NCBI RefSeq assembly: GCF_003925875.1 | Contig: NZ_AP019309.1 | Location: 62,001 to 126,000, forward strand | Direction: 5' to 3' | DNA length: 64,000 bases | Source: Intestinibaculum porci | GTDB taxonomy: Bacteria > Bacillota_I > Bacilli_A > Erysipelotrichales > Coprobacillaceae | Shown here: positions 1 to 64,000 of the stretch, piece by piece | How the letters are laid out: each line of letters opens with the position of its first letter | How positions within the stretch are numbered: position 1 is the stretch's first letter | Translations under genes and position numbers: made by a program | Notes under the pieces: generated by a model | The model's database searches: none | Told to the model about the DNA's origin: nothing | What the model saw: only the letters and a program-made list of their open reading frames with translations

Positions 1-2
1 GT

Positions 3-1685
3 CAAGATGAAGAAACGAATAACCTGCCAAAAGTATTGTTTACCGAAAAAGATCAAGATTCATGGCAGACCTCAGGTGGTACCCATTCAAAAATGGAGGA
101 TGTAAACGATTATGAGGGTAAGCATAGATATTTGTATTATGATGCTTTGCCCGGATATGATGAACGAACGATAAATGTTAGTATAACGGGTGCACAAAAT
201 GATGATGTTACAAATGGTCCAATTGGGCGAATGCAGCAAGGCTATTATAATGGGGATTCGGATAATCCGGTTAATAAAGCTTTAGACGAAGCTATTTCAA
301 ATGATTATACAAATTATATTGATTATAAAAGTAGGAACATGCGCCATCGAAATATTGCAATTTCTATGGATCCTTATAAATACAAGGCAACTTATGATTT
401 AGATGGCGGAACATTAAATGGTCAAGACAAGTATATAGATTCTCAAGAGTATACGATTGAAGAGGGTTCTAATCATATTTTGATGCCAACAGCGACACCC
501 GTTAAAAAGGGTTATGCTTTCGTGGGATGGGAGTATGAGCCGCTTAATATCAAATATATAGACCAAAAAGATCAGTTAAGACAAGTGTTATCGCCAAATG
601 ACAAATTTGAAATAAACGGTACAACCTATGATTATGGACTTGATAGGGTTGAAAAGACAATTTATTATTTTAAATATGTTTCTAATGGTCGCCTGATAGA
701 GTCGTATACAAAACAACTAGCGTCGAAACCGGTTTATGTGGATAAAGATGGTGCTGATAACCATTTTGCTTTTAAAGCTTTATGGGTCAATAGAGATAAC
801 CTTCCTGCTGGTAAAGATATTTATACAATTAAGACTTATAAACAAGTTACTTCTAAAGATTATGAATCTTTAAACAAGGATGAGAAATATCAGGATGAAA
901 CTACTAAGAAATTATATAGGATTGTATCTTCTAATGATTATTTAGGAACAATTGATCAGACAATTATTGGGATCCCGCCTCAAGCGGATGATGGATACGT
1001 ATTTAATAAACAAGCAAGTACTGTGAAACTGACACATTTCAAAAAGACAGGAGCAAATCCTGAACCGGATACACTAAAATATTTCTATGATTTTGATGGT
1101 AGTCAGAATTTAACAATTAAACATGTTACAAGCGGTAATATGGGAGATCAAAATCAATCATTTGATGTCTATGTTACTTTGAAAGACAGTAAGGGCAATC
1201 CTTTTAATGGAGAGAAGGCTGTCGAAGGAACCAATGCCACAATATGGGGTGGAGCCAATACAACCGGTGCTAGTACAACTGGATCATTAAAGTTTGATAA
1301 TGGGATAGCTAAAATTAGTCTAAAAGGTAATCAAAAGTTGACTATTAAGAATGTTGATATTGGTTCTTATGATATTAAAGAATATTCTTCAGGTTTATAT
1401 ACAACCCAGTATGAGATTGATCAGCAAGGTAAGTCAAATAATGCTATTTCTAATGCATCTATTGTGAAGAACGGTAATCCTATTGTCACAATCTATAATG
1501 TACGTGATGTACCTGAAACAGGCATTTATATGCCAAATGATCATCCAGGACAAATGTTTGCTTTGTTACTGTTAGGAGCTGGAGCTTTCTATCTTGTCTA
1601 TAAGAAGAATGAACGACGAATTAAACGTATGATCTTAGTGTCAACGTTGAAAATTGAAGATATGATTAAAGTGCATCATAAATAA
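3..1685 (+). CDS. Sortase-anchored surface protein, C-terminal part (5' end outside window)
   Basis: The frame is open from base 3, so the TTG near base 36 is only an internal codon and the true start lies upstream. What is visible is an extracellular protein. An InlB/Listeria-Bacteroides-type repeat (ATYDLDGGTLNGQ ... GYAFVGWEYEP) lies at about bases 375-540. A pilin-linker-like beta domain follows (FDVYVTLKDSKGNPFNG ... YDIKEYSSGLY). The C-terminus has a sorting signal: VPETG, a hydrophobic stretch and the basic tail YKKNERRIKR. VPETG is a mild variant of LPXTG, so covalent attachment to the wall by a sortase is expected from the family. The ligand is unknown. The only sortase in view, at 59.9 kb, is far away. 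Confidence 0.85.
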   Translation, partial: QDEETNNLPKVLFTEKDQDSWQTSGGTHSKMEDVNDYEGKHRYLYYDALPGYDERTINVSITGAQNDDVTNGPIGRMQQGYYNGDSDNPVNKALDEAISNDYTNYIDYKSRNMRHRNIAISMDPYKYKATYDLDGGTLNGQDKYIDSQEYTIEEGSNHILMPTATPVKKGYAFVGWEYEPLNIKYIDQKDQLRQVLSPNDKFEINGTTYDYGLDRVEKTIYYFKYVSNGRLIESYTKQLASKPVYVDKDGADNHFAFKALWVNRDNLPAGKDIYTIKTYKQVTSKDYESLNKDEKYQDETTKKLYRIVSSNDYLGTIDQTIIGIPPQADDGYVFNKQASTVKLTHFKKTGANPEPDTLKYFYDFDGSQNLTIKHVTSGNMGDQNQSFDVYVTLKDSKGNPFNGEKAVEGTNATIWGGANTTGASTTGSLKFDNGIAKISLKGNQKLTIKNVDIGSYDIKEYSSGLYTTQYEIDQQGKSNNAISNASIVKNGNPIVTIYNVRDVPETGIYMPNDHPGQMFALLLLGAGAFYLVYKKNERRIKRMILVSTLKIEDMIKVHHK

Positions 1686-1698
1686 AGATGCACTTTTT
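1668..1698 (+). terminator. Rho-independent terminator of the surface protein gene
   Basis: A perfect 10-bp stem (AAAGTGCATC / GATGCACTTT) with a 9-nt loop ends in a short T run. The stem overlaps the last codons and stop of the gene. Confidence 0.8.
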
Positions 1699-1699
1699 A

Positions 1700-2146
1700 A
1701 TAGAAAATATTTATACTGTTGGACGCTGAAATAGCTAAAAAGTTTACTTTTGAGTGCTTAATTTTGTCTCAATTATTACTACCATAAATCCAAAAATTTA
1801 ATTGATTGAAACTTAGCAAATAAGAAAATAAATGAAAGGTATTGTAAAGATTATGATTAAAAGGAATACTCTTTGATCAGAATTTCTTTTCCAAATATAA
1901 GAAAAAACTATAGATTCATATTTCATTAGATTATAAATCTATAGTAAATTATTATGGATAATCTTTATATAATCATAAATCTTTCTTAGATTGATTAACC
2001 GTTATATATTTTTGGTATCTGCTTGTTGGACAATCTGGTATCGTCATTTGAAGTTCTCCTTTATTGTTCCACTACTCATTTATTATATCAAAAAGCCAAC
2101 GAAAATAGCCCTCTTATTTGTTATACTTATAAAAAAGGAGATCACA
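1700..2146. other. AT-rich intergenic region
   Basis: No convincing gene is seen. It holds an inverted repeat (CTATAGATT ... AATCTATAG, 1908-1944). On the reverse strand there is a 24-codon open frame (2047 down to 1973) with a good AAAGGAG ribosome site. That frame has no recognisable product and may be a remnant. Confidence 0.4.
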
Positions 2147-2614
2147 ATGGAATTTAGATTTGCAAAAAGAGAAGATACCGCATTAGTATTACAGTTTATT
2201 AAAGAATTAGCGGATTATGAAAAGATGCTTGATGAAGTAGTAGCCGATGAAGAAACACTTAAACATTGGCTATTTGATGAAAAGAAAGCAGAAGTTTTAT
2301 TTGTTTGTGAAGAGGGACAAGAGGCAGGCTTTGCATTATTCTTCCACAATTTTTCTACATTCTTAGGAAGAGCTGGCATTTATTTAGAAGACTTATATGT
2401 GAAAGAAGAGTATCGCCATAAAGGTTATGGGAAAGCTTTGATCAAAAAGCTAGCCTCACTTGCCGTTGAACGTGGCTGTGGACGTTTAGAGTGGTGGTGT
2501 CTAGACTGGAATCAGCCCAGTATTGATTTTTATTTATCATTAGGGGCTAAGCCTATGAAGGACTGGACCGTATATCGTATTGCTGGAGAAACACTTAAAT
2601 CATTAGCAGAGTAA
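2147..2614 (+). CDS. GNAT family N-acetyltransferase (SSAT-like)
   Basis: This 155-residue single-domain GNAT enzyme would transfer acetyl from acetyl-CoA to an amine. The acetyl-CoA loop is visible as EYRHKGYGKALIKKL, preceded by the beta-strand IYLEDLYV. The C-terminal WWCLDWNQPSIDFYLSLGA resembles the spermidine/diamine acetyltransferase subgroup, so a polyamine-type substrate is a reasonable guess but not shown. The ATG at 2147 is chosen because AAAAAAGGAG lies just upstream; a longer open frame reaching back to 1991 has no ribosome site and reads like untranslated sequence. It stands alone, upstream of oleate hydratase. Confidence 0.85.
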   Translation: MEFRFAKREDTALVLQFIKELADYEKMLDEVVADEETLKHWLFDEKKAEVLFVCEEGQEAGFALFFHNFSTFLGRAGIYLEDLYVKEEYRHKGYGKALIKKLASLAVERGCGRLEWWCLDWNQPSIDFYLSLGAKPMKDWTVYRIAGETLKSLAE

Positions 2615-2642
2615 GGCGTGTTATCATGTCTTTTTATTTTCA

Positions 2643-2712
2643 TTGACAAGTGTAAGCCTTTACGTTATGCTTATATTAGAAAATGACCAACGGTCAGTTA
2701 TAGTATAGGAGG
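2643..2712 (+). promoter_or_regulatory. Oleate hydratase promoter with TetR-like operator
   Basis: TTGACA (2643-2648), 17 bp, then TATGCT (2666-2671). Just downstream of the expected start point is the palindrome TGACC-AAC-GGTCA (2684-2696), followed by AGGAGG (2707-2712). A repressor bound there would block initiation or clearance. The shape fits TetR-family operators. No regulator gene is adjacent, so the binding protein is unknown. Confidence 0.7.
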
Positions 2713-2720
2713 TTAATATT

Positions 2721-4655
2721 ATGTACTATAGTAGTGGTAATTATGAAGCCTTTGCGAAACCAGAAAAGCCGGAAGGCATTGACAAGAAACATGCCTATAT
2801 CGTTGGCAGCGGCCTTGGCGGTTTAGCAGCGGCTTGCTTCTTAATCAGAGATGCGCAGATGCCTGGTGAAAACATTACTGTATTTGAATCCCTGCCATTA
2901 GCAGGGGGATCCTGCGATGGCTATCATGATCCTCATAAAGGTTATATTATGCGTGGCGGTCGTGAAATGGATAACCATTTTGAATGTATGTGGGATTTAT
3001 TCAGATCGATTCCATCGATTGATAATCCTGGTGAAACGATTTTCTCAGAATATTACAAACTCAATAAAGAGGATCCAAACTATTCTTTATGCCGTGTGAC
3101 AGAAAAACAAGGTCAGGATGCCCATACTGACCGGCAGTATAATTTAAATAAAAATGCAGAAAAACAGTTATTAAAATTAATGTTCTCAACGGATGAAGAA
3201 TTAGCGGATCAAACGATTGATGATATCTTTGATGATGACTTTTATAATACGAATTTCTGGATTTACTGGCAGACGATGTTTGCCTTTGAAAAATGGCATT
3301 CAGCCTTAGAAATGAAACTGTACATGCAAAGATATATCCACCATATTGATGGTTTACCTGATTTAAGTGCTTTGCGTTTTACTCGTTATAACCAGTATGA
3401 ATCAATGATTCTGCCAATGGTCAAATACATTGAAGATGCTGGCGGGAAAATTGCCTTCAATACGCAAGTAACGAATATTGAATGTGAAATCACTCCAGAG
3501 AAAAAAGCTGCGCGCCTGATTGAATATACTCAGGATGGTGAAGATAAACGTATTGAATTAACGGATGATGATTTAGTTTTTGTAACCAATGGCTCACAGG
3601 GGGATGGCAGTGCTTATGGTGATCAGACTCATGCTCCGGTTATTGAAATTGAAAATGGCCAAGGTCCATCTGTTGAATTATGGAAGAAATTAGCCGCTCA
3701 GGATGAAGCCTTTGGTCATCCTGATAAGTTCTTCAAAGATATCAGAGAAACCAGCTGGGAATCCTGGACCGTTGATACGAATAATAAAGAAGTCTTAGAA
3801 GCGATTGAAAAGATCTGTCATCGTGATCCATTAAGCGGTAAAGTCGTTACCGGCGGCATCGTTACTGCCAAAGACTCAGCATGGCTGTTAAGCTGGACGA
3901 TTAACCGTCAGGGACAGTTTAGAGATCAGCCTGATGATCACTGCCTGATTTGGGTCTATGGTTTGAACTGCTGGTATGATGATGGTGATTATATCCATAA
4001 ACCAATGTTCCAGTGTACTGGTGAAGAATTATGTGCAGAATGGTTATATCATATTGGTATCCCTGTTGATCATATTGATGCCTTAGCGAAAGAATGTAAT
4101 ACGACACCATGTATGATGCCATATGTGACTTCTTTCTTTGAACCAAGAGCTTATGGTGATCGCCCATTAGTGGTTCCGGTAGGATCAGTCAATTTAGCTT
4201 TCTTAGGTCAGTATGCAGAGACTCCAAGAGATACTGTCTTCACGACTGAATATTCTATTCGTACAGCTATGGAAGCTGTCTATACACTTTGTGATGTCGA
4301 TCGTGGTGTTCCTGAAGTCTGGGGATCTGTCTTTGATATTCGTGAATTAATTAAAGCTGGCGTTAAGATGAACGATGGCAAGATGATCAAAGACTGGCCA
4401 TTAGCTGCCCCAGAAAAAGCAGCCATCAGCGGCGCATTCAAACTGATCGCGAATACAGAATTATCGAAGTTATTAATCAACTTAGGCGCAGCTGAGAAAG
4501 CTGACTTTGCACCATTAGTAGATGTCGATCAGATTAAAGATACGCTGCAGGAAAAAGCTGCCGAAGTCAAAGACTCGAAAGCAGTGAAAGTCGGTGCTGG
4601 TGTCACCGCCGCTTCGTTAGTAGCTTTAGCTGCCTTATTACATAAGAAAAAGTAA
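2721..4655 (+). CDS. ohyA: Oleate hydratase (myosin-cross-reactive antigen family)
   Basis: This FAD enzyme hydrates the cis-9 double bond of unsaturated fatty acids such as oleate, giving 10-hydroxy fatty acids; in gut Firmicutes this is linked to fatty-acid detoxification. The N-terminal FAD-binding motif VGSGLGG (residues 28-34) and the family signature RGGREM with HFECMW are present. At 644 residues it is longer than many homologues. The last 60 residues form a charged helix and then a hydrophobic stretch (VGAGVTAASLVALAALL) ending in HKKK, which looks like a C-terminal membrane anchor. That tail is not part of the classical core as I know it. The ATG follows AGGAGG by 8 bp. The gene is monocistronic, with its own promoter and terminator. 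Confidence 0.93.
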   Translation: MYYSSGNYEAFAKPEKPEGIDKKHAYIVGSGLGGLAAACFLIRDAQMPGENITVFESLPLAGGSCDGYHDPHKGYIMRGGREMDNHFECMWDLFRSIPSIDNPGETIFSEYYKLNKEDPNYSLCRVTEKQGQDAHTDRQYNLNKNAEKQLLKLMFSTDEELADQTIDDIFDDDFYNTNFWIYWQTMFAFEKWHSALEMKLYMQRYIHHIDGLPDLSALRFTRYNQYESMILPMVKYIEDAGGKIAFNTQVTNIECEITPEKKAARLIEYTQDGEDKRIELTDDDLVFVTNGSQGDGSAYGDQTHAPVIEIENGQGPSVELWKKLAAQDEAFGHPDKFFKDIRETSWESWTVDTNNKEVLEAIEKICHRDPLSGKVVTGGIVTAKDSAWLLSWTINRQGQFRDQPDDHCLIWVYGLNCWYDDGDYIHKPMFQCTGEELCAEWLYHIGIPVDHIDALAKECNTTPCMMPYVTSFFEPRAYGDRPLVVPVGSVNLAFLGQYAETPRDTVFTTEYSIRTAMEAVYTLCDVDRGVPEVWGSVFDIRELIKAGVKMNDGKMIKDWPLAAPEKAAISGAFKLIANTELSKLLINLGAAEKADFAPLVDVDQIKDTLQEKAAEVKDSKAVKVGAGVTAASLVALAALLHKKK

Positions 4656-4661
4656 AATGAG

Positions 4662-4688
4662 ATCCTGGAGAAAATCTCCAGGATTTTA
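4662..4688 (+). terminator. Terminator after oleate hydratase
   Basis: ATCCTGGAGA / TCTCCAGGAT stem of 10 bp with an AAA loop and a following TTTAT. Confidence 0.85.
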
Positions 4689-4698
4689 TCAATACTTA

Positions 4699-4726
4699 TT
4701 GACAAATTAAGAAAAGAGATTACAAT
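4699..4726 (+). promoter_or_regulatory. Promoter of the disulfide-oxidoreductase-like gene
   Basis: TTGACA (4699-4704), 16 bp, TACAAT (4721-4726). Confidence 0.65.
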
Positions 4727-4776
4727 ATTAGTTGTACACAATTTAATTATAAGCAATGCAAATGGAGGACTTAGAA

Positions 4777-6129
4777 ATGAGTAACTATGATTATGATGTA
4801 TTATTTATTGGGAGCGGACATGCCTGCAACCATGGCGCTATTGCCTTAAAGATGGCCGGTAAAAAAGTTGCCATGATTGAAGAAGACAAACATGGCGGAA
4901 CTTGTACAAATTATGGCTGTGATGCCAAGATCTTATTGGATGGACCATTTGAATATCAGGAAGGCTTTGCCCGTTATCATGATTTAGGAATGCCGACACC
5001 GGAAATTAACTGGAAAAACTTAATGGCTTATAAAAAGAAATTAATTGGTGCTTTTGATCCATTATTAGGACAGACATTTGAAAAATATGGGATTGAAGTG
5101 ATCAAAGGTCATGGACAGTTAACAGATCCTCATACCGTAGATGTTGATGGAAAAACTTATAGCGCTGAATATATCGTCGTCGGCACGGGCGCGAGAGATT
5201 CCTCTTTACCAATTCCTGGTGCAGAGTATATGCACCACAGCAAGGATTTCTTAGATCTTGATGAAATGCCTGACTCTTTATTATTCGTTGGGGCTGGGGT
5301 TATCAGTATGGAATTTGCATCCATGGCTTTAGCCTTAGGAAAGAAGGTCACGGTTATTGATTTTGCACCACGTGCTTTAGCGCAGTATCCAGAAGACTAC
5401 GTCGCAATGATGGTTAAAAAGATGGAAGATATGGGGGCAACGTTTGCCTTCAATCAGAGTGTCTCTAAGGTGGAAAAAGAAGCGGATGGTTATGTTGCTT
5501 ATACGCAGGATCAGTCCTTTAAAGCAGATTATATCGTCGAAGGCACAGGCCGCGTAGCGAATGTGGAAAACTTAGGTTTAGAAGCCTTAGGTATTGAAGC
5601 TTCAAGACGAGGCATCGTTGTTAATGATCATCTGCAGACAGCTGTGCCAAATATCTTTGCTAGCGGGGATGTCGTAGATAAAAAGATTCCTAAATTAACG
5701 CCAACGGCAGAATTTGAATCAAATTATATTGCTTATTCAATCTTAGGTTTAACGACTGATCCTATTGTTTATCCAGTGATCCCTAACTTAGTCTTCACGC
5801 TGCCACGTATCGCTCAGGTGGGGGTATCCGTTGATGAAGCCAAAGCGCATCCTGAATTATATAAAGTTCACCGTGTGCCATTTGGTAAAGTGAATGAATG
5901 GGTGAATAACCGTGAAACCGAAGCTGATTACACCTTCATTTTAGACCAGGAAGGTTATCTTGTCGGGGCTGCTGTATACAGCGCCGAAGCCGCGATGGTT
6001 TTAGACTTCTTAACTTTAGTCATTAACAAGAAGATGACCGCTCGTGATTTATCATCCATGATCTTTGCCTTCCCAACGCAGACTTATCAGGTTGTCTTTG
6101 CCTTAAAACCAATTTTAAAAAGAGCATAA
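4777..6129 (+). CDS. Class I pyridine nucleotide-disulfide oxidoreductase family protein
   Basis: This 450-residue flavoprotein is related to dihydrolipoamide dehydrogenase, glutathione reductase and mercuric reductase. It has an FAD motif (FIGSGHACN), a redox-active pair GGTCTNYGC (Cys43, Cys48), an NAD(P) motif (FVGAGVISMEFA) and the second FAD motif (NIFASGDV). In classical members the C-terminal HPT...E dyad protonates the thiol. Here the equivalent reads FAFPTQTY, so the catalytic His and Glu appear to be lost. The electron acceptor may therefore differ. The ATG at 4777 is preferred over ATG 4756 because GGAGG lies 8 bp before it. A truncated paralogue lies at 7180-7656. Its proximity to oleate hydratase, which needs reduced FAD, is suggestive only. 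Confidence 0.85.
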   Translation: MSNYDYDVLFIGSGHACNHGAIALKMAGKKVAMIEEDKHGGTCTNYGCDAKILLDGPFEYQEGFARYHDLGMPTPEINWKNLMAYKKKLIGAFDPLLGQTFEKYGIEVIKGHGQLTDPHTVDVDGKTYSAEYIVVGTGARDSSLPIPGAEYMHHSKDFLDLDEMPDSLLFVGAGVISMEFASMALALGKKVTVIDFAPRALAQYPEDYVAMMVKKMEDMGATFAFNQSVSKVEKEADGYVAYTQDQSFKADYIVEGTGRVANVENLGLEALGIEASRRGIVVNDHLQTAVPNIFASGDVVDKKIPKLTPTAEFESNYIAYSILGLTTDPIVYPVIPNLVFTLPRIAQVGVSVDEAKAHPELYKVHRVPFGKVNEWVNNRETEADYTFILDQEGYLVGAAVYSAEAAMVLDFLTLVINKKMTARDLSSMIFAFPTQTYQVVFALKPILKRA

Positions 6130-6137
6130 TATTTGTT

Positions 6138-6162
6138 GACCGGCAGGAAATGCCGGTCTTTA
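6138..6162 (+). terminator. Terminator after the oxidoreductase gene
   Basis: GACCGGCA / TGCCGGTC 8-bp stem with a GGAAA loop, then TTTAA. Confidence 0.8.
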
Positions 6163-6182
6163 ATATTATGAGAGGTGATATT

Positions 6183-6668
6183 ATGGCAAAGCGACTTTGT
6201 CAGATTACATACGAAAGTCCTATTGGTGATCTCGCTATTGTGGCCTCAGATCAGGCGATCATTCAAATTTCTTTGGTACAGTCATCTGATTTCAATAAAG
6301 ATGAAAACGCTCATCAGCTTTGTTTAAACTGTCAGAAACAGTTAGAAGAATATTTTTCAGGCGAACGCGAAACTTTTGATCTCCCCATAGCTTATGAAGG
6401 GACACCTTTCCAGCAAAAAGTCTGGAAGGCACTTCAAAATGTCCCTTATGGCGCAGTCACAAACTATAAAGAGTTAGCCATTGCCGTTGGCAATAAGCGT
6501 GGTTATCGTGCCGTTGCGAAGGCCCTGCATGATAATCCCATCTTAATTATGATTCCTTGTCATCGCGTCATTGCCAGCAATGGCACTTTATCCGGCTATG
6601 CAGCAGGGAAACATGCGAAAGCTTATTTATTGGAGTTAGAAGGATTTCCTGTGGAAATGTTTTTCTAA
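6183..6668 (+). CDS. ogt: Methylated-DNA--protein-cysteine S-methyltransferase
   Basis: This 161-residue suicide DNA-repair protein moves the alkyl group from O6-methylguanine to its own cysteine. The active site MIPCHRVIASNG is complete, and the helix-turn-helix segment VPYGAVTNYKELA and the LSGYAAGKHAK motif are in place. The length fits the Ogt/MGMT short form without an Ada regulatory domain. The ATG at 6183 has AGAGGTGAT upstream; the earlier in-frame ATG at 6150 lies inside the preceding terminator and is rejected. Confidence 0.93.
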   Translation: MAKRLCQITYESPIGDLAIVASDQAIIQISLVQSSDFNKDENAHQLCLNCQKQLEEYFSGERETFDLPIAYEGTPFQQKVWKALQNVPYGAVTNYKELAIAVGNKRGYRAVAKALHDNPILIMIPCHRVIASNGTLSGYAAGKHAKAYLLELEGFPVEMFF

Positions 6669-6776
6669 ACCATGAAATGAATGCCTTGATCTTGCATCTG
6701 TCCCCACATTTCGCAAATAGGGGTGACCCACTAAATGGCAAATAAGTCCGGTACTAAACTTATTGGAGGAGAAAGA

Positions 6777-7205
6777 ATGTCTAAGACAATTGATTACTAT
6801 AATGAAAATGCAAAGTCTTTTGCGAAAGAGACACAAAATCTTGATTTTAGTGCAACACAGAATAAGTTTTTAAGCTATTTAAATGAGGGATCTCTGATTC
6901 TTGATTTTGGCTGTGGGGCCGGCCGCGATACGAAGTATTTTTTAGATCATGGTTATCAGGTAGAAGCAATCGATGGTTCACAGGAGTTATGTACTATTGC
7001 TAGTAAGTATACGGGTATCCCAGTAACGGGATTTTTTATGGGAGGAAAAACGATGATTGAAGAGAACTATGATTTATATATTCAGCAGCATCAGGCTGTT
7101 ATTGTACTCTTTGGCTCACTGAGCTGTCATCCTTGTCAGGCTTTAAAGACACGTCTTATCTTATGGCAAAAAGAGCATCTATCTATGCAAGTGGTGATGT
7201 GGTAG
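6777..7205 (+). pseudogene. Chimeric remnant: methyltransferase N-terminus joined to a truncated thioredoxin-like gene
   Basis: The first 80 codons closely match the start of the intact methyltransferase at 8470 (FGCGAGRDTKYFLDHGY in both). The methyltransferase then stops being recognisable at about 7016. In the same frame a second ribosome site (GGGAGG, 7040-7045) and ATG 7053 begin a thioredoxin-like segment with CHPC and QALKTRLILWQ, matching the start of the gene at 9060. That segment is cut after about 45 codons, where homology passes into the tail of an oxidoreductase copy. A single open frame spans the scar, but neither enzyme could be functional. Confidence 0.85.
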
Positions 7206-7656
7206 ATAAAAAGATTCCTAATTAACACCAACAGCAGAATTTGAATCTGATTATATTGCTTACTCAATCTTAGGCCTTAATCATAATCCAATTGTTTATC
7301 CAGTCATTCCAAACTTAGTCTTCACACTGCCTCGTATCGCTCAGGTAGGGGTTAGTGTTGATGAAGCCAAAGCGCATCCTGAATTATATAAAGTGGCACG
7401 TATTCCATTTGGAAAGAGTAATGAATGGGTTAATAATCGTGAAACAGAAGCTGATTATACATTTATTTTAGATAAAGAAGGTTACCTGGTCGGTGCAGCA
7501 GTTTACAGTGCTGAAGTGGCGATGGTTTTAGACTTCTTAACATTAGTGATTAACAAGAAGATGACGTCATTAGATTTATCATCTATGATCTTTGCCTTCC
7601 CAACCCAGACATACCAGGTTGTCTTTGCTTTAAAACCATTATTAAAACGTGCATAA
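7180..7656 (+). pseudogene. C-terminal fragment of a second disulfide-oxidoreductase-like gene
   Basis: From about IYASGDVVDKKIP to the stop, this matches the last 155 or so codons of the gene at 4777. Near 7220 one base is missing relative to the intact copy (CCTAATTAAC against CCTAAATTAACG), which breaks the frame. From 7393 the frame is open again (ARIPFGKSNEWVNNRETEA ... LKPLLKRA). The same unusual FAFPTQTY ending is present, so the missing His-Glu dyad predates the duplication. Confidence 0.9.
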
Positions 7657-7666
7657 TAAGAAAAGT

Positions 7667-7698
7667 ACCATTCATCCGGCAAGATGAATGGTGTTTTT
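7667..7698 (+). terminator. Terminator after the oxidoreductase fragment
   Basis: ACCATTCATC / GATGAATGGT 10-bp stem, 6-nt loop, then GTTTTT. Confidence 0.85.
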
Positions 7699-7785
7699 AC
7701 GTAAGTGAAAGTGTCGCTTATGTAGATAGAATTTTCATGCATAATAGGCCTGATTTCCTATATAATAAAATCAGAGGTGATAAAA

Positions 7786-8391
7786 ATGAAAGTATTAATG
7801 ATTAATGGATCGCCAGACGTGAAGGGCTGTATTCATACAGCTTTTGTAGAAGCGAGTCAGATCTTTGCGAAAGAAGGCATTGAGACAGAAGAAATTATAA
7901 TCGGTCCAAAAGATATTAGAGGATGTATTGCCTGCAATCACTGCAAGAGTGCTGGAAAGTGCATTTTCAATGATTTAGTCAACGAAACCGCCGCTAAGCT
8001 AGAAGAAGCGGATGGCATTATTCTTGGTTCACCCGTCTATTATGGTAATCCGAATGGAACACTCTTATCATTTATGCAAAGACTGTTTTATAGTACTACC
8101 GCAGACTTACATATGAAGGTTGGGGCGAGTGTTGTTTCTTGTCGCAGAGGCGGCAACTCAGCCACATTTGAATCACTGAATCAGTTCTTTGGTATTTCTG
8201 GTATGCCGATTGCGCCATCTTCGTACTGGAATGATGTGCATGGCTACAGCAGTGAGGATGTTTATCGTGATGAAGAAGGGCTGCAGACGATTCATAATTT
8301 AGCGACGAATATGTCCTTTATGATTAAAGCTCTTCACAATCAGGAAAAACCACAAATGAAGAAAGAAAAATACACTGATTTTATCAGATAA
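7786..8391 (+). CDS. Flavodoxin-fold NAD(P)H reductase / iron-sulfur flavoprotein-like
   Basis: This 201-residue protein has the N-terminal FMN-binding strand-loop MKVLMINGSPDVKGC, a cysteine cluster CIACNHCKSAGKC after strand two, and GSPVYYGNPNG for the flavin pocket. These are typical of the NADPH-dependent FMN reductase / iron-sulfur flavoprotein family. Members transfer electrons from NAD(P)H or ferredoxin to quinone-like or xenobiotic acceptors; the substrate here is unknown. The ATG at 7786 follows AGAGGTGATAA. A consensus TATAAT at 7761 is close upstream. It sits between the duplicated oxidoreductase fragment and the intact methyltransferase. Confidence 0.85.
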   Translation: MKVLMINGSPDVKGCIHTAFVEASQIFAKEGIETEEIIIGPKDIRGCIACNHCKSAGKCIFNDLVNETAAKLEEADGIILGSPVYYGNPNGTLLSFMQRLFYSTTADLHMKVGASVVSCRRGGNSATFESLNQFFGISGMPIAPSSYWNDVHGYSSEDVYRDEEGLQTIHNLATNMSFMIKALHNQEKPQMKKEKYTDFIR

Positions 8392-8412
8392 ACATTATGA
8401 TCTCAAAAACAA

Positions 8413-8440
8413 TGCGTCAGGTATTGCCTGGCGTCTTTTT
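8413..8440 (+). terminator. Terminator after the flavoprotein gene
   Basis: Stem GCGTCAGG / CCTGGCGT with two G-T pairs and a 5-nt loop, then CTTTTT. Confidence 0.65.
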
Positions 8441-8469
8441 ATGTTAAGATAAAAACAGGAGGGCCTAAA

Positions 8470-9063
8470 ATGTCTAATACAATTGATTACTATAATAAAA
8501 ATGCGGATGCATTTGCGAAAGAAACACAGTCACTTGATTTTAGTGTGACGCAGGAGAAATTTCTGTCTTATCTTAAAGAAGGAGATCTTATTCTTGATTT
8601 TGGCTGCGGAGCAGGTCGTGATACGAAGTATTTCCTTGATCATGGGTATCGCGTTGAAGCCATGGATGGATCAGAGGCATTATGTAAGATTGCCAGCCGT
8701 TATACAGGGATTGAAGTGAAACATATGTATTTTGAAGAACTTGAGGAAAGCAGGAAATATGATGGGATCTGGGCCTGTTCATCCATTCTTCATTTGCCTT
8801 ATGATGCACTTGTTGAGGTTTTAAAGAAAATGCAGAAGGCTTTAAAGCCTTCAGGCATCATCTATACGTCTTTTAAATATGGCGATTTTGCAGGAGAAAG
8901 ACATGGCCGTTATTTCATGAACTTTACTCAAGCTTCATTTGCATCGTTACTAAGTCAAGTGGGGGGATTGACAGTTATTGAAGAGTGGATCACTGGTGAT
9001 GTGCGCCATGATCGCGAAGATGAAAGATGGCTGAATGTTTTATTAAGGAGATCACAATCATGA
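8470..9063 (+). CDS. Class I SAM-dependent methyltransferase
   Basis: This 197-residue Rossmann methyltransferase carries motif I as LDFGCGAGRDTKYF, the acidic residue closing motif II as VEAMDGSEALC, and motif IV as WACSSILHLP. The spacing resembles the small TehB/UbiE-type enzymes that methylate metabolites or metalloid ions. The substrate cannot be named. An AGGAGGG site precedes the ATG. Its stop overlaps the start of the thioredoxin-like gene (ATGA), so the two are co-translated. A broken copy of the same gene pair lies at 6777-7205, showing that the pair travels as a unit. Confidence 0.85.
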   Translation: MSNTIDYYNKNADAFAKETQSLDFSVTQEKFLSYLKEGDLILDFGCGAGRDTKYFLDHGYRVEAMDGSEALCKIASRYTGIEVKHMYFEELEESRKYDGIWACSSILHLPYDALVEVLKKMQKALKPSGIIYTSFKYGDFAGERHGRYFMNFTQASFASLLSQVGGLTVIEEWITGDVRHDREDERWLNVLLRRSQS

Positions 9064-9341
9064 ATACACATCAGATTGATCTTACACTTTTTAGCTCAGA
9101 AAGCTGTACGCCTTGTCAGGCACTTAAGCATCGTCTTTCTTTATGGCATCAGGATCACAAAAATCTATTGGTTCACTTTATTTCTATTGATGAGAAAAAG
9201 GATGTCGCCGCTAAGTATGGAGTGCTGTCAGCACCGACGATCATCGTCTTCATTGATGGTCAGGAAGCTATTCGTGCTGCGGGCTATTTTAGTTTAGACG
9301 AGTTGCTTCAAAAAGTGGAACGCTATGAATCTTTGTTCTAA
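9060..9341 (+). CDS. Thioredoxin-like protein with CTPC motif
   Basis: This 93-residue thioredoxin-fold protein has the active-site-like FSSESCTPCQALKHRL and the cis-proline segment VLSAPTIIVFIDGQEA. CTPC replaces the common CGPC. No signal peptide is present, so it should act in the cytoplasm as a small disulfide reductase. The start at 9060 overlaps the methyltransferase stop and has AAGGAG upstream. Its fixed pairing with the methyltransferase suggests a shared substrate or redox support, which is inference. Confidence 0.82.
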   Translation: MNTHQIDLTLFSSESCTPCQALKHRLSLWHQDHKNLLVHFISIDEKKDVAAKYGVLSAPTIIVFIDGQEAIRAAGYFSLDELLQKVERYESLF

Positions 9342-9404
9342 AAGCCTCTGTTCACCTATATTATTTGCAGCTATAATATATCTGTAAATACGAGGAGGAA
9401 TGCT

Positions 9405-9791
9405 ATGAAGGTTATTAAAGTTGTCGCCGCAATTATTCATGAGGATCATAAGATCCTTATAGCGAAAAGAAATTATGGAGAATTTGATGGATTGTTTGAA
9501 TTTCCGGGAGGAAAAGTTGAACCCGGGGAAACAGGAGAAGAAGCGATTGTTAGAGAAATTCAGGAAGAAATGCATGTCGACATTGCGGTGGAACGTTTCT
9601 ATACCAATGTCCAGTATGACTATCCGACATTTCATTTGGACATGGACTGCTATTTATGTCATTTAGAAGATCACCATCTGAAATTAGATGCGCATAGTGA
9701 AGTGAAATGGATTGATCACGATGATCCGTCCATCAAATGGTGTCCAGCGGATACCTTCGTGATCAATACGTTGATTGAGCGAGGGTTCTAA
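9405..9791 (+). CDS. NUDIX hydrolase, MutT-like
   Basis: This 128-residue protein carries a full NUDIX box (GGKVEPGETGEEAIVREIQE followed by E) and the MutT-type opening KVVAAIIHEDHKILIAKRN. It would hydrolyse a nucleoside diphosphate-linked substrate, most likely oxidised dNTPs such as 8-oxo-dGTP, by analogy with MutT. GGAGG precedes the ATG. Its stop is only 1 bp before the start of the helicase gene, and the helicase ribosome site lies inside it, so the two are translationally linked. Confidence 0.9.
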   Translation: MKVIKVVAAIIHEDHKILIAKRNYGEFDGLFEFPGGKVEPGETGEEAIVREIQEEMHVDIAVERFYTNVQYDYPTFHLDMDCYLCHLEDHHLKLDAHSEVKWIDHDDPSIKWCPADTFVINTLIERGF

Positions 9792-9792
9792 G

Positions 9793-12660
9793 ATGGAAGA
9801 GTTAACGAAAGCGATTCATACCAGTCTGATTGATCGCACCATTCCTTCGAATATGAAGTATCGTCCACGTTTATTAGTCAATAATGAACGATTAGGGATG
9901 CAGATGTTGAAGGAATTAGAGAATCATCTCAATGCCTGTGAAACCTTTGACTTTTCCGTGGCCTTTATTGCGAAATCAGGATTAGCAGTTTTAAAACAGA
10001 CGCTCTTTGATTTGGAAAATAAAGGGGTCAAAGGCCGACTGATTACTTCAACGTATTTAGGATTTAATAGTCCAGAGATGTTTGCTGAACTATTAAAGTT
10101 TTCGAATCTTGAAGTGCGCTTATTTGAAGATGAACATGCCGGCTTTCATCCCAAGGGTTATTTATTTAAAGAGCAGGGGTTATACAATGTTATTGTTGGC
10201 AGTTCTAACTTAACCCAAAGCGCTTTGCAGACAAATAAAGAATGGAATCTTTTTCTCACCGCCACGGAGAATGGAGAAATCGTTGATGAAGTGCGTGAGG
10301 CTTTTGAAAAACAATGGCAGTCTGCCATTGTTTTAACGAAGGAATGGATTGCGGAATATAAGGAAACCTATATTCCTCAGACCATTGTGCACGAAGTAAT
10401 GCAAAGAGGGATTACACCCAATAAGATGCAGAAAGAAGCCTTAGATTCTTTACGTTTATTACGAGAAAAAGGAAAAGATAAGGCTTTGTTAATCAGTGCG
10501 ACAGGAACTGGAAAAACATTCTTATCCGCTTTTGATGTGGCGGCGTATCAGCCTAAGCGGATGTTATTTGTCGTCCATCGGGAAAACATCGCGAGAGCGG
10601 CCATGCGGACTTTTAAACGGGTGATCAAAGATAAAACGATGGGGATGTTTACTGGTCATGAGAAAGATCTTCAGGCGGATTATCTTTTTACCACTGTGCA
10701 GACAATTGCCAAACCAGAATACTATGAGCAGTTTCGTAAAAGTACTTTTGATTATATAGTCATCGATGAAGTCCATCGGGCCGGGGCACCAACTTACCAG
10801 CGTCTGATGTCTTACTTTAAACCAGAATTCTTATTAGGGATGACGGCCACCCCAGAGCGTAGTGATGACTTTGATATTTATCAGTTATTTGATTACAACA
10901 TTGCATATGAAATACGGTTATCGCAGGCGATGGAATATGATTTATTATGTCCTTTCCATTATTATGGGATTACTGATCTGATGATTGATCATCAGATCAT
11001 CGATGATCATACGCAGTTTAATGATTTAGTCGCTGATGTCCGCGTGGATTATATTATTGAGAAAATCGAGCAGTATGGTCATTGCGGCGATCAGGTGAAA
11101 GGTCTTATTTTCTGCAGCCGCACCAAAGAAGCGAGAACGTTATCAGAGCTATTTAATCAGCGTGGTTATCGGACCACCGCTTTAACGGGGGAAGACAGCG
11201 AGGAAAGACGCCAGCAGGCAATGGATGACTTAGAATCAGGTCAATTACAATATATCTTTACCGTGGATATCTTCAACGAAGGGATTGATATTCCCGCGGT
11301 GAATCAGGTGGTGATGTTAAGAGCGACAGAGTCCGCGATTATCTTTATCCAGCAGCTTGGACGAGGTTTACGTAAATATCCGCATAAAGATTACGTTGTG
11401 GTATTAGATTTCATCGGCAACTATGAAAAGAACTATCTGATTCCTATTGCCTTAAGTGGCGTTCGTTCTGGTAATAAAGATGATTTGCGTCACTTTGTGA
11501 TGGAAGGATCAACGATTGTCCCTGGCTGTTCCACCATTCACTTTGATGCTATCACCAAAGAAAGAATCTTCAAAGCGATTGATCAGGTCAACTTCTCAGT
11601 GGTAAGAGTCATTAAAGAAGCCTATAAGCAGTTAAAGAGTAAATTAGGGCATATCCCATCATTAAGAGACTTTGATACTTATGAATCGATTGATCCTTTA
11701 CTGATCTTTCAAAACAAAAGCTTAGGCTGTTATCATGTCTTCTTAAAGAAGTATGAGAAAGACTATACCATTGATTTTGATCAGGATCAGGTCAATGATC
11801 TTATCTATATTTCCCGCAGCTTAGCAGCGGGGAAACGGGTTCATGAATTAGAAGCGATTAAGATTGCCATTGAAGATCATGATCATGTCATGCAAAGACT
11901 CAAAGAAACGCTTAAAGATCAGTATGATATTTCCATGACACATTATAGTTATGACACGATTATTAATACCCTGACTCAAAGATTTACGACGGGAACGGGC
12001 GCAAATACTTATAAATCCAGCATCTTCATCGATGAAGATCAGGGGGATTACCGTATCTCTCGTCATTTTCTTGAAGAACTAGAAAATAAGGAGTTCAAGA
12101 AACAGGTTTTAGAACTGTTAGACTTTGGTATTCATCGCTATAAACAGAATTATGCGCATCATGAAAAAGACAGTGATTTGTGTCTCTATGCCAAATACAC
12201 CTATGATGATGTCTGTCGTCTGTTAAACTGGCATCAGAGCGTTGTTCCTTTGAATATTGGGGGCTATAAGTATGATGAGCGCACCAATACCTTCCCCGTC
12301 TTTATCAACTATGATAAAGAAGAGGATATCTCCGATACAACGAAGTATGAAGATCACCTGATTGATCAGGAAACTTTAGTCGCTTACTCCAAAAGCGGTC
12401 GTTCTCTGGCTTCTGAAGAAGTCAGAAAGGTGTATGATGAAGCCCATTCCCATATCCAGGTTCATTTATTCATGCGTAAGAATAAGGATGATGAAACCGC
12501 TAAGGAATTCTATTATTTAGGGCGGATGCATGCCTTTGGGACACCGCAGGAAGAGATTATGCCGCAAACGCAAAAGAGTGTTGTCAAACTGTTTTATAAG
12601 CTAGAAAAACCAATTAGAAAAGATTTATACGATTATATCACCAGCAGTGTTTCTATTTAA
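9793..12660 (+). CDS. PLD-like / superfamily II helicase / DUF3427 protein
   Basis: This 955-residue multidomain protein begins with a phospholipase-D-type nuclease-like domain, with FHPKGYLF at about residue 117 and VGSSNLTQSAL 20 residues later. The SF2 helicase core follows: Walker A SATGTGKT at about residue 234, DEVH near 323, MTATPERSDD, and motif VI QLGRGLRK. A C-terminal DUF3427-type region completes it. Such proteins are usually found alone or in defence and repair contexts. The first HxK half of the PLD signature is visible; a second catalytic half is not obvious, so nuclease activity may need dimerisation or may be absent. The NUDIX gene immediately upstream suggests coupling to nucleotide damage, which is inference. 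Confidence 0.88.
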   Translation: MEELTKAIHTSLIDRTIPSNMKYRPRLLVNNERLGMQMLKELENHLNACETFDFSVAFIAKSGLAVLKQTLFDLENKGVKGRLITSTYLGFNSPEMFAELLKFSNLEVRLFEDEHAGFHPKGYLFKEQGLYNVIVGSSNLTQSALQTNKEWNLFLTATENGEIVDEVREAFEKQWQSAIVLTKEWIAEYKETYIPQTIVHEVMQRGITPNKMQKEALDSLRLLREKGKDKALLISATGTGKTFLSAFDVAAYQPKRMLFVVHRENIARAAMRTFKRVIKDKTMGMFTGHEKDLQADYLFTTVQTIAKPEYYEQFRKSTFDYIVIDEVHRAGAPTYQRLMSYFKPEFLLGMTATPERSDDFDIYQLFDYNIAYEIRLSQAMEYDLLCPFHYYGITDLMIDHQIIDDHTQFNDLVADVRVDYIIEKIEQYGHCGDQVKGLIFCSRTKEARTLSELFNQRGYRTTALTGEDSEERRQQAMDDLESGQLQYIFTVDIFNEGIDIPAVNQVVMLRATESAIIFIQQLGRGLRKYPHKDYVVVLDFIGNYEKNYLIPIALSGVRSGNKDDLRHFVMEGSTIVPGCSTIHFDAITKERIFKAIDQVNFSVVRVIKEAYKQLKSKLGHIPSLRDFDTYESIDPLLIFQNKSLGCYHVFLKKYEKDYTIDFDQDQVNDLIYISRSLAAGKRVHELEAIKIAIEDHDHVMQRLKETLKDQYDISMTHYSYDTIINTLTQRFTTGTGANTYKSSIFIDEDQGDYRISRHFLEELENKEFKKQVLELLDFGIHRYKQNYAHHEKDSDLCLYAKYTYDDVCRLLNWHQSVVPLNIGGYKYDERTNTFPVFINYDKEEDISDTTKYEDHLIDQETLVAYSKSGRSLASEEVRKVYDEAHSHIQVHLFMRKNKDDETAKEFYYLGRMHAFGTPQEEIMPQTQKSVVKLFYKLEKPIRKDLYDYITSSVSI

Positions 12661-12663
12661 AAT

Positions 12664-12765
12664 AAGCAGAAGTCTTCTCTTAATTTAAAGTAGAGCTGTA
12701 AAAAAGTATGCTATAATGGTTATGTAAGTTTAAAAAAGCAGAAGACTTCTGAAAATTTAAAGTAG
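12664..12765 (+). repeat. Pair of 30-bp direct repeats around an extended -10 promoter; possible small RNA
   Basis: Repeats at 12664-12693 and 12736-12765 both begin AAGCAGAAG and end AATTTAAAGTAG, and match at 26 of 30 positions. Between them is TGCTATAAT (12709-12717), an extended -10 with no clear -35. Transcription from it would start near 12723 and meet the hairpin at 12760-12786, giving an RNA of about 65 nt made mostly of the second repeat plus the hairpin. The transcript is inferred, not shown. Confidence 0.45.
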
Positions 12766-12786
12766 CGAGAGCATCTCCCGCTACTT
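12760..12786. terminator. Bidirectional terminator between helicase and XRE genes
   Basis: AAGTAGCG / CGCTACTT stem with inner pairs GAG/CTC, flanked by AT-rich sequence. It overlaps the stop of the reverse-strand XRE gene. Confidence 0.7.
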
Positions 12787-13284
12787 ATTTAATTGCGCTA
12801 AAATTTCTTTATACTTCTCCTGATTGATTTCCCCATTAGCGAGGGTTTGATTGACCCATAACTTGAGGGTATCTACTAAAATAGAAATACGATCTAACTG
12901 ACTTTGAATCTTCGCAAAATCTTCAATTTCATCATCCGTAATCTTTCCATCAGCGGTGATTTCAATCAGACGATTCTTCTTCTCATCCATTGCATTCAGA
13001 CTCGCTAACATATTTAAGACAATATCAGATAACTGGCTGATCTTTAATGCCGGAACTTCCTGCTTGCCAATTGCACATTCATGGGCACAGTAATAATTAC
13101 ATAAATCGGGGCGTTTATAGGCAGCGGCCATTTCTAAGATATCTTCTGGTGTGACATTGACTTTATCCTTTTCAATCCGGGCTAAACGATCTTCAGAGAT
13201 CGTATCCATCAGGGCACTGGCTTTAGCCTGGGTCATGCCGGCTTTTTTACGTGCATCGGCATAGATATTCTTGTTTTGTTCCAT
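12781..13284 (-). CDS. XRE-family transcriptional regulator with cysteine cluster
   Basis: This 167-residue protein has an N-terminal Cro/C1 helix-turn-helix (ARKKAGMTQAKASALMDTIS ... RLARIEKDK). It continues with a cysteine-rich segment CNYYCAHEC that could bind zinc or an iron-sulfur centre, and a helical C-terminal part. The start at 13284 follows GGAGG; a longer frame to 13335 runs through the promoter region and is rejected. A TATAAT box on this strand lies at 13312-13307. It is divergent from the small envelope operon at 13442, making it a candidate regulator of the module at 13338. That link is inference. Confidence 0.8.
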   Translation of the reverse strand: MEQNKNIYADARKKAGMTQAKASALMDTISEDRLARIEKDKVNVTPEDILEMAAAYKRPDLCNYYCAHECAIGKQEVPALKISQLSDIVLNMLASLNAMDEKKNRLIEITADGKITDDEIEDFAKIQSQLDRISILVDTLKLWVNQTLANGEINQEKYKEILAQLNK

Positions 13285-13337
13285 GGTATTCCTCCAATTG
13301 CCTTCATTATAATATGTTTCGGTAAGACCTGACAAGC

Positions 13338-13416
13338 TTTCCGCGTATCAGCGCGGAAAAGCATCCAAAAGTCGCATTTTGCACCCTGTCATTACCACAA
13401 GCTTTCTCGTACAATA
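13338..13416 (+). promoter_or_regulatory. Upstream module shared with the telA operon (copy A)
   Basis: An 8-bp perfect inverted repeat TTTCCGCG / CGCGGAAA (13338-13359) is followed by AT, AAAA and TCGCA blocks and then GTACAATA (13409-13416) as a likely -10. The same layout with identical spacing (63 bp from CGGAAAA to the end of GTACAATA) occurs at 29190-29267 before telA. No consensus -35 is visible. Confidence 0.65.
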
Positions 13417-13441
13417 AACGTGTAATCAAGAGGTGATGAAC

Positions 13442-13552
13442 ATGAGTATTCAAGAAAGAATAGCCTTATGTCTGTTATTAGAAAAGGTCAATAATGATAA
13501 AAACTGGTGTCGCGATCAAGGAATCAGCGATGCTTCCTATATGAAAGAGTAG
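13442..13552 (+). CDS. Small protein, 36 residues
   Basis: A short reading frame starts at ATG 13442 after AAGAGGTGATG. It encodes a soluble, helix-prone peptide beginning MSIQERIALCLLLEKV and ending DASYMKE. It is the first gene after the shared promoter module, and its stop lies 9 bp before the next start, as expected for an operon leader gene. Function is unknown. Its good ribosome site and position argue that it is real despite its length. Confidence 0.55.
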   Translation: MSIQERIALCLLLEKVNNDKNWCRDQGISDASYMKE

Positions 13553-13561
13553 GTGAGTGAT

Positions 13562-13780
13562 ATGCTTACATTATTATTAGGTTTGGTCGTCTTCTTCCTG
13601 TTATTAAAGGTAGTGGGCTGGATATTTGTCAGCTTCTTTAGCTTAGGCGGCTTTGTTTTAAAAGGGTTAATAACCGTGATCTTAGGGATCATTGGTTTTG
13701 TCTTATTATTTTCCGTGGTGGGCTTTTTAGCGGTGCTGATTGTCCCTGTCGGATTGTTATTTTTAGCCGGGAGTGATTAA
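13562..13780 (+). CDS. Small integral membrane protein
   Basis: This 72-residue protein consists almost entirely of two to three hydrophobic helices (LTLLLGLVVFFLLLKVVGWI and GFVLLFSVVGFLAVLIVPVG) with almost no charged residues. GTG 13553 is an alternative start, but ATG 13562 has better spacing from the GGTG upstream. Placed between a tiny gene and a helical cytosolic protein, it resembles the small membrane parts of envelope-stress (Lia/Psp-type) operons. This is an analogy, not a family match. Confidence 0.6.
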   Translation: MLTLLLGLVVFFLLLKVVGWIFVSFFSLGGFVLKGLITVILGIIGFVLLFSVVGFLAVLIVPVGLLFLAGSD

Positions 13781-13781
13781 T

Positions 13782-14201
13782 ATGAATACATTAGCGTACA
13801 GACGAGAAATTGATGAAGCAGTGGATGCGGCCAACTATGCCATAAAATGTTTAAGAAAGGCCCATGATGAATTAAATGGAGCCAAAAACTGGGGGATTGT
13901 TGATATATTAGGCGGCGGCATGCTGACAACGTTCTTAAAGAGAAATAAAATGAATAATGCGGAAAGCGATATTGCTGAAGCGAAACGGGCCATGCAGGTT
14001 TTTCAGAAAGAGCTGTATGATGTGGACACTCGTTTCCAGCTAGATCTGAATACCAGTGATTTCCTCACTTTTGCAGATTATTTCTTTGATGGGGTCGTCG
14101 CGGATTTCTTAGTGCAGAGTCAAATCAAAAAGACGCAGCGAGAAATCTTACTCGCGATCAAAAAGATTGAAGAACTGCGGAATCAGTTGCTCGTCCTCTA
14201 G
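13782..14201 (+). CDS. Helical protein of unknown function, envelope-type operon
   Basis: The 139 residues are mostly amphipathic helix. A coiled-coil-like first half (EIDEAVDAANYAIKCLRKAH) is followed by a glycine-rich loop (DILGGGMLTTFLKR) and a second helical half ending KKIEELRNQLLVL. There is no signal peptide. The start at 13782 is 1 bp after the stop of the membrane protein gene. The family is not recognised. Its tight coupling to a small membrane protein suggests a peripheral partner at the membrane. Confidence 0.6.
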   Translation: MNTLAYRREIDEAVDAANYAIKCLRKAHDELNGAKNWGIVDILGGGMLTTFLKRNKMNNAESDIAEAKRAMQVFQKELYDVDTRFQLDLNTSDFLTFADYFFDGVVADFLVQSQIKKTQREILLAIKKIEELRNQLLVL

Positions 14202-14256
14202 GCGATAGGTGTACACCTGTCGCTTTTTCCTTTATAATGACAAGCGGAGGTTGTTT

Positions 14257-14820
14257 ATGAGTCAAATTATTAGAGTCGGTCTGAAAGATGGCAAGAAATA
14301 TCATATCCTAGGGATATGTGATGAGGCGATCATTATGAATCGTTATATTAAGAAAAACAGTGATGCCATTAAAAAAGAAGTCGTCCGTTTAGAAGAAACC
14401 TATCCTGAGGCCGTTGTTGTAGTTGGTTATGAATATACATTAGGTTATCATTTATGTAAGGAGCTGTTTTGTGAAGGTATTAAGACGGTTATCTTCACAA
14501 AAGAGTATCATGATTTAGAAAGTTTAACCAAAGATATTCTCAATACCAATCATGAAATCTATATTCCGAAAGATCAGGTTGAAGGAGCTTTAGGTCTCTT
14601 TCAGGTAGCGGATCAGTATTTGGCATCGATTGAAAAAAGTAAACAGGAAATCAAGAAGATGTTAGGTGTTCATGGCTATTACAAGGCGGATGAAGATCTT
14701 TTAAAGCAGGCCCATGAACATGAAGATATCATGGCGATTGCGGAAGAATTAGCCTGGATTGAAGGTCACTTAGAACGTCTTGATGAAATCAATAGAACAT
14801 TGTTAAAACAGAGTGTATAA
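14257..14820 (+). CDS. Conserved-looking cytosolic protein, unknown function
   Basis: The 187-residue soluble protein starts at ATG 14257 after AGCGGAGG; a longer frame to 14209 has no support. The middle holds a hydrophobic strand followed by a helix (AVVVVGYEYTLGYHLCKELF) that looks like a Rossmann-type or nucleotide-handling fold. The C-terminus is acidic and helical. It has its own terminator and probably its own promoter (TATAAT-like at 14233). I do not recognise the family. Confidence 0.6.
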   Translation: MSQIIRVGLKDGKKYHILGICDEAIIMNRYIKKNSDAIKKEVVRLEETYPEAVVVVGYEYTLGYHLCKELFCEGIKTVIFTKEYHDLESLTKDILNTNHEIYIPKDQVEGALGLFQVADQYLASIEKSKQEIKKMLGVHGYYKADEDLLKQAHEHEDIMAIAEELAWIEGHLERLDEINRTLLKQSV

Positions 14821-14833
14821 GCTCTGTTTTTTT
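14805..14833 (+). terminator. Terminator after the 14257 gene
   Basis: AAAACAGAG / CTCTGTTTT stem spanning the stop codon, then a T run. Confidence 0.85.
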
Positions 14834-14869
14834 ATAGCCTGATATACCTAATGAATATATCTATATAGA

Positions 14870-14898
14870 TTGACAATACTTAAAGATATAATTAGTAT
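14870..14898 (+). promoter_or_regulatory. Promoter of the SAM hydrolase-ECF operon
   Basis: TTGACA (14870-14875), 17 bp, TAGTAT (14893-14898). The operon start codon follows 33 bp later after GAGAGGAGAG. No S-box or other riboswitch fold was recognised in the short leader. Confidence 0.6.
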
Positions 14899-14930
14899 GT
14901 AGTAATCAAAGAAAGAGAGGAGAGAATCAT

Positions 14931-15770
14931 ATGAATGCACTTATTTTCCAGTCAGATTTTGGCTTAGGTGATGGCGCCGTGAATGCCATGTATGGCGTCG
15001 CTCACAGCGTCTCACCAGACTTATCCATTTATGATCTGACGCATGATATCACGCCATACGATATCTGGGAAGCCAGCTATCGTCTTGTCCAGAGTGTCAA
15101 TTACTGGAATCCTGGAACAGTTTTTGTATCCGTCGTTGATCCCGGCGTTGGCAGTGATCGCTTAAGCATCGTCGCCAAAACAAAAACGGGGCAATATATT
15201 GTCACACCGGATAATGGCACACTGACGCATTTAAAATTACGTTTAGGCATTGAAGAAGTACGGATTATTGATGAATCCATTAACCGCTTAGCGAACTCTG
15301 ATGAATCCTATACCTTCTATGGCCGTGATGTCTATGCTTATACCGGCGCCCGTTTAGCAGCTGGTGTGATCACTTTTGAAGAAGTAGGCCCATTAATGAA
15401 TGTCGAAGATATTATTGAATTACCAACCAAAGAACCTTCCTTAGAAGAAGGACAGGTTACCGGTGTCATTGATATCTTAGATGTCCGTTTTGGTTCGTTG
15501 TGGAGTAATATCCCTAAAGCTTTATTTAAACAGTTAGATATTCATTTTGGCGACCGTGTTGAAGTGACGATATCTAATGGCCATCGCACATTATTTAAAA
15601 ACACGATGATCTATGCCAAATCCTTTGCGGATGTCTACGTCGGGGAAGCTCTTGTCTATGTCAATTCATTAGACAATATGGCCGTAGCCATCAATCAGGG
15701 GAGCTTTGCCCGCGCCTATAATATCGGCACTGGTACGAACTGGCAGATCACATTAAAGAAAACGAAGTAA
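14931..15770 (+). CDS. SAM hydrolase, adenosine-forming (DUF62 / SAM hydroxide adenosyltransferase family)
   Basis: This 279-residue protein belongs to the fluorinase/chlorinase-like DUF62 family. Most bacterial members hydrolyse S-adenosylmethionine to adenosine and methionine. The N-terminal FQSDFGLGDGAVNAM carries the family's SDFG aspartate. VSVVDPGVGSDR and VTPDNGTLTHL are the other hallmark segments, and the beta-barrel domain follows from about residue 170. It leads an operon with a complete ECF transporter, so the imported compound is probably tied to methionine or adenosine salvage; this is inferred from context. Confidence 0.88.
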   Translation: MNALIFQSDFGLGDGAVNAMYGVAHSVSPDLSIYDLTHDITPYDIWEASYRLVQSVNYWNPGTVFVSVVDPGVGSDRLSIVAKTKTGQYIVTPDNGTLTHLKLRLGIEEVRIIDESINRLANSDESYTFYGRDVYAYTGARLAAGVITFEEVGPLMNVEDIIELPTKEPSLEEGQVTGVIDILDVRFGSLWSNIPKALFKQLDIHFGDRVEVTISNGHRTLFKNTMIYAKSFADVYVGEALVYVNSLDNMAVAINQGSFARAYNIGTGTNWQITLKKTK

Positions 15771-15791
15771 AATTCAAGGGGGAAAAGAAAT

Positions 15792-16349
15792 ATGAATAAG
15801 AAATTTGGTATTAAAGAAGTTGTGGCAGCGGGGATCGGTACAGCTTTATTTGTCGTTTTAACAACCGTCCAGATTCCATTAGGTTTTATTCCTAATACAG
15901 CACTGCAGCCACGTGTTGCGGTTTTAGCCTTCTTTGCGGCGGCCTTTGGACCGATTACTGGCGGTATTATTGGTTTATTAGGACATGCCTTAGGAGATGC
16001 ATTATTTTATGGTTCGGTCTGGTGGAGCTGGGTCTTTCCTGAAGCCTTATTTGGCATTGTCATTGGTTTATTCGCAAAACGTTTTGCGTTAAAAGAAGGC
16101 GGCTTCCATAAGAAGAACGTCATTTTGTTCAATGTTGTTCAGGTCATTGCCAGCGCTGTTGCCTGGGGCGTGTTAGCGCCTTTATTAGACATCCTGATTT
16201 ATGCTGAACCTGCTAATAAAGTATTTGTCCAGGGCGTATTTGCTGGTATTGGTGATATTATTGTTGTTGGTATTTTAGGCTCTTTATTAGCTTATGGCTA
16301 TTCAAAGACGGTTGGCAAATCTTCCAGCCTGGAAAGAGAAGATGATTAA
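15792..16349 (+). CDS. ECF transporter substrate-binding (S) component, UPF0397 family
   Basis: This 185-residue membrane protein has about five to six helices. It opens with KEVVAAGIGTALFVVLTTV and carries the FGPITGGIIGLLGHALGD segment and the WWSW motif that mark the UPF0397 family of S components. These capture a small vitamin-like substrate and dock on the EcfT/EcfA module. Earlier comparative work suggested a methionine-precursor role for this family in some Lactobacillales, which fits the SAM hydrolase next door. It overlaps the ATPase gene by one base (TAATG). Confidence 0.87.
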   Translation: MNKKFGIKEVVAAGIGTALFVVLTTVQIPLGFIPNTALQPRVAVLAFFAAAFGPITGGIIGLLGHALGDALFYGSVWWSWVFPEALFGIVIGLFAKRFALKEGGFHKKNVILFNVVQVIASAVAWGVLAPLLDILIYAEPANKVFVQGVFAGIGDIIVVGILGSLLAYGYSKTVGKSSSLEREDD

Positions 16350-18058
16350 TGGCACCCATTATTGAATTTAAAGATTTCTCATTTAAATATCGGGCCCAGA
16401 AAGATTATACGCTGCACGATATTAACTTAACCATTAACGAAGGTGAGAAGGTCCTCATTATCGGACCTTCCGGCTCCGGAAAATCGACTTTATCTCAGTG
16501 CCTTAATGGTCTGATTCCCCATTCTTATCCCGGGAAGATGAAAGGACATTTAACGGTGAACGGAAAGAATCCGAAAAAGGCAGGAATCTTTGGCATGTCC
16601 GAAACCGTCGGTACTGTCTTACAGGATACGGATGGACAGTTTATTGGCTTAACCGTTGCTGAAGATATTGCCTTTGCCTTAGAAAATGACTGCGTCAAGC
16701 AGGAGGAAATGAAAAAACGAGTGCATGACGTGGCGCATAGATTATCCATTGAAAAGCTTTTAGATCATCGTCCTAATGAACTTTCTGGCGGACAAAAACA
16801 AAGAGTCTCTTTAGCGGGCGTGATGGTTGATGATGTCGATATTTTATTATTCGATGAACCATTAGCGAACTTAGATCCGGCCACAGGAAAGAATACCATT
16901 GAACTGATTGATGAGATCCATAAACAAACCCATAAAACGATTATCATTATTGAACATCGTTTAGAAGATGTTCTTTATAAAGATGTAGATCGGATCATTA
17001 TGATCAATGATGGCCGGATCGTCGCGGATATGAGCAGTGATGCTTTATTAGCTTCTTCTTTATTAGAAGAAGCGGGGATTCGTGAACCGCTGTATTTAAC
17101 CGCCTGCAAATATGCTGGCGTGACGATTACCCAGGATATGCATCCATCCCATATTGAAAGTTTTGATGTGTCGCGCTGCAAAGAGGCATTACAGAAATGG
17201 TATGAAAAGACACCTGTAAAGGTGAAAGACAATAATAATCAAACGATTTTATCAGTAAAAGATGTCTCTTTCGCTTATGATGCACAAAATAAAGTTTTAG
17301 AGCATGTTAGTTTTGATATCAAAGAAGGAGAAATGGTCAGTATCGTCGGCCGTAATGGTGCCGGCAAATCAACGTTATCGAGTCTGATTTGCGGCTTTAT
17401 GCCTTTAACAGAAGGACAAATTCTTTTAGAGGGTCAGGATATCAGTCCTTTATCTATTCGTGAACGTGGCGAAAAGATTGGCTTTGTAATGCAGAATCCT
17501 AACCATATGATCTCAAAAAGCATGATCTTTGAAGAAGTCGCTTTAGGCTTAGAAGTACGTGGCGTACCTAAAGTGGAAATTGAAGAAAGAGTTAATGAAA
17601 CCCTCAGGATCTGTGGCCTTTATCCGTTTAGAAACTGGCCGATTTCAGCCTTAAGTTTTGGCCAGAAGAAACGTATGACCATCGCTTCGATCTTAGTCCT
17701 TAATCCGAAGATTCTGATTCTTGATGAACCAACAGCGGGACAGGATTTCAGACATTATACAGAGATTATGGAATTCTTGAAAATGTTAAATAGGGAACAT
17801 CATGTCACGATCATTATGATCACGCATGATATGCATCTGATGCTGGAGTATACCCATAGAGCCTTGGTTTTATCAGAAGGCCATTTACTAGCGGATGCTT
17901 CACCAGCTAAAGTGTTGACTGATAAGCAGTTAACACAGGCCGCTTATTTAAAGCGAACATCACTCTATGACTTATCGAAAAAATGTGATCTGAGTGATCC
18001 TTCTGCATTTGTGGAAAGATTCATTGCTTATGATGAGGAGGCGAGAAACCATGGCTAA
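16349..18058 (+). CDS. ECF transporter ATPase, fused EcfA1-EcfA2
   Basis: This 569-residue protein carries two full ABC ATPase domains. The first has GPSGSGKSTLSQCLNG, signature LSGGQKQR and Walker B ILLFDEPLANLD. The second has GRNGAGKSTLSSL, signature-like ALSFGQKKR and ILILDEPTAGQD. The second signature reads SFGQ rather than SGGQ, a mild deviation often seen in ECF ATPases. It powers uptake together with EcfT. It is the third gene of the operon, and its stop overlaps the start of ecfT. Confidence 0.92.
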   Translation: MAPIIEFKDFSFKYRAQKDYTLHDINLTINEGEKVLIIGPSGSGKSTLSQCLNGLIPHSYPGKMKGHLTVNGKNPKKAGIFGMSETVGTVLQDTDGQFIGLTVAEDIAFALENDCVKQEEMKKRVHDVAHRLSIEKLLDHRPNELSGGQKQRVSLAGVMVDDVDILLFDEPLANLDPATGKNTIELIDEIHKQTHKTIIIIEHRLEDVLYKDVDRIIMINDGRIVADMSSDALLASSLLEEAGIREPLYLTACKYAGVTITQDMHPSHIESFDVSRCKEALQKWYEKTPVKVKDNNNQTILSVKDVSFAYDAQNKVLEHVSFDIKEGEMVSIVGRNGAGKSTLSSLICGFMPLTEGQILLEGQDISPLSIRERGEKIGFVMQNPNHMISKSMIFEEVALGLEVRGVPKVEIEERVNETLRICGLYPFRNWPISALSFGQKKRMTIASILVLNPKILILDEPTAGQDFRHYTEIMEFLKMLNREHHVTIIMITHDMHLMLEYTHRALVLSEGHLLADASPAKVLTDKQLTQAAYLKRTSLYDLSKKCDLSDPSAFVERFIAYDEEARNHG

Positions 18059-18875
18059 AATCTTAAGTTATGAACATAAAGATACCTGGATTGATCGCTT
18101 AACTGGGGTGACGAAATTAGCATTCTTTCTGGTTTGGTCGATTATCTCAATGGTTACTTATGATACCCGCGTTTTAGCGGTTATGTTTGTCTTATCATTA
18201 GTGATCTTTAAAGTTTCGCAGATTCGTAAAGATCAGGTGATGTCAGTCTTTAAGTTTATTCTCTTCTTTTTGATTTTGAATGTTTTGTTTATTTATATCT
18301 TCTCTCCTGATCAAGGCTGTAAGATTTATCATTCAAGAACGGTTTTACTGCCTCTAGGCGGGCATTATGATCTGACTTATGAGCAGTTGTTTTATGAGCT
18401 CAATATCGTATTAAAATACTTCACGGTAGCTCCCGCGGTACTGATGTTTGTCTTAACCACGCATCCTAGTGAATTTGCGGCATCACTCAATCGCTTAAAA
18501 ATTGGCTATACCGTTGATTATGCTGTCGCTTTAGCTTTACGTTACATTCCAGATGTTCAGCGTGACTATACGACCATTAAACATGCTCAGGAAGCGAGGG
18601 GAATTGAGATGTCTTCAAAAGCATCTTTATTCAAACGAACAAAACGTATGGCGGCGATCATCTTCCCATTAATCTTTACGAGTATGGATCGCATTGATGT
18701 GGTTTCTACCGCGATGGAATTACGCGGCTTTGGAAAAAAGAAGAAACGCACCTGGTATTCAGCGCGTGCATTAACCCGTAATGACTATCTGGTCCTTATC
18801 TTTTTACTGCTTTTTACGATTGTCTCATTATTTATAACATTCCATAATGGCAGTCGTTTCTATAATCCATTCTAA
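18051..18875 (+). CDS. ECF transporter transmembrane component EcfT
   Basis: This 274-residue membrane protein has about five helices. The cytoplasmic coupling region contains the AQEARGIEM and STAMELRGFG segments, which are the two Ala-Arg-Gly-type motifs that contact the ATPases in EcfT. The start at 18051 follows GAGGAGGCGAG and overlaps the upstream stop; the longer frame from 17994 lies inside the ATPase gene and is not used. Having its own EcfT, this operon looks like a dedicated rather than shared ECF system. Confidence 0.9.
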   Translation: MAKILSYEHKDTWIDRLTGVTKLAFFLVWSIISMVTYDTRVLAVMFVLSLVIFKVSQIRKDQVMSVFKFILFFLILNVLFIYIFSPDQGCKIYHSRTVLLPLGGHYDLTYEQLFYELNIVLKYFTVAPAVLMFVLTTHPSEFAASLNRLKIGYTVDYAVALALRYIPDVQRDYTTIKHAQEARGIEMSSKASLFKRTKRMAAIIFPLIFTSMDRIDVVSTAMELRGFGKKKKRTWYSARALTRNDYLVLIFLLLFTIVSLFITFHNGSRFYNPF

Positions 18876-18900
18876 GGTACACTTATGTGTATCTTATTTT
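18876..18900 (+). terminator. Weak terminator after ecfT
   Basis: GGTACAC / GTGTATC stem with a TTAT loop and one G-T pair, then TTATTTTT. Confidence 0.5.
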
Positions 18901-18949
18901 TATTTATAATAAGATTATTTGCAGGTTTATGAAAATTGTATTATAAGCG

Positions 18950-18977
18950 TTTACATAATCATATTTTTGATTACAAT
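18950..18977 (+). promoter_or_regulatory. Fructokinase promoter
   Basis: TTTACA (18950-18955), 16 bp, TACAAT (18972-18977), with AGGAGG before the ATG. Confidence 0.6.
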
Positions 18978-19007
18978 AAAAGATGAAAAGAGGAGGATAG
19001 ATAGACT

Positions 19008-19883
19008 ATGAAATTAGGAGCCATTGAAGGCGGCGGGACAAAATTCGTCGTTGGTGTTGGTGATGAAAACGGTCAGGTATTAGATCGTGCATCATTTCCC
19101 ACAACCACACCAGAAGAAACGATGCAGAAATGTGTAGATTATTTTAAAGATAAGGACGTTGAAGCGATTGGCTTTGGCTGTTTTGGACCGATTGATCCTG
19201 ATCCTAAGAGTCCTACTTATGGGTATGTAACGACGACCCCTAAACCAGGATGGGGCCATTATAATGTAGTTGGAGATTTGAAAAGAGCTTTTCCAGATAC
19301 CCCAATTGGATTTGATACGGATGTCAATGGAGCCTGCTTAGGTGAAGTCTTCTTTGGCGCAGCCAAAGGCTTAGACAGTGCTGTTTATTTTACCATTGGG
19401 ACTGGAATCGGTGGCGGTGCTTACGTCGAAGGGCATCTGCTTCACGGTTTAGTGCATCCAGAAATGGGACATGTCAAATTAGTGGTGCGTGATGATGATC
19501 CTTATAAAGGCAAGTGTCCATATCATGGCACCTGTTTTGAAGGCTTATGCTCTGGTCCGGCTATTGAAGAAAGATGGGGGATTTCCGCTAAAGAATTAGC
19601 ACCAGATCATCCAGCCTGGGACTTAGAAGCCTGGTATATTGGACAGGCGATGGCCAACGTCGTTTTAACTCTCTCTCCTAAAAAAATTATCTTAGGCGGC
19701 GGGGTTATGCATCAGAGTCATTTATTCCCACGGATTCTGAAGTATATGCGTGAAGATTTAAATGGTTATATCCAGAATGATGCCGTCTTACATGATGATC
19801 ACTACATTGTTTGGCCAAAACTTGGTGATAATGCTGGCTTATGCGGCTCACTGGCATTAGCTGTTGATGCACTTAAGAAATAA
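19008..19883 (+). CDS. ROK-family fructokinase
   Basis: This 291-residue sugar kinase phosphorylates fructose with ATP. The N-terminal phosphate loop is AIEGGGTKFVVG. FDTDVNGACLGE supplies the catalytic aspartate, and TIGTGIGGGAYV is the ROK signature. The zinc-binding segment HPEMGH ... CPYHGTCFEGLCSG follows. These match the bacterial fructokinase subgroup. The gene is intact and has its own promoter and terminator. Its 3' half plus downstream DNA is repeated after an IS element (22070-22679). The RpiR-type regulator beyond the IS may control it. Confidence 0.92.
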   Translation: MKLGAIEGGGTKFVVGVGDENGQVLDRASFPTTTPEETMQKCVDYFKDKDVEAIGFGCFGPIDPDPKSPTYGYVTTTPKPGWGHYNVVGDLKRAFPDTPIGFDTDVNGACLGEVFFGAAKGLDSAVYFTIGTGIGGGAYVEGHLLHGLVHPEMGHVKLVVRDDDPYKGKCPYHGTCFEGLCSGPAIEERWGISAKELAPDHPAWDLEAWYIGQAMANVVLTLSPKKIILGGGVMHQSHLFPRILKYMREDLNGYIQNDAVLHDDHYIVWPKLGDNAGLCGSLALAVDALKK

Positions 19884-20040
19884 GCAGGGCGACCTGCTTT
19901 TTCATGTTGTTAGAAAAAAAGAATGGTTTGGTACAATAGATAAGAATCATGCAAAATAACCTGCCATACAGGTGTTGAATATGAGAAAATGTTACGAAAA
20001 GATGTTACGGTGTTCCATTTTTATAGAAAATATGTATAAT
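19431..20040 (+). repeat. Direct repeat, copy 1 (fructokinase 3' half and downstream region)
   Basis: This 610-bp segment recurs at 22070-22679 with a constant offset of 2639 bp. The five differences I found all lie in the first 140 bp and are all synonymous. The remaining 470 bp appear identical, including the terminator and a promoter. Confidence 0.92.
19882..19902 (+). terminator. Fructokinase terminator (repeated at 22521-22541)
   Basis: AAGCAGG / CCTGCTT stem, GCGA loop, T run. The second copy follows the truncated gene. Confidence 0.75.
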
Positions 20041-22069
20041 CTCATATTTTACAGCTGATAAGCTAATAAAGGCAAAATACATTGAATACATCAATATATT
20101 TTGCCTTTTCTTTATTCAAATCAGTTTCGTACTTTTTTTAGAATTTACTACCCTTTGAAATTTTTTTAAATATTTTTGAGTAATTATTTTTCGTGAGGGC
20201 TGAAATCCAAAAACTTCAGCTAGGTCATCCACGATTTCTGTCCTTTTAAAGGATGGAATATAGTTTGTTCCATTTATATAGGTTAGGTTAAGATCGCGAA
20301 GTGTATCAAATAATTCTGCACACGTATATTTTTCATTCATATACTTTTTTTCAAGCAAACGATAAACCAGCAGGGCAATGAAGCATATTAACAGGTGACC
20401 GTTGATTGAATGTTCTTTTGATACATACATAGGTCTTGTTTTTAGTTCGCTTTTCATTATTTCAAAGTTTTCTTCAATCTCCCAGCGCTGTTTGTTTGCG
20501 CTAATAATTAATGAGAGATCACTGTCTTCAAGATCGGTAGTTACAGCATAAAAGCCATCGTATTTTTCTTCTTCTGCAATTTTATTTTCGTCAATTGTAT
20601 AAATTGCATCACTAGCTACTTCACCGTTCTTCGTGAAAGATGTTTTAGAAATATAATAGCGTGGGTCGCGTTGGTTGGTTTTTGTAAGTTTTCCTGGGTT
20701 ATCAAGAAGCTTTCTCGCTCTTTCTAGTTTCTTATCTCTGATATGTTTTTGGTAATTGGCAAATTTTCTTGAATAAGTAACTATATAGTTTTCTTCAAGA
20801 GTGTATTTACCGCCTGATGATTCGGATTTTTTGGTTCTTTTTTCCCATTTGTTTTTGAAGAAAACAAGATCTTTTATCTTCTTCTTTACGCCTTCAATTT
20901 CTATAGTTTCTCTATCAGCCAGATCATTAAGATTAAAAGTTCCAGGATATCCCTCAAGCTTCCATCCTTCTGGTGATATTGCCCATTCCTTCATTACTTT
21001 TGACATTTTCTTGATTGGCTGGGTGACAATATAGGCACCATTTTTCTTCATGTCATTATATACCTTATTTTCCCAGCCGTTGAGTCCGGCATCAGCACAG
21101 ACAACAAACTTTGAAACTGCAAAGTCTCTTTCAACTATAGCCTCTAACTCTCTCATGGATTTTTGCTCATTCATATTGCCCTGGAAGACATAATCAGCTA
21201 AAGGGAGAGCATCTGCATCCATAAATAGACCATACTGCACAATAGGATTTGGTCTGTTTTCCTTGCTTTTTCCGTATTTTCTGTAGTCATCCTCTTCTTC
21301 AATCTCAAAATAGAAATTTGTGCAGTCATAGTAGAGAACCGCTGTGTTCTTTTTGAAAAGCTGTGAGCTGTTTTTATAAAGCATTTTTTCAATGAAATAC
21401 CTTTGCTCAGAAAGAACTTTGAGGGAACGGTAAACATCTGCCAGCTCATAATCGGACAAGTCGAGAAATTTATTAGTTGATTTGTACGTAGACAGCTTTG
21501 ATGAAGGATAAATAACCCTAGCGGATACAAGATCGTTAATAATGCTCGCTAAATTGTATTGAAAATTGTACTGGTCTGATATCTCCTTGCAGATATCCTT
21601 AATGCCCAATGAGCATAATATGTTTCTTATGTACATGTATCCGATGTTAAAGAGATTTTCCTTGTCCTTTTCTATTAAATCAGCCTGACTGAGGATTAGT
21701 TTGACGTCTGCCTTGTCCTCACTGTCTTTTTGTCTTAGTCCATCAACATAGAGCTGAAGCTGCCTCATTACTTCATCCCGGGAATCGGTATGATACTTTT
21801 CCATAAGAGTCCTGATATTGCCCAGCTTTTCAGCTACGAAGGTAGATTTCTTTTTAGTGTTAGGATCATAGAAGTCATCGATAACATAGAATGATTCAGA
21901 ATTTTTAGATTTGGTTGATTTTAAACGTTTAGCCATATGTAACCCCTCCCAAACCATTATAACATACATTATGGAACATTACGAGATTAAAAATGGAAAA
22001 AGTTGACAAAAAAACGCTTTTTTAAAGCGTATAATTTAAAATATGAGGTTGTCCAACTGTAAAATACCC
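20041..22069 (-). mobile_element. IS1634-like insertion sequence between the two direct repeats
   Basis: This 2029-bp element fills exactly the space between the two copies of the 610-bp repeat. Its ends share TATTTTACAG and then C/T-TG as short terminal inverted repeats (20045-20057 and the reverse complement near 22054-22066). One transposase gene is carried on the reverse strand. No target duplication is seen, as expected if the flanks came from a crossover between two IS copies. The left junction lies directly after a TATAAT box. Confidence 0.85.
20116..21936 (-). CDS. IS1634-family transposase
   Basis: This 606-residue DDE transposase of the IS4 superfamily, IS1634 type, has an N-terminal region of helices and a catalytic core with YYDCTNFYFE (first Asp), VVCADAGLNGWEN (second Asp) and RWEIEENFEIMKSEL (Glu in the YREK-like helix). 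The frame is intact and the start at 21936 follows GGGAGGGG, so the element could be active. Base composition is AT-rich, like the host. It points away from the RpiR gene. Confidence 0.9.
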   Translation of the reverse strand: MAKRLKSTKSKNSESFYVIDDFYDPNTKKKSTFVAEKLGNIRTLMEKYHTDSRDEVMRQLQLYVDGLRQKDSEDKADVKLILSQADLIEKDKENLFNIGYMYIRNILCSLGIKDICKEISDQYNFQYNLASIINDLVSARVIYPSSKLSTYKSTNKFLDLSDYELADVYRSLKVLSEQRYFIEKMLYKNSSQLFKKNTAVLYYDCTNFYFEIEEEDDYRKYGKSKENRPNPIVQYGLFMDADALPLADYVFQGNMNEQKSMRELEAIVERDFAVSKFVVCADAGLNGWENKVYNDMKKNGAYIVTQPIKKMSKVMKEWAISPEGWKLEGYPGTFNLNDLADRETIEIEGVKKKIKDLVFFKNKWEKRTKKSESSGGKYTLEENYIVTYSRKFANYQKHIRDKKLERARKLLDNPGKLTKTNQRDPRYYISKTSFTKNGEVASDAIYTIDENKIAEEEKYDGFYAVTTDLEDSDLSLIISANKQRWEIEENFEIMKSELKTRPMYVSKEHSINGHLLICFIALLVYRLLEKKYMNEKYTCAELFDTLRDLNLTYINGTNYIPSFKRTEIVDDLAEVFGFQPSRKIITQKYLKKFQRVVNSKKSTKLI

Positions 22070-22522
22070 GGGCACCTGCTTCACGGTTTAGTGCATCCGG
22101 AAATGGGACATGTCAAATTAGTGGTGCGTGATGATGATCCTTATAAAGGAAAATGTCCATATCATGGCACCTGTTTTGAAGGCTTATGCTCTGGTCCTGC
22201 TATTGAAGAAAGATGGGGGATTTCCGCTAAAGAATTAGCACCAGATCATCCAGCCTGGGACTTAGAAGCCTGGTATATTGGACAGGCGATGGCCAACGTC
22301 GTTTTAACTCTCTCTCCTAAAAAAATTATCTTAGGCGGCGGGGTTATGCATCAGAGTCATTTATTCCCACGGATTCTGAAGTATATGCGTGAAGATTTAA
22401 ATGGTTATATCCAGAATGATGCCGTCTTACATGATGATCACTACATTGTTTGGCCAAAACTTGGTGATAATGCTGGCTTATGCGGCTCACTGGCATTAGC
22501 TGTTGATGCACTTAAGAAATAA
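22070..22522 (+). pseudogene. Truncated second copy of fructokinase (C-terminal half)
   Basis: It begins in the middle of the gene at HLLHGLVHPEMGH and runs to the normal stop. An open frame enters from the IS end at ATG 22043, but no ribosome site is present. The ATP loop and catalytic aspartate are missing, so no kinase activity is possible. Nucleotide identity to copy 1 is near total. Confidence 0.9.
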
Positions 22523-22651
22523 GCAGGGCGACCTGCTTTTTCATGTTGTTAGAAAAAAAGAATGGTTTGGTACAATAGATAAGAATCATGCAAAATAACC
22601 TGCCATACAGGTGTTGAATATGAGAAAATGTTACGAAAAGATGTTACGGTG

Positions 22652-22679
22652 TTCCATTTTTATAGAAAATATGTATAAT
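22652..22679 (+). promoter_or_regulatory. Promoter of the RpiR regulator gene, restored by the duplication
   Basis: TTCCAT (22652-22657), 16 bp, TATAAT (22674-22679). In repeat copy 1 the same promoter is separated from its gene by the IS. Copy 2 keeps it attached. Confidence 0.5.
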
Positions 22680-22776
22680 GGACTTTGTAAGAACAAATAA
22701 CTTCTCTTTTCTTATTTTCGACGTTCTTATATGAGGCAGGTGTGGGACCTGTCTTTTTTGTTTTGAGGAGAAGATC

Positions 22777-23628
22777 ATGAATATACTTTTAAAGATCAAA
22801 AATATAAATACATTCTCACGCAGTGAGCAGCTATTAGCTTCTTATATTTTAAAGCATGCAGAAGAAGTGCTATCACTAAGTACAAGAGATTTAGCAGAAC
22901 GCTGTTTTGTGTCCATTGCGACGATTTATCGTTTCCTAGAGAAGCTAGAAATAAAAGGCTACAGTGAGTTTAAAGCGGCTTTATCGGTTGCTTTAGTTAC
23001 TCAAAAAGAAGAGGAAGAGTTTAACTTTAATTTTCCTATTCAGGCCAAAGAAACACCTTTTAAAGTAGTTCAAACGATGAAAGAAGATTATCTGCAGACC
23101 ATTAATACCACAATTGATATGCTCGATTTAGAAACTTTACGACAAGCAGTTGGGGCAATGCGTCAAGCCGAGATTATTGATATCTATGCCACTGCTGGGA
23201 ATTATTATATGGCTCAGAATTTTAAGCTGCAGATGTTAGAAATAGGGGTCAATGTCAATGTTCCAAACCTGGTGTATGAAAAAGGTTTACAGGCTTCCAT
23301 GAGTGATGAAACCCATTTTGCGATTGTCATCACTTATGAAGGACGCGGTGCTAATATTAAAGAAATATTAGGTATTTTACGAGCCCGTCATACCAAGATC
23401 TTACTGATCAGTTCACCAAGGTTAAAGGAAGAAGCGGATTATCATTTGTATATGTTACCGGAAGAACATTATTATCGTAAGCTCTCTGCTTTCTCTAGCC
23501 GTTTAACGACTTTGTATCTGTTAGATACCATCTATCTGACTTACTTTAGCAGTGATTATGATAATCATCTTAAAAAGAAGGAAGAATACTATCATCATCT
23601 GCATCAGTATTTTAAAAGCGAACACTAG
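22777..23628 (+). CDS. RpiR/MurR-family transcriptional regulator
   Basis: This 283-residue sugar-phosphate-responsive regulator has an N-terminal RpiR helix-turn-helix (LAERCFVSIATIYRFLEKLEIKGYSEFK). A C-terminal SIS domain (IIDIYATAGNYYMAQNFKLQ ... FAIVITYEGRGANI ... KILLISS) would bind a sugar phosphate. The position downstream of fructokinase suggests it senses fructose-6-phosphate or a related compound. The start follows GAGGAGAAG. Confidence 0.87.
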   Translation: MNILLKIKNINTFSRSEQLLASYILKHAEEVLSLSTRDLAERCFVSIATIYRFLEKLEIKGYSEFKAALSVALVTQKEEEEFNFNFPIQAKETPFKVVQTMKEDYLQTINTTIDMLDLETLRQAVGAMRQAEIIDIYATAGNYYMAQNFKLQMLEIGVNVNVPNLVYEKGLQASMSDETHFAIVITYEGRGANIKEILGILRARHTKILLISSPRLKEEADYHLYMLPEEHYYRKLSAFSSRLTTLYLLDTIYLTYFSSDYDNHLKKKEEYYHHLHQYFKSEH

Positions 23629-23636
23629 GTTCGCTT
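23616..23636. terminator. Terminator shared by convergent RpiR and dlt-like genes
   Basis: AAGCGAAC / GTTCGCTT stem with an ACTAG loop that contains both stop codons. The T-rich flank favours termination of the reverse-strand operon. Confidence 0.7.
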
Positions 23637-24584
23637 GATGTGATTAGGGACCTGAGCACGGGTCTCTTTTACTTTTCGTTTGTATAAGAGTAAGGAAAGT
23701 TCATAACTGTCATAAAGCGGATCAGCCGCATGGGATTTCAGGTCTGTATGCTTATGCAGATACTGACCGAAATAATCGGTGACTTTCATGGCACCATGAT
23801 AGTTGAGATGATCACCGCCGTCACGACTGTCTTCATCCCAGTTGATATTGAGGGTGGGGATCATATTAAAATCAATGAACGGATAGTGTTTCTTAAAGAG
23901 TTTTGTTAGCTTGTTATGACGTTTGATACTCCATGTTTTTAAACATGGCAGATAGATCATAATGAGCTTCGTATGATGAGCCTTTGTTAAGGTCATAATT
24001 TTTTTCAGGTAATTCAGATTCGTCGTGGTGATCTGATCAGACGGTTTCTTAAACTTCTTAGCAGGTGTGACTTGGGGATAGTAACGGAAGCCTTTCATAT
24101 AATCGGTATGGGTATATTTCATTGTTTTCTGCAGATCTTTTAGTTTTAAGTGTTTCCAGCGATTATGATAACGTAATAAGGGAACCTGATATTCTACGCG
24201 GGAAGATAAATCTTTTGACCAGCTGAGATCCTTGAATAACTCTTCGGTTTCTAAAAAGACATAACGGGGGGATTGGGTCTCATAGATACGGGATAAGAAT
24301 TCATAGGATTCATTGAGTTTCTGAGCAGGGGTTGAGGCATCATAAAGGGTATAGCCATAGTCTTCATAAATCTTCATGGGGGAAATAGAAGAGTAGACCA
24401 GGCTATCTCCTAAAGCGATGGCATCAATGGTGTTCTTGGGCTCAGAATAAATGGCGGAGCTGGTAATATAATCCACACCATAGGCTTTTTTGTTATTACG
24501 AGGCATGAAAATCACGGAGCTGATGACAACCATGATCACCAGCAGGGTGATGAAAAGACTGCTTTTACCAATATTCTTCTTCAT
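23625..24584 (-). CDS. DltD-like protein (SGNH-fold, membrane-anchored)
   Basis: This 319-residue protein has one N-terminal membrane helix (SLFITLLVIMVVISSVIF) and an extracytoplasmic SGNH-like domain. The nucleophile motif is ALGDSLVYSS (Ser61) and the Asp/His pair is GGDHLNYHG near residue 260. DltD acts on the outer face to move the activated amino acid onto teichoic acid. It is shorter than classical DltD (about 390 residues), so it may be a divergent member. It is the last gene of the operon, 9 bp after dltB, with AGGAGG at its start. Confidence 0.82.
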   Translation of the reverse strand: MKKNIGKSSLFITLLVIMVVISSVIFMPRNNKKAYGVDYITSSAIYSEPKNTIDAIALGDSLVYSSISPMKIYEDYGYTLYDASTPAQKLNESYEFLSRIYETQSPRYVFLETEELFKDLSWSKDLSSRVEYQVPLLRYHNRWKHLKLKDLQKTMKYTHTDYMKGFRYYPQVTPAKKFKKPSDQITTTNLNYLKKIMTLTKAHHTKLIMIYLPCLKTWSIKRHNKLTKLFKKHYPFIDFNMIPTLNINWDEDSRDGGDHLNYHGAMKVTDYFGQYLHKHTDLKSHAADPLYDSYELSLLLYKRKVKETRAQVPNHIKRT

Positions 24585-24593
24585 AAAAACCTC

Positions 24594-26168
24594 CTAAAAA
24601 TCCGCATAGATTGGGGCTACAGGGATATAACCAGTGCCATAAGCGCCAAAGATGACGACGGCCATCACTAAGGCATAGTAGAGACTCCAGCGAATAGGCA
24701 AGGGCTGGGCTGCTAAACTTTCACGGACATTGATGCCTTTTTCTTTGAGTAATGACATGACAAAGACAAAGGCTAAAGCTAAGATGAGCACTGATAAATC
24801 ACGATTATCAATGCCTAATGTTAAAACTTCAGAAAGCGAGAATGTAAAGTCATGGATGGTGCGACTTAACATTGCAAAGCCTTGGGAAACTGTTGCACAT
24901 CTAAAGAACATTTCACCGATAAAGATAAAAATACATAACTTGCATGACTGGAAGATGCGATAAGGTTTCGCCTGACGATTGATATGCAGCTTTTTACTTA
25001 GCCATCTGACTGGCGGTTCTATTAAACTTTCACCTAAGATAAAGGTGAAGTGATAGAGACCATAGAAAAGATACGTCCAGCCGGCACCATGCCATAAACC
25101 ATTACAAAACCAGACACAAAATAAAGCGATCGCCCCAGATACTAATGGACCATAATGGTTGCCTAATGGCTTACGCGCTTTTTTGGTCAAAGTTTTGAGA
25201 GGCTTAGATAATGATAAGGGATAGTAAATATAATCTCTAAAGAATGTTCCTAATGTAATATGCCAGCGGGTCCAGAAATCGGAAACGTTTTTCGCAAAAA
25301 ACGGCTGGCGGAAGTTTTCAGGCAAATGAATCTGAAAGACTTCACTGATGCCTAAGACAACATCCATAGTACCTGAGAACTCTAGATACAGCATCATCGT
25401 ATAGCCAAACATTCCTAAAAAGAGGGTTCCGCCATGATAGTGCGTATAGTTGGTGAAAACTAATGTAACGGGAATGTTGAGACGATCAGCGATGACATAC
25501 TTCTTAAAGAGGCCATAGAAAATGCGCTGCAGGCCGAATGTGAGGGAATGAAAGGTGATGGGGTCACCTTTGAATAATTGATCGAGTGTGTCACTAGCAC
25601 GGACAATGGGGCCTTCCATAATCTGGGGGAAGTAGGCCACAAAGAGGGCTAAATGGGGCAATGATTTTTCAGCCTGACGTTTGCCTAAATAGACATCTGC
25701 TAAGTAAGCGATGCACTGCAGGGTATAATAAGAAATACCGATTGGGGCAATGAGGCGGTGAATCTTTAACGGATGCAGTTTAAACAAATAGGCAAAATCA
25801 TTGTAGATGGAACTGAAAAACGGCACGTATTTAAAGGTATAAAGGACGCTTAAAAGCAGTAATACGCCTAATGTCAAAACGGCTTTTTTGCGGCGCTGAT
25901 AGCGCGCTTTGATGGGCTTTCGTAAAGAGCGATCAACCTCTTTGATGGCGTCTTTTTTGTCTTTTTCAATCATCTCTAACCATAGGCCAAAGTAGTGGAT
26001 CGCGAAAGTGGCCAACAGAATATAGATGATGAGCTGTTTAGAGGCCATATAGATAAACAGATAAGACGCTAAAAGCAGGATGTAAGGGCGCAGCTTTCGT
26101 GAAGAAAGCTGATAGATCAGGGCGACAAGCGCGATCGCCGCTAATAATAACGGCTTAAAGTAAGACAT
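24594..26168 (-). CDS. dltB: DltB-like MBOAT acyltransferase
   Basis: This 524-residue polytopic membrane protein belongs to the membrane-bound O-acyltransferase family. The catalytic histidine lies in FCNGLWHGAGWTYLFYG (about residue 358). FPQIMEGPIVR and the RDYIYYPLSLS segment are also family hallmarks. In the D-alanylation pathway DltB takes the aminoacyl group from the carrier protein and passes it across the membrane. It overlaps dltC by one base (TAATG), giving strict translational coupling. Confidence 0.9.
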   Translation of the reverse strand: MSYFKPLLLAAIALVALIYQLSSRKLRPYILLLASYLFIYMASKQLIIYILLATFAIHYFGLWLEMIEKDKKDAIKEVDRSLRKPIKARYQRRKKAVLTLGVLLLLSVLYTFKYVPFFSSIYNDFAYLFKLHPLKIHRLIAPIGISYYTLQCIAYLADVYLGKRQAEKSLPHLALFVAYFPQIMEGPIVRASDTLDQLFKGDPITFHSLTFGLQRIFYGLFKKYVIADRLNIPVTLVFTNYTHYHGGTLFLGMFGYTMMLYLEFSGTMDVVLGISEVFQIHLPENFRQPFFAKNVSDFWTRWHITLGTFFRDYIYYPLSLSKPLKTLTKKARKPLGNHYGPLVSGAIALFCVWFCNGLWHGAGWTYLFYGLYHFTFILGESLIEPPVRWLSKKLHINRQAKPYRIFQSCKLCIFIFIGEMFFRCATVSQGFAMLSRTIHDFTFSLSEVLTLGIDNRDLSVLILALAFVFVMSLLKEKGINVRESLAAQPLPIRWSLYYALVMAVVIFGAYGTGYIPVAPIYADF

Positions 26169-26395
26169 TATTCTTCTTCTAAACGGGTGATCAGCGCATA
26201 GATGGCCTTCGCTGAATTAAAGTTTGCAGGCACAATGTCAACAGCCGGAATTTCGATATCATAAGCATCTTCGATTTCGGAGATCAAAGATAAGATGGTC
26301 AGCGAATCTAAGACGCGTCCATCCACTAAGTTATCACATGTTTTATAGTCAACATCGGGCTGTAATTCTTCTAAAATTTCATAAAGTGTATCCAT
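26168..26395 (-). CDS. dltC: DltC-like aminoacyl carrier protein
   Basis: This 75-residue acyl carrier protein has the 4'-phosphopantetheine serine in VLDSLTIL (Ser31). The helical pattern and length fit DltC. It would be loaded by the ligase two genes upstream. It lies between the PLP enzyme gene (2 bp away) and dltB. Confidence 0.9.
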   Translation of the reverse strand: MDTLYEILEELQPDVDYKTCDNLVDGRVLDSLTILSLISEIEDAYDIEIPAVDIVPANFNSAKAIYALITRLEEE

Positions 26396-26397
26396 AA

Positions 26398-27510
26398 TTA
26401 TTTTCCTCCATTAAGTGTGGCTGTCGGGGTATGGTCGCGGACAACCTGAATTGTTTTTTCATTTTTAATTAAGATGGCTGGCAGCTCTCTAGATAGGAAG
26501 AGCGAAATGCCTTCACACATCGCATAAGCCCCCGCATCTTTAAAGATCAGCTGATCCTTGATCGCTAAATCGGTGAGAGCGATATTACGAATTAAGATAT
26601 CATTGGTCGTACATAAAGAGCCGCAGATCGTATAGTGCTGCGTAGGACCTTCTTTATGGGGATAATGTTCAAGTTTAGGAATATGCATCCCCATCATGCC
26701 GCCGTAATACGTTAACTGATGAATCCCGCCATCAACGATCGCATAATGAGTATTTTTCGTAGTTTTGAGATCCATCACGCTGGTGACATAAAAGCCGCAG
26801 CTGGCAGCGATAGAGCGGCCGCTTTCGATATAGACGGGTATATCAAAGAGCGTTAGTTCTTCACGGATCGCTTGTAAATAAGCTTCTTCATCGAAGTCTC
26901 CAAAGTAAGAGACATTCAGTCCTGGGCCATATTCTAGTTCTTTGATAGAAATCGGTAGATCGCTTATAAAGTCGTGCAGATAAACACATTCCTTATGAAT
27001 TTTCTTCAGGGCATGTTTCTGGGTACCGCTGAAATATTCTAAGCCGATAATCTCCATTTCGGGATCATGGAAAGTACATATCTGACGCACATCCTCTTCG
27101 CTCATACCAAACTGATTTCCGCTTGATAGTCTCAGTAAGCATTGAAAAGAGCGCTTATTTTTTTGGGCGGCTGCCTTTAAAGATTCATACTGATGCATGG
27201 ATTCAATGGTGACGCGTTTAATTGGATGTTTGACTATTTCGGCAATAAAAGCGTCATCTTTATTAACGCCGGAAATGACCATTTTTTCAAAAGGAACCTG
27301 CTGATCCATACAGATCTGCATTTCTCCTAGGGAACAGATTTCATAACGTTCGACTGCATTGATCAGACTTCCAGCAATAAAGGGATTGGCTTTAATCGCA
27401 TAAACAAGATGCGCTGTCAGTTGTTCATGTAAATAAGCAATGCGTTTTTTGAGAATCTCTGTATCAAAGAGATAGAAGGGGGTTTTATACGTGTTTACGA
27501 TAGCGCCCAT
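26398..27510 (-). CDS. Fold-type-III PLP enzyme, DAP/ornithine decarboxylase-like, in the dlt-like operon
   Basis: This 370-residue enzyme has an alanine-racemase-type barrel with the PLP lysine in VYAIKANPF (Lys40). It has the phosphate-binding region YGPGLNVS, an active-site ESGRSIAASCGFYV, and ICGSLCTTNDIL, which matches the cysteine loop of decarboxylases at the dimer interface. The start at 27510 follows GGAGGATTATC and overlaps the ligase gene by 26 bp. Such an enzyme is not part of the classical dltABCD set. It could make the amino acid to be attached, act on a carrier-bound amino acid as BtrK does in butirosin synthesis, or work as a racemase. The sequence alone does not decide. Confidence 0.85.
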   Translation of the reverse strand: MGAIVNTYKTPFYLFDTEILKKRIAYLHEQLTAHLVYAIKANPFIAGSLINAVERYEICSLGEMQICMDQQVPFEKMVISGVNKDDAFIAEIVKHPIKRVTIESMHQYESLKAAAQKNKRSFQCLLRLSSGNQFGMSEEDVRQICTFHDPEMEIIGLEYFSGTQKHALKKIHKECVYLHDFISDLPISIKELEYGPGLNVSYFGDFDEEAYLQAIREELTLFDIPVYIESGRSIAASCGFYVTSVMDLKTTKNTHYAIVDGGIHQLTYYGGMMGMHIPKLEHYPHKEGPTQHYTICGSLCTTNDILIRNIALTDLAIKDQLIFKDAGAYAMCEGISLFLSRELPAILIKNEKTIQVVRDHTPTATLNGGK

Positions 27511-28993
27511 GATAATCCTCCATGAGTTTCTTACGGTCAAGTTTACCGTTTTTGTTAAGCGGGAAGCAGTCTAACTGCATCAGTTTCGCTGGGATCATAA
27601 AGCGTGGTAATTCTTTTAAAAGCTGTGATTTTAATGTTTTATGATCAATATCACCGATATAATAAGCGATCAGCTTCTCTTTTTCTTGATCAAAGAGAGC
27701 GCAGGATGCCTGCACATCTTTTTGATGCAGTAACATCTGATCAATTTCCTCTAATTCAATGCGGTGTCCCATATATTTGATTTGGAAATCGCTGCGTCCT
27801 TTAAAGACATATTCACCTTGTTTATTGAGATAAGCTAAGTCCCCAGTGTTGTAGTATCGCTCTTTATAGCCACGGGTATTTTCTTCAATAAAAGCTGGCG
27901 ACTCATGATTTAAATAGCCTAAGGCTAAACAGCTGCCGCTGACATAGATTTCACCAATGGTATAAGGCTTACTGATGCGTTTTCCGTTCTGACGTAATTC
28001 CACGCGTTTATTTGGGAATGGTTTACCGATCGGCAGTTCTTTCGCATAATCACGATGACGATCGATGATATGGTAAAGCGCATTGCAGGTGATTTCTGTT
28101 GGTCCATAAAGATTCACAAACATCGTCTCAGGCATATGATCGAGATAGTTCTTTAAGTGTTTATAAGGCATCATTTCGCCGCTAAAAAGAATCTTATCGA
28201 CATATTCAGGAACCCTATAGTCCAAACCGTGATAAACACTGATTAAAGTTAAAGCACTGACCGCCCAGATCATTGTGGTGACTTTCTGATCTGACAGGAA
28301 GTCTAATAAAGGAGCGGGCTGACTAAATAGCACTCTTGGTACTAAGACTAAGGTCGCACCGACATTTAACATGGTATAAATGTCTTTGACACAGACATCA
28401 AAATCAAAAGGGGCCTGATTGGCCAGGACATCCTGATTGGTGATATGAAAAAGATCATCGAAGGTGGGAATAAAATCAAGGACACTGCGATGATTAATGA
28501 TCACACCTTTTGGAATACCGGTAGAACCGCTAGTAAAATTGATATACAGCGGATCAAGATCAATCTGATTTTCTAAACACTCCTGTAATAACGATGTATT
28601 GATTTCACTGCTGATGAGTTTTTCATAACGCAGAATCTTCTGATTGGGGAAAAGTTCCATCGCTTTTTGAATATGAGCCTGATCAGTAATGACATAACGC
28701 GCGCTTAAGGCCCGCTCCATTGCCTGTAAGCGTAAATCGGGTAAATCAGTATTAAAGATACAGTAACTATTACCCGATAAGGCAATACCTAACATACTGA
28801 TCACGGCTGGCAGGTCATGATCTAAAAAAATGATCACGGGGGATTGCCGGCTGTAAGCGGCGATCCCGCTGCCAAGCTGTCTGACAGAGTTATGTAACTG
28901 CTCAAAAGTGCACGTATCCCGACCATTGCTTAAGGCAATCGCATCAGGATAACAGCGCGCTGAGCGCTGCAGTAATTCATAAACATTTTTCAT
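27485..28993 (-). CDS. dltA: DltA-like amino acid adenylation enzyme
   Basis: This 502-residue ANL-superfamily ligase activates an amino acid with ATP and loads it on the carrier protein. Visible motifs are FTSGSTGIPKG (A3), APFDFDVCVKDIY (A4, amine-binding Asp), NLYGPTEITCN (A5), YNTGDLAYL (A7) and NKNGKLDRKKL (A10 lysine). In Bacillus DltA the pocket segment reads FCGEVLP, and its cysteine governs D-alanine selectivity. Here it reads LFSGEMMP, so Ser replaces Cys and the substrate may differ. The start at 28993 follows GAAAGGATTG. First gene of a five-gene reverse-strand operon. Confidence 0.88.
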   Translation of the reverse strand: MKNVYELLQRSARCYPDAIALSNGRDTCTFEQLHNSVRQLGSGIAAYSRQSPVIIFLDHDLPAVISMLGIALSGNSYCIFNTDLPDLRLQAMERALSARYVITDQAHIQKAMELFPNQKILRYEKLISSEINTSLLQECLENQIDLDPLYINFTSGSTGIPKGVIINHRSVLDFIPTFDDLFHITNQDVLANQAPFDFDVCVKDIYTMLNVGATLVLVPRVLFSQPAPLLDFLSDQKVTTMIWAVSALTLISVYHGLDYRVPEYVDKILFSGEMMPYKHLKNYLDHMPETMFVNLYGPTEITCNALYHIIDRHRDYAKELPIGKPFPNKRVELRQNGKRISKPYTIGEIYVSGSCLALGYLNHESPAFIEENTRGYKERYYNTGDLAYLNKQGEYVFKGRSDFQIKYMGHRIELEEIDQMLLHQKDVQASCALFDQEKEKLIAYYIGDIDHKTLKSQLLKELPRFMIPAKLMQLDCFPLNKNGKLDRKKLMEDYHGRYRKHV

Positions 28994-29075
28994 AGAATCA
29001 ATCCTTTCGACACCTATCATAAAGGTGTGATGTGGCAAAGTTGTGACAAAACGTCGTTTTCTTTTTCACAATTAC

Positions 29076-29105
29076 ATTATATTGACCTTTTCTTAATAGA
29101 AACAA
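29076..29105 (-). promoter_or_regulatory. Putative promoter of the dlt-like operon
   Basis: On the reverse strand, TTGTTT (29105-29100), 18 bp, TATAAT (29081-29076). The -35 is weak. Confidence 0.45.
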
Positions 29106-29189
29106 GAATAAATTATTAAATGATTCTAAAAAATCATATATTGACATCACAAAGAAAGTGCCTTCATGAAAGTAAGCATAAGTATGTGA

Positions 29190-29267
29190 TTTCGCACTAA
29201 AGTGCGGAAAAAGATGTAAAAATCGCAATACTAACGCTAGGCAAGGTTAAGAGAGCTTTGTACAATA
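29190..29267 (+). promoter_or_regulatory. Upstream module shared with the 13442 operon (copy B)
   Basis: Inverted repeat TTTCGCAC / GTGCGGAAA (29190-29210), then AT, AAAAA and TCGCA blocks and GTACAATA (29260-29267), in exactly the spacing of copy A. A second TATAAT at 29292 could be an additional promoter for telA. Confidence 0.65.
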
Positions 29268-29321
29268 TTAAGTAAGGAAAGCGTAATAATGATATAATGA
29301 AAAACGAAGGGAGATGTTCCT

Positions 29322-30431
29322 ATGGATGAATATAAACCAACATTAACGTTTGATGATGATAGTTCTAAGCCTGAAGAAAAACAGGCAGATGTCCTGGCGC
29401 AGTCTGAAGATTTCAGCCCCGAAGAGCAGCGCCAGATTGATGAATTTGTGTCTAAAATTGATTTGATGAATGCAACGCAGATTTTAAACTATGGCTTAGG
29501 GGCGCAGAAGCGTTCAGTTGAATTCTCTGACCAGGCTTTAAAAAGCGTACAAACGAAAGATTTTGATGAAGTCGGTGCTTTATTAGCCAATATGGCTGGA
29601 CAGATTGAATCATTTGGTGAAGAAGAGAAGCATGGCATTAAAGGCTTCTTTGCGAAAAAGAAGAGTCAGTTAGATGTGATGAAAGCGCAGTATGCGACAA
29701 CCGAAGAAAACTTAAATAAAATTGCCAATGAGCTAGATCAGCATCGTTTTACCTTGATGAAAGATATTGCCATGTTAGATCATCTTTATAAGCAGAATGA
29801 AGGCTACTTTAAAGAATTATCAATGTATATTGCAGCGGGCAAGAAAAAGCTTGCCGAAACGGAAAATAAAGATATTCCAGCTCTGCAGGATAAAGCGCGT
29901 TTAAGCGGGAAGCAGGAAGATGCTCAGCAGGTCAGTGATCTGATCGATCGGGCTAATCGTTTTGAAAAGAAGATTCACGACTTGGAATTAACCCGCACCG
30001 TATCATTGCAGATGGCTCCGCAGATTCGCTTAGTGCAGAATGCGGATACGATGATGGCGGAAAAGATTCAGTCAACAATTGTAAATACCTTACCATTATG
30101 GAAAAATCAGATGGTTTTAGCGTTAGGTGTCCATCATGCCAGCTTAGCTGCCAAAGCGCAGCAGTTGGTCACGGATACCACTAATCAGATGTTAAAGGAA
30201 AATGCAGACTTATTAAAAACAACAACGATTGAAGCGGCGCAGGCCAATGAGCGCAGCATTGTCGATTTAGAAACATTAAAGCATACCAATGAAGCTTTAA
30301 TTTCTACCATTGATGAAGTCAAACGTATCCAGGAAGAAGGCATTAACCAGCGCCTGGAGGCAGAAAAAGAATTACATACCATTGAGCAGCAGCTCAAGCA
30401 GAAATTATTAGAAGCGCATCATAAGGAGTGA
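29322..30431 (+). CDS. telA: TelA-family toxic anion resistance protein
   Basis: This 369-residue, largely helical protein of the TelA/YaaN family has an acidic N-terminus and long coiled-coil stretches (for example LDQHRFTLMKDIAMLDHLYK). It also has the characteristic QMAPQIRLVQNAD and IVNTLPLWKNQMVLALG segments. The family is linked to resistance to tellurite, antimicrobial peptides and other envelope insults; the mechanism is unresolved. It overlaps the next gene region and is followed by an XpaC-like gene, the same pair as xpaC-yaaN in Bacillus. The promoter module upstream is shared with the small envelope operon at 13.4 kb. Confidence 0.9.
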   Translation: MDEYKPTLTFDDDSSKPEEKQADVLAQSEDFSPEEQRQIDEFVSKIDLMNATQILNYGLGAQKRSVEFSDQALKSVQTKDFDEVGALLANMAGQIESFGEEEKHGIKGFFAKKKSQLDVMKAQYATTEENLNKIANELDQHRFTLMKDIAMLDHLYKQNEGYFKELSMYIAAGKKKLAETENKDIPALQDKARLSGKQEDAQQVSDLIDRANRFEKKIHDLELTRTVSLQMAPQIRLVQNADTMMAEKIQSTIVNTLPLWKNQMVLALGVHHASLAAKAQQLVTDTTNQMLKENADLLKTTTIEAAQANERSIVDLETLKHTNEALISTIDEVKRIQEEGINQRLEAEKELHTIEQQLKQKLLEAHHKE

Positions 30432-30436
30432 TGACC

Positions 30437-31258
30437 ATGAAAATGAATACTGGGAAAGCCATTATCCTGATTCTCGTCATCTACGGAATTGCTAGTTCAG
30501 CTTTTGGTGATACCGTCGGGGCCATGGCCGCTTTGGCTTTCTTTCTTTATCTGGTTTTCTTTAAAAAGGTAAAAGGCCAGGAGAAGGTCCTTGATTATAC
30601 CAAACGTGGCGGTCTGGAAGTGGCGCAGGTGGATGCTCTTTATCGCCAGTACAGTCCGATTATTGAAAACTATAAAACGACCCCTCTTTCCATGTTTATG
30701 GAAACGCTCCATAAAAGTGAACAGCAAGTGGTTAATGACTTAAACAGCCTGCTTTTAGCGGGGCGCTTCCAGCAGGCCAATATCTCTGAGGGACAGTTTG
30801 TCGTTGAAGAAAACGAAGAAGAACGTTTTGTCCAGAAAGAAGAGAAACAGCCAGAAATCTTTACCATTATTGATGGCCTTTTGCCATTAGTTAAGAATAA
30901 AGAGGTCTATGGAGCGATTCTCAGCATCCAGGAAGACTGTCACCTGATGCTTAATGAAACGTTCCAAAGCGAGATTGAAGAAAGTGCGATGAACAAATTC
31001 AACACTTTCTATTTACCAAAAACGATTGAACAGCTTGTCTATTATAAGAAGCTATTAAGCAAATCTTCTTTATCTGATCAGCAGCATAATGCGATGATCA
31101 GTGTTGAAGGGGCGATTATTTCTATTAGTCATATCTTTAAAGATTACGTTGAATCGGTTGATTCAGCAGAAGCGTTTGATATGGAAGCGGAAGCCAAAGC
31201 CATTAAACAAATGGCCGATAGCGACCGCCCACATCAGGATTTTGATTGGAGGGCTTAA
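30437..31258 (+). CDS. XpaC-like protein (5-bromo-4-chloroindolyl phosphate hydrolysis family)
   Basis: This 273-residue protein has one or two N-terminal membrane helices ([19 protein letters not shown] and [15 protein letters not shown]). A helical cytosolic domain follows, with a C-terminal half ([19 protein letters not shown]) that matches the XpaC family. Despite the family name, phosphatase activity is not established. The start at 30437 is chosen for AGGAG 8 bp upstream; an in-frame GTG at 30428 overlaps the telA stop. It probably forms a membrane complex with TelA. Confidence 0.8.
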
Positions 31259-31259
31259 A

Positions 31260-31694
31260 ATGGAAGGTCACATAGAACACATCGATATGGGCAAAGTCAG
31301 AATTGCCTTAACGGATGGCCGGGAAGCCATTATTCCTATTGCCGATGTTAATTACTTAAGACCGCAGGTGCATGATCATGTTTCTCTTTATCCACAAGGA
31401 AAAAAGCTTATTGCGACCCATTATGTCAAAGAGAAAACACCGGATTATCCACAAAATGCCCGTATTTATAACAAGCATTTATTCACCTGGATCTTTTGCT
31501 TTTTCTTAGGCGGCTTAGGGGTAGATCGTTTCTGTCGCGGTCAGGTGGCCTTAGGCCTTATTAAGCTCTTTACGGCCGGCATGTTAGGTATCTGGACCCT
31601 TGTCGATTTTATTATTGCCTGTAAGAAAGCCTATGGACGTGCTTATGCTAATACCGAAGACTTCGCTTTTATAAATGGCAACTATACAAGATAA
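31260..31694 (+). CDS. TM2-domain membrane protein
   Basis: This 144-residue protein has an N-terminal beta-rich segment of about 65 residues that looks like a small S1/OB-like barrel ([20 protein letters not shown]). A TM2 domain of two membrane helices follows, with the typical [14 protein letters not shown] between them and [11 protein letters not shown] 31260 follows GGAGGG and starts 1 bp after the previous stop. It is the third gene of the telA operon. TM2 proteins often sit in envelope-stress operons. Confidence 0.85.
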
Positions 31695-31695
31695 A

Positions 31696-31731
31696 AAGCC
31701 GCTAGGGGCATTGTCCCTATGCGGCTATTTT
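31696..31731. terminator. Bidirectional terminator
   Basis: AAGCCGC-TAGGG / CCCTA-TGCGGCT long stem followed by ATTTT. It serves both the telA operon and the convergent gene ending at 31725. Confidence 0.8.
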
Positions 31732-32629
31732 AATGTGAAGTCTTTGCCTTTATAAGCAATATGTTTGATCTTGATTTTTTCCTGCTTTGTTTCAAAGGAA
31801 ACAACACAATCCTTTTTTGTAAAACGAATAATATTTAAGCTGTCATCAAGTGACCATTTGGTGGTGAAAGTGCGATATTGCGTTCGTTTTTTCGTATCAA
31901 GATTATACTTCATCAGCGTATGATGGTAAATTTGTCTATTTACGTTTATTTTTGTTTTTGTAAAGTAGAAATCGCGACCGATCTTTTGTGTATGTAATAA
32001 TGTGGAATCGGCCAGCTTAGTGATTTTATGGAGCTGCCTATCATAAAGATAAATAGGTACGATACCAATGTCACTAGGATAGGAATCGATGCCAGTAAAG
32101 TAATTATTATGGCTTTGAATGATAGTATCTTTAGTTTTTTGATAAGATATAAAGCGATCAGTTGCCGCATCATATTCTGCTACAAATTTATCGGCGTAGT
32201 CATAGTAGACAAAGAACTTTTGGCTATTGGAACCGATGATTGTGCAAAAAGATAAACCATCAATGGGTCGGACGTCCATTTAACGCTTTTTTTACGGTTC
32301 TTGAGGTTTACTTTAACCAACTGAAAATAGCAAATTTCATTTTTTTCTGGCGTCTGTCTTATATAGTAAGCGTTCTGACCGTTAGAAAGGATTTCTACAG
32401 TACTGTCCCTTTCGAGAATCGAAAGATGTTTTTTGTCAGTACCGCAAAGCAGATTATCTTTTTTATCATGAGAAAAATAATAGCGTCCAGCTTTTTGAAT
32501 CTGTGGAACTATAGGTCCATATTCGGTATTACTAGAAAAAAGCAAGTGATAAGATGACTGGGCTTTGATGGGGACCATCAGGTTCAGACACAAAATGAAA
32601 GATAGTGGGAATATAAGTAATTTCTTCAT
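31725..32629 (-). pseudogene. Secreted protein gene with a frameshift
   Basis: A signal peptide (KKLLIFPLSFILCLNLMVPIKAQ) opens a reading frame that covers about 110 residues of repetitive beta-type sequence. Near 32,270-32,290 the natural-looking sequence continues in another frame (DGLSFCTIIGSNSQKFFVYY ... KGKDFTLK). A run of seven A residues on the coding strand lies just before the switch. The intact product would be about 300 residues, with repeated YY/FY-containing strands like a beta-propeller of the DUF5050 kind. Either the gene is recently broken or one base is misread. Function unknown. Confidence 0.7.
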
Positions 32630-32699
32630 AAGATAAAATCATCCTTCTATTTTAGTAAAGGAACAAGAAGAGTTCAACAGTTAGAATTGACTAACATGT

Positions 32700-32876
32700 G
32701 AAATGAGTGATACATTAACTCCTGTGAGGGAGTAGCGAGCACTTCTGTGTGATACGTCAACATACTGACTCTAATGAGTCTGGCGTATCTTAATTTGCGA
32801 GACTCATGTATAACGATCAGGCTATACATGGGTGAGTAGTTCTTTTGCAGGCCAGGTATAGTTACCTGGTTTTTTC
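32700..32876 (+). promoter_or_regulatory. yybP-ykoY manganese riboswitch with terminator
   Basis: The leader before mntP contains the class hallmarks GAGGGAGTAGCGAGC, the internal GTCAACATACTG and TTTGCGAGACTC. An expression platform follows: CCAGGTA / TACCTGG hairpin (32852-32869) and a T run just before the ribosome site. In this class Mn2+ binding prevents termination and turns on Mn export genes, which fits the gene downstream. Confidence 0.88.
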
Positions 32877-32888
32877 GTGGAGGAAAGT

Positions 32889-33467
32889 ATGATTGTATTT
32901 GTATTCAACAGCATTTTATTAGGGGTTGGGTTAGCGATGGACGCTTTTTCTGTCTCTTTAGCCAATGGCCTGAAAGAGCCGCAAATGCGCAAAGTGAAGA
33001 TGATTAAGACGGCGGGTGTCTTTGGTGTTTTTCAGACGGGGATGCCATTAATTGGCTGGTTATGTGTGCATACCATTGCCAGCTACTTTACGGCTTTTCA
33101 AAAAGCCATTCCATGGATTGCTTTAATTCTTTTAGGGTATATTGGGGGATCAATGTTAAAGGAAGGGATCAGCGGCGAGGTAGAAGAAATAGATGATACG
33201 ATCCTTGATAAAAAAACGCTATTTATTCAAGGGATTGCGACGAGTATTGATGCTTTATCGGTTGGTTTCACAATCGCTTCTTATACCTGGTATAGTGCTT
33301 TGATTTCTACTGTGATTATTGGTGTAACGACTTTTGTCATTTGTATGGCCGGTTTAAAACTTGGTAAAATCTTTGGCTTGAAGTTAGCGGATCGTGCTAC
33401 CATCTTTGGTGGTATTATCCTGATTTTTATTGGTTTAGAGATCTTCATCTCTAATGTCTTTATGTAG
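32889..33467 (+). CDS. mntP: Manganese efflux pump MntP
   Basis: This 192-residue membrane protein has six helices in two repeats, each with an acidic signature: GLAMDAFSVSLANGL in the first half and ATSIDALSVGFTIA in the second. These aspartates define MntP. It exports Mn2+ to protect against manganese excess. The start at 32889 follows GGAGGAAAGT; a GTG at 32877 in the terminator tail is rejected. It is controlled by the riboswitch upstream. Confidence 0.94.
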   Translation: MIVFVFNSILLGVGLAMDAFSVSLANGLKEPQMRKVKMIKTAGVFGVFQTGMPLIGWLCVHTIASYFTAFQKAIPWIALILLGYIGGSMLKEGISGEVEEIDDTILDKKTLFIQGIATSIDALSVGFTIASYTWYSALISTVIIGVTTFVICMAGLKLGKIFGLKLADRATIFGGIILIFIGLEIFISNVFM

Positions 33468-33586
33468 AAGGGTTAAACTCTTCTTTTTTGTTTATGACAA
33501 AAAGATATATCGATATTAAGATTATCACTAAAAATATAGAATAAAATAATGAATTGTGCTAGAATTGCCTCACAGGAGGATAAAAC

Positions 33587-34891
33587 ATGGAATCGTTAGT
33601 ATCAAACCTTATTATTTATCGCAATTCAGAAGCTGGCGAGATTCTGGAAGAACTCGCTCGCATCTTTACAGCTTACCATGATGGTGATTATTATAAAAAT
33701 TCATTAAGAGGAGAAGTCCTTGATGTTGTTCAGGAACTTTTGAAACTTGCTACAAAATATGGCTTTAATGATAATTTATGGCATAACTATTTAGCGTATA
33801 TGATCGCTATGACCGAAACACCATTTACCTTAGTGTGTGAAAAAGTAGGTGCTAATGATGGCACGGTCAATGTCTTTGCGAAGAATGACTTCCACATCTT
33901 TAAACAGCTTTTTGATTATGATTTTAGTGATATTGAAAGAGATCTTGATCTCAACTGCTTTAGTTTAATTGAAAACTATCATGCCGTAGGCAAAGAAGAA
34001 CGGATCTTTAATAAGAGTGTCAGTGAAAAGGTTCAGGCTTTATCTAAAGCTATTGAACAGGCAAATACGGATGATGAACTGTATCAGGTGATTACCACTT
34101 TCTATAAAGATTATGGGGTTGGTAAATATGGCTTGAATAAAGCTTTCCGTTTATCAGACTCATTAGAAGAGGAATTCTTAATTCCAATTACGAATACGTC
34201 TAATGTCATGTTAGATGACTTAGTTGGCTATGAAACGCAGAAACAGGAATTAATTGCGAATACGGAAGCTTTTGTAGAAAGACGTAAAGCAAATAACGTT
34301 TTGCTTTATGGCGATGCAGGAACAGGAAAATCAACCTCTATTAAGGCGATCTTAAACCAGTATTATCCACAGGGCTTACGCATTATTGAAGTCTATAAAC
34401 ATCAGTTTAAATATCTCTCTAAGATTATCAGTGAAATTAAAAACCGAAACTATCGTTTCATTATCTATATGGATGATTTATCATTCGAAGAATTTGAAAC
34501 AGATTATAAGTATTTAAAAGCAATCATTGAAGGTGGTCTGGAACCAAGACCAGAAAATGTTTTGATCTATGCCACAAGTAACCGCCGTCACCTCATTAGA
34601 GAAACATGGAGTGATCGTGATGGGAATGGTGAAGATATCCATCGTAATGATACGATTCAGGAGAAGTTATCATTATCAGCCCGTTTTGGCGTTACCATTG
34701 GTTACTACAAACCTTCAAAGAAGGAATTTATCGATATTGTCCTAGAATTAGCAAAACGTGATCCAGCAATCACGTTAGATGAAGAAGAGATCAAACGTCA
34801 GGCTAACATCTGGATGGTCAATCATGGTGGTGCCTCAGGACGTACGGCTCAGCAGTTTGTCGATCATTTAGCTGGCGGTACAAACAAATAA
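33587..34891 (+). CDS. DUF815 AAA+ ATPase
   Basis: This 434-residue protein has a helical N-terminal domain of about 200 residues and a C-terminal AAA+ domain. Walker A is [18 protein letters not shown], Walker B-like [12 protein letters not shown], and sensor-type [12 protein letters not shown] is present, along with the [11 protein letters not shown] ending. The family is widespread in Firmicutes, usually monocistronic, and has no assigned role. It is preceded by CAGGAGG and ends at a strong terminator. Confidence 0.88.
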
Positions 34892-34896
34892 TACGT

Positions 34897-34932
34897 AAAA
34901 AAGCATCTGTTCATTGGGATAGATGCTTTTTT
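34897..34932 (+). terminator. Terminator after the DUF815 gene
   Basis: AAAAAGCATCT / AGATGCTTTTT stem with a 12-nt loop. Confidence 0.85.
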
Positions 34933-35487
34933 ACTCTAATATAAAGAGGATGAATGGAAGAAAATTGTGTGTTATAAATAATAATAAAATAATATTTATA
35001 AAGAAGTAAAGCAAAAGAAACGAGTGCAATTTCTTCTAAAATGTAAGCGATTACTCTGTTTTGCTTTTTTGCCATCCTTCGGTTTTTTAACACATTTTGT
35101 CCTTCTTTTTCTATTTAGTCATTGACTATCTGAGTCACATGTCCTTCACTTTTCCTAATTATTTTGCATGTAAATTTAGAGATATTATAATAATTTGGTG
35201 GTAAGTATGTAATCTTATCAGTTCCCTCACTCAGATTCATAAAATTTATTCCAATAGTTGAATAAATATGATAATATTGATGAAAATTAGGTTTTAAAAT
35301 TGAAATTATGAAATATTCATCAAGAATCTGATGGACTATATTGATTGTATATATGAAGACCATGTCTTCTAAAAGTATAGATATAAAAAGATATAATCCA
35401 TGTAAATTATTTTCATGGCTATGTGATGATAATCACATAGCCATTCTTGAGAATTATGAAAAAGCTAAAATTTATCTATTACTATAA
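34933..35487. other. AT-rich intergenic region with a strong hairpin
   Basis: No supported gene was found. Two reverse-strand frames of 60 and 82 codons have no ribosome site and low-complexity composition. A perfect 13-bp inverted repeat (ATGGCTATGTGAT / ATCACATAGCCAT, 35415-35444) could be a terminator of an unannotated transcript or a structured RNA. Confidence 0.4.
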
Positions 35488-35523
35488 TAGTCATTGACTT
35501 AAAGTCAATGACTATAGTATGAT
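35488..35523 (+). promoter_or_regulatory. TetR gene promoter covered by a 27-bp palindrome
   Basis: TAGTCATTGACTT (35488-35500), one A, then its exact reverse complement (35502-35514). The left arm contains the -35 TTGACT (35495-35500); 17 bp later is TATGAT (35518-35523). This arrangement implies autorepression by the adjacent TetR protein. Confidence 0.8.
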
Positions 35524-35538
35524 GATGTAGGTGATATT

Positions 35539-36138
35539 ATGACATTAACGAAAAGACAACAGGCAGCCTTAGAGACCAGACGAAAGATTATTGAAGCTGC
35601 TTATCAGCTGATTGAAGAGAAAGGTCTTGATCATATTATGGTTGAAGACATTACTAAGAAAGCTGGGGTGTCCAAAGGCTCCTTCTATACGTATTTCAAA
35701 AAGAAAGAAGATATTATTGAAGTGATTGGTCAGGGACCCGTGATGAAGATTAATGAAGAGCTATCGAAGATGGATCAGAAGATTGCGATTAAGTTATCTT
35801 ATTTCTTTGTGCAGTATCTATCGGCAATGAAAACACAAGGGGTCTATCTGACGAAAGAATTTTTAAGCGGTGAACTGAATCATGAGACGCATACACGTTA
35901 TTCTTATGACGAGAAGGCCATAAAAGATTTACTTAATCTCGCTGTGACTCATCGAGAACTAAAAAAAGAGACTCCTGTAGATTTACTGACCGGAATCTTA
36001 TTGAGTAACCTCTATGGCATGGGTTATCAGTATGTCATGAGTCAGGGAAATTTTGATATTAATAAATATGCGAAAAGCTATTTTGATCAGGTGATTTTAC
36101 CGCTACTTGATCGCTATGAGGAGGAGAACCATGGGTAA
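35539..36138 (+). CDS. TetR/AcrR-family regulator
   Basis: This 199-residue repressor has a canonical N-terminal helix-turn-helix (ITKKAGVSKGSFYTYFKKKED) and a C-terminal ligand domain of helices. The 27-bp palindrome over its own promoter is the likely operator. It is co-transcribed with a small membrane protein whose start lies inside its 3' end. The ligand is unknown. It is a distant candidate for the TGACC-AAC-GGTCA operator of ohyA, since TTGAC/GTCAA and TGACC/GGTCA half sites are only loosely similar. Confidence 0.88.
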   Translation: MTLTKRQQAALETRRKIIEAAYQLIEEKGLDHIMVEDITKKAGVSKGSFYTYFKKKEDIIEVIGQGPVMKINEELSKMDQKIAIKLSYFFVQYLSAMKTQGVYLTKEFLSGELNHETHTRYSYDEKAIKDLLNLAVTHRELKKETPVDLLTGILLSNLYGMGYQYVMSQGNFDINKYAKSYFDQVILPLLDRYEEENHG

Positions 36139-36475
36139 ATTGATATTAACGATTGGCCTAGGAGCTTTTATTGTGTATATGGGCATAATGATTGCTTTTA
36201 AGGAAAGAATAGATCTGATTCATGACTATCATCATCGTTATGTAGAAGAAGAAAACAAACCGCTGTTTTGTCGGTTAGTGGGCAGCGGCATGATGATTGC
36301 CGGCATCGGTTTTGCGGGTATGGGTCTATTGAGTAATGCCTTAGGTAAACAAGGCTATATGATTTCATTAGGTCTTTTATTTCTTGGTATTTTGATCGCC
36401 GCGATTACGATTGTGAAGTTTAATGCCATTCATCAGGTCAAAGACTATGCGAAAAAGCGGGAACGAAAAAAATGA
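36131..36475 (+). CDS. DUF3784-like small membrane protein
   Basis: The 114 residues form three membrane helices (LILTIGLGAFIVYMGIMIAF, LVGSGMMIAGIGFAGMGLL and MISLGLLFLGILIAAITIV) and a basic C-terminal tail. The pattern resembles DUF3784 proteins that often accompany TetR genes. ATG 36131 follows GAGGAGGAG and overlaps the TetR stop. The role is unknown, possibly part of the stress response governed by that regulator. Confidence 0.7.
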   Translation: MGKLILTIGLGAFIVYMGIMIAFKERIDLIHDYHHRYVEEENKPLFCRLVGSGMMIAGIGFAGMGLLSNALGKQGYMISLGLLFLGILIAAITIVKFNAIHQVKDYAKKRERKK

Positions 36476-36502
36476 TATTGAGGGGACTCAATATCATTTT
36501 TA
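36468..36502. terminator. Terminator overlapping the DUF3784-like gene end
   Basis: ATGATATTGAG / CTCAATATCAT perfect 11-bp stem with a GGGA loop, flanked by A and T runs on both sides, so it can work for both strands. Confidence 0.85.
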
Positions 36503-36511
36503 TTTCCAGGA

Positions 36512-36844
36512 TTATTTTTTGCTTTTTTCTTTGAATTCTTTAGCCATCATAGAATAGAAATCAATGTTTTCCTGAGCTCCATTGATAATGTTATCGAAGG
36601 CGCGGATTTTATGTACATCAGGCATAAAGTCTCTTGTGACATAATCTTCACGTAATGCTTTAAATAAAGCCAGCTCATCTTCTTTTGTATGAACCTGAGA
36701 TTCCGCGTATGCAGCGACATCTTCAGTGGTAAAGCCTTTACCTTCTGATACTTTATGGAAGATTTGTGCTTCTTTCTGTAACTTCTTATTAATTTTCAAA
36801 AATAATTCGTATGATACAACTTCAGTGTTTTGTCCTTCTGACAT
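36512..36844 (-). CDS. Small helical protein of unknown function
   Basis: This 110-residue, highly charged, all-helical protein (YELFLKINKKLQKEAQIFHK, then ENIDFYSMMAKEFKEKSKK at the end) has no signal peptide or membrane segment. The start at 36844 follows GGAGGAATTG; the longer frame to 36889 is not supported. It is monocistronic, facing away from the CobW gene. The family is not recognised. Confidence 0.6.
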   Translation of the reverse strand: MSEGQNTEVVSYELFLKINKKLQKEAQIFHKVSEGKGFTTEDVAAYAESQVHTKEDELALFKALREDYVTRDFMPDVHKIRAFDNIINGAQENIDFYSMMAKEFKEKSKK

Positions 36845-37008
36845 GACAATTCCTCCTTCACCTGTCTCTATTGTAACCAATTTCACCATAATATTAAAGA
36901 TGTTAATAAAATATTAACAAAAGAATATTTTTACTTACTCTTTTAAAGAGTCATTATCCTGTCATAAATGAAGAGAAATGGTATAATCCCCCTATAGGAG
37001 GTGCTTCT

Positions 37009-37938
37009 ATGGTTAAAGTAGATTTAATTACAGGATTTCTCGGGGCGGGTAAAACCACCTTTATCAAATATTATACTAAGTATTTACAAAAACAAGGTTT
37101 AAAGATTGCCGTTATTGAAAATGATTATGGCGCGATTAATGTGGATCGTATGATTCTCCAGGATGAATTAGGTGATGATGTCGATGTAGAAATGGTGATT
37201 GGCGGGGATCCGGACTGCCGGATTCGTCGTTTCAAGACCAAACTCATTTCGATGGGGATGTTAGGCTATGATCGTGTTATTGTTGAACCTTCAGGTATTT
37301 ATGATGTTGATGAATTCTTTGATGTGCTCCATGAAGCACCATTAGATCAGTGGTATGAAATAGGTAACGTTTTAGCGATCGTGGATGCATCCTTAGAGGA
37401 TGATTTAAGTAAAGAATCAGACTATGTCTTAGCGAGTGAAATTGCTTATGCTGGTAAAGTCATCTTCAGTAAGGTTCAGGAAACAACTGACAAGCAGATT
37501 GAAGAGACGATTGGGCATATTGAAAGAGCTTTAAAAGCTTCTCATTCCAACCGTGATATCCGTAAGGATATTATGGCGAAAGACTGGCGGGATTTCACTG
37601 ATGCAGACTATGCCTCAATGATGCATAGCGACTATGATTTAGGCATCTTTGTGAAGAAGTTTATTAAAGACAATCATTTTAATTCGGTCTTCTATTACAA
37701 TCGTCCTTATCGTCTGGAAGATATTAAAAAACATATTCAGGAAAGCTTTCATGATGAAAAGTGCGGTCATGTTTTCCGTATCAAAGGTTTTATTGAAACA
37801 GATCATGGCTGGAAGGAAGTCAATGCGACAAAAGATATGATCACGGTTAATGATGTGAAATCTGGTCAGCAGGTTATTATTATCATTGGTGAATTATTAA
37901 ATGAAAAAGCATTGAATCAGTACTGGGAAAAACGATGA
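37009..37938 (+). CDS. CobW/G3E-family GTPase with altered metal motif
   Basis: This 309-residue protein has the G3E Walker A ITGFLGAGKTTFI, Walker B-like RVIVEPSGIYDVDEFF, and a C-terminal CobW_C-type domain. G3E GTPases of the COG0523 group deliver zinc or cobalt and normally carry a CxCC motif after switch I. Here the corresponding segment reads IGGDPDCRIRRF, with only one cysteine, so metal handling may be different or lost. A good TATAAT and AGGAGG precede it. It overlaps the exonuclease gene by 4 bp. Confidence 0.85.
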   Translation: MVKVDLITGFLGAGKTTFIKYYTKYLQKQGLKIAVIENDYGAINVDRMILQDELGDDVDVEMVIGGDPDCRIRRFKTKLISMGMLGYDRVIVEPSGIYDVDEFFDVLHEAPLDQWYEIGNVLAIVDASLEDDLSKESDYVLASEIAYAGKVIFSKVQETTDKQIEETIGHIERALKASHSNRDIRKDIMAKDWRDFTDADYASMMHSDYDLGIFVKKFIKDNHFNSVFYYNRPYRLEDIKKHIQESFHDEKCGHVFRIKGFIETDHGWKEVNATKDMITVNDVKSGQQVIIIIGELLNEKALNQYWEKR

Positions 37939-39041
37939 AACTAAAAGAAGTTAACCAGGAATATCACTTTGAAAAAGCCAAATTAAAGCAGTGGTTGATT
38001 GATCAGGGACTCATTGAACCGCATGATCATCGGGATATTTATCAGTTAGAATGTGATACTGAGATGATTCAAATGATTGATGATGATCAGTATGCCATTA
38101 GGCATACGGTAGTTAGAAAGAAGTTTCAAACCATTGATGATTATCAGGCACCAGCCATGATTCCAATGGATTTCCGGATTTTAAACATTCATAATTTTGT
38201 CGTCTTAGATACTGAAACAACTGGTCTTTATAAAGATGATGAAGTCATAGAATTATCAATCATTGATACGTTAGGACGAGAACTTTATCATTCGCTTTTT
38301 TGTCCGACTAAGAAAATGGGGGAAGCAGCGATCAGAGTAACAGGGTTGGACTATGCGATGTTAAAAGAGGAACCGTTATTTAAAGATGAGTGGCCGAAAA
38401 TAAAAAAAGCTATTGGTTCCCACAAAATATTAGGACATAATATTGCCTATGATTATCGGGTGACCTTATCCACCGCTAAGCGTTATGGCATTGCGGAAAC
38501 AGAAGTCAAAGATCTGTTTAGAGATATGATTGATTCAAAGGCTTTAGTGGCTCATTATTATCAGTCTCGCAGTTATAAGCTGGCTTATTTATGTAAGAAA
38601 TTTGGTATTACAGAATCACAAAAACATCGAGCAACGTATGACTGCCTGCAGACCTTGCAGATGCTTAGGGCATTAGAACATAAACTAGTGAATGAAGGCT
38701 ATCAGGCAGCTGGTGATACTTACGACTTGGCATTAATCCAAAAGGAGAAGAAACAGATGGAGGCATTAAAAGAAGCGGCTTTATATGGTTACAAAGCTGG
38801 AAAAAGTATCGAAGACTTATCAATATTTTACAGTTTATCAGAAGATGAAGTGACATCATTAGTGATTGATGCCTATCATCAGGGCTTATGTGAGATTCGC
38901 ATCGATACGCAGAAAGAAGAAAACGTCCTTTTTATCGCTCGTAGTATTCCTGATCTGACTTTCGATCAGCTGGCTAAAAAGGCTAAAAAATATGCCTCAG
39001 AAAATGAAATCAGACTGATCATGGCAAAGGAGCATTTATGA
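37935..39041 (+). CDS. DnaQ-like 3'-5' exonuclease (DEDDh) with extra domains
   Basis: The 368-residue protein has an N-terminal region of about 90 residues with no clear family. The exonuclease core follows: FVVLDTETTGL (Exo I), LGHNIAYDYRV (Exo II) and HRATYDCLQT (Exo III, DEDDh type), at about residues 95-255. The helical C-terminal part ends with a helix-turn-helix-like repeat (GKSIEDLSIFYSLSEDEVTS). It probably degrades DNA or RNA 3' ends in repair or processing. It is coupled by 4-bp overlaps to both neighbours. Confidence 0.85.
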   Translation: MKLKEVNQEYHFEKAKLKQWLIDQGLIEPHDHRDIYQLECDTEMIQMIDDDQYAIRHTVVRKKFQTIDDYQAPAMIPMDFRILNIHNFVVLDTETTGLYKDDEVIELSIIDTLGRELYHSLFCPTKKMGEAAIRVTGLDYAMLKEEPLFKDEWPKIKKAIGSHKILGHNIAYDYRVTLSTAKRYGIAETEVKDLFRDMIDSKALVAHYYQSRSYKLAYLCKKFGITESQKHRATYDCLQTLQMLRALEHKLVNEGYQAAGDTYDLALIQKEKKQMEALKEAALYGYKAGKSIEDLSIFYSLSEDEVTSLVIDAYHQGLCEIRIDTQKEENVLFIARSIPDLTFDQLAKKAKKYASENEIRLIMAKEHL

Positions 39042-39625
39042 GTACAACCGGAGAAAGAATGAAAGCATTAATTGCTTATAATCATTACAATTTAGAAAAG
39101 CTATCATGGGATAGCGGGATCCCGCTTGATCGCCTGCAAATTCTGATTGATGATCAGGATAGACCTAGTGATGAAGAGGGAAAAGATTTATCTCCTGTTT
39201 TAGGCTGTGACGGCAGTTATTTAGCAGGAAAAGAAGAACAGCGTTACGTGGCTTATGTGCAGGTATTAAAGCGGCTGGAAGAAGAAGGCATAGTGGAAAC
39301 GGAAGCCTGGATCCAGTGCTTTATTGATCGAGAATATGATTTTTATGATTTTGAAGTCATTATGTATAATATGCAGGATGAAGAATGTCCATCACCAATT
39401 GGCAGTCTGATGTTTTTAGATGATCAGCAGGATGATGGTTTATATCTTGTTGCGCATGATGGAAAAATGGTTTTAGCCACGAAGATGCAAAATCAAATGA
39501 TGCGTCATGGACATAAACTAGATGATTATAAAATTTATAAACATGTCGCATTTGTACGTTTAGATTTAGAAGATACATTGCTTTCGTTAACAAGAAAGAT
39601 TCGTAAGGGTGAGTTAGATGTTTAA
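39038..39625 (+). CDS. Unknown protein with N-terminal HTH-like segment
   Basis: This acidic 195-residue protein begins with a possible helix-turn-helix (MKALIAYNHYNLEKLSWDSG ... LDRLQILIDD) and continues with a mixed alpha-beta domain rich in Asp and Glu. There is no signal peptide. The start overlaps the exonuclease stop (ATGA), and it overlaps the next gene by 8 bp, so it is firmly in the operon. No family recognised. Confidence 0.6.
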   Translation: MSTTGERMKALIAYNHYNLEKLSWDSGIPLDRLQILIDDQDRPSDEEGKDLSPVLGCDGSYLAGKEEQRYVAYVQVLKRLEEEGIVETEAWIQCFIDREYDFYDFEVIMYNMQDEECPSPIGSLMFLDDQQDDGLYLVAHDGKMVLATKMQNQMMRHGHKLDDYKIYKHVAFVRLDLEDTLLSLTRKIRKGELDV

Positions 39626-39953
39626 AAAGTTTTTGAAGTCCTGGCAGCAAGCTTCAAATAAAAAGGGCTTTGTGATTTCTCTGATTATTGGTTTGACTTT
39701 GACTTTTTTATCAATGTTAGGATCTTTGGCCTCATTTCTTTTAACCCCTCATTTAAAAGGATATTATGAAGGCATTTTACATTCTTTTTACTATGAAGCT
39801 TATCAGGGACCGCAAGGCTTTTCTTTTAAAGCGGGTTTAACATGGAATCCTTTGATTCTCATTGTGATGATTGGCGGTGTCTTTTTGCTTTTTCTCTTAG
39901 GTAAATATTTATTAAGAAAGGCGGGTCATGATGATTCAAAAAGAAACATATAA
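39618..39953 (+). CDS. Small membrane protein, two helices
   Basis: The 111-residue protein has membrane helices GFVISLIIGLTLTFLSMLGS and LILIVMIGGVFLLFLLGKYL, separated by about 45 polar residues that probably lie outside. The basic N-terminus is cytoplasmic. It overlaps both neighbours, which supports expression from the operon. Unknown function. Confidence 0.6.
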   Translation: MFKKFLKSWQQASNKKGFVISLIIGLTLTFLSMLGSLASFLLTPHLKGYYEGILHSFYYEAYQGPQGFSFKAGLTWNPLILIVMIGGVFLLFLLGKYLLRKAGHDDSKRNI

Positions 39954-40881
39954 TCAGGAGATCCATGATCTGATGTGGGAGGTCTTTTTAAAAGAAGTGG
40001 CCCCTTATTATAGTAAAGAGGGTATCTCAACATTTAAAGCGACGATCGATGAATATGATTACTTATCAGAGATGCGTTTTTATACCTATCGTGAAGAGAG
40101 TCTGTTAGGGGTCATAGGAACGGATGAAGATAATACACATATTTCGTTCTTCTTTGTGAAAAAACCTGGTCAAGGGATTGGCAAAGCATTACTTGATCAT
40201 GTCATGAAAGATAATGAAGAGAAGCGGATCAGTGTCAATGCGGCGAAGAATGCTTATGAGATCTATCATCATTTAGGCTTTGAAGATGTTGATGAGGAAA
40301 GAAAGCAGGATGGTATTATTTCTAAGGAAATGGTCTATGTTCCCAGATGTTCCTGGGTCCCTTTAGATGATCCGTTATATGTCGCGTACCATGATGAGGA
40401 GTGGGGAAAACCGACACATGATGAACAGAAGCTTTATGAAATGTTTGTTTTAGAACTCTTTCAGGCAGGTTTATCCTGGCGTATTATTCTTCATAAGCGA
40501 GAAAACTTCCGTGAAGCGTATGATCACTTTGATTTAGATCGGGTCTGTTTATATGATGAAACGAAAATTGATGCTCTTTGTCATAATCCTGGTATTATTC
40601 GTTCTCGGGCGAAGATAAAAGCGAGTATTAGTAACTCACGGATCTTTAGAGAGATTCAAAAAGAGTATGGCAGTTTTGATGCTTATATCTGGCATTTTAC
40701 CAATGGTCAGGTAATAACATGTGATCCTCATATCACGAAAAATGCTTTATCAGATGAGGTGAGTGCTGACTTAAAGAAACGCGGTGTGAAGTATGCTGGC
40801 AGTGTTACAATCTATTCATATTTACAGGCAATTGGTGTGATCAATGCCCATGAACATAATTGTTTCCAATATAAAAAGTAG
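39928..40881 (+). CDS. Fusion of GNAT domain and DNA-3-methyladenine glycosylase I (Tag)
   Basis: Residues 1-135 form a GNAT acetyltransferase-like domain (FFVKKPGQGIGKALLDHV as the CoA loop). Residues 138 to the end match Tag: CSWVPLDDPLYVAYHDEEWG, FQAGLSWRIILHKRENFR, and the zinc-binding ending INAHEHNCF. Tag removes 3-methyladenine from alkylated DNA. The start at 39928 follows AAAGGCGGG. It closes an operon with an exonuclease, consistent with nucleic acid repair. The acetylation target is unknown. Confidence 0.9.
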   Translation: MMIQKETYNQEIHDLMWEVFLKEVAPYYSKEGISTFKATIDEYDYLSEMRFYTYREESLLGVIGTDEDNTHISFFFVKKPGQGIGKALLDHVMKDNEEKRISVNAAKNAYEIYHHLGFEDVDEERKQDGIISKEMVYVPRCSWVPLDDPLYVAYHDEEWGKPTHDEQKLYEMFVLELFQAGLSWRIILHKRENFREAYDHFDLDRVCLYDETKIDALCHNPGIIRSRAKIKASISNSRIFREIQKEYGSFDAYIWHFTNGQVITCDPHITKNALSDEVSADLKKRGVKYAGSVTIYSYLQAIGVINAHEHNCFQYKK

Positions 40882-40898
40882 CTTGAAAGCTACTTTTT
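40873..40898. terminator. Bidirectional terminator between tag fusion and cyclophilin genes
   Basis: AAAAAGTAGCTT / AGCTACTTTTT stem with a GAA loop. It overlaps both stop codons. Confidence 0.85.
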
Positions 40899-41468
40899 CA
40901 TGCGAATAGATGTAATAACTGGCTGATTTTTTGCAGCGACGCTGCCATTATTATCAGTGACCTGAACGCTGTTAGCGATTTTATCAACGACATCCATGCC
41001 GCTTGTCACTTTCCCGAAGGCTGCGTACTGCCCATCTAAAGAAGAGTTAGTCTCTTGCATAATAAAGAACTGGGAAGAGGCACTGTTATAGTCGCTTGAA
41101 CGTGCCATGGAAATGACCCCACGCTTATGTTTCAGGGTGTTTTTAACACCATTGGCAGAAAATTCACCTTTAATAGTATCATCACTGCCGCCGGTTCCAT
41201 CACCATTAGGATCGCCACCCTGGATCATAAAGCCCTGAATAATACGATGGAAAGTTAACCCATCATAGAACTTTTCATGCACTAATTTTTTAAAGTTTTT
41301 GACTGTAATAGGGGCCTGCTTAGGATCTAACTGGACGGTGATTTTACCATAGTTTTCGACTGTAATCACTGCTGTGTTAGAACCATCATTATTGCTTTTT
41401 GATGATGAACAGGCACTTAATGTCATCATTAATACAAGTGATAACATCAGTGTTATTAACTTTTTCAT
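40890..41468 (-). CDS. Cyclophilin-type peptidyl-prolyl isomerase, lipoprotein
   Basis: The 192-residue exported isomerase has a lipoprotein signal (KKLITLMLSLVLMMTLSAC, lipobox LSAC). The cyclophilin fold is clear: FHRIIQGFMIQGGDPNGDGTG with catalytic Arg, MARSSDYNSASSQFFI and YAAFGKVTSGMDVVDKI. It would assist folding of secreted proteins at the membrane surface. ATG 41468 is favoured, as GGAGG lies 8 bp upstream; a GTG three codons earlier overlaps the ribosome site. Confidence 0.93.
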   Translation of the reverse strand: MKKLITLMLSLVLMMTLSACSSSKSNNDGSNTAVITVENYGKITVQLDPKQAPITVKNFKKLVHEKFYDGLTFHRIIQGFMIQGGDPNGDGTGGSDDTIKGEFSANGVKNTLKHKRGVISMARSSDYNSASSQFFIMQETNSSLDGQYAAFGKVTSGMDVVDKIANSVQVTDNNGSVAAKNQPVITSIRMKK

Positions 41469-41502
41469 TGCTTTCACCTCCGGGTTATTATCTCATTTTT
41501 CT

Positions 41503-42381
41503 TTATGCTTGGCTATATAATTTCCGGATCTCATCCAAAAAGAGCTGGTGTAATGGTGTCATCACTTCATATTTTTTCCATATGAGTACCAGTTTTGCAT
41601 TTATTTCTGGTGTAATAGGTTTCCAGATCAAATGGGGGAGCCTTGGCGCTATATCCTTGATGGTAATAGCCTGTCCTAGATGTGAAGAAACCATTAAAGA
41701 AGCATTATAAATGAGATTAAAACTGCCGATGATATGCATAGCGGAATCATTCTTTAAGCGACTGACAAAGGCTGTGTCATTGATTTCGCTCCTCGTTGAT
41801 ACGAGTAATTCCATTTGATAAAGATCATCATAGGTAATTTGATCTTTGCGGGCTAAGGGGTGATCATCGCACATCAGAACTCCCATCTGATCATATGAAG
41901 GGACTTCAATAAAGTTATATTTTTCCTTTTGAACAGGCTCAAAGACGAGGGCAAAGTCTAATAATCCAGTGTCTACTTTTTCTAATACATCGTCAGCTAC
42001 TCCACTGTATAAGCGATAGGTTACTGATGGGTGTTCCTGGTGAATAGTACTCAGCAGGTCGGTAATTTGTTTCATCTGATACGTTTCTCCAGCGCCAATA
42101 TGAATGCTGCCATGAAGCTGCGTATTCGTTGAAGATAGTTCATCTTTTGCTTTTTGTACGAGTGTTAATATTTCTTCTGCTCTTTTCTTAAAGATTTCAC
42201 CATCTTGGGTTAAAGTTGTTTTACGACCAGTACGATTAAAAAGAGTTTTACCAAGATCTTTTTCAAGATCTTGGATTTGTCTTGATAGGGTTGGCTGAGT
42301 AATATGTAAACTTTCGGCAGCTTTGGTAATGTTTTCTTCTCGTGCGATTGCGAGAAAGTATTCTAATAATCTTGTGTCCAT
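41503..42381 (-). CDS. LysR-family transcriptional regulator
   Basis: The 292-residue regulator has a typical N-terminal winged helix (EENITKAAESLHITQPTLSR QIQDLEK region) and a periplasmic-binding-like effector domain that starts near residue 90 (GSIHIGAGETYQMKQI). It is divergent from the LytTR regulator gene and 34 bp upstream of the cyclophilin gene. The target genes are not evident. Confidence 0.88.
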   Translation of the reverse strand: MDTRLLEYFLAIAREENITKAAESLHITQPTLSRQIQDLEKDLGKTLFNRTGRKTTLTQDGEIFKKRAEEILTLVQKAKDELSSTNTQLHGSIHIGAGETYQMKQITDLLSTIHQEHPSVTYRLYSGVADDVLEKVDTGLLDFALVFEPVQKEKYNFIEVPSYDQMGVLMCDDHPLARKDQITYDDLYQMELLVSTRSEINDTAFVSRLKNDSAMHIIGSFNLIYNASLMVSSHLGQAITIKDIAPRLPHLIWKPITPEINAKLVLIWKKYEVMTPLHQLFLDEIRKLYSQA

Positions 42382-42644
42382 AGTTTCCTCCTTGATTATA
42401 TTGTAGGATATAAATATTAATGAGTATATAATTTTAGTTATGGAATACGGAGAATGGTCGGTATTTCTTTTTATTTGTTTTATAGCATTTTTAAATAATC
42501 CGTGTGGTTTATACCAATTATGTTCCTTTTTTTGCTAATTCTGCATAAAGTTAGCTTTTGAGGGCATATTTTTTATATTATAGTTCTAAGGGATATCGTA
42601 AAAGTTTGTATTATGCCCTATATATTATAGAACGGAGAGCACCT

Positions 42645-43014
42645 ATGATGAAAATTGTAATATGTGATGATGAATTAGAATATTGCACTAAGGCGAAGGT
42701 GGTCATTGAACGGTATTTGAAAAGTCGAAATATTGCAGGTGATATTACATACTGCATGACAGGAGATGAACTTTTAAAACAAGACAATGTAGATGTGATT
42801 TTTATGGATATTCATTTGAAGAATGAAAATGGCATAGATGTAATCAAATTAGTTAATAAGAAGTGGCCGAGAACTGTGATTGTTTATTTAACAAATCATA
42901 TTATTTATGCCTCGGCTGTTTATGCGACTAAGCATTCATTTTTTGTCATCAAAGATGAGTTTGAAGAGCGATTGGATGAGATTTTTGATAAAATCTTAGC
43001 GGATCTTTCTCAAC
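42645..43014 (+). pseudogene. LytTR response regulator, receiver half (interrupted by IS)
   Basis: The receiver domain begins IVICDDELEYC and carries the phosphoacceptor Asp in VIFMDIHLKNENG. The fragment runs to DLSQ, where the IS30-like element begins. The preceding ribosome site is GGAGAG. Read on into the IS it ends after PSIDFRNSS at 43043. With the piece at 45978-46328 the original protein would be 235 residues, the usual length for AgrA/LytR-type regulators. No histidine kinase gene is present nearby. Confidence 0.9.
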
Positions 43015-43200
43015 CGTCAATTGATTTTCGAAATTCCAGTTAGATATTTCTAACGTGAATTCTATCATTCACTTATTAATCCTTATGTTTTTTATGAATT
43101 TAGTTATTCAGTTATTTTAAAATGTGATAAAATTATCATGATATTAAAGTGTTAAACTAAATTCGATTTGGAGGTAAGGACAAAAAAAGATGATGAGTTA

Positions 43201-44136
43201 ATGCCCTGGAAAAGCTTCTCATCATCTGTCCAACAAGACAATATGATAGTAATACACATCCCGCCTGTTTTCAAGTATAAAAGTTTAAATATGCATTTAT
43301 GTGATGGTTCCTTTTCCTTCAATGATAAGATTTCCTCATGCTTCAAAGAGCTCATTAGAAATTCTTCTAGTGCAGAGCAGAAGCCTGAGCACGTCTTTCC
43401 TGACTGCGCAAATAACCACTTATGGAACAATAACTTTTCCGTTGCCCTTTTAGTGCGCTCTGATAACAGATTCTTTTTCAGACTGGTTAAAAAGCTTTAT
43501 GAAGCTTGCCTTTCATCAACTGAACTTGCTTATGACATCATGCTTTTCATCAACGCCACCTATTCATATATCATGAACACCTTCTCTGCAGAGGATATTG
43601 TGAGAACAATACCCGATTTTTCTGATGAGAACGCACATGACTGGATAAAATTCGGGCATTACAAGAAGATCGTAAACATTAACGATACTCCTTATGAATT
43701 TCAGCTTCAGCGCATCTACTCCAAAAGCCTTCATAAAACTCATGCCGTGTTTCCGCTGGGAATTATCCCTTTTATGCGTGAAAACCTTTTTGATATCCTT
43801 CTATACCTGCATCAGATCTTTCACGGCGACAGCAGCCTTGAGGATTTTCATGGTCGGCTTAGAGCACTCCTGGAATATCTTTATGCAACCCCTAAGATCA
43901 ATAAAATGAGTGATAATTTGCTTTCTAATCTTATATGCTCATTTATCGCTGATCACTTCAAAGATTTCTATCAAAACAGTTTCATGACCGTTACTAAAGG
44001 TCTCACCAAAGATTGCGTAAAAAACAGCTTCCTCCGCGATGATGTTGCCTGCCCATTACCAACATGGGAAAAATGTGAATCAGCCCTGACGGTGTTAAAC
44101 TTCTTTGTAAAGAAGCGGGAAACCGCCAAAAAATAG
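43201..44136 (+). CDS. IS-associated protein of unknown function
   Basis: This protein of about 311 residues is the first gene of the IS30-like element. It is hydrophilic and mostly helical in its second half (FMRENLFDILLYLHQIFHGD), with an N-terminal beta-rich part starting MPWKSFSSSVQQDNMIVIHI. The start is uncertain. GGAGG lies at 43171, but the ATG it serves best (43190) is in another frame; TTG 43168 and ATG 43201 are in frame. No domain is recognised. Its fixed place inside the element suggests a transposition accessory or passenger role. Confidence 0.6.
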   Translation: MPWKSFSSSVQQDNMIVIHIPPVFKYKSLNMHLCDGSFSFNDKISSCFKELIRNSSSAEQKPEHVFPDCANNHLWNNNFSVALLVRSDNRFFFRLVKKLYEACLSSTELAYDIMLFINATYSYIMNTFSAEDIVRTIPDFSDENAHDWIKFGHYKKIVNINDTPYEFQLQRIYSKSLHKTHAVFPLGIIPFMRENLFDILLYLHQIFHGDSSLEDFHGRLRALLEYLYATPKINKMSDNLLSNLICSFIADHFKDFYQNSFMTVTKGLTKDCVKNSFLRDDVACPLPTWEKCESALTVLNFFVKKRETAKK

Positions 44137-44164
44137 GAAAAATATCAAGGAGGTGGCATTAAAC

Positions 44165-44374
44165 ATGTCAAATATCACAAAGAAGGCGGCTATTAAGAAC
44201 AATAGCCGAGAAATCAATGGGACTATGCGCCCTTCGAAAGGCAAAAAACGTTGCAGAAAGCTTTCAGAAGTCGAAGAGGACGCATTAATGAGAAGACTCT
44301 ATCCCTACACATTAATTGATTACTGCTACCAAACAGTAATGCAGGAAGGTGATAAGAATGGAAAGAGCCGCTAA
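44165..44374 (+). CDS. Small basic IS-associated protein
   Basis: This 69-residue, lysine- and arginine-rich protein (RPSKGKKRCRKLSEVEEDAL) looks like a DNA-binding accessory. AAGGAGG precedes ATG 44165 by 9 bp. Its end overlaps the transposase start by 17 bp, so the two are coupled. Unknown family. Confidence 0.6.
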   Translation: MSNITKKAAIKNNSREINGTMRPSKGKKRCRKLSEVEEDALMRRLYPYTLIDYCYQTVMQEGDKNGKSR

Positions 44375-45748
44375 AAAGCCCATAGGATATCAGAAGCACA
44401 TAACTTATGAGCTTCGAGAAAAGATTGAAGCAGGTCTCAAGAGCGGCCTTAATAAGGCCCAAATTGCCAAGACCATTCATAAAGATCCAACTACCGTCGC
44501 TAAGGAAATTCGGAATCACAGAACTCCTTCAGGATCGCCAAGCAAGGCACCCTTTGACTGCGCCAACTACAAAAAGTGCACAAGAGGACGGGAGTGCAGA
44601 ACCAGCCATGAGGTGTTCATGGAATGCACTGACTACACCCTGTTTAAATGCAATCAAAGGGACAGATCACCGGGCGTCTGCAACGGCTGCACCAAAGCCC
44701 CCAGCTGCAGATTCTCAAAATACTACTACAGAGCAGATGTGGCCCAAAGAGCATACGAATATATGCTTAGGGATTCGAGAATGGGCTTCAACCTCACCTA
44801 TTCAGAGGCTCAGTGGATGGCTGATATCATCAAGCCTGAGCTTGAACAGGGCAAGTCACCGTATGCAATTCTTAACGAGCATCCTGAGCTCAAAATTTCC
44901 GAAAAGTGCCTGTACAACTATATTGAGCAGGGTGCATTTGAACAGTTTGGAATCAATAGCCTGGCGCTCAGAAACCAGGTAAAGAGAAGAAAGATGCCTA
45001 AGGTACGCGCTAACCAGTACAGAAAGCGCAAGGACAGCGGCTATTTAACCGGAAGAACATTCAAGGACTTTCTTGAATACAACCCCTTGTGGCCGCACAG
45101 TACAGCATCAATCATAGCGTTAAGCTCTATGATGGTGCAGAACGGCCTGATAGCGAGCAGGCAATTGATCATCCTGTCGGCTATATCCTTATGGATACCG
45201 TTTATAATGATGTTTCTAACGGCCCGTTTATTCAGACTTTTAAGATCATGCCAGGCGGTGTATTTCTTGCCGTCTATCATGATGAAAAAACAGCTGAGGA
45301 GATGGTGAATGGCCTTGACTATATTGAAAAGCTGCTTGGCCCGGATGTATTTATTAATAATATAGGGTCTATCCTGACTGACAGAGGCAGTGAATTCTCG
45401 CTGGCCGATGAATTCGAAGACAGAGAGTCAGGAACATGCCGAATCTTCTACTGTGATGCGATGCATTCAAATCAGAAGGGATCACTTGAGAACGAGCATC
45501 TTGTTTTAAGATATATCTGCCCTAAGAAAAAGAATCTCCGCAAGCTTGGGCTTGTAAGTCAGGAGGCCCTTAACAGAGCCGTTAATAATATCAACTCCTA
45601 CTCCCGCAAGCTCTATGGCGGCAGAAGTCTCTATGAAAACACGGCTTTCATGATGCCGGAGATCTATGAGGCTCTAAAGTGCAAAGGCTATAGCCAAATC
45701 GATAAAGACAAGGTGGAGTTAAAGCCTTCAGTTTTAAAGAAAAAGTAA
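44358..45748 (+). pseudogene. IS30-family transposase with one frameshift
   Basis: The N-terminal helix-turn-helix (YELREKIEAGLKSGLNKAQIA, then HKDPTTVAKEI) and a cysteine-rich middle part lie in the first frame. Around 45,085 (AACCCCTTGTGG) the conserved sequence moves to the -1 frame. There the catalytic residues are found in LMDTVYNDVSNG, ILTDRGSEF and KGSLENEHLVLR. All DDE parts survive, so this is either a recent mutation, a base-calling error or an unusual programmed shift. Confidence 0.8.
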
Positions 45749-45977
45749 TCAAAAAAATGTGGAAATAAGTCCTTCACAGAAATGTGAGGTGCGAAGTTCC
45801 ACATTTTTCGCTACAATCTTTTTTCATTATTAGCAATCAATTTAGTAAAATCAGACATGTTTTGACCTCTGAATTTCTAATAAGCGCTAACGAATTCCTT
45901 TAATAAAGGCATTTGTAAGACAAAACTACACAAAACCGGAATTTAAATTTAAGCGGAATTTACTTTTTCAATTGAGC

Positions 45978-46328
45978 GATCTTTCTCAACATCCTCAAAA
46001 GCTAATTTTTACTAATAAAGGAGAGGAATTCTTATCATTGATGCAAAATGATATTATTTATATCGAACGTAAGGATCGCATAACCTATATACATACACAA
46101 AAGGAAATTTATGAGGTTCAAGAAAAAATTTCAGATATTATGGAACGCCTTCCTCGTTTATATTTCTTAAGATGTCACAATAGTTATATAGTTTACATTC
46201 CAATGATCAAAGAGTTATTAAAAAATGAGATAATTTTGGATAATGGACAAATTGTGCCTGTTAGTCGAAATTATAGAAAATCCACACAAGATGCATTTGC
46301 ATTGTGGGCGGCCACACAAATGCGGTAA
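45978..46328 (+). pseudogene. LytTR response regulator, DNA-binding half (after IS)
   Basis: Begins with the second copy of the target duplication and continues in the frame of the receiver half. LytTR domain features are FLSLMQNDIIYIERKDRITY, YFLRCHNSYIVYIP and NGQIVPVSRNYRK. It could be expressed alone only from a promoter within the IS, starting at TTG 45972. It is followed by a terminator. Confidence 0.9.
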
Positions 46329-46357
46329 AGCGAGAGATGATTTCTCTTGCTTTTTTT
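46329..46357 (+). terminator. Terminator after the LytTR gene
   Basis: AGCGAGAGA / TCTCTTGCT-type stem with a TGAT loop and a run of seven T. Confidence 0.75.
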
Positions 46358-46485
46358 GACTTTAAGACTATTAGAGTACAATTTAAAATTAAGTATCAGA
46401 TATTGTTCGGATATTGTACATCAGTACATCATATCAATGTTGTATAGGTGCTTGGTTTCATATAAAATAATAAGTGGTGATTGCA

Positions 46486-47250
46486 ATGAATACAAAAGAA
46501 ATACTTACATTCACAGTAAATGTAGGATCTCTTATGCTTAGTAGTGGAGCAGAAATATATCGTGTAAAAGAGACAATTGTGCATATTTTAAATGGATTAG
46601 CAGTTGAAGAATTTGATGTTTATGTTGTATCAAATGGTATTTTTGCAAGTGCACATGAAAATAGAGAAGATGCTTGTTCAGTAATCAGAAATATTACTAA
46701 AGCGGAGATGCACTCTGGGAAAATTAGTGCAATTAATCAGTTATCAAGAGATATTTATAATCATGATTGTGATTTTGAAGAAGCAAAGGAACGGTTTGCG
46801 CAAATTGAAAAAATACCAAGAACGAAATACAAGTATTTATTATTATTTTGTGGCATTGGTGCTAGTGCGTTTACATATATGTTTAAAGGTTCGTTGTACG
46901 ATTGCTTAATATCGTTCATTAATGGCTTTATATTAGGATACTTTTTATATAAAGTAAAAGGTTCAAAATTTATTAGGAATATTTTTGGAGCGTTTATTGT
47001 TAGTGGTGTTGCAATGATTGCAGCAAAGTTATTTCCGATTCTTAATTATAATGCAATAATAATTGGGACGTTAATGCCATTAGTTCCAGGCGTAGCATTG
47101 ACGACGGGTGTCCGGGATCTATTTCATGGTGATTATTTGTCTGGCGCAATACATATGTTGGATGCATTCATAACGGGATTGTGTATAGCTGTAGGTGTTG
47201 GAACATTAGTTAGTTTAATAGCTATGATGAAAGGTTTTGGTATATGGTAG
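46486..47250 (+). CDS. ThrE-type threonine/serine exporter, large subunit
   Basis: The 254-residue protein starts with a cytosolic segment containing LMLSSGAEIYRVKETI and VSNGIFAS, which are hallmarks of the ThrE (DUF1212) family. Five membrane helices follow (GTLMPLVPGVALTTGVRDLF is the most conserved). Together with the next gene it forms a two-part exporter for small amino acids. The start at 46486 has only a weak AAGTGGTGA. Codon use here is more AT-rich than upstream. Confidence 0.85.
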   Translation: MNTKEILTFTVNVGSLMLSSGAEIYRVKETIVHILNGLAVEEFDVYVVSNGIFASAHENREDACSVIRNITKAEMHSGKISAINQLSRDIYNHDCDFEEAKERFAQIEKIPRTKYKYLLLFCGIGASAFTYMFKGSLYDCLISFINGFILGYFLYKVKGSKFIRNIFGAFIVSGVAMIAAKLFPILNYNAIIIGTLMPLVPGVALTTGVRDLFHGDYLSGAIHMLDAFITGLCIAVGVGTLVSLIAMMKGFGIW

Positions 47251-47693
47251 CTCAATTTATAGCGTCAATGTTAGCGACAGTAAGTTTTGCAATCTTATAT
47301 AGTACACCTAAACGACACTTGTTGTATTGTAGTATAACAGGTGCTTTAGGATGGATCGTATATTTGATTTTTAAAGATTTTGGAGCTAATACAATTTTAT
47401 GTAATTTTGCATCAGCATTTTCATTAAGTATCATAGCGAGAATTTTTGCAGTGTTTAATCAGGCTCCAGTAACACTATATCTGTTTCCCGGCATCATACC
47501 AATTGTTCCAGGTGCAGGAATTTATTATACAGCATATTATTTTTTTATGAATAATATGCATCAATCTGGGCGTTTTGCTCAGGACACTGCTAAAACGGTA
47601 TTAGCAATATGTTTTGGCATTATTTTTGCAATGGCAATACCACAAAAGTTATTCAAAGTCATAAAAAAAGGAGAAAAGAAAAATGGAATTTGA
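47244..47693 (+). CDS. ThrE-type exporter, small subunit (DUF3815)
   Basis: The 149-residue membrane protein has four to five helices, including HLLYCSITGALGWIVYLIF and LYLFPGIIPIVPGAGIYYTA, corresponding to the C-terminal half of full-length ThrE. It overlaps the large subunit by 7 bp and the nitroreductase by 11 bp. The three genes are one transcription unit. Confidence 0.85.
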   Translation: MVAQFIASMLATVSFAILYSTPKRHLLYCSITGALGWIVYLIFKDFGANTILCNFASAFSLSIIARIFAVFNQAPVTLYLFPGIIPIVPGAGIYYTAYYFFMNNMHQSGRFAQDTAKTVLAICFGIIFAMAIPQKLFKVIKKGEKKNGI

Positions 47694-48198
47694 AAAAGTA
47701 ATAAACGAAAGATATTCATCAAGAAAGTTTAAGAGTCAGAAGATTTCAAAAGATCAAATTGAAGCTATATTGCATGCTGCAAAAGTTGCACCAACTGCTG
47801 TTAATAAACAGCCTTTTCACATTTGGGTTATTAGCTCGCAAGATAGCTTAGATAAAGTATCTCAGACGACGAAATTTACATTTGGTGCTCCTGTCATTTT
47901 TGTGCTAGGATCTAAATCAGATCAAGCATGGGTTAGAAAATATGATAATCAAAATTTTAGCGATGTAGATACAGCGATCGTTGGTACACATATGATGTTA
48001 GAAATCGAAAATCAGGGTTTAGGAACAACATGGGTAGCAGCATTCGATGCACCTAAAATGAAGAAATTATTTCCTCAAATGTCAGAATATAATTTAATCG
48101 CTTTATTTCCAACAGGATATAAAGATGTTGATTGTAAAGCTAGTCTAATGCATACCAAGAGAGTTAATATTGATGAATTTACAACGTATATAGATTAA
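47683..48198 (+). CDS. Nitroreductase family protein
   Basis: The 171-residue FMN-dependent reductase begins with the family signature EKVINERYSSRKFKSQKIS. It has APTAVNKQPFHIWVI for FMN contact, LEIENQGLGTTWVAAFD in the middle and ALFPTGY near the end. It reduces nitro or quinone compounds with NAD(P)H. AAGGAGAAAAG precedes the ATG. Co-expression with the ThrE pair has no obvious metabolic meaning. Confidence 0.9.
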   Translation: MEFEKVINERYSSRKFKSQKISKDQIEAILHAAKVAPTAVNKQPFHIWVISSQDSLDKVSQTTKFTFGAPVIFVLGSKSDQAWVRKYDNQNFSDVDTAIVGTHMMLEIENQGLGTTWVAAFDAPKMKKLFPQMSEYNLIALFPTGYKDVDCKASLMHTKRVNIDEFTTYID

Positions 48199-48324
48199 AA
48201 CTTATGTAGATACTATAATTGCATGTTAGCTTTAAATATCAAAAATCAATTAAGTTATCCATTAGACACACCTAATTTTAAATATTAATAAATTCATTTA
48301 GTATAGAAGAATTTTTTAATTTTC

Positions 48325-49605
48325 ATGGTTCTTTTCAATCAAATTATTGATTTGATTGCGGACAGTTAATTAGATAATACTAACATTTGATCTTTTGCCG
48401 GTATTTAGTTCACAAGCCTTTTGGTTCTTGATATAATCTACTTGCCAAACCAATTTAAATAGCAGACGGTTTGCTGAACAGGAGAAGATGCTTGACTTAA
48501 ATGTTATCAAGAAAATAATTGAAAATCTTTACCTGGATGGAGCTTACATTTTGTTAGATGAACTTGAGGCTAAAGAAAAATCAACTCTATCTAATGATAT
48601 CATGCTCCATAAGGAGGCTTTTGGAAAACCATCATGTCCATTTTGTCATAGCAATAACGTTATAAGAAACGGTAAAAGATTGGGCAAGCAGACCTTCTAC
48701 TGTAAAAATTGTGAGAAATACTTCACGTATTCTACAAATACCGCTGTTGATTCATCAAAATCTGTTTATAAAACCTGGATCTCATTTATTCATTACACAA
48801 TAAAGGGAATGACACTTGTCAATATAGCTGATGAAATCCATGTATCACAAACAACAGCATTCAATATGCGACATAAGCTGTTTAAGGCTATTGCTCATAT
48901 TAGAGACTCCACCATTTTAAGTGGACAAATTCAGATTGATGGCAAGTTTGTTCCAATGAATTTCAAGGGAACAAAACCTGAAAATATGCCTAGACTTTCT
49001 AAAAAGCGAAGTTCAAGAAGCAAGACGCCTTTAGCTCGTAAGGTGTGTATCATGACTGCAATTGATTCCGATGACCATATCTCCATGGAAATAACAGGGC
49101 TTGGTGAAGAAACAAATGAAATGATGCATGTATTTGATGGCCGAATCGCTCCTGGATCATTACTTGTTACTGATGGTAAATTTGCCTTTGAAACATATGC
49201 TAAGAATAACAATCTGAATATAGAGATAGTAAAATCCTCAAAGTTCACTAATGAACATGATTTTAACTTATCTGAAGTCAATGGGTCACATTCTCAATTA
49301 GATATATTTCTAAAGAGATACAGAGGTGTATCAACTCGACATTTGCAGGGTTAGCTCGACCTGTTTGTATTAGCCAATTATTTAGGATATACATTTAAAA
49401 AGTCTAAAGACAAAGATGTATACTCGTTTAACCATTATATACCCGGGAAGGCTAAGTCGCTGGTAAGGGATATTTGCAAAACACTTCTGCCAGTCGATGA
49501 AAATGAAGCTTATAAGGATTTCGATAAAAGACCCAATCTTCATTTTAAATGGTGAATAATTAAATTGTGCTAAATAATATCAGTGATTTGATTGAAAAGA
49601 ACCAT
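48325..49605 (+). mobile_element. Zinc-ribbon IS (IS1595/ISXO2-like), inactive
   Basis: This 1281-bp element is bounded by perfect 20-bp inverted repeats beginning ATGGTTCTTTTCAATCAAAT (48325-48344 and the reverse complement 49586-49605). No clear target duplication is seen. Its one gene is broken twice. It occupies the side of the CRISPR leader where type I-C cas genes would normally lie. Confidence 0.88.
48488..49554 (+). pseudogene. Transposase of the zinc-ribbon IS, two inactivating lesions
   Basis: An N-terminal zinc ribbon (CPFCHSNNVIRNGKR ... FYCKNCEKYFTY), helix-turn-helix (MTLVNIADEIHVSQTTAF) and the DDE core with QIQIDGKFVPM and LLVTDGKFAFE are visible. TAG at 49352 interrupts the conserved ending just before LDLFVLANYLGY. 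A one-base loss near 49500 shifts the last part (NEAYKDFDKRPNLHFKW). The start follows CAGGAGAAG. Confidence 0.88.
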
Positions 49606-49967
49606 TTCCATTAAAAATTGATGACAAGTAGGTATATCATTTATAACTTTCGCATAAATGTTCAAGTTTAAGTGATAAATGTATTTACTAAATAGATTAG
49701 ATGGATAATCATTAAAATCAATCATAAAACATTTTAATTATATACTGTATTTAGATTCTTGAAATTAGTAAAGATAACTATGATACAGTATTAATATTTA
49801 CAGAAATAACTGTGCGAAGGTAAAGCTAACATAAAACTCTTATAAGGTTCGCACAATTAAATTGTTTATATAGTAAAATATATTTGTAAAGATCAAAACA
49901 GAAGAAGACTATGTCTAATTTTCCAAAATTATTTCCTTGTAAAATATGTAAAAACATAAAAAATACA
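49606..49967 (+). other. Probable CRISPR leader region
   Basis: These 362 bp of AT-rich DNA lie directly upstream of the first repeat and have no gene. Position on the side opposite the degenerate last repeat identifies it as the leader. No cas2 end is found between it and the IS. Confidence 0.6.
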
Positions 49968-50884
49968 GTCGCATTCCTAATGGAATGCGTGGATTGAAAT
50001 CTCCTTTTTTATCATAATATAAGCGCCTGTGAAGGCGTCGCATTCCTAATGGAATGCGTGGATTGAAATTAACAAGACCACGAAAAGCGAGATCATCGCA
50101 TCTATGTCGCATTCCTAATGGAATGCGTGGATTGAAATACCTACAATTTATATTTAATTGAAAGCTGTTTTGCGTCGCATTCCTAATGGAATGCGTGGAT
50201 TGAAATAAGAAATACAGTTTTTTATACTTTTAAGGAAATATTGTCGCATTCCTAATGGAATGCGTGGATTGAAATGCCATAATGTTTTGTAATCCCATTA
50301 AGCTTTACGCGTCGCATTCCTAATGGAATGCGTGGATTGAAATCCGGCATTAAGTGCGTACCGCTCACATGTGGAGAGTCGCATTCCTAATGGAATGCGT
50401 GGATTGAAATACTTTACCGGATATCGTGTCTTGCAAAGCTCATAGTCGCATTCCTAATGGAATGCGTGGATTGAAATGCGTCTGCCTTTAGTATTTGCAA
50501 TGTCTTCTTTGGTCGCATTCCTAATGGAATGCGTGGATTGAAATCTGGATTTTTGATTTATGATCTCGAGCACGTGCTGTCGCATTCCTAATGGAATGCG
50601 TGGATTGAAATAGCGTGTCCGTTTTCGTTTTTGGCCATGTTCCAAGTCGCATTCCTAATGGAATGCGTGGATTGAAATTCCCACATCTTAGCGAGATCAG
50701 CAAAGGCTTTGGGTCGCATTCCTAATGGAATGCGTGGATTGAAATCAAATAGTGAGGCATGCGTAAATGCTCAGCATATTGGGTCGCATTCCTAATGGAA
50801 TGCGTGGATTGAAATCAGGTGGTAAAAAAGGTAGAAAGTATTCTACATATCGTCGCATTCCTAATGGAATGCATGGATTAAAAT
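49968..50884 (+). CRISPR. Orphan type I-C-like CRISPR array, 14 repeats and 13 spacers
   Basis: Repeats are 33 nt, beginning GTCGCATTCC and ending GCGTGGATTGAAAT, with an internal perfect palindrome CGCATTCC-TAAT-GGAATGCG. The ending GTGGATTGAAAT is typical of subtype I-C. Repeats start at 49968, 50037, 50106, 50174, 50243, 50311, 50378, 50445, 50512, 50579, 50646, 50713, 50783 and 50852. Spacers are 34-37 nt and all different. The last repeat has two G-to-A changes, which marks the old end. No cas gene is present in the window, so function would need cas genes elsewhere. Confidence 0.97.
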
Positions 50885-51074
50885 CATTCTCTTTTGCGGA
50901 TCTCACGGCTTTTCTCATCATGTGGGTTGGAATTTTTTGAAAGAGGGATAATTTCGCCAATTGATTTAATTACTTAGTTTTCGCACTTCAAAAACCTTAA
51001 TAAATCCTTTTGCTATAAGGAAAATTAGTTGCTAAAATTCAATTTGACTATATTGGTGAAATTAACTTTCTAAA

Positions 51075-52000
51075 CTATTCAGGAGCTAATTTCATCATTG
51101 CATCCAATGCTTCTGTGATAATGAGCGGTGCATCAGCCTTATACTTCTTTATAGTGCTATTAAGGCAGTCTAAAAAAGATGTTGAAAATATTATTGCTTC
51201 TTATCTCTAGTTTCATCAAGCATTATATAGAAGAGATACCAATAGTATGTGGATCATTTTCTTTTCTCAAAGCCTATTCTAGTGTTATATAGCCGTGAAA
51301 ATAATCGAGGTATGAGATACTAATGCTTCCATAGAGTTACAGTGAAATTCTTTAACAAGAGAGAATTCTTTAGCAATTTTGTAAAAGCATTCTGTCTGCC
51401 AGAGTTTTGAATAGATTTTAATAATTTCATCAGCACTCAGAGATGTAGTACTGCTAGCGATAACAATGTGCTTATCAGGATGATTTCTGTTTATAGCAAA
51501 CACTAGTTTTAGCCTTGTTCCGCTTTCTGTCTGAACCGTAATTATACTTAAAATACCAGTAAAACCCACATCAGCTATAGATCTTCTGTATTTCTACTTC
51601 ATAGCTATTTTATAAAGACTTAGAATATTGATTTTCTTTCCGTTGAAGATAAAAGCGATCTTGCTTGATCGTTTCACCTTACCGATGAGGTCAACGATGA
51701 TGGTCTTGATTTCATCAAAAGCCACAGGAAAAGAATACCATGAATCCATCAGAACATAATCAAATTCAACGCCTAAGTTATGAATTCACTTAACCATTTC
51801 ATAAACTAGCTTGATCATAAAGGTTTCCATTTTGAGTTTATTGCCAATTGTTCGTTTATCAATACCATCAGAGTTATCCTGAATTAGATATTTTGAAGCC
51901 GTGAAAGCGAAACCTAGAGGAACAAAGGAATTACTATTGCTCTAGCTCATGTAAGCAGAAGATAGCCATTATAAGATGTATGAGAAATATGATCATAGAT
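51075..52000 (-). pseudogene. Decayed IS4-superfamily transposase
   Basis: On the reverse strand, with several stops and shifts, one can read FVPLGFAFTASKYLIQDNS, EFDYVLMDSWYSFPVAFD (catalytic Asp), TGILSIITVQTESGTRLKLV, and KLWQTECFYKIAKEFSLVKE (Glu helix). A 94-codon stretch (51569-51285) remains open. Order and motifs match an IS4-type DDE transposase. It is clearly inactive. Confidence 0.75.
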
Positions 52001-52159
52001 ACGTGAAATCATATTGTTTTTTTTTCAGAGCCTTATTGCATTGCAGAGTTCAATACACTTTAAAGCTATGTATTTAATGAATGTATGCCAGATAAAGTGT
52101 TCGTTCTTAAGAAAACCGTATCCGGCATCCTTAGCAAAACCATCATGTCTGTCAGAACT

Positions 52160-52952
52160 GCTGACACGCGCGGCTTTCTCAAAGGTTAGATATATCTTCA
52201 AATATACGCGCAAGTATGTGGTCAAAAAGAAAGGCCTTAGTAAAGATGATGAAATGGAGTTCACCAGAAAGGTGTATGTTCATATCTACTTTAGTGCGAC
52301 CAAGTGAAACAACCTTACAGCTTCATTTGATAATCGCTTTCTTGAAATCAAAAAAGAGCTTGAAAGTGGAAGAAAAGCAGATGAATTAAGCGTTAATGCC
52401 CGGAAAAAATCGAGAAATACTTTAGAATCACAAAAAAGAGGGGAAAATTGTCGTATCTCTTTAATAAAGAAGTAGTCAGAGAAGCCAAGAAGTACTATGG
52501 ATACTTTGCCCTAGTAACGAACTGTGAGAAAGATCACTTTAAATGTCTGCAGGCATACAGAAAAAGAGAAACGATCGAGTCATTCTTTTAATTTGGAAAA
52601 GAATGAGCTGACGGAATGAGAACAATAGTATGGGATACCGATGCATTAAGGGACGCATGTTTGTCCAGTTCGTTGCACTATGCTATTATGAATACAATAA
52701 TCAAAAGTTTCGCCAGAAGAAAGACTAGGCGTGGAAAATGGAGATCCCAAGCATGATAGTAAAACAAACATTAATAGGGAAAAGAAGCTGAAAAGTTAGC
52801 TGTTGAACACTCCCACCCTATCTTGTACTCCAGTGGTTTGATACGCGTGAAATTATAGAAATCTGTCGCCAATTTTCTAAAAAGCACTGGTCAACCGAAA
52901 TGACAGCACGAGATCAGCTGTTTTTGAAGGAATTAGGTCTAGAAGATAACTA
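52160..52952 (+). pseudogene. Decayed IS1634-like transposase, C-terminal part
   Basis: Forward-strand fragments in changing frames read KKKGLSKDDEMEFTRKVYVH, FDNRFLEIKKELESGRKADE, KYYGYFALVTNCEKDHFKC, KRETIESFF (Glu helix), KGRMFVQFVALCYY and WFDTREIIEICRQFS. The run GGTTTTGAGTACATATAATATGAC at about 52961-52982 is probably its right end: a matching sequence in reverse orientation lies at 62276-62318. Confidence 0.75.
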
Positions 52953-53445
52953 GGCCTGGTTTTGAGTACATATAATATGACTTTCAGGGTAATATAAGAG
53001 GATGCTTTTGTATTGATAAGATAAAGGGATGCGGTAAATAAAAGAATAATATACAGCCAGACAAATAACCTTGAAGTATCAACTCTGATTAGTCGAGCCA
53101 TAAGCGAAATTTCCATGTGCTTTCCAATGGCTTTCAATTTTGAAAAAAATATTGATAACACCATTATCTTCTTACATTCCTACATAAATAACCAAATCTT
53201 AAAATAAGAAGAATGCTTACTTTAAGCGACAGTTAAGGGCGTAATAATAAACTGGTACCATTGTCAAGGACTATTTATTGACAGTGACGACTTGTTTTCA
53301 GCTCACAAAGGATGAGGGCAAGATTCAATTGAATCTTGCCCTCATTTTTTCGCTTCTATTCATCCATATCAGGAGTTTTATTGTACGACAAAAAGAACCA
53401 CTTTACGTGATTTTTTAAACAAGAAGTGGATGACTTGATGTATTA

Positions 53446-54867
53446 TTAATAGATTGCTCCTGTTCTGTTCACATACGATAGCTCTGGATAATTCTGCCAG
53501 TTTCTAGGATAGTACAGTGACTTGATCACTGAATCGGATGCCTTGGTTAGGAACTTGAGTGCTGTATTCGTATCAGCCAATAGCGTATCCAGTTTTTCTA
53601 CTTCTTTCGTATTTTCGTCAATCAGTCTCTGTAGCTTATTGATTCGAGCTAGAATAACCTTCTGATCCTTCTGTACCACTTTGAAAGGATGCTGTTCGCT
53701 CTTATACTCATAAGATGATTCACCAGACTCGTTTTGCTTGCTTCTGCGTCGAGCTCTTTCAGCACGCGCTTGTTCGCGTCTGGATTCCAGTTCTTCCTGG
53801 GTGATGAGTTCTTTGGCTGAGACGCCGAAATAAACATCAGTCTGATAAATGCCTTCAGTAATATAGCGATAGTATTCTTCAGGAGTCTGTCCTGCCAGAT
53901 CATACTGAGGTATTACTGTATTATACTGTTCCATAAAGTTTTTGATCATGGTTTCAACCGTATCAAAGTTAGGACATTTTTCAACTAATTCATTTAGAAT
54001 AGATTTCATTCTTCCAAAAAAGCTTTCCATTGGCGCATTATCGAGGCTGTTTCCGCGTCTGGATACTGACTGAATGAAGCCGTCATCTTCTAGAATTTCT
54101 CTGAATTCGGTGGAAAGGTATTGAGAGCCGTTGTCTGAATGAATATAGACATAAGGCTTTTTTCCATTTTCCTTCATGTATTTGCATGCCTTCTCAATTT
54201 CCTTTTCATGAAGATCCATCATCATGCAATAAGCTCTTTCAACGAGGGTAACGTCCATTCTTTTAGAAATATGCCATCCAAGAATTTCATTGGTAAATGC
54301 GTCCTTAAATACGCATAGATAAGAGATGTTTTTATTGCCGTTATAGGAAATATAAGTGATATCAGTGAGAATAACCTTGCGCGGGTCTTGTCTGAAGTAT
54401 CTTTTTACGTAATCGTTAACGTTATAATAAGGATGGTTGTATGTTGCCTGTCCCTTGTAGGCATCCTTATGGCGTAGGTTGGGGAACAAATTCAATTCCT
54501 GCATCAGACGCGTTACTTTTTTTTCACCAACCGGCTGACCATTGATATTAAAATGCATGCGAGTAAAAAGAGCACAGAATGTTCTTCGCCCAGGCACGAA
54601 GCCAAAGGTTTTGACGATATCAATCATCTTATCCTTTATCATCTCATCTTCGGTAGCCTTTTGAATCTGGCTGGCAGATGGATTTTCACGTTTTTTCTTC
54701 CAGCACCTGTATTTTCTTGAAGTGATTTCAAATATCTTGCAGGCCTCACTGATTTTGACATCAGGATGATCTCTTATATACGTATCTGCGAGAAGACATT
54801 TATCTACCGCTATTTCTCGTTCTTCGATGATGATACCTTCACCAGCAGTTTTGAGCCCTTTTTTTTT
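53446..54867 (-). CDS. IS3-type transposase OrfB, made by -1 frameshift
   Basis: The DDE integrase core has ILTDITYISYNG, YIHSDNGSQYLS and SLDNAPMESFFGRMK. The frame has an ATG at 54642, but conserved-looking sequence (KISEACKIFEITSRKYRCW, an IS3 HTH_21-type region) continues upstream to the slippery A9-GGG at 54867-54856. It is therefore expected as an OrfAB fusion. The long C-terminal tail, rich in Glu and Arg (LESRREQARAERARRRSKQ) with a coiled coil, is unusual for OrfB. Confidence 0.85.
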   Translation of the reverse strand, partial: KKKGLKTAGEGIIIEEREIAVDKCLLADTYIRDHPDVKISEACKIFEITSRKYRCWKKKRENPSASQIQKATEDEMIKDKMIDIVKTFGFVPGRRTFCALFTRMHFNINGQPVGEKKVTRLMQELNLFPNLRHKDAYKGQATYNHPYYNVNDYVKRYFRQDPRKVILTDITYISYNGNKNISYLCVFKDAFTNEILGWHISKRMDVTLVERAYCMMMDLHEKEIEKACKYMKENGKKPYVYIHSDNGSQYLSTEFREILEDDGFIQSVSRRGNSLDNAPMESFFGRMKSILNELVEKCPNFDTVETMIKNFMEQYNTVIPQYDLAGQTPEEYYRYITEGIYQTDVYFGVSAKELITQEELESRREQARAERARRRSKQNESGESSYEYKSEQHPFKVVQKDQKVILARINKLQRLIDENTKEVEKLDTLLADTNTALKFLTKASDSVIKSLYYPRNWQNYPELSYVNRTGAIY

Positions 54868-55235
54868 ACGACTCCAACAACTGTTTCCAGATAGTCAATG
54901 CGTGAATTAAGATAGTCAACCATTTCCTGATCGGAAAGATTGCCAACCTGATCACGCGGAACCATGCCGCTGACCTTCTTGGGCTTGCGTGCCTGTCCGC
55001 TGGCAGCGCGACCGGCAGCTGCGTAGGCGCGATCTTCTCCTAACGTGTTTACATCGTATCCGAGTGTCTTGTATGCCTTAATTGGTGACATGCCGCCATC
55101 CATCAGCTGTTTCATGCGGGCATAGAATTCCCTTGTGTAATAGATTCTGCCATCTGTTACCTTCTCAGTGTATTGGTTTTTAGAAGCCTCTTCTAAAGCT
55201 TTTTCCAGGTTAATCTGCTTATTTCTTTTTGCCAT
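54810..55235 (-). CDS. IS3-type OrfA with programmed frameshift site
   Basis: The 141-residue protein has a helix-turn-helix-like part (GGMSPIKAYKTLGYDVNTLG) and a leucine-zipper-like end (MVDYLNSRIDYLETVVGVVK). The run of nine A and GGG at 54867-54856 lies 10-15 codons before its stop and places orfB in the -1 frame, the classic IS3 arrangement. GGAGGAAAG precedes the ATG. Confidence 0.8.
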   Translation of the reverse strand: MAKRNKQINLEKALEEASKNQYTEKVTDGRIYYTREFYARMKQLMDGGMSPIKAYKTLGYDVNTLGEDRAYAAAGRAASGQARKPKKVSGMVPRDQVGNLSDQEMVDYLNSRIDYLETVVGVVKKKGSKLLVKVSSSKNEK

Positions 55236-55281
55236 AATGCTTTCCTCCGCCTGATATGTATTTATTGGTGTCTGTAGTATA

Positions 55282-57165
55282 TCATGACAGTATCAGGTTG
55301 GCACGCGCTTTAGCTCTTTTTGTTGCAAGAGCCTTCGTTTTTTCATACTTATCAGTTTCCTTGGACATGTATAAATCAAACTGCTCAGGCGGCATGGCTT
55401 CAAGATACGATTCGTATTTCACGGGTGTCATTTTATTTCTTGTCCACTGTGGTCTCTCGTTGTTGTAGTATTCCACATAGGAAAGCACCATTTCCCTCAG
55501 CTCCTCAATGGAACTGCAGCTGGTATAGTCACATTCATCCTTGAAATGGCCAAAAAAGCTTTCCTGTGAACTGTTGTCTTCACAGATGCCTCTTCTGGAC
55601 ATTGATTCTCTGAATCCCAGCTCCTTTACCTTTTTCTGAAATGCTTCATTGAGATACAGTGCCCCCTGGTCGCTATGGAAGATGGCATTATCGCGAAAGG
55701 TGTAGCGTTCAAGCTGCTTCAGCGTCTCCATAGTCATTGCCGAATCATTGTTTTCGCTCACCACGGCAGCTAATATGCGCCCTGTTACCGCATCTTTGAC
55801 TGCTGAAAGATAGCCTCTGCCATTTGCTCCAAAAAACAGATAGGAAACATCAGTGAGAATGTGCGTAAAAGGCATGGCCAGTCTGAATTTTCGTTTAAGA
55901 AGATTAGGGCACTTGTATTTTTCAAGATGCTCACGAGCAGCCTTAAGGGACTGACGGGGAGCTCGAACTCCTGAATTAAGTCCATGCTTTCTCATCAGAC
56001 GTGCTATTTTCTTAATTGAAAAGCTTTTGCCTGTAATCTCAGGCATCATCATGTGGATAGTTCTCTTGCCTTTGGGATAGCCTTTGTAATTCATTGTATC
56101 AATAATGGCCCTGACCTCTTCTTCTTCATTCTGATTCCTTAGCTCTTCATATCTGCCGTAGGCATCGTTTCTTAAAATAGAGTAGAAGGTGGATCTTGAC
56201 AGGCCTGCTTCACTAATGATTTGGCTTAAAGGCATAATGTGACTGTCCGCTAACGAGTCAAGCATTATGAAGGCTTCTCTTCTTAGGCTGGCGCTAAGAT
56301 CCCATATGCATTGGGATATAGACTTCAGAAAACAAGCCATTTTATTGTATAGTGCCTCATAAAGATTTAGGGCAATGGCTTTGAATCGATCAGATGAGCC
56401 TGCCTCTAAATGAATGGAACATGTATGATCAGATTGAGTAATTTGCTTTTTTATGCGCTGTTTCGTGGAGATAGTAAGAATTGCAGAATCAATATCAAAG
56501 ATTTTGAGAATATCATTAATGTGCATATCAGAGAAAATTGATGCCTCGCTGTAGAATACATCCGTCAGTTTGATTCTATGTGCAGTTATCCTTTCAACCA
56601 TTGGGTGGTCTGTATATTCTTCGATTATATTCTGATCAAACGTTTGCTTTTCATGCGGCTCAATATCCCCGTCAAATACTCTTTTTAGCGCATGAATACG
56701 CTGATAGCCAATTCGTTCTGGATCAAAGCCATCTGATTTAAGGACATCCTCGATTGCCTGATCAGGATATAAGCTATAGAGCTTTTCAGTATAGTCTTTT
56801 GAAAATGAAATGCCACGACGTGCGCGAATGAATTTTCCGGTCGAGACGAGGAACTGATCATAGTTTTTATCTGTTTTATTACGTTTGGCAGAGTTACCCA
56901 TACGTCCGTTAGTAGGTTTCCCATCGCGTTTAAAATTTCTTTGAATACGACTAATAATTTGTGCGTTAAAGAGAGAGTAGTCAATGCCATTTTCCTTCAT
57001 GACCTCTCTAATTGATGAAATGCTTTTATATTTAATCCATCTCTCCCACATCATGATCCTGAATTCATAGGTAAATGAAATACGATTTGATCTCACCAGT
57101 TTGACGAATTTATTGGCTGAAAGTATTTTAATGGCTTCATCAGATATTACAGTTCCTTTAGACAT
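55282..57165 (-). CDS. Single-frame IS3-type transposase, 627 residues
   Basis: A long N-terminal half of about 330 residues contains several helix-turn-helix-like segments (SLSQIISEAG, PLSQIISEAGLSRSTFYSIL). The integrase core has HILTDVSYLFFG, IFHSDQGALYLN and DNSSQESFFGHFKDE, all catalytic acids intact. No frameshift is needed. The start at 57165 follows AAGGTAAT; an upstream in-frame extension to 57201 is less likely. It lies 46 bp upstream of orfA in the same direction. Confidence 0.85.
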   Translation of the reverse strand: MSKGTVISDEAIKILSANKFVKLVRSNRISFTYEFRIMMWERWIKYKSISSIREVMKENGIDYSLFNAQIISRIQRNFKRDGKPTNGRMGNSAKRNKTDKNYDQFLVSTGKFIRARRGISFSKDYTEKLYSLYPDQAIEDVLKSDGFDPERIGYQRIHALKRVFDGDIEPHEKQTFDQNIIEEYTDHPMVERITAHRIKLTDVFYSEASIFSDMHINDILKIFDIDSAILTISTKQRIKKQITQSDHTCSIHLEAGSSDRFKAIALNLYEALYNKMACFLKSISQCIWDLSASLRREAFIMLDSLADSHIMPLSQIISEAGLSRSTFYSILRNDAYGRYEELRNQNEEEEVRAIIDTMNYKGYPKGKRTIHMMMPEITGKSFSIKKIARLMRKHGLNSGVRAPRQSLKAAREHLEKYKCPNLLKRKFRLAMPFTHILTDVSYLFFGANGRGYLSAVKDAVTGRILAAVVSENNDSAMTMETLKQLERYTFRDNAIFHSDQGALYLNEAFQKKVKELGFRESMSRRGICEDNSSQESFFGHFKDECDYTSCSSIEELREMVLSYVEYYNNERPQWTRNKMTPVKYESYLEAMPPEQFDLYMSKETDKYEKTKALATKRAKARANLILS

Positions 57166-57492
57166 AACAATTATTACCTTCATTACAAAAAATGGCACCA
57201 TAGGTTAGGTGACATTACTGTCAATGTAATGTTCCTTTCTATGGTACCATTTTATAAACAAATGCCCTTTTAAGTACATAATTAAACAATAACCCATCAT
57301 GCAAAACCATATAAACATCAGATAAAACGTAAATTTAGTTGACTATCCATTTGACCCATGTACTAAATACTTTCTCTACTGACAGTACATGTTCTCATAA
57401 GTAGCTTTTAAATACTGCATTTGTTTTCTCAGTATAGATTTTGAATCATTTATATACTGGATGATCTTATTCATGATCGAGTAGCCACTTCT

Positions 57493-58194
57493 TCAGTGGT
57501 TAAATCGCCATTCCTGTTCCCATAAATACAGTGGGAGCACGAATTTATCTACACCATGGTAAATACCATCAATATTATTTTTGACGTTTCCAATGATAAT
57601 ATGAATGTATTTAAGTCGATGATTTTCTTCAGTATAAATAACCTTATCATTTTTGATTTTGATTTCTTTTTGAAATTGATTGAAGATGCTGGTACCATCA
57701 GAATTTAACACAGCTTCTTTTGAAAGATATGCCATTTTTCTAAAGTTACTGCTGCAAAGTTCTTTGGTTTCACTTTTGATCGGTAATATCTTTATAAATT
57801 CCGGATACTGATTTTCTGCCTTTGTAGAAAGCACAATTTGGACATCCTGTTGCTCTGAAGATTTTCCTGGGTGACCAGCGGAACGTGTCCCAATGGAGAA
57901 TACATCTCCCTCATAGAATAAGCTATTTAATGTATATCTTGCATTGCTTAATGTCATTAGGTATCTGCATTTATTAGCAAATAAACAAGCTGTTTTATAG
58001 TTGATATCAAGCTCATCAGATAATTCAAACGCAGTCATCCCTTTGGTATTCGTAAAGAATAAATACATGCCCAAAATAAGCTTAAATAATGGCAATTTAT
58101 TGTCCTGAAATATTGTATTAGAAAAAAGTCTTTTGTGATTAACTTTTTTATTAAAAATGGTTCTTTGATAGAAAATAATTTTAAATATATGCAT
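57493..58194 (-). pseudogene. N-terminally truncated IS1595-like transposase
   Basis: Recognisable parts are LGMYLFFTNTKGMTAFELSD, DELDINYKTACLFANKCRYL and the ending LYLWEQEWRFNH. The N-terminal zinc ribbon is missing. The central FSIGTRSAGHPGKSSEQQDV stands where the EVDE...GG motif with the first catalytic acid should be. The first 30 codons look like read-through sequence. Function is improbable. Confidence 0.65.
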
Positions 58195-58364
58195 ATATTG
58201 ATAGGTTCTCGAAATATGTTAAATAATCCGTAAAAAATAAATATTTCAAAATTCTGTTTTACAAGTTGTAACGGTGAACAAATTTAAAATGATAAAGTAA
58301 CCTTAGAATCTGAAATAAAAAAGAGATGAAAGAAAATGTATTTCAGTAGAAAAGGAGAAATTAT

Positions 58365-59909
58365 ATGAAATTAAAAAAGAGATTATTGTTTGTTGTTATG
58401 TCTATGTTATTGATGTTAGCTAATAGTCTTACTTTTGTACAAGCTGTAGGTAACGGTAGATCAATTAAAATTGAAAATCCAGTTAAGGGCCATATCTATG
58501 AAGCATACCAAATTTTTTCTGGAGATAAGGAAGATACCGGTGATAATTTATCTGATACTTTGAAGAATGTCCAGTGGGGAAGTGGTGTAAATGATGTGCT
58601 TAAAGAGAAATATAATGCAGTTGAATTTGCAAATTTAATGAATAAGAATACAGATGATATAGATAGATTCATCACCGAGATTTCAAGAAATTTAACCGAT
58701 ATTCATATTGATTCTGAATATAATTCTGTTAATTCAAATTATATTATTTCGAAGCTACCAACCGGTTTCTATTTGATTGTTGATAAAAAAGATGATAATG
58801 GAGATGATGTACTGGGAGATGTTTTTTCTAAAAATTTAGTAGAAGTAGTTTCTTGTTGTGCTGTTGATATAAAATTAAAAGGGAATGCACCTACAGTTTT
58901 AAAAAAAGTGAAGGAAAATATAAAAAAGGTAGAACGCGACGAAAAATTAGATGATGGTTATAATGATGTTGCTGATTATTGTATAGGTGAAAAGGTTCCT
59001 TTTGAATTGATAGGAACGTTACCTTCTAATTTAAGTGACTATAAAAAGTATAAGTACTATTTTCATGATGAATTATCAGATGCTTTTGATTATGATGAAA
59101 ATTCAATTAGTATTCAAATTGATAATAAAAATATCAATGATAATGCTCGGATTACATATAATAATCATAAATTAACAGTAGGATTTGACAATTTGAAAAC
59201 TATTGATGGAGTTAAGTCAGACTCCGTTATTAAAATAAAATATACTGCAACGCTAAATTCAAATGCTCATATAGGACAATTAGGAAATGAAAATACCGCA
59301 AAATTAGAGTATTCAAATAATCCAAATGCAGATCATGATGAAAGTACAGGGTATACACCAAATGATACAGTGATTGTTTATACATATGAACTAGATGGTC
59401 AAAAAATTGATGCATTAACTAATGTACATCTTTCTGGTGCTAAATTTAAATTATATAGAATGAATGGATTAGAAAGAGAATACGCTAATCTCGATAGAGA
59501 AAAAGTTATTGGTTGGGGCAAAAATGGCGATGAATTTGAGTCGAATGAAGATGGAAAATTTGTGGTCTCTGGTTTGGATGATGGAAAATATTTTTTAGAA
59601 GAAACTCAGGCTCCAACGGGATATAAAGTATTGAATGAACCGGTGAAATTTATTATTACAGCTAAAACAAATAATACTCAGAATTGGAATGAAGACCCTA
59701 TTACAGGCTTAGAAAGTATTTCAATAACTATTGGAGATAATAAAAAGAGTGGAAATGTAAGTAAGGGTATCATCAAAGTTGAAGTAGGAAATATATCAAG
59801 TGTAATGTTGCCGTCTACTGGATCAAAAGGAACTATATTATCATTAACTTTTGGTGCTTTATTGATTGTTATAGGTATACTATATAAGATAAAAAAAGAA
59901 AATGAATAA
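58365..59909 (+). CDS. Major pilin-like protein, SpaA type, LPSTG anchor
   Basis: The 514-residue protein has a signal peptide (LLFVVMSMLLMLANSLTFVQA) and an N-terminal pilin domain. A D2-type isopeptide domain follows (about residues 195-330, starting DYCIGEKVPFELIGTLPS), then a CnaB domain with the E-box YFLEETQAPTGYKV. The C-terminus has LPSTGSKG, a membrane helix and the tail KIKKENE. Subunits are joined by sortase C and anchored to the wall. AAGGAG precedes the ATG. An 8-bp inverted repeat CTGAAATA / TATTTCAG (58310-58346) lies in the leader. The coding sequence is distinctly AT-rich. Confidence 0.9.
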   Translation: MKLKKRLLFVVMSMLLMLANSLTFVQAVGNGRSIKIENPVKGHIYEAYQIFSGDKEDTGDNLSDTLKNVQWGSGVNDVLKEKYNAVEFANLMNKNTDDIDRFITEISRNLTDIHIDSEYNSVNSNYIISKLPTGFYLIVDKKDDNGDDVLGDVFSKNLVEVVSCCAVDIKLKGNAPTVLKKVKENIKKVERDEKLDDGYNDVADYCIGEKVPFELIGTLPSNLSDYKKYKYYFHDELSDAFDYDENSISIQIDNKNINDNARITYNNHKLTVGFDNLKTIDGVKSDSVIKIKYTATLNSNAHIGQLGNENTAKLEYSNNPNADHDESTGYTPNDTVIVYTYELDGQKIDALTNVHLSGAKFKLYRMNGLEREYANLDREKVIGWGKNGDEFESNEDGKFVVSGLDDGKYFLEETQAPTGYKVLNEPVKFIITAKTNNTQNWNEDPITGLESISITIGDNKKSGNVSKGIIKVEVGNISSVMLPSTGSKGTILSLTFGALLIVIGILYKIKKENE

Positions 59910-60714
59910 AAAGAAAAGAGATATTATATTTTATTTCTTCATCTTGATAGGACTATCATTTATTGCTTATCCAACATTTAACTATATTACTAGTACAATT
60001 GGTAATTCATATGTGATAGCTTCCTATAATAAAGGGGTTTCTAAAATCAATAAGGAAGATAAAAAAAGTATAATTTTTAATGCTAAAAAATACAATAAAG
60101 AACTTTATCTTCATAAATTTAATTTGAAATCATATCGTTGGAAAAAAATATATTATCATCAATTAAATCTAAATAATAGTGGAATTATGGGATATATCGA
60201 TATAAATGATTATGGAATTCATTTGCCTATATATCATGGAAGTAATGATGCGGTTTTACAAATTGGTGCTGGACATCTTGAATATAGTTCTTTGCCAATA
60301 GGTGGCAGAAGTACGCATGCAGTTATTAGTGCGCATACTGGGTTACCAAGTGCTAGAATGTTTGACCAAATTTGCGAATTAAAGATAGGCTCATATTTTC
60401 AATTACGTATATTAAATAAAACACTTGATTACAAAGTAGATAAAATAAGTATTGTAAATCCAAGCCAAATTAGCGTTATTAAAATTGAAAAAAACAAAGA
60501 CTATTGCAGTCTGTTAACATGTACTCCAATGGGAATTAACAATAAAAGATTGGTAATTAGGGGGCATAGAGTAAATACTAGAATAAAAAACAATAAATCA
60601 TTAAATATATTAAAGATAATACCAATATATATTTATGTAATATTTTTAATTTGTTTACTTTTTTTGGGGGTGATTGCTTATAAAAAATTATATTTGTTTG
60701 TTGCTTCTCATTAG
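59902..60714 (+). CDS. Class C sortase (pilus assembly)
   Basis: The 270-residue transpeptidase has an N-terminal helix (IIFYFFILIGLSFIAYPTF), the catalytic His in VISAHTGLPS, Cys in SLLTCTPMG and Arg in KRLVIRGHR, plus a C-terminal membrane helix. Two membrane anchors and the TLTC-like motif are the class C pattern. It polymerises the pilin encoded just upstream, with which it overlaps by 8 bp. Confidence 0.93.
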   Translation: MNKKKRDIIFYFFILIGLSFIAYPTFNYITSTIGNSYVIASYNKGVSKINKEDKKSIIFNAKKYNKELYLHKFNLKSYRWKKIYYHQLNLNNSGIMGYIDINDYGIHLPIYHGSNDAVLQIGAGHLEYSSLPIGGRSTHAVISAHTGLPSARMFDQICELKIGSYFQLRILNKTLDYKVDKISIVNPSQISVIKIEKNKDYCSLLTCTPMGINNKRLVIRGHRVNTRIKNNKSLNILKIIPIYIYVIFLICLLFLGVIAYKKLYLFVASH

Positions 60715-61351
60715 TATGTTTTTCTCTGATTTTTTCGATATAAATGCAGAAGAAACAATTAGAAAGAAAAAATGTAGTATTACGTTAAATATAAATGAAG
60801 AAAACGGGATTATACTTTTATATCCGATCGCTTATTATAAAAAAAATAAATATACTTTAAATGGTAGATATAAAAAAACTCTTAAGAATAAAAATATTGA
60901 TTATATTTTACAATCTTCACAGTTGATTAATAAAATTACAAGTAAAGATAAAAAAGCTTTTAGATATGAGCGCATTATTGAAAATAAAAAGGTTAAATTT
61001 TATGGACTTAATAGAGGCATATATTTTATTAGGCAAAGCAAGACGCAAGATGGTTATTATTCAATCAAACCATTTATTGTATCAATACCTCAGAAAAATA
61101 GCGACGGAACCAAATGTTATGACATTACAGGTAATCCTAAGGTTGAAAGATTTAATTCAAAAGAAAGTTCAAATTACAAAAGTAAAACCAAAGACAATGG
61201 GAATAAATTAAAATCACAAAAACGGAAGAACCAATCGGTTTCGACAAAGGTTCAAGTGAACACGGAAGATAATACAGATGTTTTATACATGGAAGTTGTT
61301 TTTGGTATTTCCTTACTTATTCTTTGGGTATATATAAGATTAAAGAAGTGA
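60674..61351 (+). CDS. Accessory pilin-like protein with atypical C-terminus
   Basis: The 225-residue protein starts at TTG 60674, giving a signal peptide (NYICLLLLISMFFSDFFDINA); ATG 60716 would remove most of it. A small beta domain (FYGLNRGIYFIRQSKTQDGY) resembles CnaB-like SpaA subunits. A lysine-rich linker follows. The C-terminus has NTEDNTDV, a helix (MEVVFGISLLILWVYI) and RLKK, but no LPXTG. It overlaps the sortase gene by 41 bp. It probably forms the base or tip subunit. Confidence 0.75.
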   Translation: MLIKNYICLLLLISMFFSDFFDINAEETIRKKKCSITLNINEENGIILLYPIAYYKKNKYTLNGRYKKTLKNKNIDYILQSSQLINKITSKDKKAFRYERIIENKKVKFYGLNRGIYFIRQSKTQDGYYSIKPFIVSIPQKNSDGTKCYDITGNPKVERFNSKESSNYKSKTKDNGNKLKSQKRKNQSVSTKVQVNTEDNTDVLYMEVVFGISLLILWVYIRLKK

Positions 61352-61517
61352 ATTTATTTTAAATATATTATATGAAAAATGAAAGAGAACAATTTGTTGC
61401 TAATAAGATGTAAAAATATTATGTGATATATTTTAAAAGACATTTGGTTGATATGCTTATAGCTTATGATATAAAGAATTGTTCTCTTTTCTGACATTAA
61501 TGAAAGAGATGAGGAAT

Positions 61518-62264
61518 ATGCTAGATTTTCATGCTGTTGAGGTAATGAGCGAAACCGATAAGCAAATATATAAATATGTTGTAAAAAATGTAGAAAAAGT
61601 AAAAACTATGGGAGTGAGAGAACTTGCCGATGAAACACATACATCAACAGCTACAATAGTAAGATTTTATAAGGGAATAGGAGCGCAGAGCTTCGAAAAT
61701 TTTAAAAGAGAAATTTCTATTTTATATAGAGGCCCTTATTTGATGAATAAAGATAGGGAGATAAAAGATATTGAAATAAATATACGAAGATTTCAAATGG
61801 CTAAATTCGATCAATTAATAGATGCATTCAGAAGATTAATTCAAGCACACGAATATATAGTGTTTTTAGGTGTGGGAAATAGTGGTGAAATTGCAAAGTA
61901 TGGTGCTCGCTTCTTTTCAAATGTTGGATATTATGCTACCGCTATAACTGATCCTGATTATCCTCCAATTTTAAGGGGATTATCAAAGCATCTTATTATA
62001 GTTATTTCAGAAAGTGGAGAAACATTTTCTGTTATTAAAAAAGTTAAAACTTTAAAAGAGCATAATTCAAAAATTGTTTTATTAACGAATTTTTCTTCGT
62101 CAACTTTAACATCACTTGCGGATTTGACAATAAATTATCATTGTACGCATGTAGCTGTACCTCATAGTTTTAATTTAACTAGCGCGATTCCAGTTATCTA
62201 TATAATTGAGAGAGTTGGATATGAGTTATATAATATGGATAAAAGGATACTTGAAGCTATATAA
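61518..62264 (+). CDS. RpiR-family regulator with SIS domain
   Basis: The 248-residue regulator has an N-terminal helix-turn-helix (RELADETHTSTATIVRFYKG) and a SIS domain (YIVFLGVGNSGEIAKYGARF, LIIVISESGETFSVIKKVK, KIVLLTNFSSS). It would respond to a phosphosugar. ATG 61518 follows GATGAGG; an earlier in-frame start at 61479 has no ribosome site. It is separate from the pilus operon. Confidence 0.87.
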   Translation: MLDFHAVEVMSETDKQIYKYVVKNVEKVKTMGVRELADETHTSTATIVRFYKGIGAQSFENFKREISILYRGPYLMNKDREIKDIEINIRRFQMAKFDQLIDAFRRLIQAHEYIVFLGVGNSGEIAKYGARFFSNVGYYATAITDPDYPPILRGLSKHLIIVISESGETFSVIKKVKTLKEHNSKIVLLTNFSSSTLTSLADLTINYHCTHVAVPHSFNLTSAIPVIYIIERVGYELYNMDKRILEAI

Positions 62265-62275
62265 ATCCTAAAAGT

Positions 62276-62318
62276 CATATTATATGTACTTAAAACCCGG
62301 CATAGGTATCTTCTAGGT
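62276..62318 (-). mobile_element. Solo end of an IS1634-like element
   Basis: GTCATATTATATGTACTTAA and the following TATCTTCTAGGTCTAATT match, in inverted orientation, the end region of the decayed transposase at 52935-52982 with a few differences. Only the terminal fragment is left. The rest of the gap up to 62565 shows no gene. Confidence 0.7.
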
Positions 62319-62565
62319 CTAATTGATTATTCCCACGTAAAAGCACCGGGTGTATTTTCGTGAGCACCACTCCGGTCAAAAAGAGGCAATAATTAGGTGC
62401 CAAAATTTCACTAAAAGATATGAAGATGAGGCGAAATAATAAATTATACCAGGGGATTCAAGACAAGTTATATTCCTTTTAGCCTTAATGAAATTTACGA
62501 TTTAACACATTGAATAATTGAATGGCTCCTCGTACAATATTCTTATAAATCAGGAGGCTGTTACA

Positions 62566-62733
62566 ATGACTGAAATTGTAAAAAGAGAGATTGATGAATT
62601 AAGAGATTATGTAAATTTAAAAGATTGTCAGAAAACAATGAACAAGGCTTGCGATAAGAAATATTATGAACTGGTCACTTATATCGCAAATCATAGGGAA
62701 AACTACGAAAAATATATTAAAGAAAATTCATGA
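62566..62733 (+). CDS. Small helical protein, 55 residues
   Basis: A short charged protein (TEIVKREIDELRDYVNLKDC at the start) has ATG 62566 behind a strong AGGAGG at 62552-62557. It has two helices and no membrane segment. The pattern resembles small Spo0E-like or Bacillus-type short regulators, but the Spo0E SQELD motif is absent. Unknown function. Confidence 0.6.
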   Translation: MTEIVKREIDELRDYVNLKDCQKTMNKACDKKYYELVTYIANHRENYEKYIKENS

Positions 62734-62795
62734 GTTGGGAAATTAACCCAACTTTTTAAATGTCATGATATAATGAAAAAAAGAAGGTGAAATTA

Positions 62796-63590
62796 ATGGA
62801 TATCGTATTATCAAGGATTCTTCGTTTCCTAAATGGTGCGCTCGTAATAGATGATATGTATCGAGTTGGAGCATTTATTGTGCAACATTACAATAAGATG
62901 AAATGTTACAGCGAAGAAGATATTTGTATTGAAGGGGCATTTAAAAAAGAAGATGTGGAACGCTTCTATCATTTATTAGGCTTTAAGGAATATCAGGATT
63001 TTCAGAACCAGCTGGTGGCTGATTTGGAATTAAGAAACAATGAAATTCAATTAAGAATGATCGGCTTACAGTTGGTTGATTACTTTAAAGATCTCAAGAT
63101 TAAAGAAAATGAAGCGCAGTTCTTACAAAAAATTGATGATATCGTCTATGATATTTATAAAGCTAATAGAATTGTGATCGTCGGATCACATTTTCCAAGC
63201 TGCTTAGCAGTAGATTTTCAGACGGATATGATTAATTTAGGCAAGAATGTCATTGAATATCATCATTGTGATCAAGACTTTGAGTTCTATGAAGATGATG
63301 TTGTATTCTTTTTAACCCAGACTGGAAGAACTATGAAAAGAGCCGATCGTAGTTTAATTGATGACTACATTAAACGTGCTCAGATTGTGATTATTACTCA
63401 AAATCCTAAGATTACATCTTATGAGAATATACCTGCTAAACATGTTTTGCAGGTGTTAGGAAAATATGATGGTATTCAATTTAATTATCAGTTAATGCGT
63501 ATTTTTGATCTCCTTAGAATACGTTATTATTTTAAGTATTATATTGCAGATGATTCGGTCAATTATCAGAGATCCGCTCTTTCTGAGTAA
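62796..63590 (+). CDS. Divergent RpiR-like protein with SIS domain
   Basis: The 264-residue protein keeps an RpiR-like layout. The N-terminal part ends in FYHLLGFKEYQDFQNQL, which matches the end of the RpiR helix-turn-helix, but the recognition helix (GAFKKEDVERF) is poorly conserved. The SIS domain is clear (RIVIVGSHFPSCLAVDFQTD, VVFFLTQTGRTMKRAD, IVIITQNPK). It may bind a phosphosugar without normal DNA binding. AAGAAGGTGA precedes ATG 62796. It overlaps the deformylase-like gene by 41 bp. Confidence 0.75.
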   Translation: MDIVLSRILRFLNGALVIDDMYRVGAFIVQHYNKMKCYSEEDICIEGAFKKEDVERFYHLLGFKEYQDFQNQLVADLELRNNEIQLRMIGLQLVDYFKDLKIKENEAQFLQKIDDIVYDIYKANRIVIVGSHFPSCLAVDFQTDMINLGKNVIEYHHCDQDFEFYEDDVVFFLTQTGRTMKRADRSLIDDYIKRAQIVIITQNPKITSYENIPAKHVLQVLGKYDGIQFNYQLMRIFDLLRIRYYFKYYIADDSVNYQRSALSE

Positions 63591-63966
63591 AAAAGCGGAA
63601 GCTGCCACAAAGGATGACCTTTATATTGCCACTGATTTAAAGGAGACATTAGCTGCTCATCGTCACGAATGTGTGGGGATGGCCGCAAATATGATTGGGG
63701 TCAATAAAAGAATCATCATCATTTTAGACGAAGATCAGATGATTGTGATGTTTAATCCGGAAATCATCAAAACATCAAAGAAAACCTATGTAGCGGAGGA
63801 AGGCTGCCTTTCTCATCCGGGATCATCAAAAGAAACCAAAAGATATGAGTCTGTTAAAGTTTCTTATTTGGATGAAAACTGGAAGAAAAAGATCAAGACA
63901 TATACTGGTTTTACAGCAGAAATCATACAGCATGAATGTGATCATTTGGAGGGAATATTAATCTAA
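63550..63966 (+). CDS. Peptide deformylase-like protein lacking the motif-1 glutamine
   Basis: The 138-residue protein has motif 2 EEGCLSHPG (metal-binding Cys) and motif 3 QHECDHLEG (two His and the catalytic Glu). Motif 1, normally GxGLAAxQ, reads VGMAANMIG, so the catalytic Gln is Met. Deformylases remove N-formyl from nascent proteins. This may be a secondary, altered member rather than the housekeeping enzyme. The start at 63550 lies inside the upstream gene with a weak ribosome site. Confidence 0.82.
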   Translation: MIRSIIRDPLFLSKKAEAATKDDLYIATDLKETLAAHRHECVGMAANMIGVNKRIIIILDEDQMIVMFNPEIIKTSKKTYVAEEGCLSHPGSSKETKRYESVKVSYLDENWKKKIKTYTGFTAEIIQHECDHLEGILI

Positions 63967-64000
63967 TGAAAACAGTATTAATAACTGGTGCTTCAAGCGG
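63966..64000 (+). CDS. Short-chain dehydrogenase/reductase, first codons only
   Basis: ATG overlaps the previous stop by one base (TAATG). The visible product MKTVLITGASS is the beginning of a Rossmann TGxxxGxG motif, so an SDR oxidoreductase is likely. The rest lies beyond the window. Confidence 0.7.
   Translation, partial: MKTVLITGASS

Follow-up and report, generated by a model that had tools for sequence, protein, structure and literature searches.

D-Alanylation sets the surface charge of Gram-positive bacteria and their resistance to cationic antimicrobials, with D-Ala as the standard ester. In the DltXABCD system, a stand-alone amino acid ligase, a small carrier, and an MBOAT with its SGNH partner are encoded in one operon and follow an acyl-Tyr shuttle logic. 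PatA/PatB, which carries out peptidoglycan O-acetylation, and other MBOAT-SGNH pairs have an FXYXXF-like hexapeptide at the MBOAT C-terminus, which acts as the acyl shuttle, and a separate SGNH protein (PMC12148441); pairs of this type use acyl-CoA and no carrier protein. Decarboxylation on a carrier is described from natural-product pathways, where the VinN/VinL/VinO, FlvN-type, and BolO/BolC/BolN sets combine an AMP ligase, a stand-alone carrier, and a fold-III PLP decarboxylase that works on a carrier-bound acidic amino acid. Here, VinN/VinL/VinO provides the precedent (PMC11284099), BolO/BolC/BolN converts Asp to beta-alanyl-ACP (PMC7756342), and BtrK of the butirosin route converts Glu-S-BtrI to GABA-S-BtrI (PMC7857480). 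The former three sets supply polyketide or peptide assembly lines, and the product of BtrI/BtrJ/BtrK is transferred to an aminoglycoside. To our knowledge, BtrJ, the loading enzyme of the latter route, is not an AMP ligase of the family discussed below. Also comparable are the adjacent ligase and decarboxylase genes of the exosortase A set (TIGR03098/TIGR03099); these are proteobacterial, have a phosphopantetheine protein nearby, lie amid glycosyltransferase genes, and show no annotated MBOAT or SGNH in the stretches seen.

A five-gene operon with Dlt-like and PatA-like parts

In the window, by which we mean the whole 64,000-nt stretch of DNA analysed, five packed minus-strand ORFs encode a ligase, a fold-III PLP enzyme, a carrier protein, an MBOAT, and an SGNH protein (Table 1). 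The junctions are overlaps (23 and 1 bp) or gaps (2 and 9 bp), just as described in a sequence-only reading of this DNA, which had called the locus a dlt-like operon. An inverted repeat directly upstream of the ligase is a possible operator, and no Rfam or tRNA features were found in the window at default thresholds.

Table 1. Features of the operon and its leader (positions within the window)
Feature	Position	Strand	Evidence or remark
Operon of five ORFs	23625-28993	-	
DltA-like stand-alone amino acid adenylating ligase	27485..28993	-	ATG start; Pfam AMP-binding 1.7e-54
Ligase Lys239 (GrsA numbering)	codon 28385-28387	-	
Ligase Ser301	codon 28181-28183	-	
Fold-III PLP decarboxylase	26398..27507	-	Pfam Orn/DAP/Arg decarboxylase, N and C domains
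PLP lysine of the decarboxylase	codon 27391-27393	-	
Catalytic Cys of the decarboxylase	codon 26611-26613	-	loop GSLCTTND
Stand-alone carrier protein	26168..26395	-	Pfam PP-binding match
Phosphopantetheine serine of the carrier	codon 26303-26305	-	LDS motif
MBOAT acyltransferase	24594..26168	-	Pfam MBOAT 8.4e-12
MBOAT catalytic His	codon 25089-25091	-	WHG motif
MBOAT C-terminal acyl-shuttle hexapeptide PIYADF	24597..24614	-	Tyr codon 24606-24608
SGNH-family extracytoplasmic acyltransferase	23625..24584	-	N-terminal TM helix; fold matches of model
SGNH protein GDS serine	codon 24402-24404	-	
SGNH protein catalytic His	codon 23808-23810	-	
Inverted repeat ACACCT-TTATGAT-AGGTGT, ligase leader	29010..29028	-	read from sequence; possible operator

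A contig scan with an alignment query returned 347 relatives of the PLP gene, where an earlier single-protein query had returned none. In all 101 of the loci that were inspected, the ligase adjoins the PLP gene, and the carrier, MBOAT, and SGNH genes are also present save in a few contig-end or divergent loci. The exact five-gene order, a search for which the sequence-only reading had proposed, recurs in at least 75 of these loci, so the arrangement is not a chance one. The hosts are gut anaerobes of the Erysipelotrichia and Clostridia, with Sharpea azabuensis, Faecalicoccus pleomorphus, and Anaerocolumna among those available in culture. We make no claim that the PLP class and a serS-linked class of sibling operons are mutually exclusive (both occur in 1 of 43 genomes; Fisher p = 0.31), and the idea that the two share a cargo was dropped, as the MBOAT tree is too poorly resolved.

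While the composition recalls DltXABCD, the differences are considerable, as the operon has an extra PLP decarboxylase, a ligase scoring below the DltA cut-off (260 bits against TIGR01734; cut-off 560) with an entirely different pocket, and an MBOAT scoring below the DltB cut-off (139 bits against TIGR04091; cut-off 375), though DltB is the sole curated NCBIfam family that the MBOAT matches. The SGNH protein gave neither a Pfam match nor an NCBIfam match to DltD, but its model (pLDDT 88.7) matches SGNH folds, among them PatB (Z 11.2) and, weakly, DltD. Moreover, the residues of an MBOAT partner (GDS, Asp, and a DxxH-type His) are invariant in the aligned set, as are the LDS motif among 10 aligned carrier relatives and the WHG His in MBOAT alignment A4. 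Of the 91 PLP-class MBOATs, 89 end in xxYxxF/Y, and the MBOAT here has both the catalytic His and the acyl-shuttle hexapeptide of an MBOAT-SGNH system; in a search of 22500-30500 for a separate DltX with an FXYXXF C-terminus, the only C-terminal match was the MBOAT itself.

Judged by scores and motifs, then, the MBOAT is no DltB equivalog and the SGNH protein no DltD equivalog, and the acyl-shuttle motif of the MBOAT is of the PatA type. Since this peptide at the MBOAT end takes the place of a separate DltX, the system is, on its sequence, better described as a hybrid of Dlt and PatA than as a dlt operon, with a donor that is presumably an aminoacyl carrier protein instead of the acyl-CoA of PatA/PatB-type pairs. 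What stands of the dlt-like label is the aminoacylation route, which probably handles something other than D-Ala. A second dlt operon, which the sequence-only reading had not seen in the window, is lacking genome-wide at HMM sensitivity (3.2 Mb, one contig), with no other DltA-like ligase found.

The ligase pocket

The pocket code of the ligase in this genome is DVKWLSLCNK, and that of S. aureus DltA is DLMSFCTVAK, with Ser301, Lys239, Cys330, and Asn331 here in the positions of Cys301, Met239, Val330, and Ala331. The Ser in LFSGEMMP, which the sequence-only reading had set against the Cys of Bacillus DltA (FCGEVLP), is real, and the conserved Cys of a DltA-type pocket is missing. However, an account built on this one residue proved too narrow, as the pocket is, by alignment, replaced as a whole, with the invariant Lys239 included and Cys-to-Ser as one part only.

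Among 100 PLP-linked ligases, the code is D-V-K-W-(L/M)-S-(L/V/I)-C-N-K throughout, with one exception at the fifth position. Positions 235, 236, 239, 278, 301, 330, 331, and 517 are invariant in 100/100, at a background of 68 invariant columns in 494. The code is absent from all 13 sibling ligases that have no PLP gene in view, and the suggested co-occurrence of altered pocket and PLP gene was thus borne out. While W278 recurs in sibling classes and is uninformative, Lys239 also occurs in sibling ligases adjoining an Asp/Glu-superfamily racemase (TIGR00035, above cut-off), which suggests an acidic amino acid as the substrate. In one sibling class without the PLP gene, Asp235 and Lys239 are both lost and Asp330 is present.

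Lys239 is absent from VinN-type ligases, which have an Arg near position 330 (aligned to 330 in a VinN-like relative), and from the exosortase A ligase. In VinN, Asp230 and the basic residues at 330/331 serve side-chain activation (PMC7756342). The operon ligase lacks these and keeps Asp235, and it may for this reason activate the alpha-carboxyl instead of the side chain; if so, Asp or Glu could not be decarboxylated on the carrier.

The PLP enzyme and a proposed on-carrier decarboxylation

The lysine motif (YAIKANPF) and decarboxylase-type cysteine loop noted by the sequence-only reading are both present, the loop reading GSLCTTND, and are invariant in 32 orthologues. The suggested kinship with BtrK also held, BtrK (7ru7) being the top structural match of the model (pLDDT 88.9; Z 38.2), tied with DAP decarboxylases. 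The enzyme combines a decarboxylase fold and the PLP Lys with a Cys-Thr loop (GSLCTxND) of the BtrK/VinO type, as in VinO-like and exosortase A decarboxylases. It scores below the cut-offs for LysA (TIGR01048; 150 versus 298 bits) and for the exosortase A decarboxylase (TIGR03099; 133 versus 478 bits), as the ligase does for the exosortase A ligase (TIGR03098; 153 versus 592 bits). A BLAST-type search saw no other decarboxylase, which made the enzyme a candidate for the LysA of the cell, but an HMM search then found a true LysA elsewhere in the genome (444 bits), and the operon enzyme is thus not LysA. A BtrK-type decarboxylase is what the model supports. Domain content, the Cys loop, and the tree led us to reject an alanine racemase or a polyamine enzyme; relatives encode their polyamine-type carboxynorspermidine decarboxylases in separate operons.

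From the observed parts, motifs, obligate linkage, and pocket conservation we propose, with somewhat better than even confidence, a cell-surface aminoacylation pathway with on-carrier decarboxylation, for which substrate, step order, product, acceptor, and role would be as follows. The ligase would adenylate a dicarboxylic amino acid (aspartate being the likeliest, followed by glutamate) via its side-chain carboxyl and load the carrier; a decarboxylated product that stays carrier-bound needs a remaining carboxyl, so the substrate should have two. The PLP enzyme, which from genetic linkage we infer to act on an aminoacyl-carrier thioester, would strip the free alpha-carboxylate to leave a beta-alanyl (or GABA) thioester. 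On the outer face, the MBOAT would transfer the acyl group onto its own shuttle-peptide Tyr, and the SGNH protein would accept it and esterify a surface polymer, plausibly a glycerophosphate-type (lipo)teichoic acid, thereby adding positive charge. Of the cargoes that the sequence-only reading had offered in place of D-Ala, beta-alanine or GABA is likelier than lysine or a racemisation product.

The same decoration would result in another order if the PLP enzyme converted a free amino acid (Asp to beta-Ala or Glu to GABA, for instance) before the ligase activated the finished omega-amino acid. Most fold-III decarboxylases do use free amino acids, and the ligase has kept Asp235, the amino-group binder; yet beta-Ala or GABA offers the invariant Lys239 no second carboxylate, the Cys-Thr loop is typical of enzymes on conjugated or carrier-bound substrates, and direct loading better suits the sibling class that has Asp330 and no PLP gene, so we consider this order unlikely. 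Somewhat less probable still is meso-diaminopimelate, activated at one end and decarboxylated at the other to give a lysyl ester. Its supply is implied by LysA, and the PLP enzyme is structurally near DAP decarboxylase, but Cys-Thr replaces the Cys-Glu of LysA (CCESGD) in 32/32 aligned orthologues and the tree sets the operon enzymes apart from LysA. We give least credence to the idea that the PLP enzyme provides a D-amino acid, by racemisation or epimerisation, for a variant of D-alanylation or D-aminoacylation; while there is a weak Ala_racemase_N match, and sibling operons have a separate Asp/Glu-type racemase, the decarboxylase C-terminal domain, the invariant catalytic Cys loop, nearest folds that are all decarboxylases, and the missing DltA residues for a D-Ala pocket speak against it.

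A more serious, albeit still tentative, alternative leaves the chemistry as it is and changes the acceptor to peptidoglycan, a capsule, a glycosylated LTA head group, or another polymer or glycolipid; it overlaps the on-carrier pathway, and our confidences in the two do not sum to one. In its favor are the distance from DltB and DltD, the fused shuttle motif as in PatA and similar systems, and the glycosyltransferase surroundings of the proteobacterial ligase-decarboxylase-carrier sets. The DltB match of the MBOAT and three LtaS/MdoB-type glycerophosphotransferases in the genome point the other way, though neither is decisive, and the operon has no direct link to teichoic acid genes.

Implications for gut-anaerobe surfaces

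Among open-licence papers, we found no relevant literature on such operons or on beta-alanine or GABA teichoic acids. We see about an even chance that the on-carrier pathway represents a surface-modification system widespread among gut anaerobes, with an acidic amino acid undergoing decarboxylation on a carrier and a carrier-fed PatA-type MBOAT exporting the resulting beta-alanine or GABA ester. Sibling operons of the family would then differ in their substrate module, with a decarboxylase in some, an Asp/Glu-type racemase in others, or neither of the two, and the ligase pocket would change alongside. This suggests interchangeable substrate modules for one MBOAT-SGNH export machine, and makes the pocket residues a predicted code for a new ligase specificity. 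The operon would also be a testable case of on-carrier decarboxylation beyond natural-product pathways. Should beta-alanine or GABA take the place of D-Ala in many Erysipelotrichia and Clostridia, the surface chemistry of these bacteria, their sensitivity to peptides, and their recognition by the immune system would obey other rules.

Operon architecture, genomic setting and spread

The sequence-only reading, which had described a dlt-like operon with an embedded PLP decarboxylase-like enzyme, was borne out in its reading frames, gene order, tight junctions (-23, +2, -1 and +9 bp, from ligase to SGNH) and domain assignments. Here, Pfam and NCBIfam assigned AMP-binding, Orn/DAP/Arg decarboxylase, PP-binding and MBOAT domains to the first four proteins, and neither gave a family match for the SGNH protein. 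The host genome (a single 3.21 Mb contig, 98.9% complete) encodes three LtaS/MdoB-like glycerophosphotransferases, and a check for a classical dlt elsewhere in it, by protein search and DltA model, found no second DltA-like ligase. Moreover, no DltA scored above the curated cut-off in the 43 family genomes or in a 120-genome draw from the phylum, with Bacillus subtilis and Lactococcus lactis controls above it.

The operon is present in 10 of the 43 family genomes and in more genomes of the order and class, with Sharpea azabuensis and S. porci (Coprobacillaceae; PLP enzyme 56% identity) being the closest named relatives among the matches seen. A scan of GTDB species genomes gave 347 PLP-gene relatives, and loci were drawn from the best 80 of them; these came from Erysipelotrichia, Lachnospiraceae, Oscillospiraceae, Acetobacterium, Anaerocolumna, Lacrimispora and others. 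The ligase adjoins the PLP gene in all 101 PLP-gene loci (a few genomes being counted twice under different handles), a figure that holds for this subfamily and not all fold-III decarboxylases, as loci were picked by PLP-enzyme similarity. The exact five-gene order occurs in 75 of them, MBOAT and SGNH lie upstream of the ligase in several, and two have no recognised MBOAT despite enough flank. The operon type is real, widely distributed and conserved.

A crude motif test placed an OmpR-type response regulator close to the operon in about 30 loci. The pairs examined proved to be genuine two-component systems, in keeping with an envelope-stress function. In four loci (L148, L149, L158 and L180), one ligase-PLP-carrier set is flanked by two MBOAT-SGNH pairs, hinting at two acceptors for a single acyl donor; two others (L142 and L157) have two neighbouring ligase matches ahead of the PLP gene. 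In the window itself, the inverted repeat beside the ligase is, from its sequence, a possible operator. The truncated ROK copy matches the intact gene over 300 bp at 98% identity, and the arrangement around the transposase suggests an insertion accompanied by duplication, or else a remnant of recombination.

Coordinates of the operon, neighbouring features and sibling operons (L-numbers, loci cut from other genomes)
Feature	Position	Strand	Description
Five-gene operon	23625-28993	minus	ligase, fold-III PLP enzyme, carrier protein, MBOAT, SGNH
SGNH gene	23625-24584	minus	last in operon
RpiR/MurR-type regulator gene	22777-23628	plus	convergent with SGNH gene, 4 bp overlap
Inverted repeat	29010-29028		perfect 6-bp, ACACCT(7)AGGTGT, immediately 5' of ligase start
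ROK-family kinase gene	19008-19883		intact
DDE transposase gene	20116-21969		between ROK copies
Second ROK copy	22043-22522		truncated
serS-linked siblings	L104-L112, e.g. L104:5973-10263		ligase-carrier-MBOAT-SGNH, no PLP gene; beside serS and tadA in most loci
Racemase-linked siblings	L113:5396-10692, L114:3161-8317, L115:5120-10301		racemase (TIGR00035) ahead of ligase-carrier-MBOAT-SGNH

The PLP enzyme

The predicted model of the PLP enzyme (pLDDT 88.9) has BtrK as its top structural match (Z 38.2), tied with DAP decarboxylases. The catalytic cysteine and PLP lysine are invariant in orthologues, and the cysteine loop reads GSLCTxND in nearly all operon enzymes, in contrast to CCESGD in LysA. 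Comparable Cys-Thr loops are found in a VinO-like enzyme (GPLCTPGD), which sits in a cluster with methylaspartate mutase and polyketide synthase, and in exosortase-A decarboxylases (GCLCTPLD). In the tree, the operon enzymes cluster together as a separate group (support 93/98), though its deep placement is poorly resolved. Relative to LysA, the loop from Arg137 to Gln143 lacks some 20 residues, and the space so freed could accommodate a carrier arm. A role as the cell's lysine enzyme was rejected, since a true LysA (444 bits), 23% identical to the operon enzyme, is encoded elsewhere in the genome.

Separately, an uncharacterised proteobacterial module occurs on an Aureimonas plasmid (L205) and on S. 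meliloti pSymB (L199). In L205, where it is of exosortase-A type, the ligase has Arg at the site aligned to VinN 330/331 and the decarboxylase has the same Cys-Thr loop; judged by these residues, the product of this module too may be a beta-aminoacyl carrier.

Ligase pockets of the operon and its siblings

Pockets were compared at positions 235, 236, 239, 278, 299, 301, 322, 330, 331 and 517 (GrsA numbering). The 100 PLP-linked ligases share D V K W L/M/I S L/V/I C N K (one exception, Ala at 299), and all 100 have Asp at position 233. The proposed co-occurrence of a Cys-to-Ser change with the PLP gene held, with Ser301 in 100 of 100 PLP-linked ligases versus Cys in Staphylococcus aureus DltA (D L M S F C T V A K). 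Outside this class, Ser301 recurs in the ligase of a locus without a visible PLP gene at a contig end (L054; D A K W T S L G V K), and by itself it is therefore no exclusive mark of PLP linkage.

PLP-linked and sibling ligases form one supported group separate from DltA, although the DltA branch is long. Neither of the two sibling classes has the PLP gene. The nine serS-linked ligases, mostly encoded next to seryl-tRNA synthetase, have S M S W L A L D I K (one slightly different), in which the amino-binding Asp235 is gone and Asp330 present, and may, on this code, load an omega-amino acid or non-amino acid directly; beta-alanine domains likewise lose Asp235 and gain an Asp at 330/331, which is a lead only. 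The racemase-linked ligases have D A K W A G L G M K beside an Asp/Glu-superfamily racemase, and their operons possibly make D-Asp or D-Glu surface esters. The pocket therefore changes with the neighbouring modifying enzyme.

Proposed route and export proteins

In the likeliest route, argued from sequence and analogy, the ligase would load Asp or Glu onto the carrier through the side chain, the PLP enzyme would decarboxylate the bound residue to a beta-alanyl or GABA thioester, and the MBOAT and SGNH proteins would pass the acyl group to a putative surface-polymer acceptor. This route is preferred because a decarboxylated product that stays on the carrier requires a substrate with two carboxylates, and because of Lys239, the racemase-class comparison and the BtrK, VinO and BolN precedents. 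Lys239 marks glutamate-activating domains such as SrfA-A1, though as a lead only, and its change to Gln there reportedly moves substrate use to glutamine. Against side-chain loading, the PLP-linked ligases keep Asp235 and lack VinN-type recognition residues, so the carboxyl activated may instead be the alpha one. For the product of the Asp/Glu route, beta-alanine is marginally favoured over GABA, though the grounds for this order are not strong.

In the predicted model of the SGNH protein (pLDDT 88.7), an N-terminal helix precedes a domain of SGNH hydrolase type; the structure resembles TesA-type esterases and PatB (Z 11.2), and DltD only weakly. The WHG histidine is retained in the MBOAT, whose last residues are PIYADF, and xxYxxF/Y lies at the extreme C-terminus in 89 of 91 PLP-class and 11 of 11 sibling-class MBOATs. 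In PatA, a C-terminal hexapeptide is the acyl shuttle, whereas in Dlt systems it resides on DltX, a protein of its own, and MBOAT-SGNH systems other than Dlt have no carrier protein and evidently use acyl-CoA (PMC12148441). Here, no DltX-like ORF was found in the operon region. Unlike Dlt, the operon has its shuttle fused to the MBOAT, and unlike PatA-type systems, it has a carrier gene, a combination not described in that paper. By sequence comparison, the operon stands apart from dlt on four tested features, yet probably works like a dlt operon, and there is strong comparative support for its being a new variant of MBOAT-SGNH aminoacylation.
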